Source: Bryobacterales bacterium (GTDB lineage Bacteria > Acidobacteriota > Terriglobia > Bryobacterales > Bryobacteraceae). Taken from it: a stretch of DNA of 55,203 nucleotides. Of the stretch, positions 1 to 55,203 are shown in pieces. Each line of letters starts with the position of its first letter. Position 1 is the first letter of the stretch. The notes under the pieces were generated by a model. The model was not told the origin of the DNA. It ran no database searches and worked only from the letters and a program-made list of their open reading frames with translations. The position numbers were made by a program, and so were the translations under genes. Location of the stretch: the NCBI GenBank assembly GCA_003167255.1, contig PMTR01000126.1, positions 1 to 55,203 of the forward strand, given 5' to 3'.

Positions 1-2
1 TG

Positions 3-1166
3 GGCAGCCAGATCACCAACATCCGCCAGATCAAGGGCGCGGTGAACGAAGCCGTGCGCGTCTATGTCGATCTGGCCCGGGCGGGCGCCGCCCTGCAGTT
101 TCTCGACGTCGGCGGCGGCCTCGGCATCGATTACGATGGCTCCCAGACGGATTTCGAATCCAGCGTCAACTACACCCTGCAGGAATACGCCAACGACATC
201 ATCTATCACGTCCAGAACGTCTGCGACGAGGTCAACGTGGCGCACCCCACCATCATCACCGAGAGTGGGCGCGCCATTGCCGCCTATCACAGCGCCCTGG
301 TTTTCAACGTCCTCGGAGTAGCCGGCATGGGCGATACCGATGTGGCGCCGGAAACGCCCCCGGACGCCGAGCAGCCCCTCATCGACCTGCAGGAAACGCA
401 CCGCGGCCTCACTGCCAAGAACCTGCTCGAAAGCTACCATGACGCGCAGCAGGCCCTCGACCAGGCGCTCAACCTGTTCAGCCTCGGCTATCTTTCGCTC
501 GAACAGCGCTGCGTCGCCGAGAATCTTTACTGGGCGATCTCGCGCAAAATCCAGGCCCAGGCGCGGCAACTCGACTATTTCCCCGAAGAGTTGGAGGGCA
601 TTGACGCCATGCTCTCCGACACCTACTTCTGCAATTTCTCGCTCTTCCAGAGCATGCCCGATAGCTGGGCCATCAAGCAGCTCTTTCCCATCATGCCCAT
701 CCACCGGCTGGAAGAGGAACCCACGCGCCCGGCCGTGCTCGGCGACATCACCTGCGATTCGGACGGCAAGGTGGACGCCTTCATCGACCGCCGCGACGTC
801 AAGCGCACCCTGCTGCTCCACACGTTCAACGGCGGCGATTATTACCTCGGCGCTTTTCTGTTGGGCGCGTACCAGGAAATCCTGGGCGACCTGCACAACC
901 TGTTCGGCGATACCAACGCGGTGCACGTCCGTTTGGGACCTGCCGGCGACGTGATCCTCGATTCCGTGATCAAGGGCGACACCGTCCGCGAGGTCTTGAA
1001 CTACGTGCAATTCTCATCCGACAGCCTGGTGCAAATGCTGCGCAAGGACGTCGAGACTGCGTTGCGCGAAGGCCGCCTCACGTATGAGGAGAGCGGCGCG
1101 CTGCTGAAGTTCTACGAAGAAGGGCTGCACGGGTATACGTACCTGGAGGATGTGCACGAGCAGTAG
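3..1166 (+). CDS. speA: Biosynthetic arginine decarboxylase, 3' part
   Basis: This is the C-terminal 387 residues of a PLP-dependent biosynthetic arginine decarboxylase (SpeA), which converts arginine to agmatine for polyamine synthesis in the cytoplasm. The frame is open from the window edge, so the N-terminal PLP barrel is missing. Visible SpeA hallmarks are HxGSQ-type sequence at the very start (GSQITNIRQIKG), the glycine-rich phosphate-binding segment FLDVGGGLGIDYDGS, the ESGRAIAAYHS segment that usually contributes PLP contacts, and the long SpeA-specific C-terminal region (SLGYLSLEQRC, YFCNFSLFQSMPDSWAI, FPIMPIHRL, ITCDSDGKVDAFID, YLGAFLLGAYQEILGDLHN, LFGDTNAVHV). The stop is at 1164-1166. 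The conserved GAYQEILGDLHNLFG stretch makes the assignment secure. The gene stands apart from the next genes, which face the other way. Confidence 0.95.
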   Translation, partial: GSQITNIRQIKGAVNEAVRVYVDLARAGAALQFLDVGGGLGIDYDGSQTDFESSVNYTLQEYANDIIYHVQNVCDEVNVAHPTIITESGRAIAAYHSALVFNVLGVAGMGDTDVAPETPPDAEQPLIDLQETHRGLTAKNLLESYHDAQQALDQALNLFSLGYLSLEQRCVAENLYWAISRKIQAQARQLDYFPEELEGIDAMLSDTYFCNFSLFQSMPDSWAIKQLFPIMPIHRLEEEPTRPAVLGDITCDSDGKVDAFIDRRDVKRTLLLHTFNGGDYYLGAFLLGAYQEILGDLHNLFGDTNAVHVRLGPAGDVILDSVIKGDTVREVLNYVQFSSDSLVQMLRKDVETALREGRLTYEESGALLKFYEEGLHGYTYLEDVHEQ

Positions 1167-1210
1167 GGGCGGCCTGCCTGCCTAAGGTGCGATTCTTCTC
1201 CTGCCCGCAA

Positions 1211-1373
1211 GCCCCGGAAGGGGCGTCAGATCATAGCCCAGCGCGTGAGCGCTGGGAAGGGTTAGGGACGGCCGAGCCCCGGAACGGGGCGGAAGATCTG
1301 GAGACAGGCGCATCTTTCGCCCCGTTCCGGGGCTCGCCAACTTGCTTTGTGGACCCAGGGCTCGCGCCCTGGG
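1211..1373. repeat. Cluster of four perfect or near-perfect hairpins
   Basis: The 275 bases between speA and the antitoxin gene contain no credible gene but four stacked inverted repeats. They are GCCCC-ggaa-GGGGC (1211-1224), CCCAGCGC-gtga-GCGCTGGG (1237-1256), a long hairpin with 24-base arms at 1274-1297 and 1312-1335 with one mismatch, and CCCAGGGC-tcgc-GCCCTGGG (1354-1373). The arms of the long hairpin are themselves palindromic (GCCCCGgaaCGGGGC). No T-run follows, so this is not a simple terminator. It resembles REP/BIME-type intergenic palindromic DNA; its function is unknown. Confidence 0.75.
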
Positions 1374-1441
1374 CAATTCGCTGTCGCCCTCCGGGCTTTT
1401 CTGTTTGGTCGCTGCTCCGCTGCGCTGAAGCGAGCGAGGAT

Positions 1442-1675
1442 TCAATGCCGTTTATGCGCCTCTTCCCTCGTCATCCGCTTCGCTGCGCGAACGCCCTTCA
1501 TCGGCTTGAGCTTCTTCCATCTCTCGAATGCCGCCCAGTAATCGCCGGTTCGGCGCATTTCGTCCTCGAGCATGCGGCCGACCAGCTTGGAAACAGAGGT
1601 ATCCTCTTGAGCGGCTTTGATTCGAGCCCAACGTGCCGCTTCTTCGCTCACCGTAATGGTAATGTTCCTCAACAC
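1442..1675 (-). CDS. Orphan ribbon-helix-helix antitoxin
   Basis: A 77-residue protein starting at GTG 1675 (MLRNITITVSEEAARWARIKAA). The N-terminal beta strand RNITITV followed by an Ala-rich helix and a DTSVSKLVGRML helix is the pattern of CopG/Arc-type antitoxins that pair with VapC PIN toxins. Such antitoxins bind DNA as dimers and autorepress their operon. The family normally has the toxin gene immediately downstream, but here the downstream side holds only the hairpin cluster, so no PIN-domain toxin is left. A longer reading from ATG 1723 would overlap the upstream membrane-protein gene by 11 bases and adds residues that do not belong to the fold. No strong ribosome binding site is visible before the GTG. 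The family assignment is fairly good; the exact start is uncertain. Confidence 0.65.
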   Translation of the reverse strand: MLRNITITVSEEAARWARIKAAQEDTSVSKLVGRMLEDEMRRTGDYWAAFERWKKLKPMKGVRAAKRMTREEAHKRH

Positions 1676-1712
1676 AAAATCAGTGTAACACGGAATTCCT
1701 GTGATTGCTTGG

Positions 1713-3413
1713 TCACCGCACATCCTCGAACATCGGCTTCTCTTCGCGATACGGCGTCAGCCGCACGGGCATCGCGTCGGGCTCCAGCAACCACACCGTC
1801 CGATCGGGATAGTAGGCTCGCAGCTTCTCGTTTTCCGTACCCAGGTCCAGCGACATTACCACTGGCGCGCCGTCGATGTCGGCCGCATTGTGGATCCATT
1901 CCCGATAGCGGTGCAGCTCGCCGTAGCGCACGAAGACCAGCTTCTTTCCGGGCAGCCCCGCGAGCCGGTGTTCGACGCCCGCGCGCCCTTCCGGATCTCC
2001 GAAGTTCACAAAATCCCAGGTTTCGTACGGCCGCATCCCGAGGAAAATGCTCTGGTCTCCCAGGGCGTGCAATCCGTACCAGAACAGAAAGTGCGCGCCC
2101 GCCAGCAACACCACCAGCCGCGCCGCCTCGGGGCTCATCCGGCTTAACCGTTCGAGCCCCGTCACGGCCATCAGGATGAACAGGCAGGTCACACCCGCTA
2201 CGTACTGCGGGAAAAAGTACGGGTAAAAGTTCGTGCCCAGGCTGAGCAGGAAAACTGTTCCCGCCGCCCACGCGAACCGGAATTCCCGCAACGCGGGCAG
2301 GAAGAACGCCAGCGCCAGGTAGAGTGGGGCCACAAGAAAGAAACGGTAGAAGCGCACCCGTATGCCCCAGCGCTCCAGGTATCGGCCCGCCGTTTCGGGT
2401 TCATCGCCGTGCTCCGCGGCCTGGCCTTCGGCGGTCAGTCTCTGTTGCGTGGTCAGCTCGCGATGCGGCACGGGGTTCGGCTGCCACGTGAACGTGGTAG
2501 GCACGCCGTATTGGTAGCGGCTCTCGGCGTAGGGAATGGTGGCGAAGCTTCCGGTCACGGCTTTCGCCTGCAGCAGCGTCAGCGCCACGGCCGGCAGCAT
2601 GGCCAGCGCCGCTACCGGCGCAATCCGCGCGAGCCCGCGCCACGCCGCGGGACGCACCAGGAAGACCAATACGCTCAGGCACAGGAAAATCGATTCGTAG
2701 GGCCGCGTGAGCAAGTGCATCCCCAGCCCTGCGCCCAGCAGGACGGCGTCCCGCCGCCGCGGTTCCTTCTGCAGTCGCGGCAGCGCGCCGAACACCAGGC
2801 AGCCCGCCGCCGCCGTCACCGCGCCGCCCCAGTAAATATTCGTCCACTCGTTGAGCGGCCCGAATTCGCATACCGCCAGCAACCCACCCACCAGCGCCCA
2901 GCCCGGCGTGGTCCACCCGCGCAGCATCCAGTAACACAGCGCGCAGAAGGCCCCCGCGCCCAGCAGCACGCCGGCCCACGGATGGCCGAACACCATCCAT
3001 CCCAGCGCCAGCACCAGTCCCGGGCCGGCCGGATAGATGGAACTGTATTTGGGCTCCTGCAGCACAAACACCGTCTCGAAAAACCGGTGCATCGGATGCA
3101 TCTGGTTGGCCAGGCGAAAATGCCGCAGCGTATCGGCCAGCAGCAGGTAGCCATAGTCGTCGGCCCCGCTGGGCACTGGTGCGGGAAACTTAGGCAGCAG
3201 CGCCAGCCGCAGCGCGATCGGCGTCACGAAGAGCAACAGCATGACCCAGCCGGTCTTCTCCGCGAACCGCGCCGCCGCCGGGCCCAACCCGGCGCGCGCC
3301 ACCATCAGCAGGATCAGCAGGCACACCAGCGCCAGTTCCAGGAAGTCGCTCGCCCCGAACCCAAGCGGGTTGTGCATCGGTAGGAACGAGCGAAACCAGT
3401 CGAACAGGAACAT
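1713..3413 (-). CDS. Polytopic membrane protein, glycosyltransferase-like
   Basis: A 566-residue integral membrane protein with about ten hydrophobic helices over residues 20-430 and a soluble C-terminal domain of about 120 residues. The layout (many TM helices, an extracytoplasmic loop after TM1 containing DDYGYLLLADTLRH, a hydrophilic tail) resembles GT-C/PMT-type membrane glycosyltransferases. The paired acidic residues in the first loop (ADDYGY) fit that reading. The C-terminal tail (PGKKLVFVRYGELH, WIHNAADIDGAPVVMSLDLG) resembles tails seen in uncharacterised acidobacterial membrane proteins. ATG 3413 is chosen because GGAG lies 6 bases before it; ATG 3425 is a possible alternative, while more upstream starts read through non-membrane sequence. 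The substrate cannot be predicted. It is divergent from the isomerase gene, with a 115-base shared promoter region. Confidence 0.65.
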   Translation of the reverse strand: MFLFDWFRSFLPMHNPLGFGASDFLELALVCLLILLMVARAGLGPAAARFAEKTGWVMLLLFVTPIALRLALLPKFPAPVPSGADDYGYLLLADTLRHFRLANQMHPMHRFFETVFVLQEPKYSSIYPAGPGLVLALGWMVFGHPWAGVLLGAGAFCALCYWMLRGWTTPGWALVGGLLAVCEFGPLNEWTNIYWGGAVTAAAGCLVFGALPRLQKEPRRRDAVLLGAGLGMHLLTRPYESIFLCLSVLVFLVRPAAWRGLARIAPVAALAMLPAVALTLLQAKAVTGSFATIPYAESRYQYGVPTTFTWQPNPVPHRELTTQQRLTAEGQAAEHGDEPETAGRYLERWGIRVRFYRFFLVAPLYLALAFFLPALREFRFAWAAGTVFLLSLGTNFYPYFFPQYVAGVTCLFILMAVTGLERLSRMSPEAARLVVLLAGAHFLFWYGLHALGDQSIFLGMRPYETWDFVNFGDPEGRAGVEHRLAGLPGKKLVFVRYGELHRYREWIHNAADIDGAPVVMSLDLGTENEKLRAYYPDRTVWLLEPDAMPVRLTPYREEKPMFEDVR

Positions 3414-3528
3414 GCCAGACTCCATTGTCACAGACCGCTGATCGGAGCCGCGGCCGTCAGGAAGCGCCAGGTTCATCCGCGAAGCCGGCCACCGCTCCAT
3501 TACTGTCGCGGCTCGGATTGGGGCTTCC

Positions 3529-4980
3529 GTGTACAATACCGATTTGCGGACCTCTTCTTACACCACTCGGGTCGGCCTGTTTGGCGTCGGACTCCAGGCA
3601 TATTGGCAGCAGTTCCCCGGCCTGGAGGAACGCCTCCAAGGCTACGTGCGCCAGGTGGCCGAACGGCTGGGCGCGATGCACGTGGAAGTCGTCGACCTCG
3701 GCTTGATCGACACTCCCGAAAAGGCCCTCGAAGCCGGCCACCGCTTCCGCCAGGCCGATGTCGATCTCATCTTTCTCTACGTCACCACCTACGCGCTCTC
3801 TTCCACCGTCCTGCCCGTGGTGCGCCGCGCGCGCGTGCCGGTCATCGTCCTCAGCCTCGCGCCAGCCGCCGCCATCGATTACGCAGCCTTCAACCGCATG
3901 GGCGACCGCACTCTGATGACCGGCGAGTTTCTGGCCTGGTGCCAGGCCTGTTCCGTCCCGGAAATCGCCAACGTTTTTCAGCGCTGCCGCATTCCTTTCC
4001 GCCAGGTCACCGGCATGCTCGAAGACGACCCCGCCGCGTGGAACGAGGTCGCCGACTGGGTTTCCGCCGCGCGCGTCGCGACCGTTATGGAGCACAACCG
4101 CCTCGGCGTCATGGGCCATTATTACGGCGGCATGCTCGACATCTATACCGACCTCACGCTGCAATGCGCCACCTTCGGCGGCCACATGGAGATGATCGAA
4201 GTCGAAGAACTGGCGGCTTTGCGCGCCCAAGTCAGCGACACCGAAGTGGAGCGGCGGCTCGCCGAATTCGCGGAGACGTTCGACGTGCAGCCCGATTGCC
4301 CGTCCGAAGATCTGGCGCAAGCCGCACGAACTTCCGTGGCTCTCGATCGCCTGGTGGAAGCCCATGGCCTTACCGCACTAGCTTATTTCTACAGCGGCAG
4401 CGGCAATCCCGCCAATCAGGATGCCATCAGCTCCATCATCCTCGGCAATAGCCTGCTCACCGCCCGCGGCATCCCCGTCGCCGGCGAGCTGGAGATCAAG
4501 AACGCGCAGGCCATGAAGATTATGGATGCCTTCGGCGCGGGCGGTTCATTCACCGAATTCTACGCCATGGATTTCCGCGACGACATGGTGCTGATGGGCC
4601 ACGATGGCCCCGGCCATGTCTCGATCGCCCAGGGAAAAACCAAAGTCCGCCCGCTTTCCGTCTACCACGGCAAGGTGGGCCATGGCCTTTCCGTCGAAAT
4701 GTCCGTGCAGCACGGACCAGTGACCCTGCTCTCGGTGGCCGAGGCCGCTCATGGCAAGTTGAAGCTGCTCGCCGCCGAGGGTGAATCGGTCCCCGGACCC
4801 ATTCTGGAGATCGGCAACACCAACAGCCGCTATCGGTTCCCCATCGGCGCGCGCCGCTTCGTCACCGAATGGGCCGCCCATGGTCCTGCCCACCACTGCG
4901 CGGCGGGCGTCGGACACATCGCCGCCAAGATCGAGAAGCTGGCCAGCCTGCTTGAAATGGAATTCTCGCGGGTGTGCTGA
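3529..4980 (+). CDS. AraA/FucI-like sugar isomerase
   Basis: A 483-residue protein of the L-arabinose/L-fucose isomerase superfamily, which interconverts aldoses and ketoses using a Mn2+ site made of two Glu and two His. The metal ligands can be placed in AGELEIKNAQ (first Glu), SFTEFYAMDF (second Glu), LMGHDGPGH (His) and the C-terminal AHGPAHHCAAGVGH (His). The N-terminal half (VGLFGVGLQAYW, RFRQADVDLIFLYVTTYALSS) has the Rossmann-like substrate-end fold of this family, and MGHYYGGMLDIYTD matches the central conserved block. The length is close to AraA. The start is GTG; no strong ribosome binding site decides it. The true substrate is open: many soil acidobacterial paralogues are only distantly related to AraA. 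Its stop abuts the convergent GH31 gene with no spacing. Confidence 0.8.
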   Translation: MYNTDLRTSSYTTRVGLFGVGLQAYWQQFPGLEERLQGYVRQVAERLGAMHVEVVDLGLIDTPEKALEAGHRFRQADVDLIFLYVTTYALSSTVLPVVRRARVPVIVLSLAPAAAIDYAAFNRMGDRTLMTGEFLAWCQACSVPEIANVFQRCRIPFRQVTGMLEDDPAAWNEVADWVSAARVATVMEHNRLGVMGHYYGGMLDIYTDLTLQCATFGGHMEMIEVEELAALRAQVSDTEVERRLAEFAETFDVQPDCPSEDLAQAARTSVALDRLVEAHGLTALAYFYSGSGNPANQDAISSIILGNSLLTARGIPVAGELEIKNAQAMKIMDAFGAGGSFTEFYAMDFRDDMVLMGHDGPGHVSIAQGKTKVRPLSVYHGKVGHGLSVEMSVQHGPVTLLSVAEAAHGKLKLLAAEGESVPGPILEIGNTNSRYRFPIGARRFVTEWAAHGPAHHCAAGVGHIAAKIEKLASLLEMEFSRVC

Positions 4981-7200
4981 TCACTGCCACTTCAGGCGAC
5001 TCGTTCCAGCCTGATCGAACTCGACCGACACGCTTCCGTCGGCGGCTTTCACCGGCTCCAGCTTCCGATCGTTGAGCGTAACGCTCGCGGGCCCGCCGAA
5101 CCGCCATCGCAGGATCACTCGCGCGGCTTGCCCGGTCAGCACCAGGCTGCCCGGTTCGGCGCCCGGTGTGAGTTGGCGGCCTTCGAAATCCGTCAGCGCC
5201 CGCAGCGGAGCGCCGGGATAGATTTCATACACGCGGCGATCGTCCAGCGACTTCACCTTCTGGTCTTGGTATTCTTTCTGCGGCACCAGTGTCATCACGT
5301 CGTCCGGAATCTTCGGCAGAATCGCGCCCGCACGCACGTATAGCGGAATGCGGTCGAGCGGTGCGTCGGCCACCACCGTCCGCCGGCCGGCGAGCGGCTG
5401 GCCAGTCCAATAGTCGATCCAATTGCCCTCCGGCAGATAGACCGCCCGCTGAGTCACCGGGCTCAGCACCGGCGCCACCAGCAGGTCCGGACCCAGATAA
5501 TATTCCGTCTCGGCGTCGCGCGCCTCGGCGTCGTCCTGGTCGATCAGCGCCAGCGCGCGCATCATCGGCAGACCGTTGCGGGCGCTTTCCTGCGCCGCCG
5601 CGTAGCGGTAGGGGAACAGGCTCATGTGCAGCACCGAATACTGGCGGAAGATGCCGAGCGCCGCGTCGCCGTAGTCCCACGGCCCGAGGTTCATCCCGCT
5701 CATCACTTCCATGCCGGGCGAGAGCGCCGAGTATTCGGTCCAGCGGGCGAAGAGCACGTCGTCTCCTTGGTAGCGCGCTCGCTTGTTGTAGCCGCCCAGG
5801 TCGCTCACCCACAGCGAAATGCCGCTCATGCCAGCATTCAGCCCGGCCGTGACTACGGTGGGCAGACCGTTTTCGGTGGAAAACGTCGCGTCGTTATCGC
5901 CGCTCCAAAACAGCGGCAGCCCGTTCGACCCGGCCGTGCCGCTGCGCTGCAGCAGCACCCAGTCTTTGCCCTTGCGCTCGGCCAGCACTTCCGCCACCGC
6001 GCGGTTGTAGTCCACGGCGTACCGCGTGCGCATCAGCCTCTGGTCTTCGCCGCCGGAGAATTTCACGTCGCCCAGAAAATTGCCTTCGGCGTCGTCATCC
6101 TTGAATCCGTCCGCTCCCATCGCGATGGCCTTGCCTACTTGCCCCTGCCACCACTTCTTGGCCGCCGGGTTGGTGAAATCGATCAGCGCGCCGGTACCCT
6201 TCCACCAATCGGCGATGTAAGTCGAACCATCCGGCCGGTGCAGAAAATAGCCGTTGCGCTCCGCCTCGGCGAAGTTGCTCGACTCCGTCAGCGGGATCTT
6301 ATTCGCGAATCCCTGCTCGCCCGGCCGGTTGGTTTTCTGGTCGATCCATGGAGTGTGCCAGAGAATCAGCTTGTACCCCTCGTCGTGCAGGTGCGCGATC
6401 ATCCTCGGCACGTCGTCGAACTGCTTGGGGTTGAAGTCGTAGCTGTTGTAGTTGGTCGCCCACGGGCTGTCGATCAGAATAATCGATGCCGGCAGCCCCA
6501 GCGCCCGATACCGGTCGATGTCTTCTTCCACTTCCTGCCGGTTGCGGTGGTAATCGCGGGCCTTCCAGGGCGCGAAGGCCCAGTAAGGCGGCAATTCCTG
6601 CCGCCCCACCAGCGCCGTAAACCGATCCAGGATCAGCGGGAACCGCGGGCCTTCGATCAGCACCAGCCGCAGGTTGCGGCCATAAGTCTTGATGCGCACG
6701 CGGTAGCGCTCCGTCACGTTGAAATCGAAAGTAGCTTCGCTGGTGGTGTCCACCCACAGCCCATAGCCGCGGAGGCTCATGAAGAACGGCACCGGTTGGT
6801 ACGTGCTGATGCCTTTGGCATTGCCTGCGTCGCGCGAACCGTTCCGCACAATCGAGTGGGCATGGTTCAGACGGTCGAATCGCTCGCCCAGTCCGAAGTA
6901 GCTGCTGTCATCGCCCAGGTCGAACTCCCACTCACCCACCGATTGCGCATCGATCGAAATCTCACTCACGCCGGGGGCCAGTTGGCGCGTGCGCGCCGCG
7001 TTGGTGACAGACGTGAACGGCTGGCCATTGAAAACGAAGCGGTCGAGCGTGATGTGCTGCGTGCTGCCGTTGGTCGCCGGAAAGCTGAACTCGAACTGCA
7101 CCGCCGCTGCCGGCGTCACGGAGCGGACTTGGGCGCACGCCAGTCCGGCGAACGCGAGCAGGATCAGGCCCGTTCCGGAAAAACGGCTTCTATTCTTCAT
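4981..7200 (-). CDS. Secreted GH31 alpha-glucosidase/alpha-xylosidase
   Basis: A 739-residue glycoside hydrolase family 31 enzyme that removes terminal alpha-linked glucose or xylose from oligosaccharides. A signal peptide (KNRSRFSGTGLILLAFAGLACA) indicates export. It has the N-terminal beta-sandwich (WEFDLGDDSSYFGLGERFD, the usual GH31 GERF segment), then the (beta/alpha)8 barrel beginning PPYWAFAPWKARDYHRN. The nucleophile Asp lies in GADGFKDDDAEGNF and the acid/base in LFWSGDNDATF. The C-terminal beta domains include VYLPEGNWIDYWTG. The start at ATG 7200 has AGAGG three to four bases upstream. It is convergent with the sugar isomerase, suggesting a local carbohydrate-use theme, though no shared substrate can be proven. 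GH31 membership is secure; substrate specificity is not. Confidence 0.92.
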   Translation of the reverse strand: MKNRSRFSGTGLILLAFAGLACAQVRSVTPAAAVQFEFSFPATNGSTQHITLDRFVFNGQPFTSVTNAARTRQLAPGVSEISIDAQSVGEWEFDLGDDSSYFGLGERFDRLNHAHSIVRNGSRDAGNAKGISTYQPVPFFMSLRGYGLWVDTTSEATFDFNVTERYRVRIKTYGRNLRLVLIEGPRFPLILDRFTALVGRQELPPYWAFAPWKARDYHRNRQEVEEDIDRYRALGLPASIILIDSPWATNYNSYDFNPKQFDDVPRMIAHLHDEGYKLILWHTPWIDQKTNRPGEQGFANKIPLTESSNFAEAERNGYFLHRPDGSTYIADWWKGTGALIDFTNPAAKKWWQGQVGKAIAMGADGFKDDDAEGNFLGDVKFSGGEDQRLMRTRYAVDYNRAVAEVLAERKGKDWVLLQRSGTAGSNGLPLFWSGDNDATFSTENGLPTVVTAGLNAGMSGISLWVSDLGGYNKRARYQGDDVLFARWTEYSALSPGMEVMSGMNLGPWDYGDAALGIFRQYSVLHMSLFPYRYAAAQESARNGLPMMRALALIDQDDAEARDAETEYYLGPDLLVAPVLSPVTQRAVYLPEGNWIDYWTGQPLAGRRTVVADAPLDRIPLYVRAGAILPKIPDDVMTLVPQKEYQDQKVKSLDDRRVYEIYPGAPLRALTDFEGRQLTPGAEPGSLVLTGQAARVILRWRFGGPASVTLNDRKLEPVKAADGSVSVEFDQAGTSRLKWQ

Positions 7201-7241
7201 AAACCTCTATTCTGTGCGCCAGCCGTGCAAATCACAAGCCC

Positions 7242-7359
7242 TGTGGGGTCAGGCGGGTCAGGCTTTCAGCCTGCCGCCGGGCTTCTGCCCTGCGTCCCGC
7301 TACAATCGCGAAGAACGCCGGCTAAAAGCCGGCGGCAGGCTGGAAAGCCTGACCCCACA
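7242..7359. repeat. Modular inverted-repeat element, 13-bp perfect ends
   Basis: A 118-base intergenic element bounded by TGTGGGGTCAGGC (7242-7254) and its exact reverse complement GCCTGACCCCACA (7347-7359). Inside are further small stems such as CAGGCTTTCAGCCTG and GCCGGCTAAAAGCCGGC. Similar GTGGGG/CCCCAC-bounded elements occur at 10515, 14855, 17653, 28750, 43324 and 50696. No transposase is encoded. It behaves like a MITE or REP-type element; function and mobility are unknown. Confidence 0.75.
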
Positions 7360-7396
7360 TGGGCACGTCCTTCCGCCGCCCTCTTCGGAATTCGCA

Positions 7397-7402
7397 TATA
7401 AT
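7397..7402 (+). promoter_or_regulatory. Possible -10 box of korAB
   Basis: A perfect TATAAT lies 52 bases before the korA start codon. No good -35 box is seen 16-18 bases upstream, so activation or a different sigma preference would be needed. An AAGGA ribosome-binding sequence precedes ATG 7454. Confidence 0.4.
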
Positions 7403-7453
7403 TGAAGCGAACGTAAATTTGGGCCACACTCCCTTCAGAAGGATTCCCGATCG

Positions 7454-9298
7454 ATGTCAACTTTAGAAGTGTCCCCGGTGGAATCTCAGCCGGGCCAACC
7501 GAGCAAGCCTGTTGTCAACGACTTCAGCATTCAGATAGCCACCGTCAACGGGTCGGGCAGCCAGACTGCCAATAGCGTCCTCATGCGCTCCCTGTTCCAG
7601 ATGGGCATTCCGGTTTCGGGGAAGAACATGTTCCCATCGAACATCGCCGGCCTGCCGACCTGGTTCACCATCCGCGCCAGCAAGTATGGCTACATCGGCC
7701 GCCGCAAGGAAATCGACATCCTGGTCGCCATGAATGCCGAAACCGCGCGCGAAGACGTCATGAAGCTGGACGGCGGCGCGGCTGTGATCTATGACGGGCC
7801 GCTCAAGCTCAACGAACTGCGCAGCGACCTGCACTTCTTCCCCATCCCATTCGACAAACTGGTTGCCCCGGTCTGTCCCAACGCCAAGCTGCGCAAACTG
7901 GTCCGCAACATGATCTACGACGGCGTGGTCGCGCGGCTGCTATCGATCGATATGGAAGAGGTCTACAAGGCGCTCGTGAAACAGTTCGGCGAGCGCAAGG
8001 CCAAGGCCGTCGATCTCAACTGGGGCGCCGCGAAAGCCGGCTTCGAGTTCGCCGCCGGCACGTTCGCCGATGGCGTCCCTTACCGGGCGGAGCGCATGAA
8101 TTCGACCGCCGGTAAGATCATCATCGACGGCAATGCGGCCTGCGCCCTGGGCGCGATGTTCGCCGGCGTCACGGTGGTGACCTGGTATCCCATCACGCCG
8201 TCGTCATCGCTGGTCGAATCGCTGATCGGCTACGCCAAGCGCTTCCGCCACGATCCGGATACAGGCAAAGCCACTTACGCCATCGTTCAGGCCGAAGATG
8301 AGCTGGCTTCCATCGGCATGGCGCTGGGCGCCGGCTGGGCGGGCGCCCGTTCCATGACCGCCACGGCCGGCCCGGGCATTTCGCTCATGTCGGAGTTCAT
8401 CGGGCTTGGCTATTACGCCGAAGTCCCCACCGTCGTTTTCGACGTGGAACGCGTCGGCCCATCCACCGGGCTGCCCACCCGCACCCAGCAAGGCGATCTC
8501 ATTACCACCGCTCTACTCTCCCACGGCGACACCAGGCACCCCCTGTTCTTCCCGTGTTCGCCGGAAGAGTGCTTTTCGATGAGCATCGAGGCTTTCGATT
8601 TCGCCGAGAAGTTCCAGACGCCAGTCTTCGTTATGACCGATCTCGACCTTGGCATGAACAACTGGATGGCCGACCCGTTCCCCTACCCCGAAAAGCCCAT
8701 CAACCGCGGCAAAATCCTCACCGCCGAAGACCTGGACCGGCTGGGCGGCTTCGCCCGCTACAAAGATGTGGATGGCGATGGCGTCGGCTGGCGCACCCTT
8801 CCCGGCACCCATCATCCCAAAGCTGCGTGCTTCACGCGCGGCAGCGGCCACAACGAAAAGGCACAATACACCGAGCGCGAGGACGACTATATCAACAACA
8901 TGGACCGCCTGGTTCACAAGTTTGAAGTGATGCGCCAGCACGTTCCCGAGCCGGTGGTTTCGCTGGCCGAAAAGGCCCGGATCGGCTTCGTGGCCTGGGG
9001 CACTTCGGATTACGCCGTGCGCGAAAGCTGCGATCAGTTGAAGGCCGAATACGGCATCGAAGCCAGCTATCTGCGGCTCCGGGCGTACCCCTTCACCGGG
9101 CATCTGCTGGACTTCATTCGCCGCCACGAGCGCGTCTACGTGGTGGATCAGAATCGCGACGGCCAGTTGCTGGGCCTGATGCGCCTGGAGCTGGATGTCG
9201 AGCTGATCGCCAAGCTGCGCAGCTTGCGGTATTACGGCGGCCTGCCGCTGGATGCGCGCACGGTTACCGACCACATCATCGCACAGGAGGGCAAATAG
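7454..9298 (+). CDS. korA: 2-oxoacid:ferredoxin oxidoreductase, gamma-alpha fusion subunit
   Basis: A 614-residue subunit of a KorAB-type 2-oxoacid:ferredoxin oxidoreductase. These enzymes oxidatively decarboxylate 2-oxoglutarate (or a related 2-oxoacid) to the acyl-CoA and reduce ferredoxin. Residues 1-190 are the gamma domain (NDFSIQIATVNGSGSQTANS, the gamma-type glycine-rich start), fused to the alpha domain (GNAACALGAMFAG, TWYPITPSSSLVESL, IVQAEDELASIGMALGAGW, SMTATAGPGISLMSE). VGPSTGLPTRTQQGD is a block typical of the alpha subunit. The fusion length fits the family (about 600-620). The start is supported by AAGGA about 11 bases upstream. The stop codon is directly followed by the korB ATG, so the two are translated together. 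KorAB is favoured over pyruvate enzymes because a separate nifJ lies at the window end; this is inference. Confidence 0.92.
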   Translation: MSTLEVSPVESQPGQPSKPVVNDFSIQIATVNGSGSQTANSVLMRSLFQMGIPVSGKNMFPSNIAGLPTWFTIRASKYGYIGRRKEIDILVAMNAETAREDVMKLDGGAAVIYDGPLKLNELRSDLHFFPIPFDKLVAPVCPNAKLRKLVRNMIYDGVVARLLSIDMEEVYKALVKQFGERKAKAVDLNWGAAKAGFEFAAGTFADGVPYRAERMNSTAGKIIIDGNAACALGAMFAGVTVVTWYPITPSSSLVESLIGYAKRFRHDPDTGKATYAIVQAEDELASIGMALGAGWAGARSMTATAGPGISLMSEFIGLGYYAEVPTVVFDVERVGPSTGLPTRTQQGDLITTALLSHGDTRHPLFFPCSPEECFSMSIEAFDFAEKFQTPVFVMTDLDLGMNNWMADPFPYPEKPINRGKILTAEDLDRLGGFARYKDVDGDGVGWRTLPGTHHPKAACFTRGSGHNEKAQYTEREDDYINNMDRLVHKFEVMRQHVPEPVVSLAEKARIGFVAWGTSDYAVRESCDQLKAEYGIEASYLRLRAYPFTGHLLDFIRRHERVYVVDQNRDGQLLGLMRLELDVELIAKLRSLRYYGGLPLDARTVTDHIIAQEGK

Positions 9299-10342
9299 AT
9301 GAGCGCCACCGTTACTCCCCCGCCCAAGAAGGTCAACCACATTGGCCTCGAAGTATTGCAGTATAAGGGCGGCAAGACCACCTTGTGCGCCGGTTGCGGC
9401 CACAATTCCATCTCCGAGCGCATCATCGAAAGTTTCTACGAGCTGGGGATTGATCCCTATACCGTCGCCAAGTTCTCCGGCATAGGTTGCTCATCGAAAT
9501 CACCGGCTTACTTCCTCGGCCTGTCGCACGGCTTCAACGCGGTCCACGGCCGCATGCCGGCCATCGCCACCGGTGCCCTGCTGGCCAACCGCACTCTAAT
9601 GGGCATCGGGCTGAGCGGCGATGGCGACACCGCCTCCATCGGCATCGGCCAGTTCATGCACCTCATCCGCCGCAATATGCCGATGATTTACATCATTGAA
9701 GACAACGGCGTCTATGGGCTGACCAAGGGCCAGTTCTCCGCCACCGCGGATTTGGGCTCGACTTTGAAGTCCGGGACTCCCAACAACCTTCCGCCTTTTG
9801 ATTGCTGCGCTTTGGCGATGAAATGGGGCGCCACCTTTGTCGCCCGCTCCTTCAGCGGCGATAAGAAACAGCTCAATGCCATCCTCAAGACCGCCATCGC
9901 CCATCGCGGCCTTTCGGTGATCGATGTCATTTCCCCATGCGTCACGTTCAACGATCACGAGGGCTCCACCAAGAGTTACGCCTACGTGAAGGAGCACGAA
10001 GAGGTATTGCAGGAACTGGACTTTGTTCCTTCCTTCGAGGATATTACGGTGGATATACCGGAAGGCGAGGTGATGGACGTCCTGATGCACGATGGCTCGC
10101 ACCTGCGCATCCGCAAGCTGCAACGGGATTTCGATCCCACCGACCGCTTCAAGGCGCTGGTGGCGCTGGAAGAGGCCGAAGCCAAGGGTGAGATCCTGAC
10201 GGGGGTTCTATATCTCAATACCGCCAAACCAACCTTCCTAGAACTACTAGACCTGACCGATGAGCCGGTGGCTACGCTGCCGGAAGCCAGAGTTCGGCCA
10301 TCGCGTACTGTATTAGACCAGGTTATGGACGAGTTACGTTAA
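9299..10342 (+). CDS. korB: 2-oxoacid:ferredoxin oxidoreductase, beta subunit
   Basis: The 347-residue beta subunit, which carries thiamine diphosphate and a [4Fe-4S] cluster. Visible motifs are TTLCAGCGHNSISE near residue 25 with cluster cysteines, the third cluster cysteine in FSGIGCSSKSPAY, the TPP-binding motif GDGDTASIGIGQF (about residue 107) and the following IIEDNGVYGLTKGQ. A further Cys occurs in VISPCVTFNDH. The gene begins immediately after the korA stop. The C-terminal extension of about 60 residues after the core is common in Acidobacteria and Bacteroidetes homologues. After the stop come a short spacer and an independent small RNA gene whose terminator may also end the korAB transcript. 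Confidence 0.93.
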   Translation: MSATVTPPPKKVNHIGLEVLQYKGGKTTLCAGCGHNSISERIIESFYELGIDPYTVAKFSGIGCSSKSPAYFLGLSHGFNAVHGRMPAIATGALLANRTLMGIGLSGDGDTASIGIGQFMHLIRRNMPMIYIIEDNGVYGLTKGQFSATADLGSTLKSGTPNNLPPFDCCALAMKWGATFVARSFSGDKKQLNAILKTAIAHRGLSVIDVISPCVTFNDHEGSTKSYAYVKEHEEVLQELDFVPSFEDITVDIPEGEVMDVLMHDGSHLRIRKLQRDFDPTDRFKALVALEEAEAKGEILTGVLYLNTAKPTFLELLDLTDEPVATLPEARVRPSRTVLDQVMDELR

Positions 10343-10365
10343 CCGTTTACCCCCAAAATAGTAAC

Positions 10366-10422
10366 AATACGTTCGAATACGTTCGCTACTGCATTGCTTT
10401 GCGGGCTAGCTGATGCTAGAAT
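10366..10422 (+). promoter_or_regulatory. Extended -10 promoter with tandem decamer upstream
   Basis: The promoter of the small RNA reads TTGCTT (10394-10399), a 17-base spacer, then TGC-TAGAAT (-10 at 10417-10422 with an extended TGn). Just upstream is a perfect direct repeat of AATACGTTCG (10366-10375 and 10376-10385), i.e. two copies one helical turn apart, centred about 10 bases before the -35 box. That placement fits an activator or alternative regulator operator. Confidence 0.65.
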
Positions 10423-10429
10423 CTACACC

Positions 10430-10502
10430 GGTCTGTCATCCTCCGAGACAGATTGCAGTAGAACTTCATGCCCCACGCCACCCTAGGCGCGGGGCTTTTT
10501 TT
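10430..10502 (+). ncRNA. Small RNA with CCUCC-displaying hairpin and intrinsic terminator
   Basis: A predicted transcript of about 73 bases, starting 7-8 bases after the -10 box. The first hairpin pairs UCUGUC (10432-10437) with GACAGA (10447-10452), extended by two G-U pairs, and presents the nine-base loop AUCCUCCGA. The loop contains CCUCC, complementary to Shine-Dalgarno sequences. A 17-base single-stranded linker follows, then a rho-independent terminator hairpin with seven U. No open reading frame fits. The design (own promoter, C-rich loop, terminator) is that of a trans-acting regulatory RNA, comparable in logic to anti-SD loop RNAs of alphaproteobacteria. It may correspond to the Acido-1 class described from Acidobacteria, which I cannot verify here. 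A role only as korAB 3' UTR is the main alternative. Confidence 0.65.
10470..10502 (+). terminator. Rho-independent terminator
   Basis: The stem GCCCC-a-CGCC / GGCG-c-GGGGC has one A-C mismatch, the loop is ACCCUA, and a run of seven T follows (10496-10502). It ends the small RNA and probably any korAB readthrough. Confidence 0.85.
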
Positions 10503-10514
10503 GGCTAATTGTCC

Positions 10515-10600
10515 AGTGGGGCCGGCGCTTCCGCCTGCCAACCCTCGCACGTGGCAAGGGCCGGCTTAAGCCGGCTGCGGCCAGAATTGGCCGCCCCACT
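10515..10600. repeat. Modular inverted-repeat element
   Basis: An 86-base element bounded by AGTGGGGC and GCCCCACT, with an internal stem GCCGGCTTAAGCCGGC. It belongs to the same family as the element at 7242. The left part (GTGGGGCCGGCGCTTCCGCC) recurs with small changes at 17810-17837. The remaining sequence up to the sigma-factor gene shows no clear feature. Confidence 0.65.
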
Positions 10601-10654
10601 TCGACGCCGATGAGAGATCGGGGCTAATTCGCCGGTTGACGGCGCGTCCAGTAA

Positions 10655-11230
10655 ATGGATGAGCTTGGTAGGATGAAAGCGCTAATGGCTGCTCAGCAAG
10701 AACCGGCCCAACTTTCCGCTGCCGATCTGGAGCGGGCCTTTCGGGAGCACCACGCTCTGGTGTTTCGCGCGGCTTACCGGGTGGCCGGCAATGCCGGCGA
10801 CGCCGAAGACGTGCTGCAGACCGTGTTCCTGCGGCTCCTCAAACGCGACCCCGGAGCAGAACCGGTCGGCAACATGGCAAGCTTTCTGCACCGCGCGGCG
10901 GTGAATGCGGCGCTCGACCTGGTGAGGTCCCGGCAGAATATCCGCAACGTGCCGCTGGACGAAATGGAGCCGGTGCTGGCCGAGTCGGTCCACCGGAACC
11001 CCGACCGGGTGCACCATTCGGGCGAAATCCGCGAGTGGCTGCGCGGCGCCCTGGCCCGGCTCAATCCCAGGATCGCCGAAATGTTTATGCTCCGTTTCTT
11101 TGAAGGCAAGGACAATCCCGAGATTGCGCGTCTGCTCTCGACCACCCCCGGGACCGTGGCGGTGACCTTATCGCGCACGCGGGACCGCCTGCAAAAGGAA
11201 TACCGAGCTTATATGGGAGGAGTGGCATGA
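10655..11230 (+). CDS. ECF-type RNA polymerase sigma factor
   Basis: A 191-residue sigma-70 family factor of the extracytoplasmic-function type. Region 2 is DLERAFREHHALVFRAAYRV followed by GNAGDAEDVLQTVFLRLLKR (the DAEDVLQ core-binding/-10 segment). Region 4 is RIAEMFMLRFFEGKDNPEIA followed by LLSTTPGTVAVTLSRTRDRL, the -35 recognition helix-turn-helix. The length is typical of ECF factors. The gene overlaps the next by ATGA (11227-11230), so it is translationally coupled to an anti-sigma/FecR protein, the usual partner. Starts at 10655, 10673 or 10685 are all possible, since region 2 begins well after all of them. The target regulon is unknown, but its own operon, including the ABC exporters, is the obvious candidate. 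Confidence 0.88.
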   Translation: MDELGRMKALMAAQQEPAQLSAADLERAFREHHALVFRAAYRVAGNAGDAEDVLQTVFLRLLKRDPGAEPVGNMASFLHRAAVNAALDLVRSRQNIRNVPLDEMEPVLAESVHRNPDRVHHSGEIREWLRGALARLNPRIAEMFMLRFFEGKDNPEIARLLSTTPGTVAVTLSRTRDRLQKEYRAYMGGVA

Positions 11231-13700
11231 CCCCCGAATTCAATCCCGCCGAATTCAAGTCCATGGCCCCAGCCCTGGAGCAGGCCGTCGTGGAAATCCG
11301 CGATGAGAATATCGATCCGGCCGTGATCGAAGCCGCCGCCGGCCGCGTCTGGGCGAACATCGCCCCGGCCGGCCACATCCGCGACTGCGCCGATTTTCAG
11401 TCGCTGATCCCGGACTACCGCGGCGGCCGGCTGACGGAAGGGCGCGCCCTGCTGCTCAAAGACCATCTCAACCAGTGCGTGGCCTGCCGCCACGTGTTTG
11501 AAGGCAAGGTAGTGCCGATGATCGTCCCGAGGGTCGCGCCGCGCCCGGCCCTCCGTTCCATGCCGGCCATGCGGTGGGCCGCGGCCGCGGCGGTGCTGGC
11601 GGCGGCGGGTGTGTCGGTATGGGTGATGGTCAACCAGTCCGGCGGCCACACCGGACGGGCCATCGTGCAAACCGTCAACGGGACGCTGTTCGTAGTTTCC
11701 GCCAACGGCATCCAGCCGTTGATCAATGGCCAGGATCTGCCCGGCGACGTCGAACTGCGCACCGCCAAGGATTCCGACGCCATGCTGGAGCTGCGGGACG
11801 GATCGGTGGTTGAAATGCGCGAGCGCTCCAGCCTTTACACCACGGTTTCGGGCGGCGATGTGACGGTGCACCTGGGGCGCGGCAGTGTAATCGTTCAGGC
11901 CGCGCACCGGCCGAGCGGCCATCTCTATCTCGAAACGGCCGATTGCCGCGTGGCCGTGACAGGCACGCTGTTCGGGGTTACGGCGGGCCTCAAGGGTTCG
12001 CGCGTTTCGGTGGTCGAAGGCGAAGTCCACGTCACCGAAGACAACCGGGAGAAGATTTTGCATGCGGGCGACCAAGCCGTCACGGGCGTTTCGGTGGAAC
12101 CGGAATCCATCCGCGATGAAATCTCCTGGAGCCGCAACCGCGACAAGCTCTTGAAGCAGTTGACCGACCTTCGCAACAGCCTGGGCCAGTTACAATTGCC
12201 GGCGCTGCGCTATTCCAGCACGCTGCTGGGACGGCTGCCGGCTGGGACGGTGCTGTACGTCAGCATTCCGAACCTTTCGCAATACCTGGCCGATGCGCAA
12301 TCGACCGTGGGGAAAAAGCTGGCGTCGAGCCCCGAACTGCAAGCCTGGTGGGCCGGGCATGGCAACGGTCTGGGCGCGGCGATCGAAACTCTGCGCGCGG
12401 CGAGCGAATATTTGGGCGACGAAATCGACATCGTCAGCGTGGCGGGCGTGCCGGCGCCGGTGGTGTTGGCGGAGCCGCGGCGCGAGGGCCTCGCGGAATT
12501 CCTGCGGAAGAAAGGACTGCCGCTCGAAGTCGAATCGCGCAAGGGCCTGCTGTTGGTTGGGGAACCCGGTGTGGTCGAAACCATCGCCGCCCAGATCGAT
12601 TCGGGCTTTGCCTCCACTCCGCTTTATGGGCGCATCGCGGAATCCTACCGCCAGGGCGCGGGCCTGCTGGTGTGCGCCGATCTTTCGCGGATGCACACGC
12701 CGTTTGAGGGCGCTCGCTATTTTGTGGCCGAGGAGAAGCAGGCCGCCGGCCACATGGTGGCCAGCGCTGCGCTGGGCTTCGATGGCCCGCGCACCGGGAT
12801 GGCCGCCCTCCTGGCCGAGCCTTCGCCGATGGGCTCGCTGGACTATGTGTCGCCGGACGCCACGGTGGTGCTGGGCTTCGTGGTGAAAAGCCCCGAGGCC
12901 ATTGTGGATGCCGCATTGGCGGCTCGGCAGGGATCGCTCGCGACCGCGCAGAAGTCGCTCGACGACGAAGGCCGCGAGGCCGGCTTCGATGTCCGCAAAG
13001 AGCTTTCCGCCAGCCTGGGCGGCGAGTTTGCGGTGGCCGTCGACGGCTCGGTGATGCCGGTGCCGTCGTGGAAACTGGTGGCCGAAGTTTACTCGCCGCA
13101 GCGCTTCCAGGCGACCTTGCGGAAGCTCGTCGAGGCCCATAACAGCGAAGCCGCCAAGGCTGGTCAGCAACCCTTGCGCACCGCCCAGGAGACCTTCGAG
13201 GGCCACACTTACTACATGATCGCGGCGGCCAATCCCAGCCCGCTGCTTGAAGCGCACTACACGTTCGATCAGGGTTACCTGATCGCCGGTCCGACGCGCG
13301 CCCTGGTGGCGCATGCCCTGCAAGTGAAGACGGCCGGCACTTCCATCAAACATTCGGCGCGGTTCCTGGAATTGACCCCGCGCGACCAGCACGTGAACTT
13401 CTCGGTGGTGATTTACCAGAACCTGGGCACTACGCTGGCGCCGTTTGCCGCCATCGCCGGCGCCTTCATGCCGCAAGGAGCCGCCGGCCGCGGGAATCCA
13501 CTGCAAGGTTTGAACGACGTCAAACCCGCGCTGTACGCGGTATACGGCGAGCCCGACCGCATCACCATGACGGCCAACGGGGACGTGCTCGGCTCCACGC
13601 TGACGAACCTGATGAGCGGCAACCTGCTCGGCATGGCGGGACTGCCCATCAACCAAATGTTCGGAACACGCGCGCCGAGGATACCGTATCCTTCAAAGTG

Positions 13701-13701
<1 letters not shown>
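11227..13701 (+). CDS. Anti-sigma zinc finger / FecR-domain membrane protein
   Basis: An 824-residue single-pass protein. Residues about 45-95 contain an anti-sigma-type zinc finger ([10 protein letters not shown] then [11 protein letters not shown], the HxxxCxxC pattern). A transmembrane helix follows at about residue 117-137 ([20 protein letters not shown]). The periplasmic part starts with a FecR-like domain ([20 protein letters not shown], then [26 protein letters not shown]). A long C-terminal region of about 500 residues from [16 protein letters not shown] onward resembles DUF3352-type repeats of unknown function. The family logic is that the cytoplasmic finger holds the ECF factor and the outer domain senses an envelope signal. 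The fused large C-terminal part is unusual for an anti-sigma factor. The start overlaps the sigma-factor stop (ATGA). Confidence 0.85.
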
Positions 13702-14608
<907 letters not shown>

Positions 14609-14633
<25 letters not shown>

Positions 14634-14960
14634 AAAACCTCCGCAGCCTCGTGGCGCACGCACTCGTGCGTGCCGCGTCGACACTCGTGTCGACGCTTGC
14701 CGCCCCTCCGCCGCCATGTATTACACCTCTTCAAATTCTTCGCAGCACGCGAAGATTTCACAGCCCTCGTGGAGCGGGCTTCCAAGCCCGCAACGCCGAC
14801 ATTCTTGTCGGCGCTTCGGGCCGCGCACCCATTTTGGTTGCCCCTCCGCCGCCCTGTGGGGCAGCCAATCCTGGCTGCCGCCGGCTTTCAGCCGGCGCTG
14901 CCGCTCGGTACCCGCCTCTACCCCACCGGAGGCCCCCAATGGCCGTCTATAAAAAAACCT
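14609..14960. repeat. Insertion flanked by duplicated gene boundary
   Basis: The segment 14609-14640 (GGAGGCGCCCAATGGCC, then TATAAAAAACCT) recurs at 14928-14960 (GGAGGCCCCCAATGGCC, then TATAAAAAAACCT). Each copy holds a Shine-Dalgarno GGAGG and an ATG reading M-A-x-Y-K-K. Between them lie about 287 bases of hairpin DNA, including GCACGCACTCGTGCGTGC, GTCGACACTCGTGTCGAC and CGCCGACATTCTTGTCGGCG. The simplest reading is that the permease start originally overlapped the ATPase end, and an insertion or local duplication separated them. No transposase gene is present. Confidence 0.6.
14855..14926. repeat. Modular inverted-repeat element, TGTGGGGCAGCC type
   Basis: It starts with TGTGGGGCAGCC and contains CAGCCAATCCTGGCTG and GCCGGCTTTCAGCCGGC, ending at CCCCAC (14926). 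The first 45 or so bases are identical to the starts of the elements at 28750 and 50696. It forms the right part of the insertion in front of the permease gene. Confidence 0.65.
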
Positions 14961-15841
14961 ACCGGCCTTACGAAGGCGAGCTGACGTCTTCCTGGTCGCG
15001 GTTTCTGGTGATTCCGCGGTATGCGTTCGCGGATCTGCGCAGCTCGCGGTTCCTCTCGCTATTCTTCATCGGTAGCTTCATCTACCCGCTGATCTGTGCG
15101 CTCATCATCTACGTGCAGCATAATGCCAGCGCGCTGGGGTTGCTGGGCGTGCAGGGCGCGCGCAACCTGATCTCCATCAACGTGACGTTCTTCATGAACC
15201 TGCTCGGCTGGCAGAGCATGCTGGCGCTGTTCCTGGCGGCGTTCGTAGGGCCCGGGCAGATCTCGCCGGACTTGGCCAACAACGCGCTCTCGCTCTACCT
15301 GGCGCGGCCGTTTTCGCGCGTCGAGTATGTGCTCGGCAAGATGTCGGTGCTGGTGGTGCTGATGTCGCTGATGACCTGGGTGCCGGGCCTGCTGTGCTTC
15401 GGCCTGCAGGGCTACCTGGAAGGCTGGCAGTGGGTGCGGGACAATGCGCGCCTGGCTTTCGGCACATTCGTCAGCGCGTGGATCTGGATTCTGATTCTGG
15501 CGCTGCTGGCGCTGGCGCTCTCCGCCTGGGTGAAGTGGAAGCCGGCGGCGGGCGGCTTGATGTTCGGGGTCTTCTTCGTGGCGGCGGCCTTCGGCGCGGT
15601 GATCAATGGCGTGCAGCGCACCAGGTGGGGCCACCTGTTCAACATCAGCCACCTCATCGGCTCGGTCTGGGTGCAGCTCTTTGAGGGCTCCAACAAGACC
15701 ACCAGCGGCGCGGTCTTCTTCCGCGTGACGGCCGGTGAGGAACTTCCGCTATGGTGCTGCTGGATCGCGCTCGGCGTGCTCTGCCTGATCTGCCTCTACA
15801 TGCTGGCCCGTAAGATCCGCGGAGCGGAGGTGGTGCGATGA
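14939..15841 (+). CDS. ABC-2 exporter permease 1
   Basis: A 300-residue membrane protein with six predicted helices, for example [35 protein letters not shown] to [11 protein letters not shown], and [18 protein letters not shown]. The segment [20 protein letters not shown] followed by [10 protein letters not shown] is typical of ABC-2 permeases. It pairs with the upstream ATPase to export an unknown substrate. ATG 14939 is chosen because GGAGG lies six bases before it; the frame remains open further upstream through repeat DNA, but that part has no protein-like character. It ends in an ATGA overlap with the second ATPase gene. Confidence 0.88.
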
Positions 15842-16782
15842 GCGAAACCCAAATCACCTTCGCCAACGTATCCCGCTTCTACGGTGAAGTGCTCGGCATC
15901 AACAACGTCAACCTGTCGATTCCGCCGGGCATCACCAGCCTGGTGGGTCCCAATGGATCGGGCAAGACCACGCTCATGAATCTCATGACCGGGCTGATCC
16001 GGCCGACGCAAGGCGATATCAGCGTGCTGGGCATCCAGCCTAGCCATCCCGAGCGGCTCTGCCGCATGGTCGGCTACTGCGCGCAATTCGACGCCTTTCC
16101 CAAAGGCCTCACCGGACACCAGTTCATCTATTGGTTCCTGCGCATGCACGGGATGAGCCACGCCGAGTGCGAAGAAAAAACCGCCGCCGCGCTGGAGCGC
16201 GTGAGCATGACGCCGGCGGCCGAGCGCCCGGTGGGAGCGTACAGCAAAGGCATGCGGCAACGCATCAAGCTGGCGCAGGCCATCGCGCACGACCCGCAAG
16301 TGCTGGTGCTCGACGAGCCGCTGAACGGCCTGGACCCCATGGCGCGCGCCGAAACCATCGCGCTGTTCCGCGAGTGGGGCGAAAAGGGGCGGTACGTCAT
16401 CGTATCCAGCCACATCCTGCACGAAGTGGACCAGATTTCCGACCAGGTGATCCTGCTGAGCCAGGGCTACGTCGTGGCGGAAGGGCAGATCCAGGGTGTC
16501 CGCAGCGAGGTGAAGGAGCAGCCCATGCAGATTCTGGTGCGCTGCGACAATCCGGGCGGCCTGGCGGCGCGCCTGTTCCAGGATCACCACATGGTGGAAG
16601 CCAAGATCAGTAACGACCGCAAGGGCCTGCTGCTGCGCACCACCGATGCCGACAGTTTCTATTTGCTGCTCAACCACGTGGTGCTCGAATCCGGCCTGGA
16701 AGTGGAATCGGTGGCTCCGGCCGACGACGACGTGAACTCGGTGTATCAGTACCTGATCGGCGCCGAAGGAGGCACGGTATGA
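15838..16782 (+). CDS. ABC-2 exporter ATPase 2
   Basis: A 314-residue ATP-binding protein. Walker A is [13 protein letters not shown], the Q-loop region is [11 protein letters not shown], the signature is [15 protein letters not shown], Walker B is [13 protein letters not shown], and the H-loop is IVSSHIL. It is similar in plan to the ATPase at 13701 but not a recent copy of it, since only the family motifs match. It overlaps its neighbours by ATGA on both sides, so all downstream members of this operon are translationally coupled. Two ATPase-permease pairs in one operon could form either two exporters or one heteromeric exporter. Confidence 0.92.
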
Positions 16783-17606
16783 GCCCTCTATGGCTGCGGC
16801 AGATCGGCGCGGTCCTGCGGCTGGAACTGAAGAAGACCTTCTTCTCCAAGCGCGGCTGGTGGATCTACTGCCTGGCCATCGGGCCGGTGGTGATCACCCT
16901 GTTGCACTGGCTGTTCGAACTCCGTCGCCCGGGCGATCACCACCACACGCTGGGCGAGGACAGCATGATCTTCGCCGGCCTGTTCCTGTTCTTCTACCTG
17001 CGCGCGACCATCTTTTTCGGCTGCATGGGGATTTTCTCGAACCTGTTCCGCGGGGAGATGCTGGAGAAGACCCTGCACTATTACTTCCTGACTCCCATGC
17101 GGCGGGAACTGCTGGTGGCGGGCAAATATCTGGCGGGCCTGGCGGTGGCTCTGACGTTGTTTGTCGGCAGCACGGCGGCGGCGTTCCTGACGCTGAGCCG
17201 GCACTTCGGCCCGGCGTGGAGCGACTACTTGTACCACGGCCCTGGCCTGAGCCAGCTTGGCAGCTATATGCTGGTGGCGGCGCTCGGCTGCGTAGGCTAC
17301 GGCGCGGTATTCCTGATGTGCGGGCTGTTGTTTCGCAACCCCCTGATTCCGGCGGCGGTAGTTTTCGTGTGGGAGAACCTGAACCCGTTCCTGCCGGACC
17401 TGCTGAAGAAGATCAGCATCATTTTCTATCTGAAGAGCCTGTGCCCGGTGGAAGTCCCGGTGCCGCCGCCATTCTCCGTGATGGTGGTAGAATCCGACCC
17501 AACGCCCATGTGGATCGCCGTGCCCGGACTGCTGGCGGTCGCGGCGATCCTGCTGATCTACTCGGCCATCTCCGCGCGGCAAACGGAAATCAACTACGGC
17601 GAGTAG
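16779..17606 (+). CDS. ABC-2 exporter permease 2
   Basis: A 275-residue membrane protein with about six helices ([80 protein letters not shown], and the C-terminal [20 protein letters not shown]). The segment [20 protein letters not shown] with LVAGKYLAG is the characteristic cytoplasmic loop of ABC-2 permeases. It is the last gene of the ECF operon. The start overlaps the upstream stop by ATGA. The substrate is unknown. Confidence 0.88.
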
Positions 17607-17652
17607 CTACTCCCGGCGGGTTGACAGGTTCGAAAAAGCAGGGTGCCGACCG

Positions 17653-17739
17653 AGTGGGGCGGCCAATTCTGGCCGCAGCCGGCTTTAGCCGGCTTCCGGT
17701 GCTGCCCAGTTCGCCCGGCGACATCCAGGCCCCCCCACT
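17653..17739. repeat. Modular inverted-repeat element
   Basis: Bounded by AGTGGGGC and CCCCACT (87 bases), with internal stems GGCGGCCAATTCTGGCCGC and GCCGGCTTTAGCCGGC. Same family as the element at 7242. Confidence 0.6.
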
Positions 17740-17776
17740 TTTTCGTGAAATTTCGCGGGCGAGGGCCCTCTGCAAC

Positions 17777-17837
17777 AGACGAAAGCGTCTGTCCAACTTT
17801 GGCGCGCAAGTGGGGCAGGCGCTTCCGTCTGTCAACC
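17777..17837. repeat. Partial modular repeat
   Basis: Contains a stem CAGACGAAAGCGTCTG and a GTGGGGCAGGCGCTTCCG segment (from 17810) matching the left half of the element at 10515 (GTGGGGCCGGCGCTTCCG). No right boundary is seen, so it is probably a fragment. The surrounding 386-base gap (17607-17992) contains no gene, only this fragment and the two neighbouring repeats. Confidence 0.45.
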
Positions 17838-17914
17838 CGGCGATCTCAGCCGATTTTTTCACAGCTTTTGAGGTAGCGGAACTGTTCGCGCGATCTCGCC
17901 GCGGCAAACGGCTC

Positions 17915-17969
17915 AAAACGGGAACTGCTACCAACTCCCGCCTTTGGAGTTGGTAGCTGTGCCCGGTTT
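17915..17969. repeat. Long hairpin, copy 1 of covarying pair
   Basis: The 12-base perfect stem GCTACCAACTCC / GGAGTTGGTAGC (17927-17938, 17946-17957) has the loop CGCCTTT and outer paired segments (CGGG with CCCG, AAA with TTT). A second copy with identical loop and architecture is at 50230-50277. No T-run follows. Confidence 0.75.
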
Positions 17970-17992
17970 CTGGATTCTCGTCCCCCGGCTTC

Positions 17993-18427
17993 TTAATCCT
18001 TATCCTTAAATGTTCTCTCGGAGAGTGGCCAGGCTTTGCCAACACAAACCACCTTCATGCCGTGTCGTCGATACTTCCCACGCGAAGATTTGCATTGCAA
18101 ATTGCACGGTGGCTGTAGCCGAAAAATCAACAGACACTCGATGTCGTCCACGAGCTTCTTGCTGAGATTCATCCCTGTGGGCAGCTCAAACTCTGCGATT
18201 ATCGGACGGTGGCTTTTTGTTCGTTCGTTGATGCAGTCCCAAACATCGCTCTTGGCGTCATAGTTCCACCGCTGTCGAACAGTGGTTCCGTAGCATTTGC
18301 CCAGGTAGTAGATCGCAGCCTTCAACGGAGCGATGTAGGCGTATAGGGCCCTGTTGTAACGCCAACGGGGGTCCTCGTCAGCCCCGCAGTCGAACCACTG
18401 CAGCTTGATAGTAAACTCTTCGGTCAT
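17993..18427 (-). CDS. Small GIY-YIG-like protein
   Basis: A 144-residue protein. The segment ALYAYIAPLKAAIYYLGKC followed by YGTTVRQRW matches the GIY-YIG nuclease core (two short strands with Y-x-Y and Y-x-G-K, followed by an Arg-containing helix). DDIECLLIFRLQPPCN would supply the conserved Glu and Asn. The first Gly-Ile-Tyr is degenerate (L-Y-A-Y). GIY-YIG domains occur in repair nucleases, homing enzymes and some non-nuclease proteins. The gene is isolated, flanked by repeats on one side and a secreted protein on the other. Function is not established. Confidence 0.55.
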   Translation of the reverse strand: MTEEFTIKLQWFDCGADEDPRWRYNRALYAYIAPLKAAIYYLGKCYGTTVRQRWNYDAKSDVWDCINERTKSHRPIIAEFELPTGMNLSKKLVDDIECLLIFRLQPPCNLQCKSSRGKYRRHGMKVVCVGKAWPLSERTFKDKD

Positions 18428-18525
18428 GAACCAACCCTATCATCCCCCGCCGGATATTACGTGCCCCCAAGCCGGCTTCCCGTTGCGTTGATCCGCATTG
18501 GGCAGAGCGCCGGGTGATCGAACCC

Positions 18526-21500
18526 TTACTGTGCCGACACGAAGATCACGATTCCGCTCGGCGATTGCACCCCGCCCACCGATGCTTGAATCGTCACCGC
18601 GCCTGTGGGCACCGATGCCGGTAACTGAATCGCCACCTGGTACAAGCCCGCGCTGCCGGGGCTCAGCACGCTGCTTATCGTCGTCACGGGCACGCCTCCC
18701 ACTGTGATGGTTGGCGCCGTCGCTGTCGCGGGCGCTCCGCTCACCGCAATCCCTGCTGGCGTTGGCGGGTTCGTCGGACCGAAACCCGTGGCCCACAAGA
18801 TCAGCACGTCGCCGGGCTTCGCCGCCACTGTGCCCGGTATCAGCGACGGGTTGGCCACCAGCCCGTAATCCGGAAAGTGCGAGGCAATCGCGTAGCTTGT
18901 CCCCGTATACAGGAAGAACGCAGGCCCATAGGTCTGCAACTGCGCCGTAAAGGCCGCGCTCACCTGCCCGCTGTTCGTCACCACGACCGGAACCGCGCCG
19001 GTGGTCGCGTCCGTCGGGGCCTGCACGTTGAGCTGCGTGGGACTGATGTAATAGACGAACGCCGTCCTGCCGTCGATGGTCACACTCACGCCATCGAGCG
19101 ACGTTGGCAGATTCCCGTTCACAACTTCATTTGACCGCCACGTGCGTCCGGGATTGGTGTTCGCCAGGTTCGAGCCTTGGATCGTCACCCATGAGCCGGA
19201 GTCGATGCCAGGCTGAAAGCTCGCGCCGTTGACTACTGAAGTGATGGTGGGCAGAGTGCTGGGCGCGGCGATCGCCAGCGACACCGAAATCGTCTGCGGG
19301 CTCTTCGAAGCGCCGGTTGCGGCAATCTGAATCGTGCCGGAATACTGACCCGCCGGCAGTGTTGCCGGATTCACCGAGACTGGCAGCGTGGCCGGAGCAG
19401 TGCCCGACGCGGACGAAAGCCCGACCCATGCGGCGCTGGCCGAGGCAATCCATGAGAGTGTTCCGCCACCCCCGTTCGTTATTGAGACGCCTTGCGCGGC
19501 CGGAACTGCGCCGCCTACCGTGTAGTTAAAGCTGAGCGTTTGGGGCGAGACTGCCAGGGACGCCGTAGCCGGTGCCACCGTCAGCGTAACCCCGACCAAC
19601 TCGGGGCTGTTTGACGCGCCAGCCGCCGCGATTTGGACGCTGCCAGTGTACGTGCCCGCGCCCAGACCTGTCGGTGAAACGAGCACGGAAAGCGTTGACG
19701 GTGCCGTGCCGGATGCCGATGCCGCGGACAGCCAGGACGCGCTGGTAGTGGCACTCCAGTTGAGCGTACCGCCGCCGCTATTTGTGATCGAGGCGCCTTG
19801 CGCGGCCGGAACTGTACCACCCACCGTGTAGTTGAACGTGAGCGCTTGGGGCGAGACCGCCAGGGACGCCGGGGCCGGAGTTACCGTCAGCGTAACCGTG
19901 ACCGATACAGGGCCGTTGGACGCGCCAGCCGCCGAGATTTGGACGCTGCCCGTGTAGCTGCCAGATCCCAGGCCCGTAGGCGAAACGAGCACGGAAAGTG
20001 TTGACGGTGCAGTGCCGGATGCCGATGCTATGGACAGCCAGGTCGCGCTGGTAGTAGCACTCCAGTTGAGCGTACCGCCGCCGCTACTGGCGATCTGGAC
20101 GGGCTGCGATGCCGGAGCCCTGCCGCCCGACGTGTAGGCGAATTGCAGACTTGAAGGCGCAACCGCAATCGAGGAAGCCGGGGCCGCCATGATGTTGATC
20201 GCGTCGAAGCCGTTTGCAGTTGTCACGCCGATCTGCGCTATACCCACGAAACTCGCCGGAAGCAATGCCCGTATGCTCGTATCGCTCCAGCTCGAAATCT
20301 GAAGCGCAGTGGACTGCGGATTGGATGCCGTCACGCGGCAGCCTCCACACTGTTGTCCTCCAAATCCCGCTCCTGTGATGGTGATCGTCGTACCTGTCTG
20401 CACAACCCTACCAGGCACGGACAGAAGAGGTCCAACAGAATACACGCTCGGAGCGAACTTGCATCGAACCGCGGAATAGACTCCGATCGGCTGTGTGTAC
20501 GGCCCGCAGGTAGATGACCCAAAGGCGAAGTTGCCCGTGCCGGAAATTATGTCGTTGTAGTAAAGATATCCCACCGCTCCGGCCGTAAGGGCCACGCTGC
20601 CCCATGAAACACTTGAGGGACTGAGGTATTGGTCGTTAGGATTCACATCGGCAACGACCATTCCACCGTACTTCGAAAGGTACTGGTCCTGCGCTGGCGC
20701 CGCTCCCACGCTCTGCCATGCCCCGCTGTCCACGAGGAAGGAGGAAACAATCTGATACGTTTGATGTGACGGACTATCAATGTATGCGACTCCGGGCCCG
20801 GTGCAACCGAGATAACCCGCCTCTATGCCCGGACTGAGAGGGATGTGGCAATAGTTTACGATTCTTGTTCGTCCCGGCTTGGCAAAGTCAAGCGACCCGC
20901 TGGTGAGTGCGACAACGCCATCGGTCGCGCGCGACAAACTTCCAGAGGAGCCGGCATTGCCTATGATGGCGAGTGCGTCCGTGCCGCGAAGATCGTCTCC
21001 GAATTGGTTCCACGTCGCCAAGTCCCAGATAAACTGACTGCCGCGCGTCATCTCGTTGGTCTGGTTTCCCAGGCCAAAGACAACATCAGCAAGCAACGAA
21101 TCGGCCTGGAATGAGCCGAAGTGGGGCGTAGCGACGAAAATTGACTTTCGTATCTTCGGCATTGCCGGCGGACTGAACGCTCCAGATGCCTGTTGCTTCC
21201 CTGACAGATACGAGCGGACGATAAGACCGCCCATGCTGTGTGCGATTACGTCAACCTGAGGAACTGGCGTTCCGTTGCTGTATTGGATGGAGTTCAGAAA
21301 CGTACCAAGATCGGCACCGAGCTGCTCAATCGTGCAATTCGGACATTCGGTGCAGTTCTCAAAGAAATACACGGCTGGCGCGAAGTTCGGCGAGCCGTAG
21401 AGATAGCTCGCAAGGTTGCCAAACGTCCCGGTGGCATCATTCGACATGGGACACGCCGTCGCTCCAGGGGGCTGCCAACCATCGAGCAGAACCACGGGTG

Positions 21501-21888
21501 GCACTGTCGAACCCGCCGCAGGGGTCGCAAACGGCTCGACTGTTACCTGAAGTGTGGTAGAGCGTTCTTCACCGGCCTCATTGACGAAAGAGACAAAGAT
21601 CGTGTAATCCCCCGGCTCGGTAGTCAGCGGGATGCCAAGAAGGACTTGATCACCCGAAGCGTTGGGCGCGACCGGAAAAGTCCGGTTCGTTGCTCGGGCA
21701 GTCTCCGTCTTCGCGGAACGCATGAACGCCACGGTTCCGGGTGACGCTTCAATCGCTATGCGCTCTCCGGCCACTACCCTATATCGTGATTCATTGACGA
21801 CGAGAGGGCGGCGCAACGCCTGCCCGAACAGCGCACTCGCAAAACAAAGGCCAAGAAGCGCTGCCGATCCGTGTGCGATGCGGGACAC
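18526..21888 (-). CDS. Secreted lipase-like protein with BACON repeats and Solibacter C-terminal domain
   Basis: A 1120-residue exported protein. After a signal peptide (MSRIAHGSAALLGLCFASAL) and an N-terminal beta domain comes an alpha/beta-hydrolase domain of PGAP1/lipase type. It starts at VVLLDGWQPPGA, with the nucleophile in VDVIAHSMGGLIVRSY (about residue 218), a likely acid in SRATDGVVAL and a likely His in YCHIPLS. An IPT/TIG domain follows (GTTITITGAGFGG), then three BACON-type beta domains of about 95 residues each (GGGTLNWSATTSATWLS repeats). The C-terminal 240 residues (ITSVVNGASFQPGIDSGSWV, WATGFGPTNPP, SPGSAGLYQVAIQLP) are the domain named for Solibacter (TIGR03437). It probably acts outside the cell on an ester or lipid; the substrate is unknown. 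Confidence 0.85.
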   Translation of the reverse strand: MSRIAHGSAALLGLCFASALFGQALRRPLVVNESRYRVVAGERIAIEASPGTVAFMRSAKTETARATNRTFPVAPNASGDQVLLGIPLTTEPGDYTIFVSFVNEAGEERSTTLQVTVEPFATPAAGSTVPPVVLLDGWQPPGATACPMSNDATGTFGNLASYLYGSPNFAPAVYFFENCTECPNCTIEQLGADLGTFLNSIQYSNGTPVPQVDVIAHSMGGLIVRSYLSGKQQASGAFSPPAMPKIRKSIFVATPHFGSFQADSLLADVVFGLGNQTNEMTRGSQFIWDLATWNQFGDDLRGTDALAIIGNAGSSGSLSRATDGVVALTSGSLDFAKPGRTRIVNYCHIPLSPGIEAGYLGCTGPGVAYIDSPSHQTYQIVSSFLVDSGAWQSVGAAPAQDQYLSKYGGMVVADVNPNDQYLSPSSVSWGSVALTAGAVGYLYYNDIISGTGNFAFGSSTCGPYTQPIGVYSAVRCKFAPSVYSVGPLLSVPGRVVQTGTTITITGAGFGGQQCGGCRVTASNPQSTALQISSWSDTSIRALLPASFVGIAQIGVTTANGFDAINIMAAPASSIAVAPSSLQFAYTSGGRAPASQPVQIASSGGGTLNWSATTSATWLSIASASGTAPSTLSVLVSPTGLGSGSYTGSVQISAAGASNGPVSVTVTLTVTPAPASLAVSPQALTFNYTVGGTVPAAQGASITNSGGGTLNWSATTSASWLSAASASGTAPSTLSVLVSPTGLGAGTYTGSVQIAAAGASNSPELVGVTLTVAPATASLAVSPQTLSFNYTVGGAVPAAQGVSITNGGGGTLSWIASASAAWVGLSSASGTAPATLPVSVNPATLPAGQYSGTIQIAATGASKSPQTISVSLAIAAPSTLPTITSVVNGASFQPGIDSGSWVTIQGSNLANTNPGRTWRSNEVVNGNLPTSLDGVSVTIDGRTAFVYYISPTQLNVQAPTDATTGAVPVVVTNSGQVSAAFTAQLQTYGPAFFLYTGTSYAIASHFPDYGLVANPSLIPGTVAAKPGDVLILWATGFGPTNPPTPAGIAVSGAPATATAPTITVGGVPVTTISSVLSPGSAGLYQVAIQLPASVPTGAVTIQASVGGVQSPSGIVIFVSAQ
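19260..20160 (-). repeat. Three tandem BACON-coding repeats
   Basis: Three units of about 300 bases encode the BACON domains of the secreted protein. The two units between about 19560 and 20160 are nearly identical over long stretches, which points to recent duplication. The third unit, nearest the C-terminal domain, is more diverged. Confidence 0.75.
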
Positions 21889-21998
21889 GCAAATTCCTCA
21901 TTTCCTTTATTGTCCTGGATTCTCATTTTGGATTCCTGAGCCCGGTTTATTTATATACCCACACCCGAGGTGACAATCGTCTAGGACCCAGAGCCGCT

Positions 21999-22535
21999 TC
22001 ATCTAACCCGCTGTATCGCGTCGCCGGGCTGGTTTTTCGAGCCAGACGAGGGGGCCTCTGCGCGCACGACTGGCCGGTGAACCCAGAACAGATCGAGAGG
22101 CGATGGCCACTTCTTCCCCTTTCTTAAGTTTTGGGCTTTCGGGATGATCCGAAGGTTGTCCGCTGAGTGGTTGCCGCCACGGGCAAAGGGAACGATGTGG
22201 TCAATGTGATCCTTTATTGGATCGTAAACCACCCCGGTATTTCTTTGGTGCCTCGCTATGACCTGTCGCTTGACACGCAGAGGAATGTGACGCTTTCGCC
22301 TGGGGCTCGCCAAGTAATACAGAGCCGCGACACCCGATGCCACCAGGTTGCCGTGCGGAACACGAAGTTGCAAACAGACAACCATTACAAAAACCATGAG
22401 CACTATTGCCCAAACAACCGCATTCGCCCTCCGCCACAGCTCACCCCGAACCGCGTAGAGAAAACGCAACACGGCAACCAGCGTGAAGAAAACACTCGTC
22501 GCAATCACAGGGTGTTGCGTGATGGCGCGGACCAT
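21999..22535 (-). CDS. Membrane-anchored HNH endonuclease domain protein
   Basis: A 178-residue protein with two N-terminal hydrophobic helices (VIATSVFFTLVAVLRFLYAV and NAVVWAIVLMVFVMVVCL) followed by a basic HNH domain. The HNH motif is DHIDHIVPFARGGNHS, then ADNLRIIPKAQNLRKGK, which gives the metal/catalytic His, central Asn and a final Asn in place of the third His (an HNN variant common in small HNH proteins). HNH domains cut DNA with one metal ion. Membrane attachment is unusual and could place the domain near incoming DNA. No methylase or immunity partner is adjacent. The ATG at 22535 lacks a clear ribosome-binding site. Confidence 0.7.
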   Translation of the reverse strand: MVRAITQHPVIATSVFFTLVAVLRFLYAVRGELWRRANAVVWAIVLMVFVMVVCLQLRVPHGNLVASGVAALYYLASPRRKRHIPLRVKRQVIARHQRNTGVVYDPIKDHIDHIVPFARGGNHSADNLRIIPKAQNLRKGKKWPSPLDLFWVHRPVVRAEAPSSGSKNQPGDAIQRVR

Positions 22536-22660
22536 GAAGGCATTTTACCGGGGCAGCGGCGGCAGGATACAGTTGTCAAAAGTTAGCACCGCCCCGGTGG
22601 GGCGCCGGAGGCTGGGGACGGAGAAGAGTGTTCTTGCCGCGCTCCCACCAACCGCGAGCG

Positions 22661-23113
22661 CTAGCTTTTTTTCAAAGTAGCCAGCAAGAGTTTGTGTGCC
22701 GCCTGGAGCTTCAAGAAAACCTCTTTGTCGCCACCTTGGTCCGGGTGGCAGCTCTTCGCGGCAAGGCGATAAGCGTAGTTTGCCAGCTTAGCTGCAATAT
22801 CTTCGGTCCTATCACTAACTGTGATTTCGGGGCCGTGCGGCGGGTTTGCTTCCTTCGACCTCCGCTCAAGCTCGAAACGTGCGCACCAGTAGTGGGAGTG
22901 GTCCGCGCAATGTGCTGGGTAAACGTCCAGGAAACCTGGAAAGGCGTACATCACCTGCGATCGCGCCGATCCCGCAGCAAAAACCCTTAACTCGTGGTCG
23001 GCTAACTCGTTAACCGAGCGGCCTTTAAACTCGCCGGCCATGATAATCGGTACGGCCGGCCGAAATGGCCTAGGCTTGCTAAACGCTGACCGGCGGCGCC
23101 TTCGTATCGGCAT
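22661..23113 (-). CDS. J-domain-like protein with DUF3820-like N-terminus
   Basis: A 150-residue protein. The C-terminal 45 residues (LANYAYRLAAKSCHPDQGGD then KEVFLKLQAAHKLLLATL) form a J-domain helix pair with HPDQGG in place of the HPDKGG loop, the segment that stimulates DnaK. The N-terminal part (IIMAGEFKGRSVNELADHEL) resembles DUF3820-type domains that begin F-G-K-Y-K-G, found in phage and regulatory proteins. The combination looks like a specialised cochaperone or a phage-derived protein. The 5' end starts with an Arg-rich stretch; ATG 23041 is an alternative start. Neighbours do not explain its role. Confidence 0.6.
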   Translation of the reverse strand: MPIRRRRRSAFSKPRPFRPAVPIIMAGEFKGRSVNELADHELRVFAAGSARSQVMYAFPGFLDVYPAHCADHSHYWCARFELERRSKEANPPHGPEITVSDRTEDIAAKLANYAYRLAAKSCHPDQGGDKEVFLKLQAAHKLLLATLKKS

Positions 23114-23476
23114 GACTCCCCCTGTGGCATTTGCGGCGGAATATGTCCGGAATCTTTAACCCTGACGCGATCCGACAGTGCATTTCAGGGACCACATTTC
23201 AGTAACCAAATTACACATCTTCTTTTGGAGTCAGCCGCTCAGTTCGTCCTAGCCGCCCTTCACGCCTGCAATTGCCGCAATTCCCCCCCAGGAATTTCAG
23301 AATGTTCCCCGCCGCCGTTTGCCCGGCAAGGGGCAGCAGCAAGACGCCCGCCGGAGTGAATTGCGCGCCACGCGTCTTGGCGACGATCCCCATCAGCCGT
23401 GCCGCCACCCCGGCCGATCCGAGCCACTACCATTGTCTCCCTATGAACGTCCCGACTTTGCCCTGACGGACCGGCA
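23114..23476. other. Gene-poor gap with a weak 65-codon frame
   Basis: In this 363-base stretch the only candidate is a minus-strand frame at 23211-23408 beginning at GTG (AARLMGIVAKTRGAQFTP then AGVLLLPLAGQTAAGNIL). It has a protein-like hydrophobic middle and a C-x-x-C near the end but no convincing ribosome-binding site or relatives that I recognise. I see no repeat of the GTGGGG family, terminator or RNA gene here. Confidence 0.3.
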
Positions 23477-24991
23477 TCATCTCTGAGCGAAAATCTGGCC
23501 CAGCGTCTCACCGGCGGCGGAAAGATTCGTCAGCCACATTTCGACATACTCGCGCGCCAGCACTACGCCGTCGGCTCCCGCGTCGAATGCGGCGTGCAGC
23601 GAGCGGCGGACGTCGTCGGGCTTGGTGCGCTTATCGGTCGAGCGGGTGGGGACGTCGATATCGATGCCGGGGTAGATCTTGGTTTGGCCGGCGACGCTCG
23701 CGAGCGCGCGCTTGGTTTCCCTGGCGACGTAATCGGCGGAAAGCCCCGTGGTGTGCAAATCCTCGTAGGCGCCTTCCTGGTAATTCATGATTTTGTAGTA
23801 GAACGGCAGGAAGTCTTTCGGGGCGGCATCGTGGAAGAGGGTGGCGCTCAGACGGTCGAGGTACGCGGCCATGCGCGGCCCGGCGGCGTTGTTGTAAGTG
23901 GCGATCTTCAGGTAATCGGCGTAGTCCTTCGTGCGCGAGTAATCCTCTTCGGCGCGGTAGAACGGGCTGAAGGTCATGTTTTGCATGATGTGAAGGCCGA
24001 AGGGTTTGGCGGGTGCGATCGCTTTAGCGACGCCGTATAACTCGGATCGAACCTGATGGTAACTGTCGGTCCAGAGTTTTTCCCAGCCGAGAATTTCCGG
24101 ATAGTCGAGCAGCAAGCGCCAGAACGACACGAAGTAACCGTCGACGGGCCGCTGATCTTGCGAAGCGGCGCGGAACAATTGGGTGAGCAGGCGGTATCCA
24201 GCCTGCGCGCGATCGGCGGAGAGGCCGCGGTCGCGGGCTTTGGCGCGGCAGTGCTCGCAGAAGCAGGAGATTCCCTCGCTGGTCCATCCCCCGCCGATCG
24301 CGTTCTGGAACGGGCCCTGGCGCTCGCAGCCCCACGCGATCCCGTCCACTTGGGCCGGGTAGCCGCTCAGGTAGCTTTCGATTTTTCCGCTGAGATGGGC
24401 GCGGTATTCGGGGTGATTGAAGCAGGGGCCGAAGGTGCGGCGGCCGTCGATATCGATTTCGGTGACCTGGGCGGCGCCGGGCAGATTCTGGATCATGCGG
24501 CGGCTTTCGTTGTTGTAATCCCAGCAGAAGAAATCCATGCCGCGGGCCTTCACTTTCGGGGCGACGTCGGCGATGACGTTGAACTTGCCGAAATCGGGCG
24601 ACCGGAAATCGTTGAGCAGGGCGCCGCGGAAGTACTTGGGATCGTAGTCGTAGAAGGCGCCGCCGCTGAAGCGGGGGTCGCCATACTTGCCGTGGTCGGG
24701 CAGGGGAATGCCGCTCGAATGAGTGTTGCGCGGGCCCATTTCCCAATCGTAGGTATAGGCCCAGACGGTGTTGACACCGGCCTTCTGCAGATTGTCGAGC
24801 ACCGCCTCCACGCCCTCGTCGAGCCAGGCGTGCGCTTTGATCTGTATGGCGACGAAGTTCTTGCGGTTGCGGACGGCGCGCCGGTTCGGCTGCGGCGCGG
24901 CTTGGACTTGCGGGACCGCGCGGCCTGCCAGGAAGGCCGCACTCGCGGAGCACAAATGGAAAAAAGTTCGACGCGGCAAATATCGGGTCAT
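23477..24991 (-). CDS. Tat-exported TIM-barrel glycosidase-like protein
   Basis: A 504-residue protein with a twin-arginine signal (YLPRRTFFHLCSASAAFLAG), so it is probably folded before export. The core has features of a (beta/alpha)8 barrel of glycosidase type: VEAVLDNLQKAGVNTVWAYT at the first strand-helix, MDFFCWDYNNE, VDGIAWGCERQGPFQ, and the Cys-rich segment GISCFCEHCRAKARDRGL that is common in uncharacterised GH-like proteins (C-x-C-x-x-C). Later segments are FGLHIMQNMTFSPFYRAEED and AAFDAGADGVVLAREYVEMW. Candidate acidic residues lie at strand ends, but I cannot name the catalytic pair. It could be a glycoside hydrolase or a non-catalytic relative. Confidence 0.6.
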   Translation of the reverse strand: MTRYLPRRTFFHLCSASAAFLAGRAVPQVQAAPQPNRRAVRNRKNFVAIQIKAHAWLDEGVEAVLDNLQKAGVNTVWAYTYDWEMGPRNTHSSGIPLPDHGKYGDPRFSGGAFYDYDPKYFRGALLNDFRSPDFGKFNVIADVAPKVKARGMDFFCWDYNNESRRMIQNLPGAAQVTEIDIDGRRTFGPCFNHPEYRAHLSGKIESYLSGYPAQVDGIAWGCERQGPFQNAIGGGWTSEGISCFCEHCRAKARDRGLSADRAQAGYRLLTQLFRAASQDQRPVDGYFVSFWRLLLDYPEILGWEKLWTDSYHQVRSELYGVAKAIAPAKPFGLHIMQNMTFSPFYRAEEDYSRTKDYADYLKIATYNNAAGPRMAAYLDRLSATLFHDAAPKDFLPFYYKIMNYQEGAYEDLHTTGLSADYVARETKRALASVAGQTKIYPGIDIDVPTRSTDKRTKPDDVRRSLHAAFDAGADGVVLAREYVEMWLTNLSAAGETLGQIFAQR

Positions 24992-25052
24992 ACGGTACCA
25001 GCAATAGCACGGCGGAGACCGCGCCGGTAGCGTGACAGCCGCTTCTCCCAGT

Positions 25053-25988
25053 TTACCCGCGTCGGCAGACGGCGGTCAGGAATCGCCCATCGGCGCTCAG
25101 ATGTTCCTCTAGCATTTCCAGGCCGCCTTGCTCGGTGAGGAGCCAGCGAAAGGCTTCGGGTGTGTAGGTGTACTGGAAATTGAGGCCGATGTGCTCCCCG
25201 CGCTGCAGCGGAATCTCCTGGCCGGCGACGGTGGCGGAGAGATCGCGCGCGGCGCGGAAAGAGCGCACGATGAGGTGCAGACCGTTGTGGCGGTCGTCCC
25301 GCTTCAACTGGAAACGGACTTCGCCGTCGTTATCGCGAATACCCACGCCGTTGAGCAGCGTGGAAAGGAACTGGCGGGCGGCGGGGTTGTCGCGGCGGGC
25401 CATGGAAAGTTGCTCGTGGTGGATTTCGCCGTCGATGATCAGGCGGTCTTCGGGCTTCATGCACTGGGCGACGTAGCGGATTTCGGCCAGCGGATCGAAG
25501 GAGCCCATGGTATTGCCGCTGAGGATGAAGAGGCGCGGCGGTTCGGCGGCATCGGCGGCATAGACCAGGTGGATAGGGCTGGAGATATCGGCTTTAATGC
25601 CGACGGTTTCGATATCTTCGTCGTCGGCGCCGGCGCAGGCAAGTTCGAGCATGGCCTGACTGGCATCCACGGGGAAATAGAGACACTCGCAGCCCGCGTT
25701 CTTGAGAGCGTTCATCACCATGCGGTCGCGGGCGCCGTCGCCGGCGCCGAAGCTGATCACCGGAACGCGCCGGGGGAAGTGCTTGGCCAGCGCGCCCGCG
25801 TTGGCCGCCAGTTCCTTCCAGGTCTCCCACAATCCGCCGTACAGTTCGGCGTGTCCCGTTAGCGCGGCCCATTCGGCGGCCGAGCGCGGGAACCAGAAGA
25901 AGAACTTTTCGGGCAGATCGCGCGCCTCGATCGCTTCGGCGAATTCCTGGGCGATATCCGCCTCGGTAAGAACCACTTCGACTTTCAT
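25053..25988 (-). CDS. EgtD-like SAM-dependent methyltransferase
   Basis: A 311-residue protein of the EgtD/DUF2260-like methyltransferase group; the founding member trimethylates histidine on the way to ergothioneine. Visible signs are the SAM-binding glycine-rich motif VPVISFGAGDGARDRMVM, YFPVDASQAML (acidic end of strand 2), and RLFILSGNTMGSFDP, which matches the G-[NS]-[TS]-x-G-[NS] block of EgtD proteins. RLIIDGEIHHEQL and LNFQYTYTPEAFRWLL also fit. ATG 25988 is chosen over the TTG three codons upstream. There is no EgtB or other ergothioneine gene beside it, so histidine may not be the substrate. It lies back to back with the aminopeptidase gene. Confidence 0.65.
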   Translation of the reverse strand: MKVEVVLTEADIAQEFAEAIEARDLPEKFFFWFPRSAAEWAALTGHAELYGGLWETWKELAANAGALAKHFPRRVPVISFGAGDGARDRMVMNALKNAGCECLYFPVDASQAMLELACAGADDEDIETVGIKADISSPIHLVYAADAAEPPRLFILSGNTMGSFDPLAEIRYVAQCMKPEDRLIIDGEIHHEQLSMARRDNPAARQFLSTLLNGVGIRDNDGEVRFQLKRDDRHNGLHLIVRSFRAARDLSATVAGQEIPLQRGEHIGLNFQYTYTPEAFRWLLTEQGGLEMLEEHLSADGRFLTAVCRRG

Positions 25989-26041
25989 AAGGAACAACCA
26001 TTATCGCAGGGTGGAGTAAGATGACACAAAGAGGTTCGCAA

Positions 26042-28711
26042 ATGCCATATTCGTCAAATCATCGAATTTCCATCCTCATGCCGCTTCTGGCGGCGCTTTG
26101 CGGCAGCGCCTTCGCGGCCGGCCAGCCTCCCAAGCTGCGGCTCTCGGAAGTGCAGGACGTGGCGCCTGCCCGCTACCGCGTGGAGTTGACTCTCGATCCC
26201 GCGAAGGACAGTTTTAGCGGCGTGATCTCGATCGAAGTGAACTTGAAACAGCCGGCCCAGACCATCTGGCTCAACGCCAATCAGATCGCGGTGCAGGAGG
26301 CCTCGGCAACGGCCGGCGGCAAGACCTGGCAGGCGCAGCCCGTCCCGGGAGGAAGCGACTTTGTGGGACTGCAGTTCCCCTCCGCGCTCCCCGTGGGCCC
26401 GGCCGAAATCAAGATCCGCTACCAGGGCAGCGTCCGGCACGGAGACACTTCGGGGATCTTTCGCACCAGAGACGGGGACAGCGACTACATCTTCACGCAG
26501 TTCGAATCCACCGACGCGCGCGATGCCTTCCCATGCTTCGATGAGCCATCCTACAAGACGCCATGGCAGCTCACGCTCCACGTTCCCGCGCAGGACGCGG
26601 CCGTCAGCAACACGCCGGTAGCCTCGGAGAAGAGTGAAAACGGCGTGAAGACCTATGTCTTCCGGGAAACCAAACCGCTGCCCAGCTATCTGGTGGCGCT
26701 GGCCGTGGGGCCGTTCGAGTTCGTCGATGCCGGTTTTGCGGGAAAGAATCGAGTCCCGGTTCGCATCGTCACGCCCAAAGGCAGGGCCGGCGAAGCGAAA
26801 TATGCCGCCGAGGTAACCGCTACCATCCTGACGCGCCTCGAACAGTACTTCGGCATTCCGTACCCCTACGAGAAGGCCGACCAGGTGTCGGTTCCCGTCA
26901 CCGTGGGCTTCGGCGCGATGGAGAACGCGGGAATGGTGACGTACGGTCAAACCATCATTCTGGCGAATCCCGCCAGCGACACCATCCGCCGCCAGCGCGG
27001 GTATGCCATCACCGCGGCGCACGAGCTTTCGCACCAGTGGTTCGGCGACCTGGTGACCACCGCGTGGTGGGACGACATCTGGCTGAATGAAGCCTTCGCC
27101 ACTTGGATGGAATCGAAACTCATCGCCGAGTGGAAACCGGAGTGGAAGACCCGCGTCGAGGATGTGAACTCCAAGCTGGGGGCCGAAGACGAGGACAGCC
27201 TGGTTACGGCGCGCAAGATCCGCCAGGCGATCGAGACCAAGGACGACATCGCCAACGCTTTCGACGGCATCACTTATCAAAAGGGCGCGGCGGTGATCGG
27301 CATGTTCGAAAGCTGGATAGGCGCGGACGAGTTTCGCAAAGGGGTCCAAAGCTATCTCAACCGCTACGCCTTCAAGAACTCGACAGCCGCCGACTTTCTG
27401 GATTCCCTCAGTTCGGCCAGCAAGAAAGATGTCGCCAAGGCCTTCTCGACATTTCTGAACCAGGCCGGGACCCCGGTGGTTTCGGTGGTGCTCGATTGCG
27501 CGCAGAAACCTCCGGCGCTGCACCTGGAGCAGTCGCGATTCCTTCCGACCGGCTCGAAGGGGGCGTCCAGCCAGGTCTGGAGCATCCCGATGTGCATCCG
27601 GTATGGCGTCGCAAATAGCCCGGGCGAATGCGCGGTGATGACGGAAGCCAGGTTCGACTGGCCGCTCAAGGGCGCGCAAAGCTGCCCGGCATGGGTGGAA
27701 GCCAACGCCGGCGCCAAGGGCTATTACCTGGTGGATTACCGTGGCGGGCTGCTGGCCGCGCTGACCGCCGGCGGCGCGGCCGATCTTCAGCCTCCGGAAC
27801 GCGTCGATCTGATCGGCAACGTAGAGGCGATGTCCGCCGCGGGCAAGGTTTCGGCCGCGGATGCTCTTGGTCTGGTCCAGGTGTTTCACAACGATTCCGA
27901 ACGCCTGGTGCTGCAAAGAGCGCTCGGTGTGGCACTCTCGGTCCACCAGAACCTGGTGCCGGTGAGCCTGACGGCCAACTATCAACGGTTCCTGTTGCGG
28001 AACTTTCAGGAGCGCGCACGGGCACTCGGCTGGGTTCCGCGGGCCGGTGAAACCGATGATGCCCGGCTGCTGCGGCCAAGCCTGGTGAGCGCCGTAGCCC
28101 TCTACGGCGGCGATCGCGATCTGGCGGCGGAGGCCAAAACTCTGGCGGAGAAGTGGTTGGAGGACCATAGCGCTGTTCCCCCGGAGATAGCCGGGGCGGT
28201 GCTCAATACCGCGGCAGCTTATGGCGATGTGGCCCTCTTCAACCGGTACCTGGCCGCGTTCCAGAAAACGCAAGACCGGCAGGAAAAACAGCGGCTGATC
28301 GGCGCCATGACTTCTTTCCACGACCCCGACGCAATCAACGCGGGCTTCCAGGCCGTGCTGTCGAAGTCCATTCCCCTGGTGGACGGATTTGCCCTGCTGC
28401 TCTCCGCGGGCCAAAGCTACCCCGACACGCGCAAGATGCCGTTCCAGTTTATCCAGGCGCACTTCGACGAGATCATGAAAGACCATCCCAGCGTCTTCGG
28501 GAACGATGTGGGCTCCTTCCTGCCCTTCTCCGGCGGGTCGTTCTGCGACGCCGCATCCAGGGGGGAATTGCAGTCGTTTTTCGGGCCGCGAGTGGACCAG
28601 TACGCCGGCGCACCGCGCAATCTGGCGCAGGCGCTGGAGGGCATCGACCTATGCATCGCCAGGAAGACGGCGCAGCAGGACAGCGTGAAGGCCTTCCTGG
28701 AGAAATACTAG
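26042..28711 (+). CDS. Secreted M1-family aminopeptidase
   Basis: An 889-residue zinc aminopeptidase of family M1, which removes N-terminal residues from peptides. A signal peptide (RISILMPLLAALCGSAFAAG) sends it out of the cytoplasm. The N-terminal saddle domain includes FTQFESTDARDAFPCFDEP, a classical M1 block. The exopeptidase motif is GFGAMENAGMVTY, the zinc site HELSHQWFGDLVT followed by WLNEAFATWME supplies H-E-x-x-H and the third Glu, and a Tyr is available downstream in FDGITYQKGA. The C-terminal region is a helical ERAP1-type domain. ATG 26042 has AGAGG about 6 bases upstream; the ATG 7 codons earlier is less likely. Confidence 0.93.
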   Translation: MPYSSNHRISILMPLLAALCGSAFAAGQPPKLRLSEVQDVAPARYRVELTLDPAKDSFSGVISIEVNLKQPAQTIWLNANQIAVQEASATAGGKTWQAQPVPGGSDFVGLQFPSALPVGPAEIKIRYQGSVRHGDTSGIFRTRDGDSDYIFTQFESTDARDAFPCFDEPSYKTPWQLTLHVPAQDAAVSNTPVASEKSENGVKTYVFRETKPLPSYLVALAVGPFEFVDAGFAGKNRVPVRIVTPKGRAGEAKYAAEVTATILTRLEQYFGIPYPYEKADQVSVPVTVGFGAMENAGMVTYGQTIILANPASDTIRRQRGYAITAAHELSHQWFGDLVTTAWWDDIWLNEAFATWMESKLIAEWKPEWKTRVEDVNSKLGAEDEDSLVTARKIRQAIETKDDIANAFDGITYQKGAAVIGMFESWIGADEFRKGVQSYLNRYAFKNSTAADFLDSLSSASKKDVAKAFSTFLNQAGTPVVSVVLDCAQKPPALHLEQSRFLPTGSKGASSQVWSIPMCIRYGVANSPGECAVMTEARFDWPLKGAQSCPAWVEANAGAKGYYLVDYRGGLLAALTAGGAADLQPPERVDLIGNVEAMSAAGKVSAADALGLVQVFHNDSERLVLQRALGVALSVHQNLVPVSLTANYQRFLLRNFQERARALGWVPRAGETDDARLLRPSLVSAVALYGGDRDLAAEAKTLAEKWLEDHSAVPPEIAGAVLNTAAAYGDVALFNRYLAAFQKTQDRQEKQRLIGAMTSFHDPDAINAGFQAVLSKSIPLVDGFALLLSAGQSYPDTRKMPFQFIQAHFDEIMKDHPSVFGNDVGSFLPFSGGSFCDAASRGELQSFFGPRVDQYAGAPRNLAQALEGIDLCIARKTAQQDSVKAFLEKY

Positions 28712-28749
28712 TGGTCTGCGGCGAGCAGAATAGCGAGTATGCACTTGAC

Positions 28750-28870
28750 TGTGGGGCAGCCAATCCTGGCTGCCGCCGGCTTTCAGCCGGCGCTTGCGGG
28801 GATCGAAGACTCGCGCATGTCCGAAAGAGCCGCCTGAAAAGCGGCTGCAGGCAAGATTGCATGCCCCGCA
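28750..28870. repeat. Modular inverted-repeat element, TGTGGGGCAGCC type
   Basis: A 121-base element starting TGTGGGGCAGCC and ending TGCCCCGCA (one mismatch to the inverted start). Its first 45 bases match the elements at 14855 and 50696, and its right half (AAGAGCCGCCTGAA and following) also matches 50696. It lies between two convergent genes. Confidence 0.7.
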
Positions 28871-28910
28871 AAACTGGCAGAACTTCGGCCGCACTACACT
28901 AGCCCAGGCT

Positions 28911-29504
28911 CTATTTGGTTGCGGCGATCGCCGCGGTGAGTCCCGGCGCGACGCGCACTATGGTGCCATCGAACAGAATCGGCCCGGCGGGAACGTCGCG
29001 CCATGGCGCTCCCGGTGGGTAAGCGGCAGCGAAGTCCCAGAGAATCCCCTTGCGGAAGCAGCACGCCGCGTGCAGGTTGGCAGCCTCTCCCGCTCTTCGG
29101 AGAATGGCTGCCACGGCGTGGCCGGGATCCCAGAATTGCCGGACTCTGTGATCGCTCAGCCGCGCGAGCACACTGGTGCCCGGCTTGGCCCAGTCCGTCG
29201 GCAGAATCGGCTCCCACACGGCGAACACGGTGACCACGGCTTCGGGGTGATGCTGCAGAATATTCTCGGCTGCGGAGGCCCCCCGCAGACATCCCGGTCA
29301 GGTGGGGGACATCAACAGGATCACGCGGAGACTGCCGGAGGCCCGATTGAATTCCGCCGGGAGTTCCGCCAGCGACTGGGCGTTGATCTGGAGCAGCACC
29401 GGCTGCCCCGGCGGCGTATGGCCGGTCCTCGAGAGATAGACGCCCACCGCCAGAAGAACCAGCAAGAGGATTGCAAAACTGATGGCGAAGAACCGCTTCA
29501 TCAT
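28911..29504 (-). CDS. Membrane-anchored thioredoxin-fold selenoprotein (TGA = Sec69)
   Basis: Read through one in-frame TGA (29300-29298), this frame encodes 197 residues. Residues 5-25 are a membrane anchor (FFAISFAILLLVLLAVGVYL). A thioredoxin-type first strand (LRVILLMSPT) then leads straight into U69-P-G-C72, i.e. the C-x-x-C site with selenocysteine in first place. The rest is a thioredoxin-like fold: a strand (AVVTVFAVWEPIL), a second Cys pair (C148-C149), and the cis-Pro region DVPAGPILFDGTIV followed by a C-terminal helix. The protein-like sequence continues without a break on both sides of the TGA, and a SECIS-type hairpin follows it. The start is six bases after the MerT-like gene, with AGGA before the first of two ATG codons. 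The alternative is a pseudogene with a nonsense mutation in a Cys codon; the position of the TGA and the hairpin argue against that. Confidence 0.82.
29267..29300 (-). promoter_or_regulatory. Candidate bacterial SECIS element
   Basis: In mRNA sense the UGA (29300-29298) is followed by CCGGGAUGU, then the stem CUGCGG (29288-29283), the loop GGGGCCU and CCGCAG (29275-29270). A lower helix can form between CGG and the CCG at 29269-29267, leaving GAUGU bulged, including U residues. The apical loop begins with G residues 16 bases after the UGA. A short stem, a G-rich loop start and this spacing are the known requirements for SelB-dependent bacterial SECIS elements. Confidence 0.7.
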
Positions 29505-29510
29505 TCCTGC

Positions 29511-29846
29511 CTACGGGAGCGCCGCCATAAGCCCCGCGATCTGCTGCGGAAACAGGACGGCCGCCAGCACCATGGCCGCCGACAAGGCAAACAGCACCAG
29601 GCTGAGAGGACTTTGGCGGTGACAACTTCGCTGGCCGCGATACAACTGATAGAGGCCCACACCGAGAAGAACCACGGCGGCGCCGATGAGCCACGGGCGC
29701 AGCGACGCCAGCACGGCGCTCAAACCCAGCGCGCCGATGGCTCCGGCGATGCCCAGCGGCAGACAACAGGCCAGCGCCCCAAGGGCGCTGAGTGCCGCGG
29801 CGATCGGTGCCAGACGTTCCGAGTGTCGCATTCCCTTGTTCTTCAT
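29511..29846 (-). CDS. MerT-like membrane transport protein
   Basis: A 111-residue protein with three predicted membrane helices. The first helix contains the vicinal pair C27-C28 in GALACCLPLGIAGAIGAL, and the next block LRPWLIGAAVVLLGVGLYQL leads to YRGQRSC75. This is the layout of MerT, which passes Hg2+ across the inner membrane through the helix-1 Cys pair and a later cytoplasmic Cys. No merP, merA or merR is present in the window, so mercury is not proven; other thiophilic metals or a redox role are possible. ATG 29846 is favoured; a longer reading reaches 29873. It begins 63 bases after fabI and runs into the selenoprotein gene with a 6-base gap. Confidence 0.7.
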   Translation of the reverse strand: MKNKGMRHSERLAPIAAALSALGALACCLPLGIAGAIGALGLSAVLASLRPWLIGAAVVLLGVGLYQLYRGQRSCHRQSPLSLVLFALSAAMVLAAVLFPQQIAGLMAALP

Positions 29847-29909
29847 TCTAACCAAGGATGCTGGAGAGAGCATTCAGCGGAAGCGCTGCGGAATGGCTGA
29901 CCGCTGCCC

Positions 29910-30680
29910 CTAATACGCCATCACCTGCATCCCCGCGTCCACGAACAGGATGTTTCCCGTGACGCCGCGGCCCAGGTCGCTCGCCAGGAAGACGGCGGCG
30001 TCGGCTACTTCGGCCGGATCGGTGTTGCGGCGCAGCGGAGCGCGCTCGGGAACGGTGTCCAGAATGCTTGCAAAATTCTTGATTCCGCGCGCGGAAGTGG
30101 TCTTGACGGGGCCGGCGGATATGGCATTCACGCGGATTTTCTGGGGGCCAAGGTCGCTCGCCAGATAACGCATGGCGGCTTCAAGCGAAGCTTTGGCTAC
30201 GCCCATTACGTTGTAATTCGGCATCACGCGCGTCGATCCCAGGTAGGTGAGCGTGCTGAGCGAACCGCCGGCGGTCATCAACGGCGCAGTGGCCCGCGCC
30301 ACGGCCACCAGCGAATAGGCGCTCACATCCTGCGCCAGTTGAAAGCCCCCACGGCTGGTCTCGACGAACGGGCGCATCAGGTCTTCGCGGTTGGCGAAAG
30401 CCAGGCTGTGGATGACGGCGTCGAGGGGCCGGCCCAGAGCGCGTAGCCGTTCCGTGAGCGCCACCAGCTCTTCGTCCCTGGTGACGTCGCAGGGCAGAAT
30501 CGCGGCGACGTTCATACCTTTGGACAGATCTTCAATAGCCTCTTTCTGGTGTTCGCCGAGGTAGGTCAACGCCAGGGTTGCGCCTTCGCGTGAAAATGCC
30601 TGGGCAATGGCATACGCCAGACTCCACTTGTTGGCAATACCCAGGATGAGGGCCAATTTGCCCTCCAGCAAGTTAGACAT
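29910..30680 (-). CDS. fabI: Enoyl-[acyl-carrier-protein] reductase (NADH)
   Basis: A 256-residue FabI, the last step of each fatty-acid elongation round. It has the short-chain dehydrogenase fold with the FabI-type cofactor start LALILGIANKWSLAYAIAQA, the segment LDAVIHSLAFA, and the Tyr-x6-Lys pair in MPNYNVMGVAKASLEAAMRY. RVNAISAGPVKTTSARGI is the conserved substrate-loop block. The length (about 256-262) is typical. Being the only FabI seen here, it is presumably essential and could be a triclosan-type target. The downstream MerT-like and selenoprotein genes may be read from the same transcript, although nothing in fatty-acid synthesis explains them. Confidence 0.95.
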   Translation of the reverse strand: MSNLLEGKLALILGIANKWSLAYAIAQAFSREGATLALTYLGEHQKEAIEDLSKGMNVAAILPCDVTRDEELVALTERLRALGRPLDAVIHSLAFANREDLMRPFVETSRGGFQLAQDVSAYSLVAVARATAPLMTAGGSLSTLTYLGSTRVMPNYNVMGVAKASLEAAMRYLASDLGPQKIRVNAISAGPVKTTSARGIKNFASILDTVPERAPLRRNTDPAEVADAAVFLASDLGRGVTGNILFVDAGMQVMAY

Positions 30681-30763
30681 GAATATTCAACTCTACCGCA
30701 ATCCAGCCGGCGTCCCGGCAGGCCTCGACTCGAGCGCCGCCCGCGCCATCAGTTCGGTGAAGG

Positions 30764-33700
30764 CTAGAATGACAGCTTAACCGCAGCCTGCGCCAGTCGC
30801 GGCGCCGCCGCACCAACCACCTGGCCGAATGCCGGGCTGGTAATCTCGCCGTTAACCGATGTTGGCCCGAAGAATTGCGCGTGGTTGAAAATGTTGAATG
30901 CCTCCAGCCGGAACTGCAAGGACTTTGTCTCGCCCAGCCTGACGGACTTCGCCAGGGATGCATCGAAGTTCTCAATTCCCGGTCCGTAAAACAGGCGCCG
31001 CGCCGCCGAGCCGGATTGCCCCAGCGGCTGCAGGCTATACAGCGAGGTGTTGAAATATGGCAATCCGTTGCGCGGATTGTGGTTCACGTCGAGCGGTCCT
31101 GGCTTCAGATTCGGAAGATCTACACCATACCCGTTCACGCCGTCCGGTTGCGTCCCGAGCAGCGAGTTATCGCTCGCATTCGTGAAAGTAACCGGAAAGC
31201 CCGTACCGAGACGAGTAATCCCCGAAAGTGTCCAGTCCGTCGCCAGACGGTTGCGCGTTCCGAAGAGCCGTTCAAACGGGATCTCGTAGCGATAGCTAGC
31301 CACGAAGTTGTGCTTCAGGTCGTATGCGGAAGGCGCATAAGTGGCGCGGTAGTTGAGCGGGTTCAACTGTTCCGAGATGCTGGAAGAGTTGTCGAGCGTC
31401 TTGCCATACGTGTAGCCGGCCTGCAGTTCGAGTCTTCGCGTGGTATGCCGGAAACTGAGCTGCAGCGCGTTGTAATTGGCGTTGCCGATGGTCGTCAGCC
31501 AGTCCACGCTTCCGAAATTCGAACCGAAAGGCCCCCGCGTGCCGTTGATGATCTGGCCGGATGCGGTGGTATAGACGTTCGATTCGCCGAATGGTCCGCA
31601 GGTCGGGGTCCCGGGCGCCACCTGGCCTATTTGGCTGAGGCTGAGACACAGAGCCGGGTTGCCGGGGTTGGCCTGGAGGAGCGTCAGCAGGTGGTGCGAT
31701 TGGCTGCCGACGTAGCTCGCGGTCATTACGGTGCCTTTGCCGAACTGGCGCTGGATGGAAAGGGTGTACTGCTCCGAGTATGGGCTGACGTTCCCCGGAT
31801 AGTATCCCGGCAGACCGGAAATCGGCAGGAAGTTCGCCCAACTCACATTCGGGTTCGGACTCCGCGCCGACGCGTTCAGCGGTGGATATTGCAGCGGGAA
31901 TCGCTGGCCATTATCGAAACCGGTCGAGGCCGTGACGAACGGGTTCGAAAATAGTGGCGGGGCGGGGCTGCTGTAAGTGCTGCCGTAGGGCGCATCGCCG
32001 ACCATCACACCCGCGGAGACGCCTTCCACCGCTGAGAAGAACCGTCCGAACCCGAGCCGGATGCTGGTCTGGTCGCCATCGCCGAACAGCCACCTGGCGA
32101 GGCCGCTCTGGCCGCGCGGCGACCACGCCAGACCGAGTCGCGGCGAGAAATTGTTCCATCGCGTGGGTGCGAGCGCGCGCGCGATTCCCGGATCTCCGGG
32201 GAAGACCAGGCCCCTGGGCGCGCCCGGAAACACAACCGACTGTTCGCCCGGAACCAGTGTCTGAATCTGATTGTACTTCTCGTACCAGGGCATGATCACG
32301 TCCCAGCGGACGCCGTAGTTGAACGTGAGGCGCGATCTGACGCGCCAACTGTCCTGAAAGTAAGCGGCTCCGTATCGATTCCGGGTGTAAGCCGGTTGCG
32401 CGTCTCCCTGCTTATAGAAGCTGGGGATGCCGATCAGGAAGTCCGCGAAATCCACTCCCGTTTCCGACCCAAAGAAATCAAACGTTCCGTTCGACTGCAC
32501 GTCCGGCGCCAAATTCACCTGGCTCAGCAACAATTCGCCGCCGGCCTTGAGCGTGTGCGCGCCTACGAGGTGCGAGAAGTTATCGCGAAATTCAAAGGTA
32601 TTGTCCGTTTGAATGAGCCCGGTAACGGTCGATCCGATGGTGAAGCTGCTGAAATTGACATTCTCCACTCCCACTATCGACGCCCGTTGCGGCAGGATGC
32701 TCGGCGCGCCCGAGGCGGTGTTGAAGCCTTGCGACGCCAGACTTGTTCCCACTGTCCCCTGGGGCGTGCCGACCTGATTGGCGGCGCGGACAAATGAGAA
32801 ATGGAACTCGTTTACGCTGCGCGCACCAAAGATCTTTGTATCGCCCAACGTGAGCATCTGCGACCGGCCCAGGTTCAACGCATTAAAGCCCGGAACATTG
32901 GCCCCGCCCTGAGCCACTGGATAGGGGTTGTTGAGCGCGTAATCATCGGCGTAATAGTAGGATGACAGCGTGCCGAAACTGGTGTTCGAGTCCACCCGGA
33001 TCGCGCCTTTGTCGTCGCGCAGCGTTTGACCCGCGGCCGAGGTGGAGAAATAATTGCCGGCCAGGTTTGGCGCCGGGATGTACTGCAACAGTTTTTGTGC
33101 GGGGGCCGACCAGGCCCGCTGGGGAATGATGGCGTTGGGAAAAACGCATTGTGATGGATCCGAGCAGCCGGGCGTGTAGTACGGCTCCCCCGGCGAGACG
33201 CCGTAGCCGAGTTTGCCGGCAAGCTGGTTCGCCCAGTACTGGCCGGTCACGGTTCCGGTCAACAGACCGGCAGAGTCGGAAAAGTTGCCCGCCCGGTTTT
33301 GGAGCGAGGGTACACTGATCAGTCCCGTATCGACGCCTTGATGCAGGCGGGTTCCCTGGTAGTCGGAGTAAAAGAAAACCTTATTCCGGACGATGGGTCC
33401 TCCGAACAATGCGCCGAACTGGTTCTGCTGGTAAACGGCCCGCTCGGGCGAGAAGAAATTGCGGGAGTCCAGGTCCGTATTGCGCAGGAACTCGAACGCG
33501 GAGCCATGAAACTGATTGGTTCCCGACTTGGTGACTACGTTGATGCGGCCGCCGCTGTAGTTGCCGTACTCGGCGTCGAAGTTCCCCGTCAGAACGCGGA
33601 ACTCGGCGATCGAATCGAGATTGGGAATCACAGCCGCGCCCATGGTAAAGCGCTCCACTACGTCGGCGTCGTTCACCGAAAAGCCGTTGGCGTACTCACG

Positions 33701-34312
33701 CTGGCCGTTGATCGAAATGGTGCCGGGATTCAGGTTGCCGGAAGGAGATAGTATAGCCGCGCCCGCCGCCTGGATCGAAGTGCTCGCGATGGTGGTGGTC
33801 GGCGCAACCCCCGGCTGCAAGGCCAGCAGGTCGGTAAAGCTGCGCCCGTTCAGAGGGACGGCCGCGATTTTCTCCCCCGTGACGACTTCGCCCAACTGCG
33901 TATCGGCGGTTTCGACGTGCGTCCCCGAGGCGGCCACGGTGATGGTGTCTGCACGGTTGCCAAGCGAAAGCGGCACATCCACATGCAATACGGCGTTGGC
34001 GTCCACCATCACGTCGGTGCGCCGATAGATCCGGAAACCGAGTGCCTCGACCTGGATGTCGTAGGTCCCCACCATCAGGTCCGGAAAAGAATAGATACCG
34101 CTGGAATTGGTGGCAACCTTCTGCGAGATATTGGTGCTCTGGTTGATTACAGTGACCTGGGCGTTCACGACGACTGCTTCTTTTGGGTCCGTAACCGTAC
34201 CGGAAATGCTCCCTCCCGTGCCACCCCGCAGGCTTATCGCCGCGAAAACCGCGACCAGCAGGAGAGTCCGGCTTGTCTTTCGCGCCACCCTGAACCACGC
34301 TGGAACCATCAT
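30764..34312 (-). CDS. Oar-like TonB-dependent receptor 1
   Basis: A 1182-residue outer-membrane protein. A signal peptide (TSRTLLLVAVFAAISLRGGT) is followed by a carboxypeptidase-regulatory beta domain (GGSISGTVTDPKEAVVVNAQ, GIYSFPDLMVGTYDIQVEAL). The plug domain has the TonB-type FTDLLALQPGV block and the Acidobacteria-typical NGQREYANGFSVNDADVVER and YSGGRINVVTKSGTNQFHGS segments. The long beta-barrel ends in a C-terminal strand with terminal Phe (AQAAVKLSF). Such Oar-like receptors import large or complexed substrates in a TonB-dependent way or serve surface roles. ATG 34312 has GGAGG seven bases upstream. It is divergent from a two-component system and has a consensus promoter. Confidence 0.9.
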   Translation of the reverse strand: MMVPAWFRVARKTSRTLLLVAVFAAISLRGGTGGSISGTVTDPKEAVVVNAQVTVINQSTNISQKVATNSSGIYSFPDLMVGTYDIQVEALGFRIYRRTDVMVDANAVLHVDVPLSLGNRADTITVAASGTHVETADTQLGEVVTGEKIAAVPLNGRSFTDLLALQPGVAPTTTIASTSIQAAGAAILSPSGNLNPGTISINGQREYANGFSVNDADVVERFTMGAAVIPNLDSIAEFRVLTGNFDAEYGNYSGGRINVVTKSGTNQFHGSAFEFLRNTDLDSRNFFSPERAVYQQNQFGALFGGPIVRNKVFFYSDYQGTRLHQGVDTGLISVPSLQNRAGNFSDSAGLLTGTVTGQYWANQLAGKLGYGVSPGEPYYTPGCSDPSQCVFPNAIIPQRAWSAPAQKLLQYIPAPNLAGNYFSTSAAGQTLRDDKGAIRVDSNTSFGTLSSYYYADDYALNNPYPVAQGGANVPGFNALNLGRSQMLTLGDTKIFGARSVNEFHFSFVRAANQVGTPQGTVGTSLASQGFNTASGAPSILPQRASIVGVENVNFSSFTIGSTVTGLIQTDNTFEFRDNFSHLVGAHTLKAGGELLLSQVNLAPDVQSNGTFDFFGSETGVDFADFLIGIPSFYKQGDAQPAYTRNRYGAAYFQDSWRVRSRLTFNYGVRWDVIMPWYEKYNQIQTLVPGEQSVVFPGAPRGLVFPGDPGIARALAPTRWNNFSPRLGLAWSPRGQSGLARWLFGDGDQTSIRLGFGRFFSAVEGVSAGVMVGDAPYGSTYSSPAPPLFSNPFVTASTGFDNGQRFPLQYPPLNASARSPNPNVSWANFLPISGLPGYYPGNVSPYSEQYTLSIQRQFGKGTVMTASYVGSQSHHLLTLLQANPGNPALCLSLSQIGQVAPGTPTCGPFGESNVYTTASGQIINGTRGPFGSNFGSVDWLTTIGNANYNALQLSFRHTTRRLELQAGYTYGKTLDNSSSISEQLNPLNYRATYAPSAYDLKHNFVASYRYEIPFERLFGTRNRLATDWTLSGITRLGTGFPVTFTNASDNSLLGTQPDGVNGYGVDLPNLKPGPLDVNHNPRNGLPYFNTSLYSLQPLGQSGSAARRLFYGPGIENFDASLAKSVRLGETKSLQFRLEAFNIFNHAQFFGPTSVNGEITSPAFGQVVGAAAPRLAQAAVKLSF

Positions 34313-34394
34313 GAAACAGCCTCCGAATCAGTTCGTTCACTGGGACAACTTCGCCAGGCTTTGCGCTCAAAAGGTTGTCGTTTATCGCACAATT

Positions 34395-34423
34395 AGATTA
34401 CAAAATAATTAAACTCCTGTCAA
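34395..34423 (-). promoter_or_regulatory. Consensus sigma-70 promoter for TonB receptor 1
   Basis: On the minus strand it reads TTGACA (34423-34418), a 17-base spacer and TAATCT (34400-34395). The region is AT-rich compared with its surroundings. It implies a leader of about 75 bases before ATG 34312. Confidence 0.7.
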
Positions 34424-34520
34424 GGCCACCCTTGGGCGTGTCATGTCATTTGTCTCGTTGCGGAAAGACCCTAATACTCGCCGAGCGAAGAGAAGCTACA
34501 ATGACGGTCTTGGCGGCCGC

Positions 34521-35201
34521 ATGAAGCTGCTGATCGTAGAAGACGAAGTAAAGACGGCGAGTTTCCTGAAGCGGGGCTTCAGCGAGGCGGGCTTCGTGGT
34601 GAGCGTGGCGTTTGATGGCGTCGATGGCATGCGGCAGATTCAGACTGGTGGCTTCGACCTCATCGTGCTCGACATCATGCTGCCGGGCACGGACGGCTGG
34701 CACATTTTGACGTGGTTGCGCGAAGCCGGGCTGCAGACACCGGTCCTCATCCTGACAGCGCGCGACGAGGTACGGGACCGGGTCAAGGGACTCGAACTCG
34801 GAGCCGACGACTACCTGGTGAAGCCGTTCGCCTTCTCCGAACTGCTGGCGCGCGTGCGGACCATATTGCGCAGGCCGCCGGTGCGGGAAGCGAGCACGCT
34901 CCGGGTGGCCGATCTGGAACTCGACATGGACGGCCACCGAGCTACTCGCGCGGGCCAGCGCCTCGACCTCACGGGACGGGAATTCACACTCCTGTCGCTG
35001 TTGGTGCGGCACGCCGGGGAAGTCTTGACGCGTACGCTGATCGCTCAATCCGTTTGGAACATGAACTTCGACGGGGACACCAATGTGGTCGATGTGAACT
35101 TGCGGCGCCTGCGCAGCAAGGTGGACGACCCTTTTCCCCGAAAGCTGCTGCGCACGGTTCGGGGGGTTGGATATGTTCTCGAAAACCCTGAGAGGAACTA
35201 G
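34521..35201 (+). CDS. OmpR-family response regulator, heavy-metal type
   Basis: A 226-residue response regulator. The receiver domain starts KLLIVEDEVKTASFLKRGF, has the phosphoacceptor Asp in LIVLDIMLPGTDGW and the conserved Lys in GADDYLVKPFAFSELLARV. The C-terminal winged-helix DNA-binding domain is visible as RLDLTGREFTLLSLLVRH and TNVVDVNLRRLRSKVDDPF. The close match to the CusR/CopR pattern, including the wording around KTASFLKRG, suggests a metal-responsive type, but the signal is not proven. ATG 34521 fits the domain start; an in-frame ATG at 34443 adds residues outside the fold. It overlaps the kinase gene by 29 bases and faces away from TonB receptor 1, a possible target. Confidence 0.9.
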   Translation: MKLLIVEDEVKTASFLKRGFSEAGFVVSVAFDGVDGMRQIQTGGFDLIVLDIMLPGTDGWHILTWLREAGLQTPVLILTARDEVRDRVKGLELGADDYLVKPFAFSELLARVRTILRRPPVREASTLRVADLELDMDGHRATRAGQRLDLTGREFTLLSLLVRHAGEVLTRTLIAQSVWNMNFDGDTNVVDVNLRRLRSKVDDPFPRKLLRTVRGVGYVLENPERN

Positions 35202-36618
35202 CTTGCGCGGAGGAAGGCCAGGCGGCGCGTCGCTCGCGGTGCTGCTCACCGCGTGGTACACCATGGCATCTTTCGTGGTGGTGAGCGCGGCCACCGGGTT
35301 GCTTTATCTCGGCCTGGCGAATAACCTGAGAAAGATCTCGGAGCAATCGCTGCTGGATGAGCTGGACGTGTGCCGTGCTCTGGTGCGCGAGCGGGGTGGC
35401 GATTCGCAGGCGCTGCACGAGGAAGTAGAGATCGATTCGGCGGTCCGGCGGTACCAGAAATTCTACGTCCGGGTACTCGACGCGAGCGGTATGGCGTTGT
35501 CAACCACGCCGGGGATGGACCGGGATCTGAGCTCGTCGCGCCTCGCGCAGGCGGCGGCGGGCCAGCAAGGCATCTTCTGGATCGATTCTCCCGGCGGCGC
35601 GCCGTATCGAGCCATTGTGGCTCTGCTGCCGCGCGACTCAACGCATAGGGACGTCTGGACTCTCCAGGTGGCGGTCGACCTTACACAAGAACAGGAAGTC
35701 CTTGGGAGGCAGCGAGTCTGGGTTTGGGCGGTACTGGCGGCTGCCCTCATCTTTTGTCCGGGCGTGGGTGTCGCAATCGCCCGCAGGGGCACGCGGCCGT
35801 TGCGGGAGGTCGCCGAAACCGCCCGACACATCGGCTCGAGCACGCTCAACGAGCGCATCCGGGCCGAGGGTTATCCGGTGGAAGTGGCTGTGCTGGCCGA
35901 GGCTTTCAATGCCATGCTCGAACGGCTGGAAGAATCCTTCGCCCGCCTATCCCGCTTCTCCGCGGACATCGCTCACGAACTGCGGACTCCGGTGAACAAC
36001 ATTCGCGGTGAAGCGGAAGTGGCGCTGGCGCGCACTCGTACGCCGGAGGAGTATGGCGAGGTGCTGGCCTCGTGCCTGGAGGAATCGGTGCGGCTCTCGG
36101 AACTGATCGAGTCGCTGCTTTTCTTGGCGCGGTCGGAAAGCCCGGGAGATCACCTTAAACGGACGCGGGAGGATCTCGGCCGGCTCCTGACGGATCTTCG
36201 CGACTATTACGAGGCGACGGCTACGGAGATGGGCGTGACGCTGACGGCGAGCGTCGGGGACAGCGTGTGGGGAGACGTGGACCGGGCCTTGCTCCAGCGC
36301 GCGCTCGGAAATCTGGTGTCAAACGCGCTGGCGCATTGTTCGGCGGGCGACGGCATCTGGCTCAGCGCGCGCCGGCAAGGTGGACAGACTTCGATCGAGG
36401 TTCGCGACACGGGATCGGGAATTTCCGCCGACGTTCTGCCCCGTGTCTTCGACCGTTTCTATCGAGCAGACCCGGCACGCTCACGCAACTCAGGGGGCGC
36501 CGGTTTGGGCCTGGCGATCGTTCGGCAGATCGTGTTCCTGCACGGGGGCGATGTGCGGATCTCGAGTGAGCGAGGGCGCGGTACGACCGTGTCCGTGGTC
36601 CTGCCGCAATCAACGTAG
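35173..36618 (+). CDS. Sensor histidine kinase, heavy-metal type
   Basis: A 481-residue membrane kinase partner of the regulator. It has TM1 near residue 22-45 (LLTAWYTMASFVVVSAATGL), a periplasmic sensor of about 120 residues, and TM2 (VWAVLAAALIFCPGVGVAIA). A HAMP domain follows (RRGTRPLREVAETARHIGSS), then the H-box FSADIAHELRTPVNNI. ATP-binding boxes are LGNLVSNALAHC (N box), VRDTGSGISADVLPRVFDRF (G1/F) and GGAGLGLAIVRQI (G2). The arrangement is that of CusS-type kinases. The TTG two codons upstream is an alternative start. The periplasmic domain has no obvious metal-binding Cys/His cluster. Confidence 0.9.
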   Translation: MFSKTLRGTSLRGGRPGGASLAVLLTAWYTMASFVVVSAATGLLYLGLANNLRKISEQSLLDELDVCRALVRERGGDSQALHEEVEIDSAVRRYQKFYVRVLDASGMALSTTPGMDRDLSSSRLAQAAAGQQGIFWIDSPGGAPYRAIVALLPRDSTHRDVWTLQVAVDLTQEQEVLGRQRVWVWAVLAAALIFCPGVGVAIARRGTRPLREVAETARHIGSSTLNERIRAEGYPVEVAVLAEAFNAMLERLEESFARLSRFSADIAHELRTPVNNIRGEAEVALARTRTPEEYGEVLASCLEESVRLSELIESLLFLARSESPGDHLKRTREDLGRLLTDLRDYYEATATEMGVTLTASVGDSVWGDVDRALLQRALGNLVSNALAHCSAGDGIWLSARRQGGQTSIEVRDTGSGISADVLPRVFDRFYRADPARSRNSGGAGLGLAIVRQIVFLHGGDVRISSERGRGTTVSVVLPQST

Positions 36619-36732
36619 GCTACCGGACTTCGCTATCGACCCGGACCCGAGCTGACAACCGTCGAGGCTTCAGGCTCCGTTAAGCCACAATCCATTTGCG
36701 CTACCCGGCGATCCGCGGGCTACCGTGAAGGT

Positions 36733-36921
36733 ATGGCCAGGGCCAAGAGCATCGATCCGTTTGCTTGCAACGAGCCGGAAGCTGAGATCAGCCCGGCAAC
36801 CAGACGCATCCTCAAGCAGCGAATGAAGACCGCCGATGAAGGCCGCGTGGTTCCCGCCGAAAAAGCCCGCCAGCGAATCCAGCAATGGCTTTCAAAATCC
36901 TCTACCACGAAGACTCGTTAG
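36733..36921 (+). CDS. Antitoxin of a ParE/RelE-type module
   Basis: A 62-residue protein with ISPATRRILKQRMKTADEGR followed by VVPAEKARQRIQQWLSKS. The pattern A-D-x-G-R-x-V-x-x-E-x-A-R-x-R-I-x-x-W-L matches addiction-module antitoxins that precede ParE/RelE toxins. Its 3' end overlaps the toxin reading frame by 37 bases, as is typical. The frame is intact while the toxin carries a stop codon. It probably still binds its own promoter. Confidence 0.65.
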   Translation: MARAKSIDPFACNEPEAEISPATRRILKQRMKTADEGRVVPAEKARQRIQQWLSKSSTTKTR

Positions 36922-37175
36922 CCGATCTTGAGGAGATTCTCGAGTGGTCGAGTGAGAAGCATCCCGAAACCACCGAGCAATTTGCCAATGATCTTTTCGA
37001 CCACATCGAATTGCTTCACGCCCTTCCTTAGATCGGCACTCGCGTAAAAGGACATCCTCAACTCAGGCGGCTTCTTCATTCTCCGCTCTACGTCTACTAC
37101 CGCGTGGACGAGAACCGGGGAGCAATTGAAATTCTGCATTTCTGGCATAGCTCCAGAAAAGACCCCAAATTCTAA
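36885..37175 (+). pseudogene. ParE/RelE-family toxin, interrupted by TAG
   Basis: From ATG 36885 one frame encodes 96 residues except for a TAG at 37029-37031 (codon 49). The first half reads AFKILYHEDSLADLEEILEW then SSEKHPETTEQFANDLFDHI. After the TAG come IGTRVKGHPQLRRLLHSPLY, VYYRVDENRGAIEILHFWHS and a normal TAA. This is a complete ParE/RelE fold with the conserved C-terminal strand and Tyr/His/Trp region. The sequence after the stop is not decayed, so the mutation is recent, or a suppressor or assembly error is involved. As written the toxin would be truncated and inactive, leaving an orphan antitoxin. Confidence 0.75.
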
Positions 37176-37373
37176 AAGCTCGTTTGGCGCGACGCGGGCG
37201 AGACGGCGCGGGTTCACTGGCGATATCAGCCCGGCACGTCCGGCGAGCATGCCATCTCTCGCCCCAGGCCGCCCGTGCATGTCCCGATTTGCTCAGTCTT
37301 CTCCGCGCCTCCGCGGTGGGGGGGTTTTACAATGGGCATTGTACACTGGCATTTTGCCGGCGCGTCGCTCGCC

Positions 37374-39470
37374 ATGGACCTCACTACCCCGCTCACGTAT
37401 GTCAAAGGAATCGGCCCGGCGCGCGCGGCCATGCTGCAGGCCAAAGGGCTGGTCACGGTTGAGGATTTGCTGGGGTACGTGCCGTTCCGTTACGAAGACC
37501 GCAGCAACATGAAGACCGTGGCGCAGTTGGCTCCGGGTGAGATGGCTACCGTGATAGCGGAAGTGCGGGCGGTCAAGGTTTCCGGCTTCCGGCGCCGCAC
37601 CCTGGGGCTGTTCGAAGCGCGCTTCAGCGATGCCTCCCGCGTCACCCTGGTGGGCAAGTGGTTTCACGGCGGCTACCTGGCCAATGTGTTTGCCGAAGGC
37701 ATGCGGGTGGCGCTTTATGGCAAGGTGGAATTCGACAGCTATGCCGGCGAGCTCACCATGCTGCACCCGGAGTTTGAGATCCTCTCGGGCGAGGATGACG
37801 ACGCCGAGTCCTCGCTGCACGTCGGCCGCGTGGTGCCGATTTACGAGGCCGTCGCCAAGCTGACTACGCGCGTGCTGCGGGCATTCACGCACCGCGTCCT
37901 GGCGGAGTTGACGCCGGAGGAAGACTGCCTGCCGGAGCACATCCGCCGGCCACTCAAGCTGCCGGATCGCTGGACGGCCATCCGCGACACGCATTTCCCG
38001 CCTCCGGATTCCGACCTGCGCCTGCTCAACGCCTTCCGTTCTCCGGCGCAATTCCGGCTGATCTTCGAAGAGTTCTTCTGGCTGGAATGCGGCGTGGCCC
38101 TGAAACGCAGCAGGGCGCGCACCCTGCCCGGAATCGCGTTTGAGCTGAACGACCGCGTGCGCGAAAAAGTGAAGGCCATGCTGCCGTTCAAGCCGACCGG
38201 AGCGCAGAAGCGCGTACTCGGGGAAATTGCCGGCGACATGAAGGAAGCCCGGCCCATGAACCGCCTGTTGCAGGGCGACGTGGGCTGCGGCAAGACCATC
38301 GTGGCGGCGGAGGCGGCGGTGATCGCCATTGAAAACGGCTACCAGGTGGCGGTCCTGGCGCCGACGGAGATCCTGGCCACGCAGCATGGGTTGTATTTCA
38401 AGGAAATCCTGTCGAAGCTCGGATACGTGACGGTGCTGCTGACGGGATCTTTCGGCAGCCGCGAGAAAACGCAGCTCAAGAAACTGGTGGCGGAAGGGTT
38501 GGCGCACGTGGTGATCGGCACGCACGCGCTGCTCGAAAAGAACGTGGAGTTCCAGCGGCTGGGCCTGGCGATCATCGACGAGCAGCATCGCTTCGGCGTG
38601 CTGCAGCGGCTGGGGCTGGTGCAGAAAGGCCTGCATCCGGACGTGCTGGTGATGACGGCGACGCCGATTCCGCGCACCCTGGCGATGACGCTCTACGGCG
38701 ACCTGGACGTATCGGTGATCGACGAGCTGCCGCCGGGGCGCAAACCCATCCTGACCAAACATTACACGGCCGATGGCGTGGAGCAGGCCTACAGCTTTTT
38801 GAAGAGCCAGATTGACCAGGGGCGGCAGGCGTACGTGGTGTACCCGGTCATCGAGGAATCGGAGACGCAGGCCATGAAGGCCGCCGAGAAGATGTACCAG
38901 CATCTTTCGCGCGAGGTCTTTCCCACGCTCACGGTGGGGCTGATGCACGGGCGCCTGGGCGCGGACGAAAAGGAAGCCGCCATGCGGCGATTCAAGGAAG
39001 GCCACATCCAGATCCTGGTTTCCACTACCGTGATCGAGGTTGGGGTGGACGTCCCCAACGCCACCGTGATGGTGGTGGAGCAGGCGGAGCGGTTTGGCCT
39101 CGCGCAACTGCACCAGCTCCGCGGGCGGGTGGGCCGCGGCGCGGCGCAGAGCTATTGCATCCTGGTGACGGAAAAGATGAACGACGCGGCGCGAGAGCGC
39201 ATCCGGACGCTGGTGGAGTCGACCGACGGTTTTTATATTTCGGAAATGGACCTGAAGCTGCGCGGGCCCGGCGAATTCTTCGGAACGAAACAGGCCGGCC
39301 TGCCCTCGCTGCGTGTGGCTAACATTTTGCGCGACGCCGAGATTCTGGAAGTCGCGCGCCGCGAGGCCGTGGATTTCATTGCGCGGCCGCCCTCCCAAGA
39401 GGCCCTGCGGCGCGCCGTGGCCTACATTCGCGACCACTGGCAGCGGCGTTATGGACTGGTGACGGTCTGA
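37374..39470 (+). CDS. recG: ATP-dependent DNA helicase RecG
   Basis: A 698-residue RecG, which remodels stalled replication forks and Holliday junctions. The N-terminal wedge starts with VKGIGPARAAMLQAKG and VEDLLGYVPFRYEDRS. Helicase motifs are RLLQGDVGCGKTIVA (I), VLAPTEILATQH (Ia), LAIIDEQHRFGVLQR (II, DEQH), VMTATPIPRTLAMT (III), QILVSTTVIEVGVDVPNATV (V) and QLHQLRGRVGRGAAQSYCIL (VI). The RecG-type C-terminal block DLKLRGPGEFFGTKQ is present. ATG 37374 fits the family start; upstream in-frame codons to 37275 are non-homologous. It overlaps rsmD by one base. Confidence 0.94.
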   Translation: MDLTTPLTYVKGIGPARAAMLQAKGLVTVEDLLGYVPFRYEDRSNMKTVAQLAPGEMATVIAEVRAVKVSGFRRRTLGLFEARFSDASRVTLVGKWFHGGYLANVFAEGMRVALYGKVEFDSYAGELTMLHPEFEILSGEDDDAESSLHVGRVVPIYEAVAKLTTRVLRAFTHRVLAELTPEEDCLPEHIRRPLKLPDRWTAIRDTHFPPPDSDLRLLNAFRSPAQFRLIFEEFFWLECGVALKRSRARTLPGIAFELNDRVREKVKAMLPFKPTGAQKRVLGEIAGDMKEARPMNRLLQGDVGCGKTIVAAEAAVIAIENGYQVAVLAPTEILATQHGLYFKEILSKLGYVTVLLTGSFGSREKTQLKKLVAEGLAHVVIGTHALLEKNVEFQRLGLAIIDEQHRFGVLQRLGLVQKGLHPDVLVMTATPIPRTLAMTLYGDLDVSVIDELPPGRKPILTKHYTADGVEQAYSFLKSQIDQGRQAYVVYPVIEESETQAMKAAEKMYQHLSREVFPTLTVGLMHGRLGADEKEAAMRRFKEGHIQILVSTTVIEVGVDVPNATVMVVEQAERFGLAQLHQLRGRVGRGAAQSYCILVTEKMNDAARERIRTLVESTDGFYISEMDLKLRGPGEFFGTKQAGLPSLRVANILRDAEILEVARREAVDFIARPPSQEALRRAVAYIRDHWQRRYGLVTV

Positions 39471-39994
39471 TGCGGGTGATTGCCGGAGAGTTCCGTTCGC
39501 GCCGGTTGAAGAGCATCCCCGGAGATGCCACGCGTCCCACGCCCGACCGCCTGCGCGAAACGCTGTTCGACATTCTGGCGACGCGCATTAAGGGCGCGAC
39601 GTTTCTGGACGGTTACGCGGGCACCGGCGCGGTGGGCATCGAAGCCCTCAGCCGCGGCGCCGCGCATGCCATTTTCCTGGAGAAGAATTGGGCAGCCCTG
39701 GAGGCCATTCGCGAGAACCTGGCGTCGCTCCGCGCGGAGCGGCGGGCAACAGTGGTGCCGGGGCCGCTGCTGCTGACTCTGGCGCGGCATCCGGCGGAAA
39801 TCGTGTTTCTGGATCCGCCTTATAGCCTGGAGCGGGAATACCGGGCCATGCTGGACTTGCTGGCGCAGGCTCTGCCGGGGATCGCCGTGGTGCAGCATTC
39901 GGTACGGCTGGCGTTGCCGGAGGAGCAAGGGCCGCTCTATCGCACGCGGATGGTGAGGCAAGGGGACAATGCGCTGAGTTTTTACGCGAGATAG
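39470..39994 (+). CDS. rsmD: 16S rRNA (guanine966-N2)-methyltransferase
   Basis: A 174-residue RsmD-family methyltransferase acting on G966 of 16S rRNA in the 30S subunit. It begins MRVIAGEFRSRRL and has the RNA-binding block RPTPDRLRETLFDIL. The SAM site is FLDGYAGTGAVGIEALSRGA (usual D-x-F-A-G-T-G), and the catalytic NPPY-type motif is EIVFLDPPYSLE (D-P-P-Y). The length fits the family. The start overlaps the recG stop (TGATG). The recG-rsmD pairing is frequent in bacteria and supports both calls. Confidence 0.92.
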   Translation: MRVIAGEFRSRRLKSIPGDATRPTPDRLRETLFDILATRIKGATFLDGYAGTGAVGIEALSRGAAHAIFLEKNWAALEAIRENLASLRAERRATVVPGPLLLTLARHPAEIVFLDPPYSLEREYRAMLDLLAQALPGIAVVQHSVRLALPEEQGPLYRTRMVRQGDNALSFYAR

Positions 39995-40108
39995 CGGCCC
40001 ATGGCTCGGGTGGGGCATGCTTTAGCTTGCCCAGACCACAAGGAGGTGCGCCTGCCACATTCAAGTCGCGCCCTTGATCGCTTCACGCGGAGGAATCCAC
40101 TTCCTTCA

Positions 40109-40117
40109 TGCTATATT
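40109..40117 (+). promoter_or_regulatory. Possible extended -10 of TonB receptor 2
   Basis: TGC-TATATT (-10 at 40112-40117) lies about 100 bases before ATG 40217. No clear -35 box is visible. The upstream gap (39995-40108) also contains a GTGGGGCATGC hairpin fragment at 40010-40031. Confidence 0.35.
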
Positions 40118-40216
40118 ACCTTTAGCCTGACCACTTTTGTCCCGAATCCGTTTTGATTTTGGGTTTTGGCTCATGATTGGCAGATGCATCTGGGCTCCGG
40201 GTATCGCCAGGAATAT

Positions 40217-43200
40217 ATGCGCCTTGCAATCACTCTTCTTTTGTTGTCCGTCTCTCAGGTGTGGGGACAGGTCAGCACCGGCTCGCTTTCCGGTTATGTT
40301 CTCGATCCCTCGGAACGCGTTGTTCCGGGTGCGTCTGTGAGCTTGCAGAGCGTCGGGCGCTCCTTCCAGCGTTCCTCTCGGACCGACCCTGCCGGCTTCT
40401 ATCTGTTCGAGGAACTGGCCCCCGGCGACTATCAATTGTCGGTCAACGCCACTGGCTTCGCGCCGCTGCGCACAGAAGGCGTGCGGGTCGAGGTTGACCA
40501 CCGCGCGCGCCTTGACGTGCGGGTAGCTGTGGCGGGCAAGGGCGAGAAGATTGTCGTCCAGGGCCACACCTTGGATATCAACACCGAGTCGAGCGAACTC
40601 GGCGCTGTGCTCGACCAGTCCCGGATTGAGTCGCTGCCGCTCAACCAGCGCGATTTTCTGCAGCTCGCCTTGTTGACGCCCGGTGTGGTTCCGCCGGTCC
40701 AGAGTTCCGAACTATCCACCCGCGGCACCTTCGCGATGCACGCCAATGGGGGCCGCGAAGAAGCCAATAACTATCTTCTGGATGGCGTCGATAATAGCGA
40801 TTCGGACAACGGCGGCTATGTGTTGCAGCCCTCCGTCGACGCCATTCGGGAATTCAAAATCGCCACCAACTCTTACAACGCCGAATACGGGAAGGCCTCG
40901 GCGGGCCAGGTGAACGTGATCACCCGCTCTGGTTCCAATGCGCTTCACGGCACGCTTTACGATTACCTGCGGAACCGCGACCTGGATGCCCGCAACTTCT
41001 TCGACAGCTCCGACCGGGCGCAATACATTCGCAACCAGTTCGGCGCCGGGGCCGGCGGCCCGATCCGCAAAGACCGCACCTTCTATTACGTGAGCTTCGA
41101 AGGGCTGCGGGAACTCCAGGGACAGACTCAACTGGGAACCGTGCCCACGGCCGCGGTCAGGACCGGAGATCTTTCGAGCCTCGGCACGGTGGTGTCCGAT
41201 CCCTATAGCGGAATTCCGTTTCCGGGCAACATCGTTCCCCGCGCGGAAATCTCTTCCCATGCGAGTCAGGTGCTGGCATTGTTCCCGTTGCCGAATCTGC
41301 CGGGCGCCGGCGGAAACTACCAGAGCTCACCCGTATATACGGGAAATCAGAACCAGGGCAGCGCGCGCATCGACCATCGTCTCTCCAGCTCCGCGGAACT
41401 TACCTTCCGTTATACGTACGGCCGCGAGGATCTCTTCGAGCCCTTTGCCGAAAACCAGGTGCAACTGCCGGGCTTCGGCGATTACGTCTATGATCGCGGC
41501 CACAACGCCATGATCCACTATCAGCAGACGTTTGGCGCGCGCGCCGTCAATTCGCTCATCGTCGGCTTTAGCCGCGAGATCCGGCAGATCCTGGTCCAGA
41601 ATAATCAGGTGAACGTGAACAGCCTGTGGGGCGTCAACTACCTTCCCACGGTTCCCAGAGATTTCGGCTACCCCGGAATCTCGATAACCGATTACTCGCG
41701 CGTGGGGGACGTTGCTTCGCTGCCCATCGACCGTCACGACAATACGTACCAACTGGTCGACAACTTCTCGCTCATTCGCGGGGCTCACAGTCTGAAAGCC
41801 GGCGTCGAAGCGCGCATTCTGCAACTCAACGCTTACATTGAGATCTACAGCCGCGGGCAGATTAACTTCACCGGCGCCCTGACCGGCTCCGGGATCGGCG
41901 ATTTGCTGGTGGGACTGCCGACACTGGGCATTCAGTCTCAATACACCGGCCCTCAAACGCTGCGCGGAAAATCCTGGAGTGGCTATTTCCAGGATGATTG
42001 GAAAGTGACAAGGAACCTGACGCTCAACCTCGGTCTGCGGTACGAATATGACACTCCGCCAACCGATCCGACGAACCGCATGGCGACCTTCGATTTCAAA
42101 GACGGCATGACCGAACCAGTGGGCACCCATGGTTTGTCGCGATCTGGTACCAGCCCGGCCCCCCATAACTTCGCTCCTCGCGTCGGGTTCGCCTGGTCTC
42201 CTCTGAAGAACACCGTCGTGCGCGGCGGGTACGGACTGTACTACGACGCCGGTATGTTCGTGGTGAACTCGTCGCTCTACTTCAATCCGCCGTTCTTTAC
42301 CGTGTCGGTCTTCTTCCCGCAGGCGTCGCTGATCACGCTCAATAACCCGTTCGACACCAGTAACGGGTATGTACCCCCGGCGCAGTTGAGTTTCGTCAGT
42401 CCCAATTTCGTGCCTTCGTACACCCAGCACTGGAATCTGAACGTCCAGCAGGAGGTCGAACATCTGGGCGTTTTCAGCGCTGCCTACGCGGCAGCCAAGG
42501 GAACGCACCTGCCGCGATCGCTCGACATCAACCAGCCTCTGTTGCCCGGACCGGCGGATATCTCGACCCGCTCGCCCTATCCGGCTTACAGCAACATCCT
42601 CATGACCGAGAGCGGCGGAAATTCCGAGTACCAGTCGTTGCAAATGACGTTCAACCGCCGCATGGCGCGCGGTCTTTCGGTGCTGGCAGCTTACACGATT
42701 TCGAAATCCATCGACGATACTTCGGCCTTCCTGCCCACCACACCGGATCAGAACTTTCCGCAGGACAGCCACAACTACCGGCTCGAGCGAGGTCTTTCGA
42801 GTTACGACATTCCCCATCGGGCGACCATCGCATTGGTTTATCAGATCCCCGGCGCGACCCGCTGGACGCGCGGATTTGAGTTCAGCGGAATCATTACCGC
42901 TCAATCCGGCCAGCCATTCACGCCGATGCTCTCGTCGGACAATAGCAACACCGGCAACTCCGGCGGGAGCTTTGGCATCGACCGTCCGAACGTCGTACAT
43001 AAACCCTCGCTGGCGAACCCCTCCCCGCAGGAATGGTTCGACGTCACCGCTTTTGCCATTCCACCGCAGTACACCTGGGGCGATGCCGGACGCAACATCC
43101 TTCGGGGGCCGGGACTGTTCACAACCGATTTCTCATTGCGCCGCGGTTTTGCGCTGACGGAAAGACTCAGGCTGGTGGGTGAGGTTCAGGCCTTCAACAC

Positions 43201-43321
43201 GCTGAACCGGGCAAATTTCGATCTGCCGCAGGCCTTCGCGGATCAACCCGCGACATTTGGGAAAATCCTCTCGGCGAAAGATCCGCGACAGATCCAGATG
43301 GCGCTCCGGCTTCAATTCTAG
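40217..43321 (+). CDS. Oar-like TonB-dependent receptor 2
   Basis: A 1034-residue outer-membrane protein. It has a signal peptide (MRLAITLLLLSVSQVWGQ) and a carboxypeptidase-regulatory domain (GSLSGYVLDPSERVVPGASV, GFYLFEELAPGDYQLSVNAT). The plug domain shows IESLPLNQRDFLQLALLTPG, NNYLLDGVDNSDSDNGGYVL and ASAGQVNVITRSGSNALHGT. The barrel ends in QIQMALRLQF with the terminal Phe needed for outer-membrane assembly. It differs clearly from receptor 1 in length and barrel sequence. ATG 40217 has AGGA five bases upstream; the frame is open to 40166 but that part is not signal-like. The substrate is unknown. Confidence 0.9.
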   Translation: MRLAITLLLLSVSQVWGQVSTGSLSGYVLDPSERVVPGASVSLQSVGRSFQRSSRTDPAGFYLFEELAPGDYQLSVNATGFAPLRTEGVRVEVDHRARLDVRVAVAGKGEKIVVQGHTLDINTESSELGAVLDQSRIESLPLNQRDFLQLALLTPGVVPPVQSSELSTRGTFAMHANGGREEANNYLLDGVDNSDSDNGGYVLQPSVDAIREFKIATNSYNAEYGKASAGQVNVITRSGSNALHGTLYDYLRNRDLDARNFFDSSDRAQYIRNQFGAGAGGPIRKDRTFYYVSFEGLRELQGQTQLGTVPTAAVRTGDLSSLGTVVSDPYSGIPFPGNIVPRAEISSHASQVLALFPLPNLPGAGGNYQSSPVYTGNQNQGSARIDHRLSSSAELTFRYTYGREDLFEPFAENQVQLPGFGDYVYDRGHNAMIHYQQTFGARAVNSLIVGFSREIRQILVQNNQVNVNSLWGVNYLPTVPRDFGYPGISITDYSRVGDVASLPIDRHDNTYQLVDNFSLIRGAHSLKAGVEARILQLNAYIEIYSRGQINFTGALTGSGIGDLLVGLPTLGIQSQYTGPQTLRGKSWSGYFQDDWKVTRNLTLNLGLRYEYDTPPTDPTNRMATFDFKDGMTEPVGTHGLSRSGTSPAPHNFAPRVGFAWSPLKNTVVRGGYGLYYDAGMFVVNSSLYFNPPFFTVSVFFPQASLITLNNPFDTSNGYVPPAQLSFVSPNFVPSYTQHWNLNVQQEVEHLGVFSAAYAAAKGTHLPRSLDINQPLLPGPADISTRSPYPAYSNILMTESGGNSEYQSLQMTFNRRMARGLSVLAAYTISKSIDDTSAFLPTTPDQNFPQDSHNYRLERGLSSYDIPHRATIALVYQIPGATRWTRGFEFSGIITAQSGQPFTPMLSSDNSNTGNSGGSFGIDRPNVVHKPSLANPSPQEWFDVTAFAIPPQYTWGDAGRNILRGPGLFTTDFSLRRGFALTERLRLVGEVQAFNTLNRANFDLPQAFADQPATFGKILSAKDPRQIQMALRLQF

Positions 43322-43323
43322 TG

Positions 43324-43410
43324 GTGGGACAGACCATCGTCTTTCGTGGTCTGTCACGCCTCGCCAAGCACGCTGCCTGACGGACGACAAGAACCGATCG
43401 TCCGTCCCAC
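43324..43410. repeat. Modular inverted-repeat element, GTGGGAC type
   Basis: Bounded by GTGGGACAGAC and GTCCGTCCCAC (one mismatch as an inverted repeat), 87 bases, with inner stems such as ACAGACCA and TGGTCTGT. It is a variant of the GTGGGG family, placed between two convergent genes. Confidence 0.6.
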
Positions 43411-43449
43411 GCGGAATGCATGTGCCGCCGCCGTGCCGCCCCGCGCCCG

Positions 43450-45318
43450 TCAATTCACCGGCATGCGGCGCTTGAGCTCATCGCCCCAATTGAGGACCAC
43501 CTTCAGCTCGCCGGGACCAGATTCGGGCTGGCTCTCCCGGATGAAGATGAAACCTTTGCCATCCGGCGTCACCGCGTAGTCGTGCTCGCTCGAGAAAAAC
43601 GGCCCTTGGAACAGCATGTGCGGCGTGCCGGCCTTGAATGACGGCGTCGTTTCGACGGGGACGGACATCAGACTCACGCGCTGGCTAACCGGGCGCGGGT
43701 TTTCCGCTGTGGCGCCCTCCAGGTAATAGAGTTCCCGGCCGTTGGCAGACCACTGCGGATGCCGCCCGCCTTCGGTGGAGATTTTGACCTTCGACTCAAT
43801 CCCCGGAAACGTCGCGACGTACACTTCTTGCCGGCCCGATTCATCGGAATTGAACGCGATCCAACCGCCGTCCGGTGAGATCTGTCCCCAGTCCTTATCG
43901 GATGGTGTGGCGATCAGCGGGAACGGGAACGGTTTGCGGCCATTTGCGAACGACATCATAAAGGAAGCGCGGCGGCCCGAAGTCGTCGCGACCGCTACCA
44001 ACAGCGCCCGGCCGTCACGGGACATGAACCCGGGCCACGCTGGAGCCTCCTCCATGTCCGCCAACTCTTCTTCCGCGCCGCTCCCATCCAGCGGCTTCCA
44101 GAAAACGGACCACCCGTCTTTATCGTATCCATAGTAAAAAACGCGTTTCCCGTCGGCGCTCCATGCCGGCGTCCGGCGCTCCGCACCGGAGGTGAAGCGC
44201 GTCTCCGCGTCGCGCGCAATGTCATGGATCCAGGTATCCGTTACTTCGCCTTCGATGGTGGCTGCGATCAGCCGCCCATCGGGTGAAAGCGTGAAGTCCC
44301 GGTAAGGCCGCTGCTTGGCGGTGAGGACCCGCGTCGCGCCGCTCCGATCCACAAACACCAGTTCGCGCTCCCCGAAGGTAACGCCGCCCTGAAGATACAC
44401 CAGCGAGCCGTCTGCCGAAACGCTGAACTGGCCCGCCCCGATGCGGGGATTCTCGATCACGCCCTCCACCACCGCCACCGGCGTGCCCTTCACCTGCGCC
44501 TTCACTGGATCGAACGGGACCGCCATCAGCACGCCGGCCCGCAAGAAGACCAGGTGGCCGGTCGGGATGAAATGCGGATTCGTGCCCGCCTTGACAATCG
44601 TCCGGCGCTCTCCGCTCTTCATCGAAATTGCCTCGATATCGGCTTCGTCGAAGGTGTGCTGATCGGCATGCCGGGCCGCGTATAGCAGCCATTTGCCGCC
44701 CGGCAGGACTTCCGGAAAGCGATGATCCGTTTCGCGCCTTCTTTTGTCGAGCCCGGTTGCTCCCAGCGGCATGCCGCCGGCTACCGGAACTTTCAGTACT
44801 CCGAGCGGGGCTTCCGTGCCTATGTAGATCCAGCCGTCGGCTGCCCAGCAGGCGCCGTGGACCTCGTAGGGAATCGGGGCAAGGGTCACCGGCGCACCCC
44901 CCGCAACGGGGATCTTCACCAGTTTCCCGCCGGCCACTGCGCCCACCCACTGCCCGTCCGGCGAGAAGAACGGAGTGTGCGCATCGCCGGTGCCCGGAAG
45001 GGGCCGGCCATCCCACTCGCCGGCCTGACGGAGGTACAGTTGCGTGACACCGTTGTGCGTCGCCACGTAGGCGATGCGCGCTCCATCGGGCGAAACTGCA
45101 ATACTCGGGTGCCACCCCGAACCCCCGAAATAGTCGCCGACAGGAAGCGTGCTGCTGAATCGCATGGTCCGCGCCGGCTTCACGGCAGAGCAGCCGATCA
45201 TCCAAACCGCCGCGCCCAGGCTGGCGGCGAGAATCGCAACCATCCAAGAGGTGCGGTGTCGCCTGGTCTGCGGAACCACGTCGCGCGGCTCCGCGCTAGA
45301 ACCTGACTGGAATGCCAT
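43450..45318 (-). CDS. Membrane-anchored PD40/WD40-like beta-propeller protein
   Basis: A 622-residue protein with one N-terminal membrane helix (SWMVAILAASLGAAVWMIGC) and a long extracytoplasmic beta-propeller. Typical PD40/TolB-like blades are IAVSPDGARIAYVA, PFFSPDGQWVGAVA, FTLSPDGRLIAATI, PAWSADGKRVFYYG, GQISPDGGWIAFNSDESG and PQWSANGRELYYLE. In Solibacter relatives this module is commonly fused behind a Ser/Thr kinase or an OmpR-type DNA-binding domain; here neither is present, so it looks like a free sensor or binding module. The start is uncertain: ATG 45363 would add 15 residues, and neither has a clear ribosome-binding site. Confidence 0.75.
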   Translation of the reverse strand: MAFQSGSSAEPRDVVPQTRRHRTSWMVAILAASLGAAVWMIGCSAVKPARTMRFSSTLPVGDYFGGSGWHPSIAVSPDGARIAYVATHNGVTQLYLRQAGEWDGRPLPGTGDAHTPFFSPDGQWVGAVAGGKLVKIPVAGGAPVTLAPIPYEVHGACWAADGWIYIGTEAPLGVLKVPVAGGMPLGATGLDKRRRETDHRFPEVLPGGKWLLYAARHADQHTFDEADIEAISMKSGERRTIVKAGTNPHFIPTGHLVFLRAGVLMAVPFDPVKAQVKGTPVAVVEGVIENPRIGAGQFSVSADGSLVYLQGGVTFGERELVFVDRSGATRVLTAKQRPYRDFTLSPDGRLIAATIEGEVTDTWIHDIARDAETRFTSGAERRTPAWSADGKRVFYYGYDKDGWSVFWKPLDGSGAEEELADMEEAPAWPGFMSRDGRALLVAVATTSGRRASFMMSFANGRKPFPFPLIATPSDKDWGQISPDGGWIAFNSDESGRQEVYVATFPGIESKVKISTEGGRHPQWSANGRELYYLEGATAENPRPVSQRVSLMSVPVETTPSFKAGTPHMLFQGPFFSSEHDYAVTPDGKGFIFIRESQPESGPGELKVVLNWGDELKRRMPVN

Positions 45319-45365
45319 ACGTGCGAATTTAACATGAATTGATCCGCTACCGCCCTCCCACATCC

Positions 45366-45383
45366 GGGGGGGGCCCGGGGGGG
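45366..45383. repeat. Paired poly-G tracts
   Basis: A run of eight G, then CCC, then seven G, lies between the PD40 gene start and the divergent IPTL gene. Such runs are prone to slippage and sequencing error. Confidence 0.6.
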
Positions 45384-45465
45384 ACTTTTTCGCCTGGGGC
45401 GTCCCGGCGGTGCGCTTTTGGGGAGCAAAGTCTTGCTTTGAATCTTTAGATCTTCAGACTTTTGT

Positions 45466-45494
45466 TTGCTTTGCCGCGCAATATGTGGTAAAAA
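45466..45494 (+). promoter_or_regulatory. Promoter of the IPTL-CTERM gene
   Basis: TTGCTT (45466-45471), a 17-base spacer and TGG-TAAAAA (-10 at 45489-45494, extended TGn). The same -35 and extended -10 style is seen at the small RNA gene at 10394. The leader is about 65 bases and contains TGGAGG eight bases before ATG 45565. Confidence 0.5.
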
Positions 45495-45564
45495 TGATCG
45501 TGTTTCAGATCCCCCGGAATTTTGAGTTTCGAATTTGAGAATGACTGATTTTGGAGGTGCCCTT

Positions 45565-46935
45565 ATGAAGAGAATGTTTACGTCCGCGCTTGCCGCGATT
45601 CTGCTGGCATGTGCTGGATTGATACCAAGCGCTTCGGCGGCGACCGAAGCGGAAAAGCTGGCCGCGATCCAGTCCGGTCTCGCCCACTTGTACAGCCTGC
45701 AGGCAGCGGACGGGTCCTGGATCATTTCTGCTAGTTACAAAGATGCTGGTACGGGCGCGGCCGTATTTGCGTTCCTGGCGCAGCAAGCCAAGTGGCCTGC
45801 TGGGCAGGTCACCAACTACCAAACCGCAGTGAACAAGGGCATCGCCTTTCTCCTGTCTGATGCAGTCGTCCAAACTGGAATATCCACGAACAACGGCGGT
45901 GTGAACATATGCCCCGGTGGCACGGGTGTGTGCAATGGTATCTATTGGGGTGGTGGAACGTCGGTGGAAGTCTATTCCACGGGACTGGTGACTCCGGCGA
46001 TTGATGTCTTCGGTTTGGCCATGGGCGCCGGTGCCGTGGCAGACTCCAACCCCGTGGGCGCAGGTCACCCACTGGGTGGTTTGACATGGCGACAGATCGC
46101 GCAGGGCGTCACCAATGCGTTTGCGGCGAGCCAATCCTCGAGTGCCACATATCCGACTTATAGGGGGGGGTGGCACTATCAAATCCCTGGGAATGTGGAT
46201 GCGGACTCGTCCACCACGCAGTGGGGAGTCCTGTCAATCGGCTATGACGAAAGTTTGGGCGCCACGACACCCGCGGTCGTCAAGAGCAACCTGCCAACCT
46301 GGCTCGGTAATGTCCAGTGGACGGCTGCCGGAGCGAATTTCGGCGGAGTTTGTTACGAACCTTATCCGGGGTGCAGTATTGGCCCAACACACTCTGATAC
46401 CGGTGGTTGGGAGGTAGCCATGCAATACATGGGCAACAACCTCAATGCCGCCCAACAGAACGGGATCACTTTCCTGAACACGAACTGGAACCAAACTGCA
46501 AACGCCAGCTGGAATGGTCTCTTCGGACACCCCTACGCGATGTGGGCCGTCTACAAGGGTCTGGAATCCACCATTGGCCTGACCGATACCACGCACATCG
46601 CCAGTGCGCACCTCAACACCGACTGCGGGTTGGCCGCCGGCAAAATGCCTGGCAGCGGCGTTTGCAATTGGTGGGAAGACTTTAACGAGTATCTCGTAAG
46701 ACACCAGACTGCTGGCACCGGAGCTTGGCCTGACTTAGGGGGGTACTGGCCCGATCCGCTGTCCACTTCCTTATTCGTGAACATTCTGGGCGCGACCCCG
46801 CTCCCCGGATCGTTACTCCCACCTACTACTCCCACCGTTCCCACACTCTCCATGTGGGGACTCGTGGCGCTGGGAATCATGCTGGCTGGTTTCGCGGCGA
46901 TGAGGCTTCGAAAGGCACACACGCACCAAAGCTAG
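45565..46935 (+). CDS. Secreted alpha/alpha-toroid protein with IPTL-CTERM signal
   Basis: A 456-residue exported protein. It starts with a signal peptide (MFTSALAAILLACAGLIPSA) and continues with prenyltransferase/squalene-cyclase-like toroid repeats (AIQSGLAHLYSLQAADGSW, a QW-type motif, and ANASWNGLFGHPYAMWAVYK). The cyclase catalytic D-x-D-D motif is not seen, so it is probably a non-enzymatic binding or structural protein. The C-terminus, VPTLSMWGLVALGIMLAGFA followed by AMRLRK, is an IPTL-CTERM sorting tail: a short motif, one membrane helix and a basic end, used for processing at the envelope. The start has TGGAGG eight bases upstream. A run of eight G (46163-46170) lies inside the coding sequence. 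Confidence 0.75.
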   Translation: MKRMFTSALAAILLACAGLIPSASAATEAEKLAAIQSGLAHLYSLQAADGSWIISASYKDAGTGAAVFAFLAQQAKWPAGQVTNYQTAVNKGIAFLLSDAVVQTGISTNNGGVNICPGGTGVCNGIYWGGGTSVEVYSTGLVTPAIDVFGLAMGAGAVADSNPVGAGHPLGGLTWRQIAQGVTNAFAASQSSSATYPTYRGGWHYQIPGNVDADSSTTQWGVLSIGYDESLGATTPAVVKSNLPTWLGNVQWTAAGANFGGVCYEPYPGCSIGPTHSDTGGWEVAMQYMGNNLNAAQQNGITFLNTNWNQTANASWNGLFGHPYAMWAVYKGLESTIGLTDTTHIASAHLNTDCGLAAGKMPGSGVCNWWEDFNEYLVRHQTAGTGAWPDLGGYWPDPLSTSLFVNILGATPLPGSLLPPTTPTVPTLSMWGLVALGIMLAGFAAMRLRKAHTHQS

Positions 46936-46942
46936 TAGAGAC

Positions 46943-46985
46943 GGGAGGCGACAGGCCGGTCTAACCGGCTGGCCTGGCCCCTCCC
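46943..46985 (+). terminator. Compound hairpin after the IPTL gene
   Basis: GGGAGG pairs with CCTCCC around an inner hairpin CCGGT-cta-ACCGG. There is no T-run, so it may be a processing or stability structure rather than an intrinsic terminator. Confidence 0.35.
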
Positions 46986-47037
46986 TTGGGATTCGCCAGG
47001 CGGCTGCGCGGCGCGCTAAGATAGATCCGGATTGCCT

Positions 47038-47508
47038 ATGCTGGGTCGGATTCGGTGGTTGAGCCTCGCCGCGGTCTTCGCGGCGACTGCACAAAAGTAC
47101 GACGGCTCCCGTCCGCCCAAACCCGACGTCCCGTATCTGAAGCACGCCGATACCCTGATTCCTACCGAGGCCGTAATGGCCAAGGAAGAAAAGAAGAAGG
47201 ACGATACCACGTACGTCGTTGACGGGGCCAACTCCACCGCTAAAACGCCGCTGGCGTCGCCGGTTTTCCTGATGCAGGCCGGTAAGCTGCCGCCGGACAA
47301 ACTGGCGCTCTACAAACTCGAAACCAGGAACGGGCGCCGCGAGATCCTCTTCCCCGCCAGGAAGCCCCCGCAGGCCATCCGCATCGTGGTCACGAAGCTG
47401 AGCTCAGACGGCCTGTGGAAGATCGAGGTGGATGAGAGCCTGGAGCTCGGGGAGTATTCTCTCATCCCGGAAGGCTCCGCCCAGGTCTTTTGCTTCCAGG
47501 TATTCTAG
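47038..47508 (+). CDS. Small conserved-looking exported protein, unknown
   Basis: A 156-residue protein. The N-terminus (MLGRIRWLSLAAVFAATAQK) resembles a short signal peptide, followed by a charged linker (AKEEKKKDDTTYVVDG) and a compact beta-rich domain (TPLASPVFLMQAGKLPPDKL, LYKLETRNGRREILFPARKP, PQAIRIVVTKLSSDGLWKIE, LELGEYSLIPEGSAQVFCFQ). I do not recognise the family. It is upstream of rpsO with a 160-base gap. The in-frame ATG two codons earlier is possible. Protein-like composition and codon use support a real gene. Confidence 0.6.
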   Translation: MLGRIRWLSLAAVFAATAQKYDGSRPPKPDVPYLKHADTLIPTEAVMAKEEKKKDDTTYVVDGANSTAKTPLASPVFLMQAGKLPPDKLALYKLETRNGRREILFPARKPPQAIRIVVTKLSSDGLWKIEVDESLELGEYSLIPEGSAQVFCFQVF

Positions 47509-47668
47509 GAGATCCCGATGCGAGCCGCGACCGTGAGGGAGCGGCGCCCGCCCGCGAATGTTTCCTCGCGGTCAGGCACCTGGCCTCAGCAGCCGCCGTT
47601 TGCCATGTGGTATCCTGGATGACGTACCTAAACGAGAATAAGAGAAGACAAGGAGCATTACCCCTAGA

Positions 47669-47938
47669 ATGGCACTGGCGATTGAAGCAAAGCGGCAGAT
47701 TCTATCCACGAATCAGCGCCACAAGACCGACACTGGGTCGCCAGAAGTACAGATTGCCCTGTTGAGCCAGCGCATTTCGCTGCTGACGGAGCACTTCAAG
47801 ACGCACAAAAGCGACCATGGTTCCCGCAAGGGATTGTTAACCCTGGTGGCCAAGCGTCGCCGGCTTCTGACCTACCTGCGCGATACGGATACCGAGCGCT
47901 ACAAGTCAATTCTGCTACGGCTGGGCATCCGCCGCTAG
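47669..47938 (+). CDS. rpsO: 30S ribosomal protein S15
   Basis: An 89-residue S15, which binds the central domain of 16S rRNA early in 30S assembly. [40 protein letters not shown] and [20 protein letters not shown] are the family's conserved blocks, ending LLRLGIRR. The length is typical. AAGGAG lies rather far (about 13 bases) before the ATG, leaving room for a regulatory leader as is common for S15. It precedes pnp, the classical rpsO-pnp order. Confidence 0.97.
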
Positions 47939-48104
47939 TCCATTCGTCGGAAGCTGTGCGTTTCCGATTCCATACCACCCGGGTCCGAACCGGGCCGAGG
48001 CGTTGTTGCCCGGCCGCGGCGGCGGACTCGCTCACCCTGTCAACTCCAAAGCTCATCGGTCGAATGACGACGATTCGTTTTCGGCCAGGAGGATTGAAGA
48101 AAAT

Positions 48105-50216
48105 ATGCATCACAAAGTTGAAGTAGATCTGGGAGGCCGGATCATAACCCTGGAAACGGGGAAGATGGCCAAACAGGCGAACGGCGCTGTTGTCGTTCGA
48201 TCGGGGGACTCAGTCGTACTGGTCTCCGCATGTATGTCGGATCAGCCCAAACCGAACGCGAATTTTTTTCCGCTCACGGTGGACTATCGCGAATACACTT
48301 ACTCCGCCGGGAAAATCCCGGGCGGCTTTATCAAACGCGAGGGGCGACTCTCGGAAAAAGAAACTCTAACCAGCCGGCTGATCGATCGCCCGGTGCGTCC
48401 GCTCTTCCCGGAAGGCTTCTCGCACGAAACCCAGATCATCGCCATGGTGATTTCGGCGGACCCGGAGCAGGATCCCAATTCGCTGGCCATCTGTGGCGCG
48501 GGCGCCGCGCTGGCCATCTCGGACCTGCCGTTCCCCTACGTGTTGTCCGGCGTGCGCGTCGGAATGAAAGACGGAAAGTACATCGCCAACCCGACCTATA
48601 CGGAAGGCCGCGCATCCACGCTGAACATCGTCGTGGCCGGCACCGAAGAAGGCATCGTGATGGTGGAGGCCGGTGCGCAGCAGGTGTCCGAGGCGGACGT
48701 GCTGGGCGCGATCGAATTCGGCCATGAGTGCTGCAAGAAGATTGCCGCGGGCATTCGCCAGTTGGTCAAGCTGGCGGGCAAACCCAAGTTCCAGTATGCT
48801 GCGCCGGAGCTTGACCAGGAGCTGTACGACCAGATCGCGAAGGATGTACGCAAGGATCTGATCGACGCACTGAATACCGAGAAGCACGAAAAAGGGAAAA
48901 GCCACTCGTTAGTCTCGGCCTTGAAGAAGAAGGTCACGGAAGCGCAGCCCGAAGAGAAGCGACCAGAGGCCGGCAAGTGTTTCGAGGCGCTGCTGGAACG
49001 GATTTTCCGCGACGAGATGCTGACCAACCACAGGCGTCCCGACGGGCGCGCGTTCGACCAGGTCCGGCCCATCACCATTGAGACCGGGGTTCTGCCGCGC
49101 ACGCACGGTTCGGCGTTGTTTACCCGCGGTGAAACCCAGGCGCTGGTGACGGTGACGCTGGGCACCAAGGACGACGAACAGCGCATCGAGCTGCTGGAGC
49201 CGGGCGAAGTCACCAAACGCTTCATGCTCCACTACAATTTTCCGCCGTTCAGCGTGGGCGAAGTGGGATTCATGCGGGGTCCCGGCCGGCGCGAAATCGG
49301 CCACGGCGCCCTGGCGGAACGCTCGCTCGCTGCGCTGATTCCCGGGGAAGACAAATTCCCCTATACCATGCGAGTGGTTAGCGACATCCTGGAATCCAAC
49401 GGTTCCAGCTCGCAGGCCACCACGTGCGGCGCATCGCTGGCGCTGATGGATGCCGGCGTGCCGATGCCCGAGCATGTGGGCGGAATCGCCATGGGTCTGG
49501 TTATGGAAGGCAAGGAGTACGCCGTCCTCACCGACATCGCTGGCGCCGAAGATCACTACGGCGACATGGATTTCAAGGTAGCCGGCACGCGCGAAGGCAT
49601 CACCGGAATGCAGATGGATATCAAAGTCCCGCATGTGACCATCGCCATCATGAAAGAGGCACTGGAGCAGGCGCGGCGCGGCCGTTTGCACATTCTCGAC
49701 AAGATGTATGAGGCCCAGCCGAAAGCCAACGCCAACATTTCGCAGTACGCGCCGCGAATCTACACGCTGCATATTCCGACCGATAAGATTCGCGACGTAA
49801 TTGGACCTGGCGGCAAGGTGATCCGCGGCATCATCGAGCGGACCGGCGTGAAGATCGACGTGGAAGACGACGGCACGATTCACGTCGCATCGGCCGACGA
49901 AGCATCGGCCAACAAGGCGATCCAGATCATTACCGACCTGACCGCGTCGGCCGAGGTGGGCAAGACCTACCTGGGCACGGTAGTCCGCCTGGTGGATTTC
50001 GGCGCCTTCGTCGAGATTTTCCCGGGGACCGACGGTCTGCTGCACATCAGCGAGATCGCCGAAAACCGCATCCGCGAGGTGCGCGATGAGCTCAAGGAGG
50101 GCGACCAGATCCTGGTAAAGGTGCTGGCGCTCGAAGGCAACAAAATCAAGCTCAGCCGCCGCGCGGTGCTCAAGGAGCAACGCGAGAAGCTGGCCAAGGG
50201 CAAGCCCCAAGAGTAA
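48105..50216 (+). CDS. pnp: Polyribonucleotide nucleotidyltransferase (PNPase)
   Basis: A 703-residue PNPase, the phosphorolytic 3'-5' exoribonuclease of the RNA degradosome. It has two RNase PH domains (first: EVDLGGRIITLETGKMAKQA, FPLTVDYREYTYSAGKIPGG; second: ETGVLPRTHGSALFTRGETQ, LHYNFPPFSVGEVG) separated by the helical domain. The C-terminal KH domain has TDKIRDVIGPGGKVIRGIIE and the S1 domain GTVVRLVDFGAFVEIFPGTD. Catalytic acidic residues are in GAEDHYGDMDFKVAG. ATG 48105 is the family start; AGGAGG lies about 13 bases upstream, and in-frame codons back to 48003 are not homologous. The 166-base gap after rpsO contains a CCCGG-gtccgaa-CCGGG hairpin, a possible RNase III site. Confidence 0.96.
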   Translation: MHHKVEVDLGGRIITLETGKMAKQANGAVVVRSGDSVVLVSACMSDQPKPNANFFPLTVDYREYTYSAGKIPGGFIKREGRLSEKETLTSRLIDRPVRPLFPEGFSHETQIIAMVISADPEQDPNSLAICGAGAALAISDLPFPYVLSGVRVGMKDGKYIANPTYTEGRASTLNIVVAGTEEGIVMVEAGAQQVSEADVLGAIEFGHECCKKIAAGIRQLVKLAGKPKFQYAAPELDQELYDQIAKDVRKDLIDALNTEKHEKGKSHSLVSALKKKVTEAQPEEKRPEAGKCFEALLERIFRDEMLTNHRRPDGRAFDQVRPITIETGVLPRTHGSALFTRGETQALVTVTLGTKDDEQRIELLEPGEVTKRFMLHYNFPPFSVGEVGFMRGPGRREIGHGALAERSLAALIPGEDKFPYTMRVVSDILESNGSSSQATTCGASLALMDAGVPMPEHVGGIAMGLVMEGKEYAVLTDIAGAEDHYGDMDFKVAGTREGITGMQMDIKVPHVTIAIMKEALEQARRGRLHILDKMYEAQPKANANISQYAPRIYTLHIPTDKIRDVIGPGGKVIRGIIERTGVKIDVEDDGTIHVASADEASANKAIQIITDLTASAEVGKTYLGTVVRLVDFGAFVEIFPGTDGLLHISEIAENRIREVRDELKEGDQILVKVLALEGNKIKLSRRAVLKEQREKLAKGKPQE

Positions 50217-50229
50217 ATCCGCCGCAAAA

Positions 50230-50277
50230 CGGGGACTGCTACCAATTCCCGCCTTTGGAATTGGATAGCTGTCCCCG
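50230..50277. repeat. Long hairpin, copy 2 of covarying pair
   Basis: The stem GCTACCAATTCC / GGAATTGG-A-TAGC has the loop CGCCTTT and the outer pairing CGGGGAC / GTCCCCG. It has the same architecture and loop as the hairpin at 17915-17969, but with a C-G to T-A pair exchange. It lies just after the pnp stop and could protect or end that transcript. Confidence 0.75.
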
Positions 50278-50325
50278 CTGTGCCCACGGCATACCCCTTC
50301 GAGCCTCGTGTTATAGTCTTCGAGA

Positions 50326-50679
50326 TTGAGAGTATTGATACGCAACCAGACACGCGGCACCGTCTTGGGTGACGCCGTGGAACTCGCCGACACCAGCGAA
50401 AAGCGGCGCACCGGCCTGCTCAAACATGAACGGCTGGAACCGGGACACGGGCTATGGATCGTGCCCTGTGAATCGGTCCACACGTTCTTTATGAAGTTCC
50501 CCATCGACCTGGTATACGTCGACAAGCGGAACAAGGTGCGAAAAGTGAGACACTCCGTTGCGCCGTGGCGGCTGTCGGCATGCCTGCCCGCGCATTCGGT
50601 GATCGAGCTGCCGGCAGGCACGGCCGAGCAGTCGGGAACCCAGGCCGGAGATGAGCTGGCAGTTGAGCAAAGGAAATAG
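50326..50679 (+). CDS. DUF192 family protein
   Basis: A 117-residue DUF192 protein. Family signs are AVELADTSEKRRTGLLKHER at the N-terminal half, HGLWIVPCESVHTFFMKFPI in the middle, DLVYVDKRNKVRKV, and APWRLSACLPAHSVIELPAG near the end. These proteins form small beta-barrel-like folds of unknown function and are often exported in other bacteria, but no signal peptide is visible here. The start is TTG 50326, since a stop codon lies four codons upstream and no ATG is available before the conserved part. Confidence 0.85.
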   Translation: MRVLIRNQTRGTVLGDAVELADTSEKRRTGLLKHERLEPGHGLWIVPCESVHTFFMKFPIDLVYVDKRNKVRKVRHSVAPWRLSACLPAHSVIELPAGTAEQSGTQAGDELAVEQRK

Positions 50680-50695
50680 AGGGGCGACGCTGCCG

Positions 50696-50813
50696 TGTGG
50701 GGCAGCCAATCCTGGCTGCCGCCGGCTTTCAGCCGGCGCTGGCCGGTGAACGATTCGCGCCGCGTCCGGAAGAGCCGCCTGAAGGCGGCCGCGGGCAAAA
50801 TTGCCCGCCCCAC
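50696..50813. repeat. Modular inverted-repeat element, TGTGGGGCAGCC type
   Basis: A 118-base element starting TGTGGGGCAGCC and ending GCCCGCCCCAC. It matches the element at 28750 along most of its length and the one at 14855 in its first 45 bases. It sits between two convergent genes, three bases from the end of the minus-strand gene. Confidence 0.75.
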
Positions 50814-50815
50814 CT

Positions 50816-51828
50816 CTACCGCATGGCGTAGGAACTCAGCACCTTCATGTAATTCACGCGCTCGAAGGCGCCGGTTTGCGGGGCCGAGTTGCGGCTCATG
50901 CTCCCCTGCATCTGTTTGATGGAGTCGTACTCGTGCTCGCCCATCCAGATCAGCAGCTCGGTCGACAGAGTGTCCAGGTAGCTGATGCCGCGCTTCAGCA
51001 GCGCCGACGTCATCATCGCCACCCGTGCGCCGGCCATCATGGCCTTAACCACGTCCGTATGGCTGTGGACTCCGCCGGTGAGCGCCAGGTCGGCCTTGAT
51101 GTTGCCGTAGAGCACCGCGATCCAGTGCAGGCGCAGCAGCAGTTCGTGCGAATTGCTCAGGATCAGGTTGGGCACCACTTCCAGCGCTTCCAGGTCGAAA
51201 TCCGGCTGGTAGAAGCGGTTGAAGAGCACCAGTCCGTCGACGCCGGTCGCATCTAGCTTGCGCGCCATGTTGGCCATCGAGCTGAAATACGGGCCCAGTT
51301 TCACCGCCACGGGGATCTTCACCTCCCGCTTCACGGCCGTCACCAGGTCAATGTACTTCTGTTCCACCTGTTCGCCGGTAATATCGGGACCGGCCGGAAT
51401 GTAGTAGATGTTCAGCTCCAGCGCATCGGCGCCGGCCTGTTCCATCTGTTTGGCATAGCCCACCCATCCGCCCTGGGACGTCCCGTTAAGGCTGGCGATG
51501 ATGGGGATCTTGACGGACTGCTTACACTTCGCGATGTGCGTCAGGTATCCCTCGGGCCCCGTCACGCGGCGCGTCAGTTCGGGGAAATGCGTCACGGATT
51601 CGGCTCCGACTTCCGAACCGGCATCGATGTACCGGTCGAGCTCATCGCTCTCGTGCTCGATCTGTTCCTCGAACAACGAGTGCAGCACCACCGCGGAGGC
51701 GCCCGCATCTTCCAGACGGCGGACGTTGCCAACGTCCTCGCACACCGGCGAAGACGAAGCCACCAGCGGGTTCTTCAGCTTCAGCCCGAGATAGGTCGTG
51801 GAGAGATCGATGGTCTTGCTGAGGTCGA

Positions 51829-51832
<4 letters not shown>
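50816..51832 (-). CDS. Dihydroorotate dehydrogenase-like protein
   Basis: A 338-residue FMN-binding TIM-barrel protein related to class 1 dihydroorotate dehydrogenases. TTYLGLKLKNPLVASSSPVC and the segments IPIIASLNGTSQGGWVGYAK, KIPVAVKLGPYFSSMANMAR and LALTGGVHSHTDVVKAMMAG fit the fold and the FMN site. The catalytic block N-x-S-C-P-N is replaced by ALELNIYYIPAGPD, so the usual Cys base is missing and normal pyrimidine synthesis is unlikely. The gene overlaps the nifJ stop by four bases (ATGA on the minus strand) and is thus coupled to pyruvate:ferredoxin oxidoreductase. A role as an electron-transfer partner is possible but is inference. Confidence 0.8.

Positions 51833-55203
<3,371 letters not shown>

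Follow-up and report, generated by a model that had tools for sequence, protein, structure and literature searches.

By 2026, 119 selenoprotein families or subfamilies had been counted, and the parts of that catalogue considered here include several thioredoxin-fold proteins with a UxxC site, i.e., Trx, thiol:disulfide interchange protein, thiol-disulfide isomerase-like protein, SaoT and the HUIPC-motif protein, as well as two entries with selenocysteine (Sec) in a MerT-type protein at a C/SxxU site, a putative mercuric transport selenoprotein (PF02411) and a MerT/CopZ fusion-like protein (NF045683) (PMC13188914). The protein described here resembles the former, as presented in those parts, in its thioredoxin fold and in having Sec at the first position of the redox pair (PMC13188914), but it matches no NCBIfam model and has a conserved core of its own (PTUxxC, VWxPxLxxD, DPRxxxFWD, WD, W and PP). 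With the MerT-type selenoproteins it has in common the occurrence of selenium in a MerT setting, although its Sec sits in a separate thioredoxin-like protein and not in the accompanying MerT-like open reading frame (ORF), which itself hits NF045683 weakly (16.7 bits, cut-off 375). Its best structural matches are membrane-anchored thioredoxins of the ResA/DsbE/TlpA type, which share its fold and, like it, possess an N-terminal anchor; unlike these, it contains Sec and has no Pfam match, and its identity to the structural matches is 4-17%.

No family in the full table of the 2022 selenoprotein catalogue (PMC9312934) could be matched to this protein, nor could any in the compared parts of the 2026 catalogue, which include much of its Table 1 (PMC13188914). 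NCBIfam 20.0 holds no model for it, and the models of that collection were the sole check on the Haft families. By these comparisons, in which entries without a model were judged by description and not by sequence, it belongs to a real and apparently uncatalogued family within a well-known kind of selenoprotein.

The window, i.e., the whole analyzed stretch of 55,203 nucleotides (contig PMTR01000126.1 of the Bryobacterales bacterium assembly GCA_003167255.1), contains two minus-strand pieces in the same phase: 68 codons that end before a TGA, and a downstream 108-aa ORF with a GTG start (29237-28911). A sequence-only reading had proposed that these are joined over a single TGA at a U-P-G-C site, which we confirm from the translation and from the retention of the TGA site in relatives: the minus strand between 29504 and 28911 has one in-frame TGA, and once that codon is translated as an amino acid, the product is 197 aa long and contains the site S-P-T-U-P-G-C. 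Features of the locus are as follows:

29504..28911, minus strand: predicted selenoprotein gene, with ATG at 29504, 197 codons and a TAG stop at 28913-28911
29300..29298, minus strand: codon 69, TGA, read as selenocysteine, at the first position of U-P-G-C
29289..29291, minus strand: Cys72, the second residue of the UxxC pair, from an alignment of 30 rows
29270..29288, minus strand: SECIS-like hairpin, with an 8-bp stem (29288-29281 with 29277-29270) and loop GGC (29280-29278), 17 nt past the TGA
29058..29063, minus strand: Cys148-Cys149 vicinal pair, from the translation
29511..29873, minus strand: ORF of a MerT-like membrane protein containing a Cys-Cys motif, immediately upstream of the selenoprotein gene (6-nt gap)

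The expectation that gene callers would return two fragments had to be corrected, as a caller might pick one of two longer ORFs that overlap the locus (28894-29766, minus strand, 290 aa; 28794-29900, plus strand, 368 aa). Elsewhere in the window, an Acido-Lenti-1 RNA (RF01687) occurs at 1210-1256 on the minus strand (53.6 bits).

Based on the frame, the conservation of the TGA, the Sec machinery, the SECIS element, purifying selection, the predicted fold and the gene pairing, we place the probability that 29504-28911 as a whole encodes a selenoprotein at about 0.9, and the narrower proposition, that Sec would be inserted at UGA-69, seems close to certain from the sequence evidence. The original proposal of a selenoprotein is thus upheld, with Sec machinery present in the genome and with TGA or Cys kept in relatives.

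Genome-scale searches covered the Acidobacteriota, such that the phylum denotes the area searched and is not a proven limit of the family. In the phylum sample, 51 of 396 genomes had a match, and the 58 matches comprised 39 with exactly one TGA, two with two TGA, one with a TGA and a TAA, and 16 that were stop-free; none had a TAG. The class sample yielded matches in 52 of 299 genomes, 55 in total, divided among 43 with exactly one TGA, one with a TAA and 11 without stops. TGA forms were carried by 38 of the 396 and 41 of the 299 genomes, respectively. Among the loci that were read, the site held U in 23 and C in seven of 30 from the phylum sample, and U in all 28 from the class sample, the latter having been found with a U-requiring motif and therefore not amounting to an independent count of Sec versus Cys. 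Where present, the TGA lay at the same site in every one of the 30 phylum and 28 class loci (L086 and L087, which repeat L014 and the window, are not counted). The second position of UxxC is Cys in 29 of 30 aligned rows and TGA in the remaining one (L031, with two TGA and an indel, which was omitted from alignments A3 and A7). This two-Sec variant, PTUPKU (UxxU), was seen in two genomes of family f29, at L031 (1402-1926, minus strand) and L135. As in the window, the protein also has a Cys-Cys pair past its midpoint in 12 of 28 class loci (13 were flagged, and L090, whose pair lies in the C-terminal tail, was excluded). Scanning contigs with the close group recovered 13 loci, 12 labelled Acidobacteria or Acidobacteriota and one labelled Candidatus Aminicenantes; the contig scan with the window protein as query found no relatives, and with L013 as query neither tblastn against plasmids gave a match nor the scan of viral contigs a relative.

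Homologues with Cys and with TGA at position 69, which the sequence-only reading had suggested looking for, both exist: a tree of 69 rows holds 55 with Sec, 11 with Cys and three with Arg at the site. This tree, which was built by a quick search and has 32 of its 66 inner branches open, needs nine changes at the site, and the starred branches by themselves force at least three for Cys. On a starred branch, the window's row is joined by two Sec rows from the same family, the nearest of which is 58% identical. Included are three TGA forms (L126-L128) that stand outside the SECIS and MerT counts; L123-L125 and L131-L133 (weak or other) were omitted, L131-L133 being weak stop-free matches that look like other thioredoxin-fold proteins of the DsbA type. 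The window's family also includes six stop-free relatives in which the site is occupied by neither Sec nor Cys; three of these (L116, L117 and L119) are in the tree. The residue is Arg in four of the six (L116-L119, from G583, G447, G471 and G628) and another in L120 (G554) and L121 (G540). In all six the protein is kept, Sec is replaced and the second Cys is lost, and it is possible that they are redox-dead paralogues or orthologues.

Loss of the active site in some relatives of the same family, together with a draft assembly of 200 contigs, would fit a TGA that arose by misassembly or as an ordinary nonsense mutation during the decay of a thioredoxin-like gene. However, an identical TGA site recurs across many families of the phylum, the stops in the 58 matches include a single TAA and not one TAG, and both the purifying selection past the TGA and the covariation of the SECIS element (see below) argue against decay, making this explanation very improbable. 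Nor were decayed frames seen in close relatives, which would have counted against a selenoprotein: frames are open with TGA or Cys, and the six exceptions are undecayed. A GTG at 29237 would allow a different outcome, in which a short membrane peptide ends at the TGA and a second protein is made by coupled translation, but the conserved stretch between TGA and GTG holds the hairpin as well as the second Cys of the active site, and the Cys relatives are one continuous frame, leaving little likelihood for two products. Near-cognate readthrough of TGA for regulation is a mechanism known elsewhere, and TGA might in this way be decoded as Trp or another standard amino acid, although nothing observed in these data favors it; stop-free relatives with an intact pair have Cys and not Trp at the site, and a SECIS element is present, such that readthrough is the least probable of these explanations. 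Pseudogene, split gene and Trp readthrough were all rejected, and we retain the insertion of Sec.

Bacterial SECIS elements (bSECIS), as modeled in the consulted part of the 2026 catalogue, have a loop of 3-9 nt with G in its first two positions, a stem of 4-16 bp, a spacing of 16-37 nt from the UGA and a minimum free energy of -7.5 or lower (PMC13188914). The window's hairpin conforms to these constraints with its 8-bp stem, GGC loop and spacing of 17, and the 48 nt from the TGA have a folding energy of -17.1 kcal/mol. When the stem must reach 6 bp, the bSECIS constraints hold for 49 of 51 TGA forms (the exceptions are L014 and L099), one of seven Cys forms and, among control stretches taken 90 nt further on, 12 of 58; requiring at least 7 bp leaves 45 of 51, one of seven and four of 58. 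The energy limit by itself did not discriminate, being passed by 51 of 51 TGA forms, seven of seven Cys forms and 53 of 58 controls. Similarly, folding energies relative to codon-preserving shuffles gave no signal (mean z of -0.43 in 23 TGA forms and -0.97 in seven Cys forms), and the minimum-energy z-score was dropped as a SECIS test because it failed to separate TGA from Cys forms, whereas position-specific pairing did.

In 50 TGA forms, the first 42 bases counted from the TGA can be aligned gap-free, and stem columns 13-20 pair with columns 24-31 in 89.5% of 400 cells, compared to at most 55.3% when the columns are slid; in the Cys forms (n = 7), 21 of 56 cells in the same columns are paired. 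Stem covariation was 0.518 against 0.229 when shuffled, and 57 stem cells had changed on both sides against 15.6, while two of five covariation measures, pairs changed on both sides (151/500) and further pair types (42/500), were not clearly above shuffles. Compensatory replacements include CAG...TCT for CGG...TCC and CGA...CTCG for CGG...TCCG. RNAalifold recovers the same stem minus its outermost pair, and a smaller set of 22 sequences gave a similar pairing result; L037 and L031 each pair in just three of eight positions at the common register. From these alignments, the predicted hairpin is kept by compensatory changes and fits the published bacterial SECIS model.

Past the TGA, comparison of the window with the two relatives nearest to it gave dN/dS values of 0.27 and 0.39 (at dS of about 1, near saturation), and elsewhere the ratio ranged from 0.10 to 0.28 in eight Sec-form pairs and was 0.07 in one Cys-form pair, one further pair being saturated. 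Judged by these ratios, the sequence 3' of the TGA is under purifying selection.

A membrane anchor and a thioredoxin fold had been suggested for the 197-residue protein, and an AlphaFold2 model (14 sequences, Cys in place of Sec; pLDDT 70.3, pTM 0.64) supports both: it predicts an N-terminal membrane helix at residues 2-26 and then a thioredoxin fold, whose core has a strand at 59-65, a helix at 70-85 and a strand at 91-97, with pLDDT below 50 at residues 28-39, 108-112, 146-155 and most of 181-197. In the model, UxxC lies at the start of the helix at 70-85, as a redox pair in a thioredoxin fold would. The top Foldseek match was a secreted mycobacterial disulfide oxidoreductase (E = 3.7e-4), and VIA-align returned DsbE-like 3gl3 (Z 9.2 over 114 residues, rmsd 3.2) and ResA 1st9 (Z 8.6). 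GPX4 is also in the VIA-align list at a similar Z; we did not adopt a peroxidase identity from this match. In profile searches, the window protein has no match at E 0.1 in Pfam or NCBIfam and does not reach the gathering cut-off of the Pfam thioredoxin families PF00085, PF13462, PF01323 and PF08534. Across 30 members, the best Pfam E-value was 0.015 (PF00085, in six of the 30), with no PF08534 row, and the NCBIfam matches were weak (pdi_dom in three members; TIGR00411, PDO_seleno_TRX and TrbB in one each; best E = 0.0052).

Because a genome without selA, selB or selC would speak against Sec insertion, we searched the window's own genome (7.35 Mb, a draft that is 98.85% complete and in which the window is contig 105) for the Sec machinery. 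All four genes were present, as the selenoprotein reading requires: selA (498.9 bits), selB (342.2 bits) and selD (367.3 bits) exceeded their curated cut-offs, and a tRNA-Sec (selC) with anticodon UCA was detected at 73.2 bits, with ARAGORN concurring. A covariance model of the hairpin, built from this same gene family, returned only the window gene at E of 1 or lower (150 of 4684 candidates were scored), and the three molybdopterin-domain genes have no stop within the matched stretch; by this search, which was not exhaustive, no second selenoprotein was found in the genome.

In the phylum sample, selA exceeded its cut-off in 250 of 396 genomes. It was found with E below 1e-100 in 35 of the 38 genomes with TGA forms (all except G104, G140 and G266), compared to selA in 215 of 358 others (Fisher p = 2.5e-5, a rough value given that the genomes are related). 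Since selA also occurs in 12 of the 13 phylum-sample genomes with stop-free matches only, Cys forms do not mark the loss of Sec machinery. Of the TGA-form genomes tested in the class, 36 of 39 had selA over the cut-off, but so did 15 of 18 tested genomes of the window's family that lack the gene, and the class sample thus adds no association between gene and selA.

The MerT-like ORF (29873-29511) directly upstream has no TGA inside and matches PF02411 at 22.3 bits (E = 1.4e-4), which is below the gathering score of 32.9, and so it is not filed as MerT. From their arrangement, the two genes likely share an operon. Just upstream of the MerT-like ORF is a gene for a FabI-like enoyl-ACP reductase (29910-30680, minus strand), which could share the transcript. 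About 5 kb from the gene pair, on the plus strand (34443-36618), the window also encodes a histidine kinase and a response regulator of the heavy-metal type (TIGR01387, 322 bits, over the cut-off).

Neighbors were searched by phmmer with the MerT-like ORF as query (E up to 1). A MerT- or MerC-like ORF adjoins or is fused to the family gene in nine of 30 phylum loci (the window, L011, L017, L020, L023, L025, L026, L032 and L037), and a MerT-like ORF does so in 23 of 28 class loci, including L096, where it is in frameshifted pieces, and L107, a fusion; within the DNA available per locus, no mer-type neighbor was found in 21 of 30 phylum and five of 28 class loci. The phmmer E-values were weak for L017, L026 and L037, which were later borne out by other evidence: beside L026 is a MerC-like ORF, beside L037 a MerC above the Pfam cut-off, and L017 fuses a MerT-like domain to a Cys form (PF02411, 31.7 bits, just below the cut-off). 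A true MerT above the PF02411 cut-off (67.7 bits) lies beside L020, and in L020, L023 and L025 the family domain is fused to HMA domains that score above the Pfam cut-off. In L107 (828-1679, minus strand; G498, of the window's own family), the MerT-like ORF continues without a frame change into the Sec TGA, and the fused domain matches MerTP_fusion at 29 bits (E = 7e-7, far below the cut-off), with no PF02411 row.

The L017 locus (G086) comes closest to a mer operon (MerR, MerT, MerP, MerA): a MerR-like gene (113.4 bits, under the cut-off) is followed by the fusion of the MerT-like domain and the Cys form, a small protein, and MerA (502.6 bits, over the cut-off). By eye, the small gene after the fusion had been taken for a heavy-metal-binding protein, an assignment dropped for want of a Pfam or NCBIfam match. 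In contrast, the window has only the MerT-like ORF, and MerA over the cut-off is absent from its genome, where the best match scores 350.4 bits against a cut-off of 454.45; the same protein was rejected as MerA, scoring 544.6 bits as a dihydrolipoyl dehydrogenase, over the cut-off of that family.

The selenoprotein could alternatively be a general periplasmic thiol-disulfide reductase of the ResA/DsbE type, or a selenol peroxidase, without a particular connection to metals, next to which the MerT-like gene lies by a coincidence of operon layout; the closest folds (DsbE and ResA, with GPX4 at a similar Z), the 21 phylum loci in which a mer-type neighbor was not found and the lack of MerA over the cut-off in the window's genome are all consistent with this, and we give it somewhat less than an even chance. 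Adjacency or fusion to a MerT-like ORF in 23 of 28 class loci, a mer-type neighbor or fusion in nine of 30 phylum loci and the HMA fusions in three argue against it. Because of gene order and fusion, we infer that the selenoprotein serves the MerT-like protein, although we regard the odds of a functional link between the two as evenly balanced, and that its substrate is a metal is a tentative proposal with the odds somewhat against it.

If Sec is inserted as proposed, SelA would make Sec-tRNA using selenophosphate supplied by SelD, and SelB, carrying the Sec-tRNA, would bind the hairpin just after UGA-69 and insert selenocysteine. By the roles established in the thioredoxin family, Sec69 would be the attacking residue of the UxxC site and Cys72 would resolve. 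Basic residues precede the N-terminal helix, and therefore, by the positive-inside rule, the membrane-anchored thioredoxin-fold domain probably faces the periplasm. There, the selenoprotein's most likely partner would be the MerT-like membrane protein of the upstream ORF, in one of two ways: the selenoprotein may keep the cysteines of the MerT-like protein reduced, or mercury or another soft metal ion may be caught on Sec/Cys and passed to the MerT-like protein, with the Cys148-Cys149 pair perhaps joining in metal capture in the window's clade. Co-transcription, topology, partner contact and substrate are what we infer from the genes. Extended to its furthest, the metal-relay version would involve a phylum-wide, undescribed family whose Sec/Cys thioredoxin, at the outer membrane face, takes up mercury or a similar ion and relays it to a MerT-like channel, either alongside MerP or as its substitute, and in which Sec serves because a selenol holds such metals more tightly than a thiol does; we consider this speculative and rather unlikely.

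The family in the window apparently adds an uncatalogued member to the 119 counted so far, and TGA-containing genes of this kind are easily missed by gene callers. It offers a concrete use for the Sec machinery in Acidobacteriota, a phylum in which selA is frequent (over the cut-off in 250 of 396 sampled genomes). In addition, gene order and fusion tie selenium to MerT-like transport, a link that is directly testable.
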